IMG/VR virus record: IMGVR_UViG_3300033146_005953
Location: 1-31,745 of that record
Length of the DNA: 31,745 nucleotides
Source: a virus
Strand: one strand, 5' to 3'
This document shows, piece by piece, positions 1 through 31,745 of the stretch (position 1 is the stretch's first letter; every line of letters starts with the position of its first letter). Position numbers and translations under genes: made by a program. The notes beneath the pieces were generated by a model that was given only the letters and a program-made list of their open reading frames with translations, searched no databases and had not been told where the DNA came from.

Positions 1-339
1 GAATATTGCACACCAGAGGTCATAGGGCTTACTGAAGGGATCTTTGACATGTTCCGGCTGGGTAAGGGCTTTGTATGTACCTTCGGGACCAGCATGACAT
101 CCTCACAGCTATACATGATTGCCAGACATCACAAAAAAGCAATGTTTTTGTTTGATCCGGATGATCCAAATGCATCGAAAAAAGCCAAAGGATATTGTTT
201 GAGTCTCAAAAGTATGGGTGTTGATGCTGTTTCCGTTACTTGGGATGGTGGAGATCCTGGAAGTATGTCTCCGGAAGATGCAAAATACATGAGGAAATAT
301 CTTGGATTTTCAACCGAAAATAAAACAATAAAACTATAA
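1..339 (+). CDS. DnaG-type primase, C-terminal TOPRIM part (5' end outside window)
   Basis: The reading frame is open from the first base, so the protein is truncated by the window edge; 112 residues are visible. They show the two TOPRIM signatures: a conserved Glu with EGIFD (bases 34-48) and, after a 'GTSMTSSQL' segment like the LGTALT region of DnaG, the acidic LFDPDDPNA motif, which corresponds to the DxD metal site. The fold binds the divalent metals used for RNA primer synthesis on the lagging strand. The separate DnaB-like helicase gene begins at 7346, so primase and helicase are probably two proteins here, although a helicase or zinc domain upstream of the window cannot be excluded. 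The protein ends about 20 residues after the recognisable domain. Confidence 0.75.
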   Translation, partial: EYCTPEVIGLTEGIFDMFRLGKGFVCTFGTSMTSSQLYMIARHHKKAMFLFDPDDPNASKKAKGYCLSLKSMGVDAVSVTWDGGDPGSMSPEDAKYMRKYLGFSTENKTIKL

Positions 340-358
340 CTTAGAAGGAGATAACGTA

Positions 359-430
359 ATGTTTCCATGGATATTACTGGCAGCATGGATATTAATTCTT
401 GTTTGGGATGTTTGGATAAATAGGAAATAA
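359..430 (+). CDS. 23-residue membrane peptide
   Basis: The ORF starts 7 bases after a strong ribosome site (AGAAGGAG, 343-350, followed by ATAACGTA). The peptide is almost entirely hydrophobic (MFPWILLAAWILILVWDVW) with a short polar tail (INRK), so it should form one membrane helix. It lies between the primase and a secreted-protein gene, each with its own ribosome site. Its role is unknown; tiny membrane peptides of this sort occur widely in phages. The exact placement of the ribosome site is the main reason to call it real. Confidence 0.55.
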   Translation: MFPWILLAAWILILVWDVWINRK

Positions 431-442
431 AAGGAGTTCAAT

Positions 443-901
443 ATGAAGAAAGCGGTTTTGATTTTGGTGTTGGCAATGCTGGCAGTGAGCGTGTTTGGGA
501 ATATTCAGTCGGCGATTGATACCGATCCGATGAGTGGCGATGAAGTAGTCACCATTGTGATTTACAGCGATGATGCCGGGTCGATATTTGTTACCAGGAT
601 TACCAATGGTACATTGATCGAAATGTTTCTGTTCATACCGGGAGTGTACCTTGGAGACTCTGATGATCGGTTTATCATTAAATTGGATGACGAAGAGCCT
701 GTATACTATGGAAGCACAACGTCTACAGATGGGACTGCTAAGTTCTTACTGTTCTCAGATGCATGTCTTGTTATTGATGATCTGATAAACGGGTACAAAA
801 TGGTTACTCGTGTGTATGACTATAATGGCACAGCTTATACCGATGTGTTTGATATTTCTGAGTTCATGGGAACTTATTACAAGTATTTCGGAGACAACTG
901 A
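443..901 (+). CDS. Secreted protein, possibly TagO/VasI-like fold
   Basis: A 152-residue protein preceded by AAAAGGAG at 428-435. Residues 1-19 are a typical signal peptide (MKK followed by VLILVLAMLAVSVFG), so it is probably exported by Sec. The mature part has a spaced pattern (DPMS-DEV, YSDD, TNG, a fluorophobic beta strand, DDEEPVYY, STDGTAKF, then MVTRVYDYNGT-YTDVFDIS) that resembles, from memory, small phage and bacterial proteins of the TagO/VasI type. That relation is inference from pattern only. It sits with another signal-peptide gene at 979 in front of a terminator, like a small accessory ('moron') cassette, where an envelope role such as blocking superinfection would be plausible but is not shown. 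Confidence 0.7.
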   Translation: MKKAVLILVLAMLAVSVFGNIQSAIDTDPMSGDEVVTIVIYSDDAGSIFVTRITNGTLIEMFLFIPGVYLGDSDDRFIIKLDDEEPVYYGSTTSTDGTAKFLLFSDACLVIDDLINGYKMVTRVYDYNGTAYTDVFDISEFMGTYYKYFGDN

Positions 902-978
902 AAATAAGTAGATTTATTTTGTAATCTGTTTTACCATAATGTAATGAGAAACGATAAATTATTTGCAGGAGGCTTCAT

Positions 979-1248
979 ATGAAGAAGTATGGTCTAACCC
1001 TGCTGATGCTGGTATGTTTTTTGATTTCCATGCCAGTATCAGCGGTAAACCCTGAGTTTACCAATGGTGAAATGGTGTTTGAGAATGCCGTTTCTGCCAT
1101 CCCATTAGAAATGGGAACCGAAATTACTATCAATATACAGGGGGAAGTAACTGCCAAAGCAACTTTTGAAGTGTTTGACAGTGAAAATTTTGACAATGGC
1201 TTTATGCCGTTGCCAGAAAACCTGTTACAAAGTAATTTTCTAACATAA
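979..1248 (+). CDS. Small secreted protein of unknown function
   Basis: An 89-residue protein with the strong ribosome site GCAGGAGG at 965-972. Residues 1-22 form a signal peptide with a charged start (MKK), a hydrophobic core (LTLLMLVCFLISM) and an AxA-type cleavage site (PVSA). The mature protein of about 67 residues has no cysteine and looks beta-rich (EITINIQGEVTAKATFEVF). I do not recognise the family. The 77 bases before it hold only AT-rich sequence and the ribosome site, with no convincing promoter. The gene is followed 19 bases later by a rho-independent terminator, so it is the last gene of the leftmost transcription unit. Confidence 0.65.
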   Translation: MKKYGLTLLMLVCFLISMPVSAVNPEFTNGEMVFENAVSAIPLEMGTEITINIQGEVTAKATFEVFDSENFDNGFMPLPENLLQSNFLT

Positions 1249-1267
1249 TAACGCTTTGAGTACTTAT

Positions 1268-1297
1268 CCCCCAAGGCCGTATTTCTTGGGGGATTTT
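1268..1297 (+). terminator. Rho-independent terminator
   Basis: The stem CCCCCAAG (1268-1275) pairs perfectly with CTTGGGGG (1285-1292), with a 9-base loop, and is followed by ATTTT. The stem is by far the strongest hairpin in its surroundings. It closes the unit ending with the secreted protein and lies directly before the promoter at 1305. Confidence 0.8.
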
Positions 1298-1304
1298 AAA
1301 CCAT

Positions 1305-1333
1305 TTGACAAACAGACAATTGTGTAATAGATT
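1305..1333 (+). promoter_or_regulatory. Sigma70-type promoter of the replication operon
   Basis: A perfect -35 box TTGACA at 1305-1310 is followed after 17 bases by TAGATT at 1328-1333 (4 of 6 matches to TATAAT). The predicted start is near 1340. It follows a terminator and precedes a long run of + strand genes, so it is likely the main promoter of the initiator-ThyX block. Confidence 0.65.
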
Positions 1334-1338
1334 TCTAC

Positions 1339-1353
1339 CAGATCGTCGATCTG
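1339..1353. promoter_or_regulatory. Candidate operator: perfect 15-bp palindrome at the transcription start
   Basis: CAGATCGTCGATCTG is a perfect inverted repeat of 7-base arms around one T. It lies six bases after the -10 box, over the predicted start site, the usual place for a repressor site. With one central base it cannot fold as a tight RNA hairpin, so a DNA-binding dimer is the better reading. Outer arms CTACCA (1335-1340) and TGGTAG (1360-1365) add a second, wider dyad. The binding protein is unknown. Confidence 0.5.
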
Positions 1354-1396
1354 TTCTGTTGGTAGCAGAATACAAATAAATTTGGGGTTGTGAGAG

Positions 1397-1473
1397 CTGC
1401 TGAAGCTTCCTTACCCTGCATCGGTTTTCCCAGATTGGCTGATGACAGTCTGCCAGTAGGGAAGCTCCAGGAG
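1397..1473 (+). promoter_or_regulatory. Leader hairpin that can mask the ribosome site of the next gene
   Basis: Bases 1397-1414 (CTGCTGAAGCTTCCTTAC) can pair with 1456-1473 (GTAGGGAAGCTCCAGGAG) over 18 positions with two mismatches and one G-U pair. The AGGAG of the ribosome site (1469-1473) for the gene at 1479 lies in the lower stem. Inside the loop, CAGATT (1431-1436) can pair with AGTCTG (1447-1452). The 230 bases 1249-1478 contain no gene: they hold the terminator, promoter, palindrome and this leader. I did not recognise a known riboswitch class. Confidence 0.5.
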
Positions 1474-1478
1474 TTTTC

Positions 1479-1814
1479 ATGATAAATTCAATTCAAACAT
1501 TCAAAAACGTAAATGAACCTGACGAATTAAAAAGAGATTTTAAAGGGATATGGGTTACAAAAAATCTATATTTAGACAAAAATTTAACTCCTGTTGAAAA
1601 ATTATTAATAATTGAGACTAAAAATTATATGGATACATCCTGTAATGGGCATATCTCTAATGAACATTACGTGAACATATTAAATGTCAGCACTTCAACT
1701 GTAACAAGATCAATAAAAAGATTGGCTTCAAAAAAATATATAACTGTTTCAATAGTTAAAACAGAATATGGATCTATCCGGAAAATACATCTGTTGGATA
1801 AATGTCTATTATGA
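1479..1814 (+). CDS. Winged-helix DNA-binding protein, possible replication initiator part
   Basis: A 111-residue protein. Residues 37-95 (LTPVEKLLIIETKNYMD, then ISNEHYVNILNVSTSTVTRSIKRLASKKYITV) form a clear winged helix-turn-helix of the kind found in DnaD-like and RepA-like phage replication proteins and in MarR/GntR-type regulators. The recognition helix would be STSTVTRSIKRLASKKYI. It is the first gene after the promoter at 1305, and its AGGAG lies in the leader hairpin. It overlaps the next gene by ATGA (1811-1814), and that gene also begins with a helix-turn-helix, so the two may act as a pair at an origin or as regulators. The coding sequence is markedly AT-rich. Confidence 0.65.
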   Translation: MINSIQTFKNVNEPDELKRDFKGIWVTKNLYLDKNLTPVEKLLIIETKNYMDTSCNGHISNEHYVNILNVSTSTVTRSIKRLASKKYITVSIVKTEYGSIRKIHLLDKCLL

Positions 1815-3235
1815 AAAATTCTACATTAGAATATATTGATCCAACAGATTTAATCGTAGCAATCCCAAAAGCCACAATGGATAGATTACTTAAAACTGAA
1901 CATCCAGGTGATTCTCTGGCACTATATTCATTCTACTGCTATACCGGAAAATGGCAGAAAACTAATCAACCTAAGTGTACTGTTAAATATATAGCAAAAG
2001 GAATGAAATGGTCTGTTGAAAAAGTTAGAAAAATAAAAGCAATTTTAAAAACATTGAGTTTAATAGAGGATTATCCGCAGAAAACTAACGGAAAAATAAC
2101 AAACTGGTACACTAAAATAACTTATATAATGGGTTCCCACCCTACGGAATTCCCAGAGGGTGGAAATGACCACACTGTGGACTTTGCTACCACAAATGCT
2201 TTAAGTACTATTAATTTAAATGCTTTAAGTACTGGTAAGGAAAGGGATGGTAGAGTACTACCAGCGACTTCTGGCGAAGTCTCCGATTTTGATCAAAAAG
2301 AAAAACTTTCTACGGAAGAAGCTTTCCGCTTAAACAATAACGAACCCGAAGAGAAAATAGATTCAAAAAATTTATGGATCAAAGAGATAGCCGAGGACGC
2401 TAAGGGCCGGGCTGCCATGGACAAGGCCACCCAGCCGTTCAACATCCCCAGGGACGACAGCACGGCTTACCTGAAAAAGATAAATCAGTATGTGAGCGAA
2501 ATCCAGAATGGGAACTTTCTCGAAAAGAATAAGTTCTCAGAAAACTTCTTAAAGCACACAGACGTTCAAAAAGCCATGGAACTCCGGGGACTGTCTGAAG
2601 AAGCTGTCATTGAGAAAATAAAATTATCAGTTGACAGATACCTGACTGCCCGACATAATCCAGACAGATTTGATTTCATTGCCAGAGACAGAAAAATCAA
2701 TTTGGCAATGTTCCTGTACGAGAATAACGAAAAGACCGGCGTACTGGGTGAATCACAATTCCTGCGATACTTGGAAAAAGAGCCAGAAGAGAAAAGAGGC
2801 GATGAGCATTATGAGCGAATGTTGTCTGCAGTATACAAAAACAATCTTCCGAAAATGTATAAAGCTGTCTATAACGAGTATGAGAGCTTTTCCGATGAGG
2901 AACATTTGCGAATGATCAAAAGCATTCTTTCACTCTGCCGATGGTGGAAGCGGAACGAAAGCCGGTTGATCAAAGTCTACCGGGGAAAAATTACAATATT
3001 ATTCCCGAAAGGCATTGAATCCTTCATCGAATATTATTTTGCAGGATTCATCAGGGACAATAAGTTCAATCATGCAATTGGAGTTTTCCCTGAGAAGAAA
3101 TATTGGAAAGCATTTTGTGACTGGCTGTATGACAGCTACGGAATTGACTTAGAAGCTGAAATGGTTGAAGTCAAAGAAAAAGTGAAAGCGGATATATCGC
3201 ACGAAGAAATCGTAAGGCGAATGGAGGCAGAATGA
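1811..3235 (+). CDS. Helix-turn-helix protein, probable phage replication/initiation protein
   Basis: The protein has 474 residues from the ATG at 1811, which overlaps the previous stop as ATGA; an in-frame ATG at 1802 is possible but less likely. Residues about 20-100 hold a second winged helix region (DSLALYSFYCYTGKW, then CTVKYIAKGMKWSVEKVRKIKAILKTLSLIEDY), as in DnaD- or replication protein O-like proteins. A low-complexity linker of about 90 residues rich in Ser, Thr, Asp and Glu follows. The C-terminal 280 residues are helical and Lys/Glu/Trp rich, with no motif I recognise and no Walker site. Base composition changes sharply near base 2385, from AT-rich to locally GC-rich, as if the N-terminal module came from another source. 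Function is inferred from position and HTH only. Confidence 0.5.
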   Translation: MKNSTLEYIDPTDLIVAIPKATMDRLLKTEHPGDSLALYSFYCYTGKWQKTNQPKCTVKYIAKGMKWSVEKVRKIKAILKTLSLIEDYPQKTNGKITNWYTKITYIMGSHPTEFPEGGNDHTVDFATTNALSTINLNALSTGKERDGRVLPATSGEVSDFDQKEKLSTEEAFRLNNNEPEEKIDSKNLWIKEIAEDAKGRAAMDKATQPFNIPRDDSTAYLKKINQYVSEIQNGNFLEKNKFSENFLKHTDVQKAMELRGLSEEAVIEKIKLSVDRYLTARHNPDRFDFIARDRKINLAMFLYENNEKTGVLGESQFLRYLEKEPEEKRGDEHYERMLSAVYKNNLPKMYKAVYNEYESFSDEEHLRMIKSILSLCRWWKRNESRLIKVYRGKITILFPKGIESFIEYYFAGFIRDNKFNHAIGVFPEKKYWKAFCDWLYDSYGIDLEAEMVEVKEKVKADISHEEIVRRMEAE

Positions 3236-3459
3236 TCTATAAACCGGATTACAATACTTGGGACATGAAAAAAAGTCTTGATGATTTTTCCATTACATCC
3301 AAAAATTTGATGGCTGAAGGACAAAAATCGAGAGCACATGTGGTTGGATATCTTATCACCCGGTGCAAAAATGCTGAAAAAAGAGTTGAAGAACTTGAAA
3401 CTGACATCCAGAACTTGAAGTCTTCTCATATGACTTTCATGGACAAGGTCGTCGTATGA
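3232..3459 (+). CDS. Small coiled-coil protein of unknown function
   Basis: A 75-residue protein whose ATG overlaps the previous stop (ATGA, 3232-3235) and whose own stop overlaps the ThyX start in the same way. The C-terminal half (CKNAEKRVEELETDIQNLKSS) is a short coiled coil, suggesting a dimer. No family is recognised. The double overlap makes translational coupling, and hence a real gene, likely. Confidence 0.6.
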   Translation: MIYKPDYNTWDMKKSLDDFSITSKNLMAEGQKSRAHVVGYLITRCKNAEKRVEELETDIQNLKSSHMTFMDKVVV

Positions 3460-4379
3460 AACTCATTCACCAGAGCCACACAGTGATCCCAGGGATGGAT
3501 GAGATAAACAACCTCCCGAAGCTGATAGAGGCTGCTGGAAGGACTTGTTACAAGTCACAGGATAAAATTACAGAAGATTCAGCAAACAGGTTCTGTAGGC
3601 TTCTGATTGCAAATCATCATGATGCTATGCTGGAACATTCAGTGATAATTTTCAGACTTTCTGATCTGGCATTTGAAAGTTTGTTGTCCTTAAAACGAAA
3701 ACATTTTAAGTTTATGAACATAACTTCGGTTATGAAACGTCATATTGTTTCCGGAAATGTCCGGGCATGGAGAGATTTGATAATTGAAAATCCGAAGAAT
3801 TATGTTCTTGGAAATGTTCTGAACATCCTGACAGAGAAAATTCCGGTGCTGTTTGAAGATATCAAAAAGCCATTATGGAAAATTAATTACAATATAAAAT
3901 TAGTTAAATCTGATGATCTATCAACTAATGAGAAAATATCTCATAAGACATACTCTGTCCGCTTCATAACAGACCGTGGTGTCACCCATGAACTGGTCAG
4001 ACATAGAACAGCTTCTTTTGCCCAAGAGTCCACCAGGTACGTGAAATATCATGCAGGAGACATGGAATTCATCCATCCGGTATTCCAATGGGGACACATT
4101 GAAAATTACATATTCATAAAAGCAATGGAGTCTGCAGAGAAAGCATATAAGCTTTTAATTGAAAGCAAAGCACTTCCACAAGAAGCCAGAACGGTACTTC
4201 CCAATTCATTGAAAACTGAAATTGTGGTAACAGCAAATATCGAAGAGTGGATTCACATTATGAAACTTCGTACAGCTAAGTCAGCACACCCACAGATAAG
4301 AGCTTTGATGATTCCCTTGTTACAAGAATTCAAGCAGGATACAGGTCTTTTTGATAATATTGTAATAAGTGATGATTAA
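3456..4379 (+). CDS. thyX: Flavin-dependent thymidylate synthase ThyX
   Basis: A 307-residue protein that makes dTMP from dUMP using methylene-tetrahydrofolate, FAD and NADPH. The diagnostic RHRx7S motif is present at residues 182-192 (RHRTASFAQES), followed by TRY. The early AGRTCYKS segment and HDAMLEHS also fit the family. The C-terminal LRTAKSAHPQIRALM matches the 'LR...AQ.EIR' region that completes the nucleotide/FAD site, with His in place of Gln. The protein is longer than the usual 220-260 residues, mainly from an insertion around residues 75-150 before the core. Within this cluster it would raise the dTTP supply for phage DNA synthesis. Confidence 0.93.
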   Translation: MKLIHQSHTVIPGMDEINNLPKLIEAAGRTCYKSQDKITEDSANRFCRLLIANHHDAMLEHSVIIFRLSDLAFESLLSLKRKHFKFMNITSVMKRHIVSGNVRAWRDLIIENPKNYVLGNVLNILTEKIPVLFEDIKKPLWKINYNIKLVKSDDLSTNEKISHKTYSVRFITDRGVTHELVRHRTASFAQESTRYVKYHAGDMEFIHPVFQWGHIENYIFIKAMESAEKAYKLLIESKALPQEARTVLPNSLKTEIVVTANIEEWIHIMKLRTAKSAHPQIRALMIPLLQEFKQDTGLFDNIVISDD

Positions 4380-4400
4380 ATAGGTATTTAATATCTATTT
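4378..4400. promoter_or_regulatory. Imperfect dyad upstream of the antirepressor
   Basis: AAATAG (4378-4383) and CTATTT (4395-4400) form an inverted repeat that extends inward with TAT/ATA and one mismatch (23 bases in all). The surrounding 56-base gap is nearly pure A/T and precedes the ribosome site TAAGGAG (4421-4427). It could be an operator or a weak hairpin; in such AT-rich sequence it may also be chance. Confidence 0.25.
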
Positions 4401-4435
4401 AATAAATAATAGTTGCTATATAAGGAGTGTTATCT

Positions 4436-5143
4436 ATGAATGCATTGATTAAAATTGAGAAACGAAACGGTGTTAAAACAGTAGATGCCAAAGAACTTCA
4501 TGAGTTTTTAGAAGTTGGAAGAGATTTCAGCACATGGATAAAACAGAGAATAGAAAAATATAAATTCTCTGAGAATGATGATTTTGTTATCGAAAAATCG
4601 ATTCCCCAAAACGGGGGAATCGTTATTGTTTATCATGTATCCTTGGATATGGCAAAAGAACTATCCATGGTTGAGAATAATGAAAAAGGTCGAGAAGCCC
4701 GGAAGTACTTCATTGCCATGGAGAAGAAAGCCAAAGGGTTGGCAATGCCAAACTTCAGTGATCCTGTATTAGCTGCCAGAGCCTGGGCTGATGAATATGA
4801 AAAACGACAGGAGCTTGAAGCAAAATCAGCAAAAGACAAACCAAAAGTAGAGTACTTCAATAAACTGGTTTCCAGAAATGTTCTACTGAACATCAGAAGT
4901 ACGGCGAAGGAACTGAAGATAAAAGAAAAAGAGTTCGTTAATGAATTGATTTATTATAATTATTTGTATCGGGACAGGAAAAACAAACTTTGCCCATATG
5001 CAGCGTATGTTCCGGAATTGTTTGAAGTGAAAGAGTATTCATCACAGCAGTTCAGTGGTGTCCAGACTCTCATCACTCCAAAAGGCCGGGAAACATTCCG
5101 GTTATTGTTCAGTGTACCTACAGAAGAAGGAGTATTAATATAA
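4436..5143 (+). CDS. AntA/AntB antirepressor with KilAC domain
   Basis: I chose the ATG at 4436, eight bases after TAAGGAG (4421-4427), giving 235 residues; a GTG at 4427 lies inside that ribosome site and is rejected. Residues about 8-95 are an AntA/AntB domain (VDAKELHEFLEVGRDFSTW, then Y-FSENDDFV and YHVSLDMAKELSMVENNEKG). Residues about 125-225 match the KilAC DNA-binding domain (VLLNIRSTAKELKIKEKEFV through LITPKGRETFRLLF). Such proteins block phage repressors by direct binding and typically belong to the lysis-lysogeny switch. Here the gene lies inside the replication block, between ThyX and a helicase, which hints at a temperate ancestry or a host-directed regulatory role. Confidence 0.85.
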   Translation: MNALIKIEKRNGVKTVDAKELHEFLEVGRDFSTWIKQRIEKYKFSENDDFVIEKSIPQNGGIVIVYHVSLDMAKELSMVENNEKGREARKYFIAMEKKAKGLAMPNFSDPVLAARAWADEYEKRQELEAKSAKDKPKVEYFNKLVSRNVLLNIRSTAKELKIKEKEFVNELIYYNYLYRDRKNKLCPYAAYVPELFEVKEYSSQQFSGVQTLITPKGRETFRLLFSVPTEEGVLI

Positions 5144-5343
5144 TGGGACAGTGGAAACTTGACATTCATGTGTACTGGCAATTTCTAATCGGGGTATCAC
5201 TTGGAACACCTGTAATTAATGATGTTACAGTGCATATCGGACCAATGGATATTCATTACAGTTTTGAGAAAGAAGCTGGAGGTGTCTGTATTTTCAAATG
5301 GTTTAAGAATCCTGGAGAAAAATGGAAAAAGATACCATGGTGA
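5143..5343 (+). CDS. Small protein of unknown function
   Basis: A 66-residue protein whose ATG overlaps the antirepressor stop as TAATG (5141-5145). The sequence is aromatic and beta-like (WKLDIHVYWQFLIGVSLG, VHIGPMDIHYSF, FKWFKNPGEKWKKIPW). I do not recognise a family. The start/stop overlap with the gene before it is the main support. Confidence 0.5.
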   Translation: MGQWKLDIHVYWQFLIGVSLGTPVINDVTVHIGPMDIHYSFEKEAGGVCIFKWFKNPGEKWKKIPW

Positions 5344-5459
5344 GAAATCCATTACTTTTTAAAGTTGGATTGTTTTTGTATGAAGTAGGAAGAAGTAAAA
5401 ATATATTCTTCCTGATCAAATCCGGAATTTGTTTAAAGGAAAAAGCAAGAAAATGGTAG
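5337..5459 (+). CDS. Possible 40-residue basic, hydrophobic peptide
   Basis: This short ORF begins six bases before the stop of the previous gene and ends after the ATG at 5453 of the helicase, so it exactly bridges a gap of about 110 bases that otherwise has no gene. The peptide alternates hydrophobic and basic residues (NPLLFKVGLFLYEVGRSKN, IFFLIKSGICLKEKARKW). The upstream ribosome site is weak (GGA, 12 bases before the ATG). It may be real, as similar tiny genes fill gaps elsewhere in the window, but the evidence is positional only. Confidence 0.35.
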   Translation: MVRNPLLFKVGLFLYEVGRSKNIFFLIKSGICLKEKARKW

Positions 5460-7159
5460 GTGCAATATTGTCTTTGGCGACAATGGCTTTTGTGGCTAAT
5501 GCTGTATACAAGAGAAAAGATTTGTCTGTACAGGTGAAAGGGGACTATATGGAAGTCCGTTTCAAGTATAAAGACCGGGAAAAGTTCTATGACACAATTG
5601 ACTTCATAAAAACCTTAGACAGTACTGCATCATTCCGAAAAGCCGGCAGTGATAATTATTGGTTGATGAAAAAGAAACCGACCAATATCAGAAAGCTGGA
5701 ACAATATGGATTCCCTATCTATCGTCGATTTGACATGGACAAGATAAAGTTTGACAGAAATTCCTTTTATGAATCTCCTCCATGGAAAGATGAAATAATC
5801 ACCCAGGATAAAAAAATATGGAGAGATAAAGATGCTACCATGTGGAGATTTCAAGAAGAGTCCTTAAAATTCCTGAAATGGAACAATGGTGTCGGAATAA
5901 TCGGGCATCAGATGTCCCTTGGAAAGACTGCCATTGCTTTATGTTTTCTCAAAGAAAACTTAAAAGAGCATCTGCCAGCTCTGGTGATCACTCCAGCCAG
6001 TGTTAAGAACCAATGGCAAGAAGAGTGGGAGGCTATCCTGCATCAGCCTGTACATGTCCTGTATGGCCGTACACCATACAGTATTCCAAGTGGAACCAAC
6101 TGCATAATCAACTATGACATCTTAAAAGACTGGGAAAAGCAATTGATAAAGATGAAATTCAAAACTGTAATAGCTGATGAATTTCATAAATGTGGATCCA
6201 TGTCGGCACAAAGAACAAAATCATACAGAAGAATTGTATCTAAATCTCCGAATTTCATACCAATGTCGGGAACTTCTATCAGATCAAAACCTTCTCAAAT
6301 ATATCCTACAGTCAATTTAATAGCTCCGGACAAGTTTCCTACAATGAGAGCTTTCAAAGATCGTTACTGTGTATTTGAAATCAATTCCTGGACTGGATAT
6401 GAGCAGGAAACAAAAGGCTGCAGGAATATTGGTGAGCTTCAGAAATACCTTTCAACCATCATGTTTAGAAAAGAGCGTACCGATAAAGATGTTGAAGAGG
6501 ATATCGGGATAAAAGGAAAACGGGGTAAACGGATCCCGGTACATATGAAGGTTGATTTGAGTTCTTACAATAAACTGGTCAACAAATATAAATCCACATA
6601 CAGCCAAAGCACAGCACTGGTTCAAAAAGAAATCAGAAATACTCTATCCCGTTCTGCTTTCGATCTGAAAAGGAACGACAGTATGAAGTGGATTGCAGAT
6701 TTTATGGAGTCCGGAGAAAAACTGGTTGTATTTTGTTACCATAGAAAAGTAATCGATGAAATCTGCAAAGCCTTTCCAAAAGATTCTGTTAAAATAGACG
6801 GGTCCATCACTGGGAAAGCCAGAGAAAAAGCATCGAAAGAGTTCCAGGGAAATAAAAACTTGGGAGTATTTCAGGTTCTCACCATGGGTGAAGGCATCGA
6901 CTGGATTGCCAAGGTGTGTTCCTTCTGTGCCTTTATAGAGCTTCCCGATACCATTGCTGATGTGGAACAGGCTGAAATGAGATTCGACCGCCCTGGGGCT
7001 AAGAGTGATCACATGCTGTATTACTACCTTCTGGCAAAGGGAACCATTGATGAAAAGAAAATGGAAAGCTTGGATAAGGGTAAAATGACATTTGATAAAA
7101 TCGTCCGTGGAAAAAGTGATACTGATCAAGGTGATTTGCTTACAGGATTGTTCCAATAA
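5453..7159 (+). CDS. SNF2/UvsW-like superfamily 2 DNA helicase (HARP-like N-terminus)
   Basis: The protein has 568 residues from the ATG at 5453; a TTG at 5429 would add 8. Residues about 28-95 (LSVQVKGDYMEVRFKY, DTIDFIKTL, YWLMKK) resemble the HARP-type domain of fork-remodelling SNF2 enzymes. The helicase core shows motif I LGKT (Lys158), motif II DEFH (242-245) instead of DEAH, motif III SGT, motif V TMGEGIDW and motif VI QAEMRFDRPG. The motif I sequence is GHQMSLGKT rather than the usual SNF2 DExGxGKT. A role in fork regression, annealing or branch migration, like T4 UvsW, is inferred from family and context. Oddly, residues 1-20 are strongly hydrophobic and signal-peptide-like; an ATG at 5549 with a better ribosome site (AAAGGGG) would remove them. 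Confidence 0.85.
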   Translation: MVGAILSLATMAFVANAVYKRKDLSVQVKGDYMEVRFKYKDREKFYDTIDFIKTLDSTASFRKAGSDNYWLMKKKPTNIRKLEQYGFPIYRRFDMDKIKFDRNSFYESPPWKDEIITQDKKIWRDKDATMWRFQEESLKFLKWNNGVGIIGHQMSLGKTAIALCFLKENLKEHLPALVITPASVKNQWQEEWEAILHQPVHVLYGRTPYSIPSGTNCIINYDILKDWEKQLIKMKFKTVIADEFHKCGSMSAQRTKSYRRIVSKSPNFIPMSGTSIRSKPSQIYPTVNLIAPDKFPTMRAFKDRYCVFEINSWTGYEQETKGCRNIGELQKYLSTIMFRKERTDKDVEEDIGIKGKRGKRIPVHMKVDLSSYNKLVNKYKSTYSQSTALVQKEIRNTLSRSAFDLKRNDSMKWIADFMESGEKLVVFCYHRKVIDEICKAFPKDSVKIDGSITGKAREKASKEFQGNKNLGVFQVLTMGEGIDWIAKVCSFCAFIELPDTIADVEQAEMRFDRPGAKSDHMLYYYLLAKGTIDEKKMESLDKGKMTFDKIVRGKSDTDQGDLLTGLFQ

Positions 7160-7168
7160 GGGGTTTTT

Positions 7169-7345
7169 ATGAAGAAAAAAGAATACAGAAGTTTTCTTGG
7201 ATTTGTGAATTACCACATATTCTTTACAGGGTTTGTGATCACCAGATACATATCTTACGGGAAAAAGCGTTCAAGATTAAGAATCAGGACTGTTAAATCT
7301 CTATTTGGCCATATGAAAAAAAATGAAATTTGGAAAAATATATAA
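7169..7345 (+). CDS. Small basic protein of unknown function
   Basis: A 58-residue ORF that fills the gap between the helicases exactly: it starts 9 bases after the first, behind AAGGGG (7158-7163), and its TAA touches the next ATG. It is rich in Lys, Arg and aromatic residues (MKKKEYRSFLGFVNYHIFF, RYISYGKKRSRLRIRTVKS), so it could bind nucleic acid or membrane. No family is recognised. Confidence 0.5.
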   Translation: MKKKEYRSFLGFVNYHIFFTGFVITRYISYGKKRSRLRIRTVKSLFGHMKKNEIWKNI

Positions 7346-8770
7346 ATGAAAATTGAAATAAACGATTACGATGAGTTTGATCAAGAGAGATTATTTCTCT
7401 GTCAGCTTATCACCAACACGGGGATGCTCAAAGAAGTTTTCAATCAATTTGATCCGAATCTGCTGTCATCGGAGTATTCCCAAATAATTGGAAAGTGGAT
7501 AAAACAGCACTTTAAAGAGACTCAATCTGCTCCAGGGAAAGATTTACAGACTATTTTTTCAAGACGTTCCGGGGAAATACGGGATAAAGATGTTGTTAAA
7601 AATATTTCCATTCTTCTGGGATCCCTATCAGAAGACTGGGAAAAATATAAAATTGTAAATATTGATTACAATGCCAAAGCATTCATAAACTTTATGGATG
7701 AGCAAAATGCCCGGAGACTTGGGGAAGATGTCACTGATGCCATTGATATAGGAGACTTCAAAAGAGTTCATGAACTGGCCTCCGGGTATCAGAAGATACA
7801 GGTTGTTTCCTCAATTGGAGAATCGATCTTTGACAATCCCAGCAAATATGTGGATGCCTTTCATGAAGAAGACCAGAGATTATTTAAACTGCAGGGTGCA
7901 TTAGGATCCACTGTAGGTTGGTTTCGCCGGGGGGAATTCTCTGCTATCGTTGCCAGAACCAAAGGTGGAAAATCATATTTCAAATGGTATTGTGCTCGTA
8001 GAGGTGCTTCTGCAGGGCTGAAAGGAATCTATTTCAACTTGGAAATCAACCATAAAATGTTTGATAGAAGAGTGTGGCAGGATTTAACAGCATCACCGAA
8101 ATATGATAAAGAAGTGAAAATAGGTTTCTTCGATGAAGACAATGATATTGATTACAAATATGAAAATAGAAAAGGGCCGTCAGGGAAAAACGAAACTGAT
8201 TTTAAAAAGAAAATCCATCAATTTAAAAACCTTTACCGGCAAGGGGATGTATATCCGATAACGTATCCAAGAGGAAAAGCCACTCTTACGGATATGAGGA
8301 ACGATACAAAAAGGTTGTGGGAATATCATGGGTATCAGGCTGATTACGTCATAATTGATTATATGGATGAAATCAAACCAGACACCCATCACAAAGATAA
8401 ATTTGAGATAGAAAATGCCATATGGCAAAGTACGGCTGCTTGGGCTGCAGAAGATAATATTGGAATAATCTCATCAACACAGGGAAACCTGGATTCCTTT
8501 GATGGAAAAAGCTTTGGTGCTAAAGGTGTTGGTGGAGTGTATAAAAAGCTTTCTCATCCTGATAAACTTGTTGCCATGTTTTCCGGAGAATTAGATGAAG
8601 AACAGAGTGTCGTTCGGATAAAAAGGCTGTATGATAGAGATTCAGGACCATCCAGCAAAGTGTGTGTTGTCATTACCGGGATGGACATAGGAAGATTCTA
8701 CATTGATTCCAGAATGGCTGAAGAAGTAGGAAATCTTGAAACTGGCAAAAGGAAAAGAGGTGTGAAATGA
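7346..8770 (+). CDS. DnaB/gp41-like replicative DNA helicase
   Basis: A 474-residue protein. An N-terminal helical domain (residues 1-150; ERLFLCQLITNTGMLKEVF resembles the DnaB start) precedes a RecA-type motor. The Walker A is ARTKGGKS with Lys209, preceded by GWFRRGEFSAIVA, which matches the 'G..~G.l.iiaarpg.GKT' pattern of DnaB. GIYFNLEIN corresponds to the motif with the catalytic Glu, Walker B is VIIDYMDE (Asp338), and ISSTQGN matches the sensor motif 'tQ.N'. It would unwind the fork as a 5'-3' hexamer and work with the primase at the left edge. No separate helicase loader is recognisable nearby. Confidence 0.87.
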   Translation: MKIEINDYDEFDQERLFLCQLITNTGMLKEVFNQFDPNLLSSEYSQIIGKWIKQHFKETQSAPGKDLQTIFSRRSGEIRDKDVVKNISILLGSLSEDWEKYKIVNIDYNAKAFINFMDEQNARRLGEDVTDAIDIGDFKRVHELASGYQKIQVVSSIGESIFDNPSKYVDAFHEEDQRLFKLQGALGSTVGWFRRGEFSAIVARTKGGKSYFKWYCARRGASAGLKGIYFNLEINHKMFDRRVWQDLTASPKYDKEVKIGFFDEDNDIDYKYENRKGPSGKNETDFKKKIHQFKNLYRQGDVYPITYPRGKATLTDMRNDTKRLWEYHGYQADYVIIDYMDEIKPDTHHKDKFEIENAIWQSTAAWAAEDNIGIISSTQGNLDSFDGKSFGAKGVGGVYKKLSHPDKLVAMFSGELDEEQSVVRIKRLYDRDSGPSSKVCVVITGMDIGRFYIDSRMAEEVGNLETGKRKRGVK

Positions 8771-9027
8771 ATAAATATAATTTACAGGAATATGAACAAC
8801 GTCCACCAAATGAATGTCCTAAATGTGCTTCCGGGTCTAAAGTGATGCAGAGCAAAGCCAGAAAGGGTAAAATTTACAAAACCAGAAGGTGCTACAAATG
8901 TGGTCATACATGGAGTTGTGTCGAAATTTTATCTGACTATTTTGATGATTTGTATAGGTATCAGAAATCCATATATGAAATTCTGTCTTGCATGATTCCT
9001 ATGATAAAAATGTTCAAAAAAAATTAA
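8767..9027 (+). CDS. Zinc-ribbon protein (NrdR-like ribbon)
   Basis: An 86-residue protein overlapping the helicase stop by ATGA. Cys17-x2-Cys20 and Cys42-x2-Cys45 form a zinc ribbon; the spacing and the 'TRRCYKCGHTWSCVE' stretch resemble the ribbon of the NrdR repressor ('RRRECxxCxxRFTTxE'). There is no ATP-cone domain, so it is not NrdR itself. The C-terminal 40 residues are hydrophobic/aromatic and helical. It may be a small DNA-binding regulator or a partner of the helicase. Confidence 0.6.
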   Translation: MNKYNLQEYEQRPPNECPKCASGSKVMQSKARKGKIYKTRRCYKCGHTWSCVEILSDYFDDLYRYQKSIYEILSCMIPMIKMFKKN

Positions 9028-9037
9028 AGGAAATATT

Positions 9038-9679
9038 ATGTCAATGATCGATGCTACACGGAGAACCACAGATGATGAACATGATTTCTATCAGACACTT
9101 CCCTGCCAGATAAAATGCTTATGTGAATATCTGGATTTAAATGATAAACATGTTCTCGATGCTGGTTCTGGAATGGGAGTGATCTCCAAGCAATTAAGAA
9201 AATCATTTCCTAAAGTGAAATTAGAAACTTCAGAAAAGAATTTTAACAATCCATCTGACAAAAATATATTTTTTGATTTTGATTGTGCCTCTGGAATAGG
9301 GAATGAAGAAGACTTCCCAAAGGCTGACTTTGGCGATTTTCTCGAAGTAAAAGGATCCTTTGATTGTGTAATCAGCAATCCTCCATATTCACAAAAGGAT
9401 GCTTTTATTAAACATGCCTTGGAAATTTCCAAAGATGTGTTCATGCTCTTCCCTCTACAGGTTCTCAATTACATCAGCTTTTGCCAGAACTGGCTTGATA
9501 ATGAAAGTTATTGTGGAAGAATATTAATGTACCCAAAAGTAATTCTGAATCCTGAAGGAGAGTACCGGCAGGGAGGTAATACCGGGTATGCTTGGTTTCA
9601 TTGGACAAGTATCCCAAAGGAAGATTACCAAGGTCCCGATGGATATGAAGCCATTGAAGACATCAGAAAATATAAATAA
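9038..9679 (+). CDS. DNA N6-adenine-type methyltransferase
   Basis: A 213-residue protein behind AAAGGAAA (9027-9034). The SAM-binding motif I is HVLDAGSGMG (Asp41), and the catalytic motif IV is NPPY (residues 114-117, in DCVISNPPYSQ), which fits N6-adenine or N4-cytosine methyltransferases. The core is minimal: I see no clear target-recognition domain. An alternative is a protein or RNA methyltransferase, since NPPY also occurs in those, but the replication context favours DNA. It could protect phage DNA from host restriction or mark replicated DNA. The target sequence cannot be told from this sequence. Confidence 0.7.
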   Translation: MSMIDATRRTTDDEHDFYQTLPCQIKCLCEYLDLNDKHVLDAGSGMGVISKQLRKSFPKVKLETSEKNFNNPSDKNIFFDFDCASGIGNEEDFPKADFGDFLEVKGSFDCVISNPPYSQKDAFIKHALEISKDVFMLFPLQVLNYISFCQNWLDNESYCGRILMYPKVILNPEGEYRQGGNTGYAWFHWTSIPKEDYQGPDGYEAIEDIRKYK

Positions 9680-9684
9680 GTTTA

Positions 9685-9713
9685 TTCCGATAATAGAATT
9701 AAACAAATATAAT
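9685..9713 (+). promoter_or_regulatory. Promoter of the sliding clamp gene
   Basis: A perfect -10 box TATAAT at 9708-9713 lies 17 bases after TTCCGA (9685-9690, 3 of 6 matches to TTGACA). The start would be near 9720, just before the ribosome site AGGAG (9722-9726) and the ATG at 9734. This 54-base gap is one of few in the operon. The weak -35 suggests either an activator or modest strength. Confidence 0.5.
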
Positions 9714-9733
9714 TAAGTAATAGGAGCAGTTAA

Positions 9734-10849
9734 ATGCAAGTAGACAAAGGTGCTTTGCTAAAAGCAATTAAAAAAGTAATGCCCGGAGTAGGTTCCGGTG
9801 CAAAGGTTCTCGCTGGCAGTGACACCGTTATCTTTTCAAAGAGCGGTCTTCACTCATTCAATCGGGAAATATCCGTAACTGTACCATTTTCATTTGGTGA
9901 CGGTGAGAATGATGGTATTAATGGGACTGTGAATGCCACTGATCTTTTTAATATTCTGAACAACAAACGTTTGAAGGTAATTTCTGACACTCTGGAAGTG
10001 GAACAGCTTGAGACTGGAATCAAGTTCACTGGTAATGGTTGGGATGGAATCCTTGATCTGCAGGACGATTCGGAATGGATGACTGAGAAGATTGATGTAT
10101 TGAGTTCTGTGGACTGCAACAAAGAGCTTCCTACCGATTTCATGAAAGGTATGACACTCTGCTCCATTAAAGGGAATGCAACCCCACAGCAGGGTGTGTA
10201 CATCAAGGATACCGGGATGTTCTCCACTGACAGAACCATTGCAAACATTTATGAAATGGATTCTCCATGTGCAGAGTTTTGGATTGGTCAAAGTGAAGTC
10301 GATGAGTTCATAAAAGTTCCCAGTACATTTACCCATTATGCAATTTCATCCACGATGATGGGACACTGGGTTCATTTCAAAGACACTGAAGGAACCATTT
10401 TCTCCATGGCACTCAAAGATTGTTCTTTGTACAAGAATGCCCTTACCTTCCTGCAGAGTCAGGCTGACATTGAACCTGTTGATCCCAAATTGGCTGGAAG
10501 ACTTCCTGTTGGTTTTGCTGATGCCATCGATACCTGTTCAATGATGTCTGAAAAAGACGCTGCCAGTGGAAAGAAAAGTGTGGAAATCACTTTCAGCAGT
10601 ACGAAAATGGTTGTTAAAGGAATCAAAATCGGTGGAAAGCTCACCAACAGTCTTGAATGGGATGAAGATGCTCCCATGGATCTTGGTAAGGACAAACTGA
10701 AATACCGTTTTGTCAGCAACAATATTATTACAGCATCCAGGAAAGCCAAAGATTTTTTCATTAACAAAATGAAAGGATCCCAAGATGCTTGCATGATGAT
10801 TATGTATTCTGAAGATTTCAAAACGATTCTTTTGTCCATGGCTTCTTAA
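9734..10849 (+). CDS. DNA polymerase sliding clamp (beta/DnaN-like)
   Basis: A 371-residue protein, near the usual DnaN length. It has no catalytic motifs but shows the repeating beta-clamp pattern: GTVNATDLFNILNNKRLKVI, then alternating short strands (LEVEQLETGIKFTGNGWDGIL), a middle third with TDRTIANIYEM, and a last third ending FKTILLSMAS, like the 'lmPi/m' tail of beta clamps. The identification rests on this pattern, on length, and on position directly before the polymerase, with the clamp loader two genes on. It would encircle DNA and tether the polymerase. Confidence 0.65.
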   Translation: MQVDKGALLKAIKKVMPGVGSGAKVLAGSDTVIFSKSGLHSFNREISVTVPFSFGDGENDGINGTVNATDLFNILNNKRLKVISDTLEVEQLETGIKFTGNGWDGILDLQDDSEWMTEKIDVLSSVDCNKELPTDFMKGMTLCSIKGNATPQQGVYIKDTGMFSTDRTIANIYEMDSPCAEFWIGQSEVDEFIKVPSTFTHYAISSTMMGHWVHFKDTEGTIFSMALKDCSLYKNALTFLQSQADIEPVDPKLAGRLPVGFADAIDTCSMMSEKDAASGKKSVEITFSSTKMVVKGIKIGGKLTNSLEWDEDAPMDLGKDKLKYRFVSNNIITASRKAKDFFINKMKGSQDACMMIMYSEDFKTILLSMAS

Positions 10850-10858
10850 TCAATTTTC

Positions 10859-10897
10859 TGCACTGTTGTTGTTTTGCTACAGTGACAGTGCATTTTT
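10859..10897 (+). terminator. Probable rho-independent terminator after the clamp gene
   Basis: TGCACTGT (10859-10866) pairs with ACAGTGCA (10885-10892), followed by TTTTT at 10893-10897. A second ACAGTG at 10879-10884 offers a competing, shorter pairing, so the hairpin may switch. It lies between the clamp stop and the polymerase ribosome site (AGGAAA), so it may only lower read-through into the polymerase gene. Confidence 0.55.
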
Positions 10898-10915
10898 ATC
10901 AACATAGGAAATTAC

Positions 10916-13477
10916 ATGCAGGAAAAATTCTTTGATCTTGGTGAATCTATCCCTTACAACAAAATTGGAAAATCTGTATCAGGGTGCAGTAAATGCCCAC
11001 TACAGAACAATTGCAAAAATCCAAAGATGGAGTTTAAAGGTTCCGGTGGAAAGAAAGTTCTCATACTTTTTGGAAACCCATCAAATATAGAAGACAAACA
11101 CAACAAACCTTTTTCTGATGATCGTGGGGACGACCTTCGTTATTTCATGGAGGATATCGGATACGACTTGGAAAAAGACTGTTGGTATGGATATTCTGTT
11201 TCTTGTCGTTCAGAAAAACCTGTCACTGACAACCAAATTGGATATTGCCAAGAGCATTTGTTCAATCAGATAAACAGGTTTAATCCCAGAGTAATTATCC
11301 CGATGGGGGATGTTGCCATAAAATCAGTATTGAAATTCAGAATAGGTGGAAGATTGTCCGGATTAAAATATGCTCAGTACATCGGTCATTCAATACCTGA
11401 CCAAGACTGGCAGATAAACATAAACCCGAACTATTCCATTGAAGACATTTATAAGACAGAAGATTATCACGGAAATTACGACAAAGTTATGATAATGAGG
11501 TTCAAGCAATATCTGAAAAAAGCTTTTGTTGTTTCTGAATCTGCATTTTATGTCCACAACTATGCAAAAGATATTTTGATATATTTCGTTAAAAAGGAAA
11601 TCATATCATTATTGGAAAAGGTTCTTGCCAATTGGACTTTACTTGCCTTTGACTATGAAACCACAGGTCTGAAACCTTATGCTGAAGGACATAAAATATA
11701 CACTGTTGGAATTTCCAATGGTCAATTAGCTCATGCATTCCCATTTTTTAATGACAGTCCGAGATTTCTCACTGCTTGGAAGAAGATCATGGAATCTCCA
11801 AAGATAAAGAAAGTTGCACATAACGCCAAGTTTGAAAATATCTGGACGAAGATCAGAGGCAATGCTGAAATTGTAAACTTTCATTGGTGTACGATGATAT
11901 GTGAGCACATCCAGCATAACAAATCTGTAGTAGGAGCAAAATTTCTTTTTTATGTGTACTTGGGAGTCATGAATATGGATAGCCAAGTTGATCAGTATTT
12001 GAAACCTTCAGATGAAAATATCAAAAAGTATGGTGGCAATGCCATAAATACAATCGATGTTATCTGGAAAAAGAATCCCAGAGCTGTCCTGCAGTACCAG
12101 GGAGAAGATGCTTTTTACACTGCAAAATTATATGAAATTCAAATGGGATACTTCGACAAAAGAAAGAAAATGAAAAAAGCTTTTGAATATTTCCATGAAG
12201 GAATTTTGGCTTTAGGCGATGTTCAAATGAATGGAATCCATTTTGATGTAGAAAAATATGAAGAGAACATATCATTCATGGATGCCAAAATCTCAAAGTT
12301 GTGGGAAAGAACACTGGCTTTATCAGATGCTGAAGGATGGTCAAAGAACCTTACAGGTAAGACTTTTCAAAAGCATCTGTATGACACTTTGAAATATGAA
12401 GTTCCGGATATACCCGGAGAACACAAACCTGGAAATAGACCTGAATCGAAAGAAGCGTTGGAGAAAATAAACACTGATTTTTCTAAAAAAATAATCATGC
12501 TTCGGCAACAGACAAAAATAAAGACTTCTCTTGAAGGGTATTTCAGGGAATGCAGTGATGGAATATTAAGACCTTCCTATGGCGGACATAATGTAGATAC
12601 CTTCCGAACATCAGCCAATTCCCCGAACATTCAAAATCCTTTTAAGAGAAATAAGTTTGCCAAGAAAATGTTACGGGAAATGATTATTCCTGCTCCCGGT
12701 TGCCAGATAGTCGGAAAGGACTATAAAGCCATTGAGGTCAGTATCGCCGGTTGTATTTTTCCGGATGAGGCATGGTTGAAATATTGTGTAGATCCAACTA
12801 CGGATATGCACAGAGACTGTTCTGCAGAGATTTTGAAAATGTCTGTTCCGGATTACAATCAGTTAAAAGCTGCCAAAAGCATTCGGCAGGAAAACAAGAA
12901 CAAATGGGTATTTCCAAATATATATGGTTCTGGTGCTGTAAAAATGGCTGATAACATCTGGATAGCTTTAATGCTTATTCCAGAAGCAAAGGAAATCTTA
13001 TTAGATAAATTCGGCAGTTATCCCAAATTCAAAGAATGGATAAAAGAATACTATGAGTATTATTGGGAAGTGAAATACCCAGATTACAAACAGCAAAGAG
13101 ATAAAGCTCATAAAAGATATGAGAAGGTTGGGTACATAGATTCCCCTATTGGTTACAGATATTACGGCCCGATGAGCTACAATGACTTCTGCAATTATCC
13201 GGTACAGGGGTCGGCTGCTGGCATTAAGGTGTGGACGATTAAAGAAGCTAACCGGGAATTGAAAAGAAATAAAATGGCATCAACGATAATTTATGAGATT
13301 CATGATGAGATTGGTGGAAACGTATATCCAGAAGAGAGGAAAGAATATGATGAAATTGTAGAGAAAGTTGGGACAAAGGACGTAAGAGACTATTGGGATT
13401 GGATCATTACACCATTGGTACTGGAAACTGAAGAATCAGAAATTGATGGTGATTGGTCACAAATGGAAGAAAAATAA
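10916..13477 (+). CDS. UDG-like domain / 3'-5' exonuclease / family A DNA polymerase fusion
   Basis: An 853-residue replicative polymerase in three parts. Residues 1-200 resemble family 4 (iron-sulphur) uracil-DNA glycosylases: Cys24-x2-Cys27, then Cys97-x13-Cys111, and the FGNPSNIEDKHNKPFS and PRVIIPMGD motifs. The expected catalytic GExPG and HPS residues are replaced (GNP and NPN), so glycosylase activity is doubtful. Residues 240-430 are a proofreading exonuclease with DYE (Asp246, Glu248), AHNAKFEN and a YQGEDAFYTAKL motif. The polymerase has motif A GKDYKAIEV (Asp602), motif B ending in YG (670-671) and motif C IHDE (Asp797). The same layout is known for the phage SPO1 polymerase. Confidence 0.93.
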   Translation: MQEKFFDLGESIPYNKIGKSVSGCSKCPLQNNCKNPKMEFKGSGGKKVLILFGNPSNIEDKHNKPFSDDRGDDLRYFMEDIGYDLEKDCWYGYSVSCRSEKPVTDNQIGYCQEHLFNQINRFNPRVIIPMGDVAIKSVLKFRIGGRLSGLKYAQYIGHSIPDQDWQININPNYSIEDIYKTEDYHGNYDKVMIMRFKQYLKKAFVVSESAFYVHNYAKDILIYFVKKEIISLLEKVLANWTLLAFDYETTGLKPYAEGHKIYTVGISNGQLAHAFPFFNDSPRFLTAWKKIMESPKIKKVAHNAKFENIWTKIRGNAEIVNFHWCTMICEHIQHNKSVVGAKFLFYVYLGVMNMDSQVDQYLKPSDENIKKYGGNAINTIDVIWKKNPRAVLQYQGEDAFYTAKLYEIQMGYFDKRKKMKKAFEYFHEGILALGDVQMNGIHFDVEKYEENISFMDAKISKLWERTLALSDAEGWSKNLTGKTFQKHLYDTLKYEVPDIPGEHKPGNRPESKEALEKINTDFSKKIIMLRQQTKIKTSLEGYFRECSDGILRPSYGGHNVDTFRTSANSPNIQNPFKRNKFAKKMLREMIIPAPGCQIVGKDYKAIEVSIAGCIFPDEAWLKYCVDPTTDMHRDCSAEILKMSVPDYNQLKAAKSIRQENKNKWVFPNIYGSGAVKMADNIWIALMLIPEAKEILLDKFGSYPKFKEWIKEYYEYYWEVKYPDYKQQRDKAHKRYEKVGYIDSPIGYRYYGPMSYNDFCNYPVQGSAAGIKVWTIKEANRELKRNKMASTIIYEIHDEIGGNVYPEERKEYDEIVEKVGTKDVRDYWDWIITPLVLETEESEIDGDWSQMEEK

Positions 13478-13483
13478 TTACGA

Positions 13484-13512
13484 TAATCAAATTGTATACA
13501 TACAATTATTAT
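13484..13512 (+). promoter_or_regulatory. Promoter with an 18-bp palindrome in its spacer
   Basis: AATTGTAT (13490-13497) and ATACAATT (13500-13507) are perfect inverted arms around AC. The palindrome lies directly before TATTAT (13507-13512, 5 of 6 matches to TATAAT) and after TAATCA (13484-13489, weak -35). Arms ATAAT (13483-13487) and ATTAT (13508-13512) extend the dyad. The 2-base centre makes a DNA operator more likely than an RNA hairpin. The ribosome site AGGAGAG (13515-13521) and ATG 13526 follow. Confidence 0.5.
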
Positions 13513-13525
13513 GTAGGAGAGTCTG

Positions 13526-13855
13526 ATGGATTTAGATAAATTACAGAAAAAGGTTTTTGCTCCAGTGGAAAGTTCCTCCAAGGAAGCAATTGCAGTCAGT
13601 GAAAGTATGGGTATGACACATTCTTTTGCTAAACTGGCAGAGAAGGTTGAGAATATCAATCTCATGCTGGTTCCGGCAATGACTTCTTCTGGTTTAGTAG
13701 CAGGAGAAGTTAAAGATATGTATGACGGTAAAGGAGTAGATGCAAAAGAAATTGAGAGGAATCTTTCAAATATCCAGCAGTCCATAATGGTGATTGGATC
13801 TCTTTTTGAAATTCCTTTATCAAGAATCATCACAACGGCTTCAAAGGGAAACTGA
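13526..13855 (+). CDS. Helical protein of unknown function
   Basis: A 109-residue protein behind AGGAGAG. It is predicted largely helical (FAKLAEKVENINLMLVPAMTS; AKEIERNLSNIQQSIMVIGS), with no cysteine and no recognisable motif. It is the first gene after the polymerase and the palindrome-bearing promoter, and its TGA overlaps the next ATG (TGATG, 13853-13857). A replisome accessory role is possible by position only. Confidence 0.6.
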   Translation: MDLDKLQKKVFAPVESSSKEAIAVSESMGMTHSFAKLAEKVENINLMLVPAMTSSGLVAGEVKDMYDGKGVDAKEIERNLSNIQQSIMVIGSLFEIPLSRIITTASKGN

Positions 13856-14196
13856 TGAAAGTCGGTGAAACAATTTTTGTATTTGGAAAGGCTCCTAAAG
13901 AAAACAGCCCTTTCCTTCTTTCCAGATCGCACCCATGTGACAAAAGTGCAATGGTTAGATTTGTTAAATTTGGAAAAACAGCATCACTTTATGTGAACAT
14001 AAGTGATTTCATAAAACCTTATACTGACAAAAAAGAAAAATATGAAAATGTTATTCGGAAAATAATGCCGAGAAGACACAAGGATCTGGAATTGGTATGG
14101 ATCAGTGTGGCTGCCTGGGAAGAAATCAAAAAGGGTATTGATTCTGGAAACAGCAAAGATATCGTGAAAAAATGGAAAGAGAGGTTGTTGTTTTGA
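13855..14196 (+). CDS. Small basic protein of unknown function next to the clamp loader
   Basis: A 113-residue protein. The N-terminal half looks like a small beta-barrel (VGETIFVFGK, AMVRFVKFGKTASLYVNISD), and the C-terminal half is helical and basic (KENVIRKIMPRRHKDLELVWIS, IVKKWKERLLF). I do not recognise a family. It overlaps both neighbours and lies just before the clamp loader ATPase, where T4 would have clamp and loader partners, but it is too short and too different for me to call it gp62. Confidence 0.55.
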   Translation: MKVGETIFVFGKAPKENSPFLLSRSHPCDKSAMVRFVKFGKTASLYVNISDFIKPYTDKKEKYENVIRKIMPRRHKDLELVWISVAAWEEIKKGIDSGNSKDIVKKWKERLLF

Positions 14197-15137
14197 GTGA
14201 CTGGAAAGTTAAATATCGTCCAAAGACTATTGAAGAGTTTGTCGGGAATGAGGCTATTGTTGAAGCTTTTGTGAATGATATATCAGGAAAAGACAAAAAA
14301 AGAGCTTACCTGATTTCCGGAGAATACGGAATTGGAAAAACGTCCCTGTCCAGAATAGGAGCTACCCAGTTTCTAAACGCAAATGATTTCAACATCACTG
14401 AGATAAATGCATCTTCTGATAATGGTATTGATATGGTTCGCCGGCTGGAATCAGTTTGTGCATTGTCTTCTGTGGATAATCGTATTTGGATCCTTGATGA
14501 GTTTCACAGTGCCACAAAGCCAGCTCAGAAAGCAATTCTCAAACTGCTGGAAGAAGGTACTGATAAGGATTTCTTTTTCATATGTACAACTGATCCCAGT
14601 GGTGTGATACCAATGATCAGATCCAGGTGTGGAAAATACCCTTTGGAGCTGCCAGAAGACATTGAAATTAAAAGACACCTCCGGCACATTTCAAAAACTG
14701 AAGGTGTGATGGTTGCCCCGGAAGTCACTGCTATGATCATTGAAAAATCAGAAGGTCATATCCGTGATTCCATAGGATTTCTTCACAGTGTTTGTGAAAT
14801 GGAAGAAGACAAAGCCATTTCATATCTGAAAAAAGTTTCTGCAGGGATGGCAGAGTCTACGGAAGCCTATGAATTGGTGAAAGCTTTATTCAATGGAAAG
14901 TCAAAAACGGTTAAGACACTTTTGAAAGAGCTGAAAGATGCTGGAGAGCACCCAGAAGGACTTCGTAGATTTATCCTATCTTACGGAGCAACCACTCTGT
15001 TGAACCGCTGGAGCGTCAATACTGCCAAAATTATGGAGAACTTTGAAGAGCCATATTTTGATGGCCCTACTTCATGGCCGAAATTCATATTGGATTGTTT
15101 TCGAGCATCGTTGGCAATAGACGATATTCCATTTTAA
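14193..15137 (+). CDS. Clamp loader ATPase (RFC-small/gp44/DnaX-like)
   Basis: The protein has 314 residues from the TTG at 14193, which overlaps the previous stop as TTGA and follows GAGAGG (14179-14184). The ATG at 14172 would add seven residues, but the family usually begins just before WxxKYRPKT, as here. Walker A is GEYGIGKTS (Lys49), Walker B ILDEFH (Asp102, Glu103), and the SRC motif is RSRC (143-146), which senses ATP in the neighbouring subunit. The C-terminal helical collar follows. It opens the sliding clamp and places it at primed sites. No separate gp62/delta subunit is visible in the window. Confidence 0.9.
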   Translation: MSDWKVKYRPKTIEEFVGNEAIVEAFVNDISGKDKKRAYLISGEYGIGKTSLSRIGATQFLNANDFNITEINASSDNGIDMVRRLESVCALSSVDNRIWILDEFHSATKPAQKAILKLLEEGTDKDFFFICTTDPSGVIPMIRSRCGKYPLELPEDIEIKRHLRHISKTEGVMVAPEVTAMIIEKSEGHIRDSIGFLHSVCEMEEDKAISYLKKVSAGMAESTEAYELVKALFNGKSKTVKTLLKELKDAGEHPEGLRRFILSYGATTLLNRWSVNTAKIMENFEEPYFDGPTSWPKFILDCFRASLAIDDIPF

Positions 15138-15146
15138 GGAGAGTAT

Positions 15147-15320
15147 ATGGATATTACAAAAATCGCATACAGAGAATTAATCAATCTCGGTGATTACAAT
15201 AATGTGGCAATAAAAATGGAAGCTACAGTAACTGAAGATGATGATATTTCTATGTGTGTTACAAAATTAAGAAACAAAGTGAGACGGGAATTACGTTTCA
15301 TAAGGGAGAATAACGAATGA
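15147..15320 (+). CDS. 57-residue protein, upstream of the UvsY-like gene
   Basis: A short gene with the strong ribosome site AAGGAGAG (15136-15143) and an ATGA overlap (15317-15320) with the next gene, which together make it convincing. The peptide starts MDITKIAYRELINLGDYNN, is followed by a beta strand (VAIKMEATVTEDD) and ends in a basic helix (VTKLRNKVRRELRFIRENN). I have the impression of similar small proteins near phage recombination genes but cannot name a family. Confidence 0.65.
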   Translation: MDITKIAYRELINLGDYNNVAIKMEATVTEDDDISMCVTKLRNKVRRELRFIRENNE

Positions 15321-16234
15321 GTGTTGAGAAGGCTATTCCACGAAAGAAAGGTCGTCCTCGTAAATTGTTTAACAGAAGTATTCAGGAAGATCGAAAGGTT
15401 TCCAAATACCATCTTGATGACAATGCAGAAGAACAGGCAGAGATGTTTGGTTATTGGTCTGATCTGGCTCCAATTGCAAAGAAGCAGGTTGATAATCTGT
15501 CACTCGATATAGAAATAAAACACAGTGAGAAATTTTCTTTCTTCAAAGAATCTCTTGATGGTGGAGTTGATTCAAAGGGAAACAAAAAACAACCCACTGA
15601 CACAATGGTAAACAGTGCTATTGCTGGGGATGAAGAAATGATTGCTCTTAAAAGAGAGCTTATCAAAAAACAGGAATACTACGGTCTTGTTATTTCTGCC
15701 ACAAAAACTCTGGAACACAGACGTTCTTCTCTCAATCTTCTTCGTGATCTGTACGAAGGAAATTACTATACGATCCAGGGAAATGAGAGTGATCAGTATC
15801 ATGCAAGAGAGGTGAAGAAAAACCGTTTGCAATCTGGAAAAGATAAAATTTCAAAAGGTCTGCAGAACATAACTGTTCCGGAAGAAGAAGCTGATCCTGA
15901 TGATCCTGAAGAAATTGACAATCCTGTTGAGGAAGTTGTTGAAGAAGAAAATGTAATTGTTGAAGATTTGGATACTGATAATGAAAAAATTGAAACTGTT
16001 ACAGAAGAACCGGAAGAACCGGAAGAACCGGAGGAGCCTGAAGAGGAAGAAGAGGAAGTAGAGCCTGATGAGGAACCTGAAGAAGTTCCTGTCAAAAAAG
16101 AACCTGACACTTCAATAAAGTCAGATGAGCCAGCATGTCCTAACGGATTTGTATTTGGAGAGTTTGGGCAACATGATGCCTGTGATGAATGTGACATTGA
16201 ATCTCAATGTTTCCGCAAATCGAGAATGAGGTAA
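15317..16234 (+). CDS. UvsY-like recombination mediator with AT-hook start and Cys4 tail
   Basis: A 305-residue protein of four parts. Residues 9-15 (RKKGRPRK) match an AT-hook. Residues about 35-160 (NAEEQAEMFGYW through YYGLVISATKTLEHRRSSLNL) resemble, as I recall T4 UvsY, its two halves in order, including the YxG and R-rich helix near the end. Residues 190-260 are a highly acidic Glu/Pro/Asp linker. The last 35 residues hold Cys274-x14-Cys289-x2-Cys292-x5-Cys298, almost the same tail as in the next gene. UvsY loads UvsX recombinase on gp32-coated single strands; the next two genes are the gp32-like and UvsX-like proteins, which supports the call. The domain assignment is by eye. Confidence 0.6.
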   Translation: MSVEKAIPRKKGRPRKLFNRSIQEDRKVSKYHLDDNAEEQAEMFGYWSDLAPIAKKQVDNLSLDIEIKHSEKFSFFKESLDGGVDSKGNKKQPTDTMVNSAIAGDEEMIALKRELIKKQEYYGLVISATKTLEHRRSSLNLLRDLYEGNYYTIQGNESDQYHAREVKKNRLQSGKDKISKGLQNITVPEEEADPDDPEEIDNPVEEVVEEENVIVEDLDTDNEKIETVTEEPEEPEEPEEPEEEEEEVEPDEEPEEVPVKKEPDTSIKSDEPACPNGFVFGEFGQHDACDECDIESQCFRKSRMR

Positions 16235-16244
16235 GGAGAGTATA

Positions 16245-17282
16245 ATGCCAAAAATCGGTAAAGGTTTGGTCAACAAACAGAAAGCAACCAGAGATAATTC
16301 CGGATTTGTCACCGCTGACAAAATATTGAACATCAAAAAGCATGGTGGAAAATGGCACAATTTCAAGTCAGATACCATTCACAAGATCAATATCCTTCCG
16401 TGGAAAATTACATCGAAAAAAGATGTAGCCTTCAGAATGAAAGGTGATTTCCATAAAGAGATAGGAGAATGGGTTTACTCCTTGAACTGCTGGATACATC
16501 CTCGGATCCACGATGAAAAGGATGTTCTGTGTCCCAAGAAAAACTTTGGAAAGCCTTGTGCCATTTGTGACAAAGCCAGTGAGAAATGGGATCTGTACAA
16601 TGCAGATAAAACTGATGATAAGAAAAAAGCTGCCAATGCTTTATCAGCAAAATTGAGATCCATGTACAACTTGGAAATCCTCACAGATGAACTTCGAGGA
16701 AAGAACTCATACTTTGAGGCTTCTGATTACATTTTTGAGGATGAGCTTCTTGAGAAAGCCACAGAATGTGAAGAAGGTGAAGAGCCTGTTGCCTTTTATG
16801 AAATTGATGATGAAGAAGGGAAAATTGTCAGGTTCAAAAGACCCAAGATCACTAGGGATCCTTACAAGAACTTTGAGTTCCAGAACCGGAAAAAGCCGAT
16901 CAGTAAAAAGCTTCTTGATGGTGTGATGAAGTTTGGTGAATTGGTTGATGTTATGACTTCCGAAGAAGTGTCTGACTTTTTCTTTGGTGCAAATTATACA
17001 GAATCTCCTGAAAAAGAAGATGAAACCACTGAAGAAGAAGATGCTTACGAAGAATACACTGAGGAAGAAGAATCTGAAAATGAGGAATCTCCTGAAGAAG
17101 AACCTGAAGAGGAAGAAGAGGAAGAAGAAGAGGAAGAAAAACCAACCAAAAAATCTTCTGATGGAAAATGGAAAAAATGCCCTTCTCCAAAAAAGTTTGG
17201 AGTTGAATTCGGTGAGTATGATGCCTGTGATGAATGCCCGGTTGAAATAGCCTGTCATAAAAAGAACAAATCATTACGGTGA
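16245..17282 (+). CDS. gp32-like single-stranded DNA-binding protein
   Basis: A 345-residue protein with ribosome site AAGGAGAG (16233-16240). The core has the phage T4 gp32 zinc signature: His85 (or His89), Cys96, Cys105-x2-Cys108, within IHDEKDVLCPKKNFGKPCAIC; gp32 uses His, Cys, Cys, Cys in similar spacing. Residues about 250-300 are very acidic, like the gp32 tail that recruits partners. Unusually, a Cys4 module follows the acid stretch (Cys312-x15-Cys328-x2-Cys331-x5-Cys337), nearly matching the end of the UvsY-like protein. It would coat single strands in replication and recombination. Confidence 0.82.
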   Translation: MPKIGKGLVNKQKATRDNSGFVTADKILNIKKHGGKWHNFKSDTIHKINILPWKITSKKDVAFRMKGDFHKEIGEWVYSLNCWIHPRIHDEKDVLCPKKNFGKPCAICDKASEKWDLYNADKTDDKKKAANALSAKLRSMYNLEILTDELRGKNSYFEASDYIFEDELLEKATECEEGEEPVAFYEIDDEEGKIVRFKRPKITRDPYKNFEFQNRKKPISKKLLDGVMKFGELVDVMTSEEVSDFFFGANYTESPEKEDETTEEEDAYEEYTEEEESENEESPEEEPEEEEEEEEEEEKPTKKSSDGKWKKCPSPKKFGVEFGEYDACDECPVEIACHKKNKSLR

Positions 17283-18442
17283 ACATTGACAATGCAATCT
17301 CGGAACTCAGAAATGGGATCCGAGGTTCAACCAACGAGGAAAAAATGAAACAAGAATATGCGAGAACCGGATGCCTTTTAACAGACCTTCTTTATGGTGG
17401 TGGGGATAATCTTGGAATACCTTATGGAGTGATGATAAATTTTGTGGGAGACACTTCATCAGGTAAGTCCATGACAGGAAATGAACTCATCGCTGCAGAG
17501 TATCACAACAGAAAAGGTAAAAAATTCATGCATCAATATGAAGATGCTGAATATGGGAATAAGTTTGATACAACTCATATGTATGGTCTGGATATTATGG
17601 GAACAAACGCTTTATCCAATATTCCCAGAAAGAAGTATCCTTCCCGACCAAAGACAGTTCAGGATGTTGATGCCAGAGTATCCCTGTTTATGAAAGAGAT
17701 TCCAGAAGATGGTTACGGAATATATTTTCTTGATTCTCTGGATGCAGTGACATCAAAAGAAATGCTTGACCGGAGTGAAAAAAGAGAAACTGACTATAAG
17801 AAAAACAATGGGACCAACGACGATGGAACATTTGGAGCACAGGCAGCTAAGTTTTTATCTCAAGAATTCTTCCGGGTTCAAGGTGGGAAAATAGAAGATA
17901 GAAAAATAATTATCGGGATTGTGTCTCAGGTTCGTGAAGTTATTGGTGCAACAATGTTCCAGAAAAAAATAAGAGATTCTGGAGGAAAGGCCAAAGGTCA
18001 CTGGATGAGCATGAAAATATGGTTCACTCCAAGACAATATTTGTACATGCCGAAATCAAAAAGAGCATATGGACAATTGTTTAATATCCACATGGACAAA
18101 ACCAGGGATGGAAAGATCAAAAGAGAATGTACAATTGTGTACGATACCGGGCATGGAATTGATGATGTCAAAACTTCTCTGGATTTTTTATATGACACCA
18201 GGGATTCAAAAACTGGAAAGTTGAAAAAGTCTGCAGAAACTCTTGATTTCATACAGTTCCTGAAACCAACCATAATGAAAAAATATGACAGTGAAATTGA
18301 AGAAACCTATCATTATGGAGCACTGCACAAACTGATTCGGAAACACAAAGAGTTTAAAGATGCTCTTGATTCTGCAGTCATTGAAAAATGGAGACAGTTG
18401 GAGACTGAATCACAATCCGGAATAGGGGGTAAATACTCATGA
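17279..18442 (+). CDS. RecA/UvsX-like recombinase
   Basis: A 387-residue protein starting with GTG, overlapping the previous stop as GTGA (17279-17282). Walker A is GDTSSGKS (Lys63), preceded by GIPYGVMINFVG as in the RecA family. YEDAEYG matches the region with the catalytic Glu, and YFLDSLDAV is Walker B. GIVSQVRE corresponds to the motif near loop L2 of the DNA-binding site. It forms filaments on single strands and drives strand exchange. The SSB and the UvsY-like mediator lie immediately upstream and the resolvase, Mre11 and Rad50 parts downstream: a complete recombination set. Confidence 0.92.
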   Translation: MNIDNAISELRNGIRGSTNEEKMKQEYARTGCLLTDLLYGGGDNLGIPYGVMINFVGDTSSGKSMTGNELIAAEYHNRKGKKFMHQYEDAEYGNKFDTTHMYGLDIMGTNALSNIPRKKYPSRPKTVQDVDARVSLFMKEIPEDGYGIYFLDSLDAVTSKEMLDRSEKRETDYKKNNGTNDDGTFGAQAAKFLSQEFFRVQGGKIEDRKIIIGIVSQVREVIGATMFQKKIRDSGGKAKGHWMSMKIWFTPRQYLYMPKSKRAYGQLFNIHMDKTRDGKIKRECTIVYDTGHGIDDVKTSLDFLYDTRDSKTGKLKKSAETLDFIQFLKPTIMKKYDSEIEETYHYGALHKLIRKHKEFKDALDSAVIEKWRQLETESQSGIGGKYS

Positions 18443-18588
18443 TTTTCACATTGATCTCATTTATATTTTTTCTGTCCAATAAAGATATGAATGCTTTGTT
18501 ACTTGGAATTGGTTTAGACATAATGAATATTATAATAGTTTATCTGACAATGATGGTTTACACAGTTATCAAAAAAGGAAGTGAGTGA
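18439..18588 (+). CDS. 49-residue membrane peptide
   Basis: The ORF overlaps the recombinase stop as ATGA (18439-18442) and its own stop overlaps the next ATG as TGATG (18586-18590), so it fills the gap exactly. It is strongly hydrophobic, with one helix at the start (FTLISFIFFL) and a longer one (LLLGIGLDIMNIIIVYL) ending in KKGSE. It is probably a one- or two-pass inner-membrane peptide with no known function. Confidence 0.5.
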   Translation: MIFTLISFIFFLSNKDMNALLLGIGLDIMNIIIVYLTMMVYTVIKKGSE

Positions 18589-18818
18589 TGTATGTTTTAG
18601 ACAGATTATCCACAGAAATGAAAATAAATTATATGGATTTGTTTGGAAAAACATACACATATCATGCTGGCACAGGAGATAAAAGTGTTCTTGTTCGGAA
18701 TGTGTTCACCTGTAATGAACGTGATTTCCTTGCCTGTGTTGCGTTGGAATATTTAAAAGGAAAAGATATTCGTGTTTTTGAAAATGAACCAAATAAAGTA
18801 AAACCAAATGCAGACTGA
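18588..18818 (+). CDS. Small protein of unknown function
   Basis: The protein has 76 residues from ATG 18588 behind AAAGGAAG; an overlapping GTG at 18585 is less likely. The sequence is mixed alpha/beta (MYVLDRLSTEMKINYMDLF, ACVALEYLKGKDIRVFENE). No recognisable motif is seen. It overlaps the resolvase gene by 11 bases, so the two are probably co-translated. Confidence 0.5.
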   Translation: MYVLDRLSTEMKINYMDLFGKTYTYHAGTGDKSVLVRNVFTCNERDFLACVALEYLKGKDIRVFENEPNKVKPNAD

Positions 18819-19314
18819 CAAAATATATATCGGGGTTGATAATGGTGTGTCTGGAACTATTGCTATTTTGACTCCCGGTAAAAACATATTTATAGAAACT
18901 CCTGTGTTCAAGCAATTGAATTTTCAGAAAACAAAAAAGCAGAACATAAACCGTTTGCATTTTTTGAAATTGAGCAAAATATTCAGCATGTATGTGGCTG
19001 ATAAAAATTGCTTTGCTGTCATAGAAAGACCTTTGGTGAACGGTAAAATGTTTAAAGCCACTATGTCTGCAGTCAGATGTCTTGAAGCCACATTGATATT
19101 GTTTGAGCTGTTTGATATTCCGTATCAATATACAGATTCAAAATTGTGGCAGAAAGATTTATTACCCGGTGGAACCATTGGTTCTGTGGCACTGAAGGAA
19201 GCCAGTCGGGATGTAGGCATCAGAATGTTCCCAGAGCATAAAGAGCTGATCAGGAAGCATGGTGATGCTGATGGATTGTTATTGGCTGCATATGCCAAAA
19301 AATACAACCTGTAA
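18808..19314 (+). CDS. RuvC-like Holliday junction resolvase
   Basis: A 168-residue protein with an RNase H-fold start, IYIGVDNGVSGTIAIL (Asp11), a central acidic residue in FAVIERP (Glu73) and a C-terminal acidic cluster HGDADGLLLA (Asp153, Asp155). This is the order and spacing of the RuvC catalytic acids. The size also fits RuvC. It would cut four-way junctions made by the recombinase before packaging, the job of endonuclease VII in T4. The family is clear; cleavage specificity cannot be judged. Confidence 0.82.
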   Translation: MQTDKIYIGVDNGVSGTIAILTPGKNIFIETPVFKQLNFQKTKKQNINRLHFLKLSKIFSMYVADKNCFAVIERPLVNGKMFKATMSAVRCLEATLILFELFDIPYQYTDSKLWQKDLLPGGTIGSVALKEASRDVGIRMFPEHKELIRKHGDADGLLLAAYAKKYNL

Positions 19315-19323
19315 GGAAACCTT

Positions 19324-20574
19324 ATGATTGATAAATTGATATTGAAAAATTTCCAATCACATAAAAATTCCACCTTTGAATTTTCAAAAGGAATCACTTC
19401 TATTATTGGTGAATCTGATAATGGTAAAACAGCTGCTTTCAGAGCCTTTGAAGGTGTGATGAATAACAAAGGGTTTGGTTTGGAAAATGCCTCTCATTGG
19501 ATCACAGAGGTCACAGACTCCGGAAAAATCAAACTTATGGATATCATGTCGGCAACAGTGGTATTCACGGAAGGAAAATATGTAACCAGAGAACGGGATG
19601 AAAATGGTTTCAATGGTTACAAAATGGGAACGTACTCAAATGGAAAGTTCAAAGAGACTCAGGTATTCAACAAAGTTGGTGTGAGTGTTCCTTTTCCTAT
19701 TCGTGAATTGTTTAATATGGACACTGTGAACATTCAGAATCAGCATGACACAATGTTTCTTTTATCTGATACAGGGCAGGATGTCGCCAGATACTTCAAT
19801 AAGTTAATCAAACTGGATGTGGCTGATGTCGCTTTATCTGCTTCAGAAAGAAGAAAAAGAGCTGCCAATAAAGATGTTCGGGAATTGGATGAGGAAATAA
19901 CTGATCTTGAAAATGCTTTGGAAAAACTTTCCTGGGTTGATCAGGCTTCTGTGTTTGCATCGAGAATAGAAGTTTCCGAAAGCAAAATAAAAAAGATCGA
20001 AGATACCGTTTATGACATTGATGAGATGATTGAGAACATCAATGTAGTTTCAAAAAAATGCAACCTGTCTGATTATCATGAACAGGCCATGATAGTATTG
20101 GAAAGAATATCCATTCTATCGGAGAAAATCACAGCACTGGATGATAAAATTTACAACATTACTGTGATCGAAGTTGATATCAGAAATCTCCATACCAAAA
20201 TAATGAATGCTTCTTGGATGGCTTCCACTGATATCATCATTGATAAAATCGAAAGATTGACAAAATCGATTCAGGAAAAACACGACAGATGGATCAGCAT
20301 TGATGATATGCTTTCAGAAATAAAAAATTGTGAAAACAATTTATCTGAAGCTGATTATTCCAATGATGCTTTATTGATACTGAATAAAATTGACAAAGTG
20401 TCTTCTGACATAATTTCCACTGCAGAGAAAATTGATGACTTGGATATGCTCATAATGAAAATTGAAGCTTGTATGAAGAAAGAAACACTTTTACAGACCT
20501 CCATAACGGCTCTACAATCGGAGTTCCCTGATACTTGTCCTACGTGTGGTCAGCAATTGAAGGTGACAGCATGA
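19324..20574 (+). CDS. Rad50/SbcC/gp46 N-lobe with coiled coil and zinc hook, separate gene
   Basis: A 416-residue protein. The start is typical of Rad50/gp46: LILKNFQSHKNSTFEF, Walker A GESDNGKT (Lys35), and a Q-loop-like NIQNQHDTMF. From about residue 165 to 400 it is one long coiled coil. The zinc hook CPTCGQ (Cys405, Cys408) comes eight residues before the stop. There is no C-lobe: signature, Walker B and the returning coil are missing. A protein with the missing ATPase parts is encoded at 21883. Two such chains would have to pair to build ATP sites. The stop overlaps the Mre11-like start (ATGA). Confidence 0.85.
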   Translation: MIDKLILKNFQSHKNSTFEFSKGITSIIGESDNGKTAAFRAFEGVMNNKGFGLENASHWITEVTDSGKIKLMDIMSATVVFTEGKYVTRERDENGFNGYKMGTYSNGKFKETQVFNKVGVSVPFPIRELFNMDTVNIQNQHDTMFLLSDTGQDVARYFNKLIKLDVADVALSASERRKRAANKDVRELDEEITDLENALEKLSWVDQASVFASRIEVSESKIKKIEDTVYDIDEMIENINVVSKKCNLSDYHEQAMIVLERISILSEKITALDDKIYNITVIEVDIRNLHTKIMNASWMASTDIIIDKIERLTKSIQEKHDRWISIDDMLSEIKNCENNLSEADYSNDALLILNKIDKVSSDIISTAEKIDDLDMLIMKIEACMKKETLLQTSITALQSEFPDTCPTCGQQLKVTA

Positions 20575-21452
20575 AGTACACAGTAACAGCAGACTGGCAT
20601 TTACGCCCGGATTCCCCAAGATGCCGTTCAGATGAGAATTGGGAAAAGACCATGGAGAAGATGATTCAGTTTATTGTAGATACCAATAAAGGTGATTCTG
20701 CAAAATTGACAATCATCGGGGATCTGTTTGATTTCTCTCAGCAACCACCATGGATTGTGAATATGTTTCTCGATCTGGTTCCTGATGGAGTTATCTTTGC
20801 TGGTAATCATGATTTCAAACATAGAAATATGAATGAGATTGAGGCATCTTCCATAGGGCATTTATTGAAGAATCCAAAATATGAAGCCTGTGTTCCGGAA
20901 ATAGAAGATGGATTTTTTGAGTATTCAAAAGATTTACTGTTCTGTCACAGACTGGTTTACTCCCCGGAGAACGCTGGACTTGAAAAATTCAAGAACGGAA
21001 TATCTGTGGATACTCTCATAGAAGAAGCTGCAGATGTCTGCAGTTCTGTAAAATGGATATTCATTGGAGACAACCATCATAAGTTTCATCACATATCCCC
21101 GGAAGGTATTCATGTGATCAATCCTGGAAGCCCGTTGATTTACAATGCCAGTATGATTGGAAGCACCTGTGGATTTTACACTGTAGACACTGATAAGGAA
21201 ACCGTTGAGTTTCACGAAGTTCCGGACAATCCTGATATCCTCACAGACAAATATTTGAGAGATAAAGAAGCTCATTCAGAAAAGATGCAGGAATTTGTAG
21301 CTTCCCTGAATGACTCTGAAGTAAAGACAATGGATTTTTTTGAACTTTGTGATGAGAAAGCAAAGTCGGAAGATAAAGAGTTTCTTTCAATTTATGAAGA
21401 TATCAAAACTGAGACCATACAAATAAAAACAAAATTAGGAAAAGGAGCATAA
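20571..21452 (+). CDS. Mre11/SbcD/gp47-like nuclease
   Basis: A 293-residue protein starting at the ATGA overlap with the Rad50 N-lobe. Metallophosphoesterase motifs in order: DWH (Asp8, His10), GDLFD (Asp51), GNHD (79-81), FCH (His126), and GDNHH at 166-170. The last motif is usually GHxH in Mre11; here the first His is Asp167 (GDNH), an oddity that may alter metal binding or be a neutral change. It would process DNA ends together with the two Rad50 lobes. It is shorter than bacterial SbcD (about 400) and close to phage gp47. Confidence 0.88.
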   Translation: MKYTVTADWHLRPDSPRCRSDENWEKTMEKMIQFIVDTNKGDSAKLTIIGDLFDFSQQPPWIVNMFLDLVPDGVIFAGNHDFKHRNMNEIEASSIGHLLKNPKYEACVPEIEDGFFEYSKDLLFCHRLVYSPENAGLEKFKNGISVDTLIEEAADVCSSVKWIFIGDNHHKFHHISPEGIHVINPGSPLIYNASMIGSTCGFYTVDTDKETVEFHEVPDNPDILTDKYLRDKEAHSEKMQEFVASLNDSEVKTMDFFELCDEKAKSEDKEFLSIYEDIKTETIQIKTKLGKGA

Positions 21453-21453
21453 A

Positions 21454-21633
21454 ATGAAAATAGCATTAAACCTTCAGGAATATGTAGAAATTGCAAAAAA
21501 GGAAATTGATGATTTCAAAAAAGAGTGGGAAGAGAGTTCAAAAAAAGACCCGTCTAATTATCCTGAAACTATGTGTATTGAGGATTGGGAAGATCAAGCT
21601 CAAGCGTTTAAATCTTTACAGGAGGATTTCTAA
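21454..21633 (+). CDS. 59-residue acidic helical protein in the Mre11/Rad50 cluster
   Basis: The gene has the ribosome site AAAGGAG (21440-21446) and a TAATG overlap with the next gene (21631-21635), with two bases between it and the Mre11 stop. The peptide is charged and helical (YVEIAKKEIDDFKKEWEES), with a Trp/Asp-rich end (CIEDWEDQAQAFKSLQEDF). No family is recognised. Its location inside the split Rad50 operon suggests an accessory role. Confidence 0.6.
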   Translation: MKIALNLQEYVEIAKKEIDDFKKEWEESSKKDPSNYPETMCIEDWEDQAQAFKSLQEDF

Positions 21634-21893
21634 TGAATGCATCACAGTATGAAGCACTTAAAAATAAGCTAGAAGCAGAGAAAAGCGAAGTAGAGCAGAA
21701 CAAAGGCCGGCTGAAACAACTGAAGGACACTGCAAAGGCCACTTTTAAAGTTGACTCTATAGAAGGACTCCGGAAACTCAAAGAGGATCTGGAAGTGGAT
21801 CTGGACATGCAACAGACAAAGAAAAAGAAACAGATTGAAAAACTTGAATCGATTGTTCCTGAAGAAGTCATGAGAGAAATAAATGAATTTTAA
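21633..21893 (+). CDS. Coiled-coil protein, possible detached arm of split Rad50
   Basis: The 86-residue protein is almost all coiled coil (residues 1-35 and 45-80, separated by AKATFKVDS). It has no cysteine. The stop lies 11 bases inside the next gene, the Rad50 C-lobe. In an intact Rad50 this position would be the returning coil that runs from the hook to the C-lobe, so this gene may be a remnant or a dedicated partner of the N-lobe coil. This is inference from order and composition. Confidence 0.6.
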   Translation: MNASQYEALKNKLEAEKSEVEQNKGRLKQLKDTAKATFKVDSIEGLRKLKEDLEVDLDMQQTKKKKQIEKLESIVPEEVMREINEF

Positions 21894-22485
21894 TGTAATC
21901 AAAAATAAGGAATACGACAAGAACCGAATCGAAGAAGAAATCTTATTGTACAAAAACAAACTGGTTGAGAAGAAGAAGCATTATGAAACTGTGTGTAAAG
22001 TGCAATTGCTTCTTCAAAACTCAGCAAATGAAATTCAGAATGCTTTGAAAATATTCATCACAGGGATAAATCAGCAAGCATTGGATATTGCTTTCCCTGG
22101 ATACACTTTCAATATGGAGTTCACAACAAAGAACAATGTTTCCTTTGCCGGGATATATGTTGAGAACCACGGAAGAAAACAAAAGCCGATGGATTCAAAT
22201 GGTGGTGGTCTGAGTAACATCATTGCCATATGTTCTCAAATGGGTGCAAAGAAGATGAGCCACACCAGAGACGTAATACTGGCAGACCAGCCTATGAAAG
22301 ATTTATCCAAGGGGCCAAAAGAAGAATTGGCTATGGAAATGCTGAAGACGATTACTGAAGATATGGGACTTCAATATATAATGATTTCTCACATAAGTTC
22401 TCAAATAGATTCTGCAGACAAGACCATCACCGTAAAAATTAAATACGATGATGATCTTGGATACCCTGTTAGCAGTGTTTCTTGA
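21883..22485 (+). CDS. Rad50/SbcC/gp46 C-lobe ATPase, separate gene
   Basis: A 200-residue protein: a short coil (residues 1-60), then the C-terminal ABC half. A glycine-rich signature-like stretch (SNGGGLSN, Gly107-Ser111) precedes Walker B VILADQPMKDLS (Asp135) and an H-loop MISH (His170). In ABC/SMC ATPases Walker B Asp is followed by catalytic Glu; here it is Gln136, the change used to trap these enzymes with ATP bound. No Walker A is present, as expected for a C-lobe only. The partner N-lobe is the gene at 19324. It is the last + strand gene before the convergent tail genes. Confidence 0.78.
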   Translation: MNFNVIKNKEYDKNRIEEEILLYKNKLVEKKKHYETVCKVQLLLQNSANEIQNALKIFITGINQQALDIAFPGYTFNMEFTTKNNVSFAGIYVENHGRKQKPMDSNGGGLSNIIAICSQMGAKKMSHTRDVILADQPMKDLSKGPKEELAMEMLKTITEDMGLQYIMISHISSQIDSADKTITVKIKYDDDLGYPVSSVS

Positions 22486-22487
22486 TT

Positions 22488-24659
22488 TTATACGAATTTA
22501 TGTTCCAGAGCAAATTCATCAGTACTTAATCCATTTGATATAAAATTTTCTATTTCCCAAATTTTATTAACTGTTACTTTTGTTTTGTATATCACTAAAT
22601 AAGGACTGTCATAAGAAACAGCTGCTAAATATGTGCCATCAGGAGAAAACGCCAAACCTCTAACAGCTCCTACTGGCATTGCTGAAAAGGGGGCTGTAGC
22701 TACAAAAAAGTCACCTGATCTTTTATATAATATAACTCTATTGGTTGAATTGTATGTTCCTATAGCACAATAAACACCATCTTTTGTAAATGTTGGAGAA
22801 TATGCTCCTGAACCAGTTGCAGGAATCATTTCTGGTAATTTTATAAAAGTGTCACCATATCTTTTATAAACTATAGTTTTCGTTCCATAATTGCTACCAC
22901 ACACTAAATATATTCCATCAGAAGAAAACGCAATTTTGTTTAAATTACCTGCTGGTAATGTAGAAGGATCTGGTAGTTTAGTAAAAGTATCTCCTGATCT
23001 TTTATAAATTGTAATATCTGGTGCATGAGAATGACCTACTGCCAAATACACATCATCAGGAGTAAATGACAATCCTTCAACAGTTCCTGCTGGTATTGTA
23101 GAAGGATCAGATAGCTTCGTAAAAGTATCTCCTGATCTTTTATAAATTATGATATATGGACTATTATCATAACCTACTGCCAAATATACTCCATTAGTAG
23201 AAAATGCGGTAACATAACCTTGTGCTGTTGGTAATGTAGAAGGATTAGGTAGCTTCGTAAAAGTATCTCCTGATCTTTTATAAATTGTAATATATGGAGA
23301 ATACGCTGAAGCACATGCTAAATACACACCATCAGGAGAAAACGAAAGTCCTATTACAGTTCCTGCTGGTAATGTAGAAGGATTAGGTAGTTTAGTAAAA
23401 GTATCTCCTGATCTTTTATAAATTGTGATATATGGACTAGTACCATGACCTACTACCAAATATACTCCATCAGGAGAAAATGTGGTAAACCATCCATTGC
23501 CAGTTGGCATAATAGAAGGATCAGATAGTTTAGTTCCAGGTTCATCTACAATAAGATCAGATCCAACATAGCGTAATTCAATTTTTTCTTTTTTTGATAA
23601 TGACACATATCCAGAAGCTCCCTTTGTAGTACGGAAAGCTCCTTTATACATAATGATATGCTCTGGATCACTTTGAATAATTTTTACATTTCCGTCTGCT
23701 TTTATGATTACAGCATCTCCTTCATTTGGAGAAGGAGGAAGTGTTACATCGTAATCACCTTTTATTAAATATTTAGATTTTTGAGTTAAAGTTTTATTTC
23801 CTGTTACACCTATATAAGTATCAATAACATCCAATAAAGTATAAAAATATGATGAAGGATGAATATCTCCTAAATCACAAACAGTTAAAGTTTGACTGAT
23901 CCTTAATTCAGAACGATTAATCAATATCTGATAATCAAATATCCCACCTTCTACGGGAACGGGTAATTCACTAATATTACAATATGAAATATTTATAATA
24001 TAATCAGCAGAACCTCCACCATTAGCAGAAACATTACAGCCAGGAAAATTTAAAATATTAATTTTGTTACAGTATATTGGATAAATTCCTGAATCATAAA
24101 CTACTGCTCCAATGTCTATATTCCCTTCAAAAGACACAGCATGGCATACACTCATGTTTATAAATACATATTGTCCTTCTGCTCCTGAATTATCCACTTG
24201 TACAAGTTTAATCCAAGGAGATATTGTGACTGTAGCTGTACAATTCTTAATATTAAATCCTGCATAAGATGTGAAATTCAATTGTGCAACAGTACTGCCT
24301 TCATCTGCTGATCTTATATAAACATTTCCAGAATAAAATCCATTTATGTTTAATCCATCACCGATAGTTGTGGTAGTATATGTTGTATGAGATCCTGATG
24401 CAAATTCAAAGATTACATTATATCCATTCAAATTTTTAGGAATGGCATCTATTTTTGCTTGAGCAGCAACCAAATTATCAGTGGTTAAAATATTAACTGT
24501 AGTATTTTCCTGTAAAGCTTTAGGAATTTCTTCAAGAAAAGTTGCTTTAGTTGATTTTTTATCACGAACACCGTCTATTCCTCTGAGAACATAAATTACA
24601 TCAGTATCTTCACTATCTGTAAGTTCCGGAAAATCTAAGACTGTTTTGTCTGTCGCCAT
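22488..24659 (-). CDS. Tail fibre with C-terminal seven-bladed beta-propeller
   Basis: A 723-residue protein behind AGGAGA (complement of 24665-24670). The N-terminus (DFPELTDSEDTDVIYVLRG) is typical of fibres that dock on the baseplate. Residues about 50-350 are repetitive beta strands rich in Asn, Gly, Ser and Ile, fitting a beta-helix or shaft. Residues about 376-693 are seven repeats of about 46 residues, each with FSPDGVYLAVG, SPYITIYKRSGDTF and TKLPNPSTLPAG-like segments, as in WD40-type propellers. The closing segment VNKIWEIENFISNGL may be a final helix. By place (last in the tail operon) it should be the receptor-binding protein. No chaperone gene is seen before the convergent neighbour, 2 bases away. 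Confidence 0.85.
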   Translation of the reverse strand: MATDKTVLDFPELTDSEDTDVIYVLRGIDGVRDKKSTKATFLEEIPKALQENTTVNILTTDNLVAAQAKIDAIPKNLNGYNVIFEFASGSHTTYTTTTIGDGLNINGFYSGNVYIRSADEGSTVAQLNFTSYAGFNIKNCTATVTISPWIKLVQVDNSGAEGQYVFINMSVCHAVSFEGNIDIGAVVYDSGIYPIYCNKINILNFPGCNVSANGGGSADYIINISYCNISELPVPVEGGIFDYQILINRSELRISQTLTVCDLGDIHPSSYFYTLLDVIDTYIGVTGNKTLTQKSKYLIKGDYDVTLPPSPNEGDAVIIKADGNVKIIQSDPEHIIMYKGAFRTTKGASGYVSLSKKEKIELRYVGSDLIVDEPGTKLSDPSIMPTGNGWFTTFSPDGVYLVVGHGTSPYITIYKRSGDTFTKLPNPSTLPAGTVIGLSFSPDGVYLACASAYSPYITIYKRSGDTFTKLPNPSTLPTAQGYVTAFSTNGVYLAVGYDNSPYIIIYKRSGDTFTKLSDPSTIPAGTVEGLSFTPDDVYLAVGHSHAPDITIYKRSGDTFTKLPDPSTLPAGNLNKIAFSSDGIYLVCGSNYGTKTIVYKRYGDTFIKLPEMIPATGSGAYSPTFTKDGVYCAIGTYNSTNRVILYKRSGDFFVATAPFSAMPVGAVRGLAFSPDGTYLAAVSYDSPYLVIYKTKVTVNKIWEIENFISNGLSTDEFALEHKFV
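22580..23530 (-). repeat. Tandem 138-bp repeats coding for propeller blades
   Basis: A core of 26 bases beginning GTAAAAGTATCTCCTGATCT occurs at 22981, 23119, 23257 and 23395, exactly 138 bases apart, which is 46 codons. Three more diverged units complete seven. The unusually high DNA identity of four central units suggests recent duplication or gene conversion. Confidence 0.85.
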
Positions 24660-24680
24660 TTTGTATCTCCTACAAAGTAA

Positions 24681-25208
24681 TTAAAGTATAGTATCATTCA
24701 CATGAATAATATAGTTGCCATTAGCATCAACAAGGTTATCTCCAACTGCAGTAACAATTGCTCCAGAAACTAAACCACTAACTCCAGATGAAGAAATATT
24801 ATTTAATTCTTCATGTGTTAATGCGGCATCAGTTCTAATTTTATATCCTGCAGGATATTCCGAAGAATATATTGCATATGTTCCTTTAAAGGCTCCATAT
24901 AAAAAATTCTTTATTTCCTGAATTGTTCCTGATGAAGTTTGTCCTATTTTATCCAATATTCTTGTTCGATAAACTTCATCACTTTCACTGTTACGAGGTT
25001 CATCCCATAAAAGACCAATAAATTCAAGCTGTTCTCCGGAAGCACTCAATAACCAAAATTTATCTCGTAACTTAAAGTTTACTGTTTGTATATCATCAAA
25101 TATTTCTGAAATAATTTTAAACAAAGATTCAAAATTTGGCTTTTTATATTGAGAAAGCAACAGCCTGTCAGCTATTTTTATAAATGATAAAATGTTTAAT
25201 TCAGCCAC
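24681..25208 (-). CDS. Tail protein I-like baseplate protein
   Basis: The protein has 175 residues from a GTG start (GTGGCTGAATTA), behind a weak AAGG-type site. The N-terminal FIKIADRLLLSQYKKPNFESLFKII and WLLSASGEQLEFIGLLWDEPR resemble tail proteins of the gpI/gp48/DUF2612 group that connect the wedge to the fibre. Its place, after baseplate J and before the fibre, is the usual one for this protein, which supports the call more than the sequence does. Confidence 0.7.
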   Translation of the reverse strand: MAELNILSFIKIADRLLLSQYKKPNFESLFKIISEIFDDIQTVNFKLRDKFWLLSASGEQLEFIGLLWDEPRNSESDEVYRTRILDKIGQTSSGTIQEIKNFLYGAFKGTYAIYSSEYPAGYKIRTDAALTHEELNNISSSGVSGLVSGAIVTAVGDNLVDANGNYIIHVNDTIL

Positions 25209-25222
25209 ATCACACCGCCTTG

Positions 25223-26662
25223 TTATGCATTAACTATGAAAATTCTATCTGTTGAAAAATCTGCTGTTTCATTTGAAGCAACTCGTATAATATCTGTACT
25301 AATCCATGTAGGAGTATCACCTGGATTAACAGTTTCTGCAAATTCTGTTGAAACTGACTGACTTCCTGGAACAAGAAAAAATGGAGTTTCTAATTTCTGA
25401 CGTACAACATCTGTTCCTATCGTTATGTTTTCTTCAACCCAATTTAATAAGTTTTCTTTAACTTGCATATCTCCATCAGTTGGATATATTTCTTCAGGAT
25501 GCTGCATTCTCGTGTAACGTACATGAATATATGTTGTAGTTGGTCTTGAAAAATTAATAATGTATGAAATTCCATCTTCATCAATGGCAGTTCCGGTTTC
25601 ACCATTTCCATAATGCTCTATTCCTGCTGGCATATTGTCAAATATAGCTTGAGCTATATCATCATTGGATCCACCAGAAACAACTGCTTCAAAACTTTTA
25701 GGAGGCAACCCTTCTGATGATATGGTAAGTGTCCTATTAGAAGTTACAGAAGCCGTCAATACATTGATAATCTGATTAAGAGCATTTCTGATAGCTTCAT
25801 CAGTGGCTCTCCCTTTTATCAATTCATTTTTACGCCTGATTATTAAAGATGAATCAGATTCTGTATCAAATCCAGTTATACCACTATTTGGATTTATTAC
25901 TTCTGCCCATCCAGATACAGGAGTGACAATTTCTGTTAGAGATTCTGCAATTACAACATAAGGACCCACCAATGTAGCTGTAAAATTTCCAGCTACCCGC
26001 AATTCAGATAATGTAAATGTTGATGTATATGTAATTATAAAATCTTCTAAAGATTCAAGTTCTAATTTATCATTTACATTGGATCCTGTTATTTCCGTAG
26101 GAAGTAATGCAATAAGTTCAGTAATTACATCAGAAACATCATCCGTTACAATGGCCGTATATGAATAATCAACAGTATTAATGGTCAAAGTGTACACAGT
26201 TCCAGTAGCAGGAGTGTCTAAAGTTAATAATATTTTACGAACATTACTTTTAGAAATTGTAACAGCTTCATCTAATTCAAAATATAATCCTGGGGCAGGT
26301 TCATATTTTGAAGGTTGTGTAATCTGTTTTCCTTTTTCAATGTAAGTTCCTTCATCACCTATAAGCAAAACATCTTCTACAATTGTTTTCGTAGCTTGCT
26401 TTCTAAATGTCCCTGTTTCACTGGAAAGTTTATCCTGTGCAATTCCAGTAGCATTATCAGGATCACGGGATAAATATATTTCTTCTTGCTGATCATCATT
26501 ATCAGAAACAAACTTTGCCAGTATTGCTGAAATTTGACCCCATGGTCCGGTCGGAGAAAGATCAACATCATTTCCTTTTTCTGACTTTATAAGAGAATGT
26601 ACATATTCCAGATTCTCTTCAAAGCTATTTTTCTCTAATCCAATGTCAGTTATATTTATCAT
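25223..26662 (-). CDS. Baseplate J-like wedge protein
   Basis: A 479-residue protein. The start (LEYVHSLIKSEKGNDVDLSPTGPWGQISAILA) matches the gp47 (Mu) / gpJ (P2) family N-terminus, and the segment GITGFDTESDSSLIIRRKNELIKGRATDEAIRNAL matches the conserved 'G.d.EtD..l..R' core of Baseplate_J. It forms the wedge ring of contractile tails. The start codon overlaps the preceding stop by four bases. Confidence 0.9.
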   Translation of the reverse strand: MINITDIGLEKNSFEENLEYVHSLIKSEKGNDVDLSPTGPWGQISAILAKFVSDNDDQQEEIYLSRDPDNATGIAQDKLSSETGTFRKQATKTIVEDVLLIGDEGTYIEKGKQITQPSKYEPAPGLYFELDEAVTISKSNVRKILLTLDTPATGTVYTLTINTVDYSYTAIVTDDVSDVITELIALLPTEITGSNVNDKLELESLEDFIITYTSTFTLSELRVAGNFTATLVGPYVVIAESLTEIVTPVSGWAEVINPNSGITGFDTESDSSLIIRRKNELIKGRATDEAIRNALNQIINVLTASVTSNRTLTISSEGLPPKSFEAVVSGGSNDDIAQAIFDNMPAGIEHYGNGETGTAIDEDGISYIINFSRPTTTYIHVRYTRMQHPEEIYPTDGDMQVKENLLNWVEENITIGTDVVRQKLETPFFLVPGSQSVSTEFAETVNPGDTPTWISTDIIRVASNETADFSTDRIFIVNA

Positions 26663-27018
26663 ATTGTAATCTCCTGATTATCAATTTGACCAAGTGTAGC
26701 TTTTGCTGAAAACACAATTACTGCTTTACGCTGATCATTCAAATACACAAATGAAAATTTTGTCACTTCAATCACATCTTCACGTTTCTGAATTTCATTT
26801 TTAAGAAGTGTTTTTATTAAAGATAAATCTGTGCTTTTCTTAAAAACAACTCCATAGTATGGGACTCCGATAGATTTGTCCAACCAATACTCACCTAAAA
26901 AAGTTTTCAAATCTGACGCAATTCCTTGGGCAATGGCGTCAATTCCAGTTACCTGAGATAACTGTCCTTTCTCTTCTAATAAATCACCAGTAGAATCTGT
27001 GGCTAAATTATTAATCAT
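26659..27018 (-). CDS. gp25/gpW-like baseplate wedge protein
   Basis: A 119-residue protein with the family pattern: AIAQGIASDLKTFLGEYWLDKSIGVPYYGVVF, then LIKTLLKNEIQKREDVIEVTKFSFVY. Such proteins (T4 gp25, P2 gpW) start sheath assembly at the baseplate. It lies directly upstream of baseplate J, as is usual, with ATGA overlaps on both sides. Confidence 0.82.
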   Translation of the reverse strand: MINNLATDSTGDLLEEKGQLSQVTGIDAIAQGIASDLKTFLGEYWLDKSIGVPYYGVVFKKSTDLSLIKTLLKNEIQKREDVIEVTKFSFVYLNDQRKAVIVFSAKATLGQIDNQEITI

Positions 27019-27389
27019 TCTGCATCCACCTTTGTTTGTCCAGCATCACTTATTTTAACTGCCCCTGAAACTGGTCCCGTTCCACCACTTGGCAAATCTC
27101 CAATACATATCATGGTTCCAGAATCATCTTCTCTCATAACAAGTATATCGGAATCTTTCGTCTTTGTCGCTGTGGCAGCAATAGTCTGTGTTACCTGTGT
27201 TCTTACTGTTCCTGAAACAAATCCGGAAGCACTTCCACCGGAAAAACTATATTCCAATGGTGTTGTGTATATTCCATTTCCATCCACTTTAGTTTTTAAA
27301 GAAGGAGTGGAACTTATTGTAAAAATTCCCAAACTTATCAAACTTCCAGTATCATGATCTATTGTTGCACCATTTACAGCAATTTTCAT
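27015..27389 (-). CDS. Small beta-rich protein, possible PAAR-like spike tip
   Basis: A 124-residue protein, Gly/Thr/Ser rich with repeated short strands. 'SLKTKVDGNGIYTTPLEYSFSGGSASGFVSGTVR' recalls PAAR-like (DUF4150-type) tips that read 'v.v.Gkpv....s....sgGd..g...g.v.sg'. Being next to the gp138/gpV spike gene fits a tip protein sharpening the spike. It has one Cys but no clear zinc triad of His residues, so it is a tentative call. Confidence 0.45.
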   Translation of the reverse strand: MKIAVNGATIDHDTGSLISLGIFTISSTPSLKTKVDGNGIYTTPLEYSFSGGSASGFVSGTVRTQVTQTIAATATKTKDSDILVMREDDSGTMICIGDLPSGGTGPVSGAVKISDAGQTKVDAE

Positions 27390-27913
27390 GGGTCTACCGT
27401 AAAATGCCCATTGATTTGAACTTGTCCATTACTGCTTAAAATAATGTCGCCACCTGAATTAACCATAGACACATCTCCATTTGTATCAATGGTTATTCTT
27501 GGAATATCACTGAAAGAAGATAATTGTCCATCTGGAACTAGACAAGGTATCGCAATGGCATCACTACGCTCATGATGTGAAATGTTATCTGGGGCTACTT
27601 GCTTTTTCCCAGTAGAACTTTTCCATCCACCAATTCCTGATTCACTGAATATCAAAAGAACATTGTCATCTTTTACCAATTCAATATCTATTATCCCAGT
27701 ACTCCCACCAAACATCATAACAGGAACATCTGTCAAAGAAGGAACTTCAATCTCCTGATTCTTCAAAGTTATATGTGATACAAGTGGTGTTACCTTTGCT
27801 CTGAATTTATCACGATCATAAGATTCAATCTTTCCAGGTATTGCTGTATGAACTCCAGACATAAGAGAAGCGAATACATAAGGAATTATTTCTGCCAATG
27901 TTTCCGTACTCAT
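27386..27913 (-). CDS. gp138/gpV-like baseplate spike
   Basis: A 175-residue protein. Residues 15-120 (AIPGKIESYDRDKFRAKVTPL, then VPSLTDVPVMMF and DNVLLIFSESGIGGW) match the OB-fold N-domain of gp138/gpV-type membrane-piercing spikes. The C-terminus is a row of short strands with a polar repeat (ITIDTNGDVSMVNSGGDIILSSNGQVQING), as expected for the triple-stranded beta-helix needle. It is followed by the possible tip protein. Confidence 0.82.
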   Translation of the reverse strand: MSTETLAEIIPYVFASLMSGVHTAIPGKIESYDRDKFRAKVTPLVSHITLKNQEIEVPSLTDVPVMMFGGSTGIIDIELVKDDNVLLIFSESGIGGWKSSTGKKQVAPDNISHHERSDAIAIPCLVPDGQLSSFSDIPRITIDTNGDVSMVNSGGDIILSSNGQVQINGHFTVDP

Positions 27914-28761
27914 GTTCCCAGCCCTTCCCCTGTTACATAAAATTCTCCGCCAAAATTATTACCTACAAAATGACATTTGTCCACGATAAAATCTCCTTTA
28001 ACACCAGAAGATTCAATTCTTACGTATCCATTAGGAACAATTTTATAGTTTAATATGCTTTTGAACAAAACTCTTTTTGTGAGAACTTTCTGAACATTCT
28101 CACTGCCGTCATCATTATCGGTTAATTTCGGAGATTCCATAAGACCTGTCTGTGGTGTGAGTTTTACAGCTTGAAGATCATTTCCCTTATCATTTTTAAA
28201 AAGTGACAATGTCGTGTTATCTATAAATAGTCCTGTATCATTATTATTTAGAATTCCTTCACAATATCTCATAGCATCTTTAGCAGTGCCAGCAAAGGTA
28301 AATCCATTCGGAAGTGATATTGATGAAACATTCTTCATCCCAACTACAGATAAGCCTAATGCTGTTCCTATTTCATCTAACACTCTGGAAATATATGTTT
28401 CTTTTTGATAAGAAAGAGATAGTGTTACTGATTCTAAAGCTGTGTCAGCATTCTGAATACTTCCACATTCAATACTAACAACTGTGTCTGGTGGTTTTTT
28501 ATCTGATATTGATTGGACAATTTGTCCGATATATATAAGTCCCATTCCTTCATCTTGATAACCGGCTTTAAAACTTATTGAGTTTCCTTTTTTCAAAACT
28601 TTACTTATTGTGTCTTCTTTTGGATTATATATTTTGAACTTTGCAACATTGTTTGAAAATTTACGTGATCTGGTTATATTGAATTCAATATCGAGATCAC
28701 TGATCACAACACTGGAACTGGTTGTACCAGCTTTTAATTCAACAGTTCTATTAAAAGCCAT
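27910..28761 (-). CDS. Baseplate hub protein (gpD/gp44-like)
   Basis: A 283-residue protein. It starts with a strand-rich domain (SSVVISDLDIEFNITRSR, then NVAKFKIYNPKEDTI, GNSISFKAGYQDEG and LIYIGQIVQS) typical of phage hub proteins that use 'f.v.ks......a.i.IyNl.....~i..g..v.l.aGY'. LDEIGTALGLSVVGMKNV and a Pro/Gly-rich C-domain follow. It forms the trimer connecting the tube to the spike. Position between plug and spike is standard. Confidence 0.78.
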   Translation of the reverse strand: MAFNRTVELKAGTTSSSVVISDLDIEFNITRSRKFSNNVAKFKIYNPKEDTISKVLKKGNSISFKAGYQDEGMGLIYIGQIVQSISDKKPPDTVVSIECGSIQNADTALESVTLSLSYQKETYISRVLDEIGTALGLSVVGMKNVSSISLPNGFTFAGTAKDAMRYCEGILNNNDTGLFIDNTTLSLFKNDKGNDLQAVKLTPQTGLMESPKLTDNDDGSENVQKVLTKRVLFKSILNYKIVPNGYVRIESSGVKGDFIVDKCHFVGNNFGGEFYVTGEGLGT

Positions 28762-29101
28762 TTAAATCACTCCATATTTCAAACTCATCACTATTAATAT
28801 AGAATAACCCCCAACCCTCACCAAAATTAGAATATGTTATATGATTTTCGACATCAGTACTCTTATTTAAACAAATCATTTCACCGGAAAGTGAAGGATT
28901 GTACCTATGCAAAAAAGGATAATTTGGAATTATCTTTAATCCATGCAGAATAAACTCATTATCTGGTTCTTCATAAGTATTGATCATCCAGAACTGTGTT
29001 TTAGAATTCCACATTATTCTGAACTTACAATTAACATTATCAAGAATGGTAGTAAAAGTGAAATCAGCAGATAATTTTTGATGGGTAAGTAATTCTAACA
29101 T
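28751..29101 (-). CDS. Baseplate plug-like protein (Pam3 gp18-like)
   Basis: A 116-residue protein with the pattern 'DNVNCKFRIMWNSKTQFWMINTY', 'GLKIIPNYPFLHRY', 'LSGEMICLNKS' and a final 'LFYINSDEFEIW'. This series (short L-rich strand, W-containing strand, 'g..l..n..Ll..y', 'l.G.l...', 'LgyY..') matches, as I recall it, the plug protein of the small contractile cyanophage Pam3. The protein stops the tape measure from leaving the tube. It overlaps the hub gene by 11 bases. Confidence 0.65.
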   Translation of the reverse strand: MLELLTHQKLSADFTFTTILDNVNCKFRIMWNSKTQFWMINTYEEPDNEFILHGLKIIPNYPFLHRYNPSLSGEMICLNKSTDVENHITYSNFGEGWGLFYINSDEFEIWSDLNGF

Positions 29102-29769
29102 TATTTGTACACTCCACTGGCAAAGTCTGTAAAGTTTACGAATCTTTCAAGCTTACCATATTCTGATGCTAAAGGATTATCTGCAATCTGTTCCCCTACA
29201 TCAGAATTTGGAGAAGCTTGCCGGGAATCATCTGTTCCATCTGTTCCATCTGTTCCATCTGTTCCATCACCACCATTCTCATCAATCAAATCTTCAGACG
29301 GTATTTTTATTTCAGCGATGCCACCACTACTCCGTAATTTTAATGTTCTGAATTCTTGAAAAGTTATTGGAAAAGATTGCCCTTCACCGGATCTACCTGA
29401 TCTGGAAGCACCAACTTTTGTGATCACATAATCTTCATACACTTTTAAAGTGGTAACAATAGTTACAGGCACAACATTGTCCCGGTAATACTCAAATGTG
29501 TCAAAAATGTCTTGAGCATAGTTTGAACCTAATTCACCACGTTTCAATCCAAAGTTTGAGATCAACCCAGTTATACTGCCTTTACGAAGACCTCTTTCAA
29601 TGTGATCTGTAAAAGGGCTTCCTTCCTCTACTGGATGCACAGAAGGCTTCAAATCCCATGTGTGAGATTCTTGAGTGAGTATGTCAAAAGAAAAATTTAT
29701 ACCATCACCAGAAACAGACATATCACGATTTCTTGATGAAAACAATAATCCTGACATTACGGTGCTCAT
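29101..29769 (-). CDS. Dit-like tail/baseplate adaptor protein
   Basis: A 222-residue protein. The segment SHTWDLKPSVHPVEEGSPFTDHIERGLRKGSITG matches the 'v..hpVE.G..itDHi...p..i.l.G' region of Dit-like proteins that begin the tail tube. After a core with IVTTLKVYEDYVITKVGASRS comes a low-complexity GTD-repeat linker (about residues 167-180) and a C-terminal stretch (FVNFTDFASGVYK). It follows the tape measure gene in the normal order, sharing single-base overlaps with both neighbours. Confidence 0.72.
   Translation of the reverse strand: MSTVMSGLLFSSRNRDMSVSGDGINFSFDILTQESHTWDLKPSVHPVEEGSPFTDHIERGLRKGSITGLISNFGLKRGELGSNYAQDIFDTFEYYRDNVVPVTIVTTLKVYEDYVITKVGASRSGRSGEGQSFPITFQEFRTLKLRSSGGIAEIKIPSEDLIDENGGDGTDGTDGTDGTDDSRQASPNSDVGEQIADNPLASEYGKLERFVNFTDFASGVYK
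29231..29266 (-). repeat. Four perfect 9-base repeats coding (GTD)4
   Basis: TCTGTTCCA occurs four times without change at 29231, 29240, 29249 and 29258. Read on the minus strand it gives Gly-Thr-Asp units in the linker of the Dit-like protein. Slippage could easily alter the copy number in frame. Confidence 0.9.
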
Positions 29770-31745
29770 TATCGTATCTCCTGTTTCAATGCTCGCAGCT
29801 GTCTTGCTATTGCTGCTTCAGTAGCATCTGCTACAGAGGCTGCTGTATCCTCATTTGTTATACCACCATTTACAATAACAGTCGTTTCAACATTTCCAAC
29901 AGATGTAGAATTACCACCACCTCCAGCTACACTAGGTGAGGCTCCTCTTGGAGAAATATCATATTCTCCAGTAACCCCACCATCTTTATTATCTTCCCTA
30001 GAAAATAAATCACCAACAAATTCACCGGATTTTGCAAAAAAACTATCTCCCATAGAAAATAAATCACCAACAAATTCACCAACAAATTCACCGGATTTTG
30101 CAAAAAAACTATCTCCCCATAAAGATTTCATTTTATCAAAAAGATCAATCATTGCATTTTTTATACTGTCAAAAACAGAAAACATTGCATTTTTGACAGT
30201 ATCAAAAATAGAAGTCAATATATTTTTCATTTTATCAAAAACAGAAATCATTGCATTTTTGACAGTATCAAAAATAGAAGTAAATATAGTTTTCATTTTA
30301 TCAAAAACAGAAGTAAGTATTTTTGGAAGGAAAATTAAAAACAAATTTAAAAGAAGATCAACTATAAAAAGTAATGGTCCCATCAATCCCAATAAAGTTT
30401 TTACAAGAGTATTTAAAATTTTTCCAATAAAATTAAAAACAAGTTTTACTCCTTGTAAGGGTCCCGATTCCATATTTCCAAGAAGATCAAAAGCTTTTTT
30501 CACTCCTTCTATTATTTGATCAACTGCGTCCATTATAGGTCTTAATCCTTGATCCAAAACAGAAAGAATCACTCTTCCTACATTATTAAATACTTTAAGA
30601 ATGCCACCAACAATTGAAACAATAAATCTGAGAATCTTCATCACAAATGTAAGTACTTTCACAAATGGTTTCAAAGACAAACCTACAGTTTTCCAAATTT
30701 CTGGAAGAATGGTTGAACCTATTCTTACAATTTCTTCAAATAATTTATTTAATCCGGAATCTTTCATAAAAGAAACATTGGCAGTTTCCATTTTTGATTT
30801 ATATTCTTTTATTGCACCATCAAGTCCTTGAAAAGCAATGCCAGCCATGGAAGCAGCTGTTCCCTTTGCGTTATCAAGCTCTTTATTGAAGTCAATCATT
30901 GCATCCACATTACCTGTAATGATCGGAGCTAACGCCCTGTACGTCCTTGCATCAAGAGTTCCTAAGAAAGCTGCTCTGGAAGCTTCGTCCATATTTTGCA
31001 GTGCCATTAAAAGATCCTGCAAATTCCCTATCTTACCAGTGGAATCTACAAAATCAGACATGGACACTCCACCTTTCTGAAGTGCCTCTGACATTTTATC
31101 TGTAGGATTAACCAAATCCATAATGGCATTACGAACCATGGTTCCGGCTTCTTCTCCACGAAGACCATTGTTTGCTAATACAGATAACCAGGATGACATT
31201 TCTTCAACACTTAATGAAGCCAGTCTTCCTGCAGGACCAATATTCTGTATGGCTGCTCCCAACTGCTGAACATTCTGATTTGAATTGCTTGCAGAATAAG
31301 CGAGAATATCATTGACTCTTCCCAAATCTTCTACAGCAAGAGCATTAGAACTCATTATATTTGTGGCGATGTCTGCGGCTGTAGCAAGATCCATTTCGGC
31401 TGCTGCAGCCAATTCCAGAGTTCCCGGTAATGCACCAATTACTTCATCAACAGTCAGCCCAGCCATAGCCAAGAACTTCTCAGCATCAGCAGCATCTTTT
31501 ACACTGAACACACTGGCTTCACCGGCTTTCAATGCAGCATCTTCCAGCTTTGACATATCTTCTGCAGAGGCCAAAGTCACTCTCTGAACACCCTTCATTC
31601 CCTGTTCAAAGGCAATGAAGTCCTCTGTTGATTTCTTTACCTTGGCTGTCAAAGCTTTAATGGCAGCAACCACAGCGACCACACCAACCACCACTGCTCC
31701 CAATGCAGCAACAGCACCAACTCCAAATGAAGAGAAGGCTGATGT
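29769..31745 (-). CDS. Tail tape measure protein (N-terminus outside window)
   Basis: The frame stays open to the window edge, so the N-terminus is missing; 658 residues are visible. The first part (AFEQGMKGVQRVTLASAEDMSKL through NGLRGEEAGTMVRNAIMDLV) matches the conserved core of phage tape measure proteins. A middle part has two long hydrophobic stretches (about bases 30540-30680 and 30330-30440), common in these proteins. The C-terminal part has 22-residue repeats (SIFDTVKNAMISVFDKMKN) and a second duplicated segment (GDSFFAKSGEFVGDLFS). The protein sets tail length and is ejected with the DNA. It is the first visible gene of the minus strand tail operon. Confidence 0.9.
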   Translation of the reverse strand, partial: TSAFSSFGVGAVAALGAVVVGVVAVVAAIKALTAKVKKSTEDFIAFEQGMKGVQRVTLASAEDMSKLEDAALKAGEASVFSVKDAADAEKFLAMAGLTVDEVIGALPGTLELAAAAEMDLATAADIATNIMSSNALAVEDLGRVNDILAYSASNSNQNVQQLGAAIQNIGPAGRLASLSVEEMSSWLSVLANNGLRGEEAGTMVRNAIMDLVNPTDKMSEALQKGGVSMSDFVDSTGKIGNLQDLLMALQNMDEASRAAFLGTLDARTYRALAPIITGNVDAMIDFNKELDNAKGTAASMAGIAFQGLDGAIKEYKSKMETANVSFMKDSGLNKLFEEIVRIGSTILPEIWKTVGLSLKPFVKVLTFVMKILRFIVSIVGGILKVFNNVGRVILSVLDQGLRPIMDAVDQIIEGVKKAFDLLGNMESGPLQGVKLVFNFIGKILNTLVKTLLGLMGPLLFIVDLLLNLFLIFLPKILTSVFDKMKTIFTSIFDTVKNAMISVFDKMKNILTSIFDTVKNAMFSVFDSIKNAMIDLFDKMKSLWGDSFFAKSGEFVGEFVGDLFSMGDSFFAKSGEFVGDLFSREDNKDGGVTGEYDISPRGASPSVAGGGGNSTSVGNVETTVIVNGGITNEDTAASVADATEAAIARQLRALKQEIR
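29999..30117 (-). repeat. Duplicated segment near the tape measure C-terminus
   Basis: TAGAAAATAAATCACCAACA and what follows occur at 29999-30051 and again at 30053-30117. The second copy also carries an internal 12-base duplication (AACAAATTCACC twice in a row). The protein reads GDSFFAKSGEFVG in each copy. Confidence 0.85.
30120..30320 (-). repeat. 66-base tandem repeats in the tape measure gene
   Basis: CATTGCATTTTTGACAGTAT plus the next 13 bases occurs at 30183 and 30249, 66 bases apart (22 codons), and the linking segment TTTCATTTTATCAAAAACAG recurs at the same spacing. A more diverged unit lies at 30148-30182. Each unit codes two 11-residue helical turns (SIFDTVKNAMI, SVFDKMKNILT). Confidence 0.85.

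Follow-up and report, generated by a model that had tools for sequence, protein, structure and literature searches.

Five consecutive open reading frames on the + strand, between positions 19324 and 22485 of the window (the whole 31,745-nucleotide stretch of viral DNA that was analysed), encode an N-terminal half of Rad50, an Mre11-like protein, two small proteins of 59 and 86 amino acids, and a C-terminal half of Rad50. They lie in a phage replication-recombination module, which according to Pfam and PHROG matches includes an SNF2-type helicase, a DnaB-like helicase, a family A polymerase and a clamp loader, as well as UvsY-like and SSB-like proteins with weak PHROG matches. The features of the locus, with two upstream genes given as context, are:

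17279-18442, + strand: UvsX-like recombinase (context; PHROG 97, 3e-18)
18808-19314, + strand: RuvC-like Holliday junction resolvase (context; PHROG 1770, 7e-12)
19324-20574, + strand: Rad50 N-half, 416 aa, consisting of N-lobe, repeat arm and C-terminal zinc hook (Pfam, PHROG, PDB, Foldseek)
19408-19431, + strand: Walker A GESDNGKT, residues 29-36; G29, G34 and K35 invariant in 37 N-halves
19741-19743, + strand: Q-loop glutamine Q140, invariant in 37 N-halves
19834-20535, + strand: arm, residues 171-404, built of 47-residue tandem repeats (self-match against shuffles)
20536-20547, + strand: zinc hook CPTC, residues 405-408; C405, P406 and C408 invariant in 37 N-halves (1l8d, 6zff)
20571-21452, + strand: Mre11/SbcD-like phosphoesterase, 293 aa (Metallophos, PHROG 100)
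21454-21633, + strand: 59-aa frame, no function assigned by Pfam and PHROG scans
21633-21893, + strand: two-helix protein of 86 aa at the site of the small subunit (position, size, C-terminal end)
21883-22485, + strand: Rad50 C-half, 200 aa, consisting of a short helix and the C-lobe (PHROG 15167, profile, PDB, Foldseek)
22201-22209, + strand: ABC signature GGG, residues 107-109, invariant in 37 C-halves
22285-22290, + strand: Walker B Asp135, invariant, and Gln136, which replaces the catalytic Glu found in 40 others
22390-22392, + strand: H-loop His170, invariant in 37 C-halves

The N-half gene starts with an ATG at 19324, and its stop codon (20572-20574) is overlapped by the ATG of the Mre11-like gene (ATGA). 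The 86-aa frame has AGGAGG just 5' of it and shares 11 bases with the C-half gene. The original prediction had described five intact and tightly overlapped frames, an N-half that stops eight residues after its hook, and a separate gene carrying the signature, Walker B and H-loop. All five frames are indeed open, and the tail that follows CPTC is GQQLKVTA and then a stop. The C-half motifs were located in a gene of their own, but the Walker B motif is degenerate, with DQ for DE. With Walker A in the N-half and the GGG signature, Walker B D135 and H170 in the C-half, the ATP sites would have to be assembled from separate chains, as had been proposed; the new means of control suggested along with this is speculative.

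The two halves and the Mre11-like protein

By sequence and by predicted structure, both lobes and the hook are those of a Rad50 protein. The N-half matches Pfam AAA_23 (2e-11), PHROG 16465 (9e-17) and PHROG 77 (3e-9). A profile of 37 N-halves matches Rad50 N-lobes in the PDB (3aux, 5e-12), and the C-terminal end of this profile aligns with two isolated zinc hooks of Rad50, 1l8d and 6zff. For the C-half the match is PHROG 15167 (8e-16), a family of 211 positions that is annotated 'ATPase', and a profile of 37 C-halves matches PDB Rad50 C-lobes (3qkr_B, 3e-10). Group profiles built without the window recover its N-half at 5e-34 and its C-half at 8e-21. These leave-one-out profiles, together with the trees described below, make both halves of the window homologous members of a split Rad50 group. 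The AlphaFold2 runs took no rows from public phage records; the Foldseek matches of the resulting models are Rad50/SMC N-lobes for the N-half (mean pLDDT 75) and Rad50/SMC C-lobes for the C-half (mean pLDDT 81).

The arm of the N-half is 234 residues long, or about five 47-residue units. Its self-match is 127 at offset 47 and 102 at offset 94, compared to 34.8 ± 5.1 for 7-mer shuffles. The repeat is visible in the protein only, not in the DNA letters of the window. Most of the relatives tested also have a 47-residue repeat; the length is 44 in LR745208 and 38 in Tunturi_5, and is unclear in Mvi-JY20. The same self-match test gave nothing clear above shuffles for E. coli SbcC and T4 gp46, and one Bacilli SbcC gave a weaker signal at 41 and 34. 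In the AlphaFold2 model the helices span residues 166-201, 204-299, 306-341 and 347-400, the last two breaks being poorly confident. The arm may be largely self-supporting, which would explain the very short returning strand: the small protein and the N-terminal helix of the C-half are, when summed, shorter than the arm of the N-half.

The hook is not universal among split N-halves, because CPxC is missing from the N-half of Magritte and is replaced by CGKC in Tunturi_5. The Mre11-like protein matches Metallophos (2e-7) and the SbcD-like family PHROG 100 (9e-8). Its motifs DWH, GDLFD, GNHD and GDNHH align with those of its relatives, motif V being GDNHH rather than GHxH.

Split Rad50 in other phages and in Bacilli

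The same split is found in five other, unrelated phages: vB_BboS-125, LR745208, Tunturi_5, Mvi-JY20 and Magritte. The gene order of the window is repeated in Microcystis phage Mvi-JY20 (N-half, Mre11, small gene, C-half). In the 485-kb phage record LR745208 a sliding clamp gene follows the small gene, so that the order is N-half, Mre11, small gene, sliding clamp, C-half. The N-half, small and Mre11 genes of Tunturiibacter phage Tunturi_5 are clustered, and its C-half gene is about 107 kb away in the coordinates of the record. The two halves are also far apart in Microbacterium phage Magritte. Bacillus phage vB_BboS-125 has the order N-half, HNH gene, 78-aa helical gene, C-half, plus an unannotated Mre11 frame. 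The latter lies just 3' of the C-half gene (L001:9094-10209, + strand) in a part of the public record that is largely unannotated, and the gene between the N-half and the small gene (L001:7392-7964, + strand) is a homing-type endonuclease gene of the HNH/AP2 kind.

The position of Mre11 between the halves had been noted earlier, and conservation of the gene order in related phages had been named as a check. The former holds in the window but is not constant, since relatives have Mre11 ahead of the halves, between them or behind them; the latter holds for Mvi-JY20, but the other phages differ. Mre11 is linked to the halves in all carriers except Magritte, for which the retrieved stretches were covered. 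The split had also been judged an established arrangement rather than an error, and relatives from independent isolates are split as well. The case named beforehand as speaking against the idea, a relative whose gene is intact in the same surroundings, was not found, and the relatives found are likewise split. That a single gene was broken by an error of assembly or sequencing is for practical purposes dismissed: the window is a single virus record, but a frame error cannot insert an Mre11 gene between the halves, and independent isolates share the split, one of them in the same order.

Single-chain forms occur in Achromobacter phage JWF, T4 and E. coli. In Vibrio phage 294E48.1 (L109:4972-6849, + strand) SbcC lies in two frames that are broken just after the N-lobe, one of 162 aa followed by one of 414 aa with the hook and the C-lobe; this is a different split, a frameshift or an error. 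Single-protein scans of viral contigs with the window halves or the Mvi-JY20 C-half found no relatives, and no second copy of the window phage was found in the viral contig scans. A BLAST search of phages with the C-half at a loose E-value gave chance matches only.

The vB_BboS-125 proteins match PHROG 16465 (N-half), PHROG 18563 (small protein) and PHROG 15167 (C-half), and the window halves match the first and the last of these. Of 399 Bacilli genomes sampled, 51 have a match to the small family PHROG 18563, as against none among 14 controls. Two of the 51 matches are loci already found with the vB_BboS-125 C-half (Sutcliffiella horikoshii, L012; Brevibacillus fulvus, L015). Mre11, the N-half and the C-half are present in 48 of the remaining 49 genomes; one locus (L094) has the small frame without the other module genes. 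In 47 of the 48, the genes are on the same strand and are ordered Mre11, N-half, (small), C-half. At one locus (L093 in genome G195; 8511-11330, - strand) a single 940-aa frame encodes a fusion of Mre11 with the N-half, next to a C-half of its own frame. Motifs of recA and RNase Y lie in the same stretch in 36 of the 48 loci, and at locus L054 Pfam confirms recA, recX, Mre11, N-half, RNase Y, ymdB and spoVS, with the small and C-half genes in place. The usual chromosomal site of the split module is between recA-recX and RNase Y. As a chromosomal operon the split also occurs in many Bacilli, so that it is not peculiar to the window phage.

The SbcC model TIGR00618 matches long chains in three of the 48 carriers (G038, G304 and G195), and a further match, in G178, is confined to 55 positions of the model within a frame of 668 aa. 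Single-chain SbcC is undetectable in 45 of 48 carriers, compared to 16 of 108 non-carriers, at a threshold of E 1e-8 (the B. subtilis control is missed at E 1e-40). In a sample of 121 Bacilli genomes, with carrier status read from the PHROG 18563 survey and only the best candidates per genome scored, TIGR00618 matches 94, namely 2 of 13 carriers and 92 of 108 non-carriers (Fisher 6e-7). The carriers are related to each other, so that the absence of SbcC is a pattern and not an independent test. The split complex appears to replace SbcC in the carrier Bacilli.

A tree of N-lobes places 25 split sequences on one side of a branch and ten single-chain sequences on the other, with support of 100/99 and in all bootstraps. 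The C-lobe tree separates split from single-chain forms at 89/96. One origin of the split forms is favoured by these trees, which are limited by long branches and few single-chain references. Comparison of sequences and models establishes that the split arrangement is inherited across phages and Bacilli.

Proposed architecture and activity of the complex

The locus is predicted to encode an Mre11-Rad50 complex of the SbcCD type that processes DNA ends and whose Rad50 is assembled in trans; we give this reading a probability of about 0.8. A pair of one N-half and one C-half would form one ABC head, and two such heads would sandwich ATP. Two polypeptides can form a catalytic head, because the N-lobe and C-lobe of the P. 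furiosus Rad50 catalytic domain (PDB 1f2t and 1f2u) are likewise separate chains. That protein, however, is a laboratory construct without arm and hook, whereas the split in the window is natural. The arm would be made mainly of the 47-residue repeat array of the N-half, with a full-length returning coil in the C-half unneeded, and the terminal hooks of two N-halves would share a zinc ion to give an N-half dimer. The small two-helix protein would join the N-terminal helix of the C-half to the base of the arm, or cap that base, and Mre11 would dock close by. In the window phage the task of the complex, alongside the UvsX-like recombinase and the resolvase, would be the processing of DNA ends in recombination-dependent replication; many Bacilli would use the same complex as their cellular SbcCD.

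A more ambitious reading joins these elements. It holds that the split systems are a separate Mre11-Rad50 branch, common to phages, in which Rad50 consists of three obligate chains (an N-half with a self-supporting repeat arm that ends in a zinc hook; a small coupling subunit of two helices; and a C-half), that this branch has taken the place of SbcCD in a considerable fraction of Bacilli, and that the window copy is an ATP clamp naturally trapped before hydrolysis by its DQ. As a whole this is tentative, and the odds are against all of its parts being correct together.

The role of the small gene is one such part. Among the relatives, a small helical gene separates the two halves almost invariably. 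All 52 of the Bacilli and prophage loci examined have either a frame of 55-125 aa or a small-family match between the halves, and in four of the five other phages the small helical gene adjoins a half. The small proteins of Bacilli and prophages are mostly 75-105 aa long, with the consensus helix, GVEPDxLxEEI, helix, LLPxEL. PPR matches of the small-family profile arise from the short GVxPD turn and were set aside. The 86-aa protein of the window ends in IVPEEV (compare LLPxEL of the family). It is assigned as the third subunit by its position, because a small-family profile of the PHROG 18563 type built without the window misses it, and hhalign gave no support. No counterpart of the 59-aa frame was identified in the relatives. 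Rad50 might have two parts only, N-half and C-half acting with Mre11, and the small gene might be a co-transcribed neighbour, for example an inhibitor or a loader. The missing statistical link between the 86-aa protein and the small family is in line with this idea, as is Magritte, where no small gene was seen adjoining either half. The constancy of the small gene elsewhere argues against it, and the small gene of Tunturi_5 has stayed by the N-half although the C-half has moved off. We consider a two-part Rad50 doubtful, but worth keeping in mind.

The Walker B motif raises a different alternative. It reads ADQP in the window, and is DE in all 40 of the other C-halves among the 41 aligned. Replacement of Glu by Gln at this site traps ABC ATPases in the ATP-bound state. 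SMC3 'EQ' structures, so named in their PDB titles, are among the Foldseek matches of the C-half model. If the DQ is real, the window copy may hold ATP without hydrolysis; it could also mean that the ATPase is weak or dead. The window complex might accordingly act not as a nuclease motor but as a clamp or tether, in which the Gln keeps ATP bound and the heads closed so that DNA ends are bridged. The uniqueness of DQ fits such a clamp, but a single base separates GAG from CAG, the phage is represented by one copy, and the catalytic base could come from another residue. A tether of this kind is unlikely, though not to the point of neglect.

That the split is a step toward loss and the halves are inert is a far weaker proposition. 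The degenerate Walker B would agree with decay, but the frames are intact and tightly overlapped, the other motifs are invariant across great divergence, and the arrangement is long-lived and recurrent; we regard decay as very improbable. Slightly less probable still is a Lamassu-type defence ATPase (LmuB) in place of an end-processing complex. The N-half (1.6e-8) and the C-half (6e-5) do match LmuB models, but the N-half is matched by AriA and GajA models too, the gene constantly linked to the halves is that of Mre11, and the module usually sits in the chromosome between recA-recX and RNase Y, which is not a defence island; in the phage, the neighbours are recombination genes. LmuB is a single-chain ATPase accompanied by Lamassu effector genes, and the window has two chains, recombination neighbours and weak matches.

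Relation to known systems and neighbouring genes

The predicted Mre11-Rad50 complex shares with E. coli SbcC-SbcD and T4 gp46-gp47 an ABC head of N-lobe and C-lobe, a CPxC hook and a putative Mre11 phosphoesterase partner, and with gp46-gp47 also a location beside replication-recombination genes. SbcC and gp46, however, carry both lobes and the coil in one chain, whereas the window has two chains. Further differences of the split members are the arm of 47-residue repeats and, in most of them, a small helical gene that lies between the halves. Both lobes in one chain, with an outgoing and a returning coil, by which Rad50/SbcC is defined, are found neither in the window nor in its relatives.

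An unbroken Rad50 chain, running from the N-lobe along the coil to the hook and back to the C-lobe, is regarded as fundamental to the transfer of ATP state between head and hook. A natural and widespread split would mean that the returning coil strand can do without a covalent link, and perhaps without its full length. The halves of a split system can be expressed, mutated or titrated singly. The split complex is the likely end-processing complex of those Bacilli in which SbcC was not detected, and the system is best read as a wider variant of SbcCD and not as a curiosity of one phage.

PHROG 16465, 18563 and 15167 are annotated singly, as exonuclease, unknown and ATPase, respectively. In the parts of the literature and databases that were searched, no account treats them as a single complex or links them to chromosomal operons, and the portions of full text covered contained no description of a split Rad50. 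Fusion proteins of Mre11 and Rad50, as far as the part of PMC3175470 seen goes, are an unusual gene organization of the same complex, but a fusion and not a split; the Bacilli locus L093 differs from them in fusing Mre11 to the N-half alone. The SbcC proteins of T4 and SPN3US are single chains according to the portion of PMC5105663 consulted.

Several neighbours of the locus have features of their own. The UvsY-like gene (15317-16234, + strand) adjoins the SSB-like gene (16245-17282, + strand). Both proteins have Glu-rich stretches, and they have similar Cys-containing C-terminal tails, FGEFGQHDACDECDIESQC and FGEYDACDECPVEIAC, respectively. An 853-aa frame at 10916-13477 (+ strand) combines, according to Pfam, a Uracil-DNA glycosylase domain with a 3'-5' exonuclease and a family A polymerase. 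Downstream, and convergent with the C-half gene, a gene on the - strand (22488-24659) near the tail genes encodes a 723-aa protein with propeller-like repeats of the type AGTVxGLSFSPDGVYLA.
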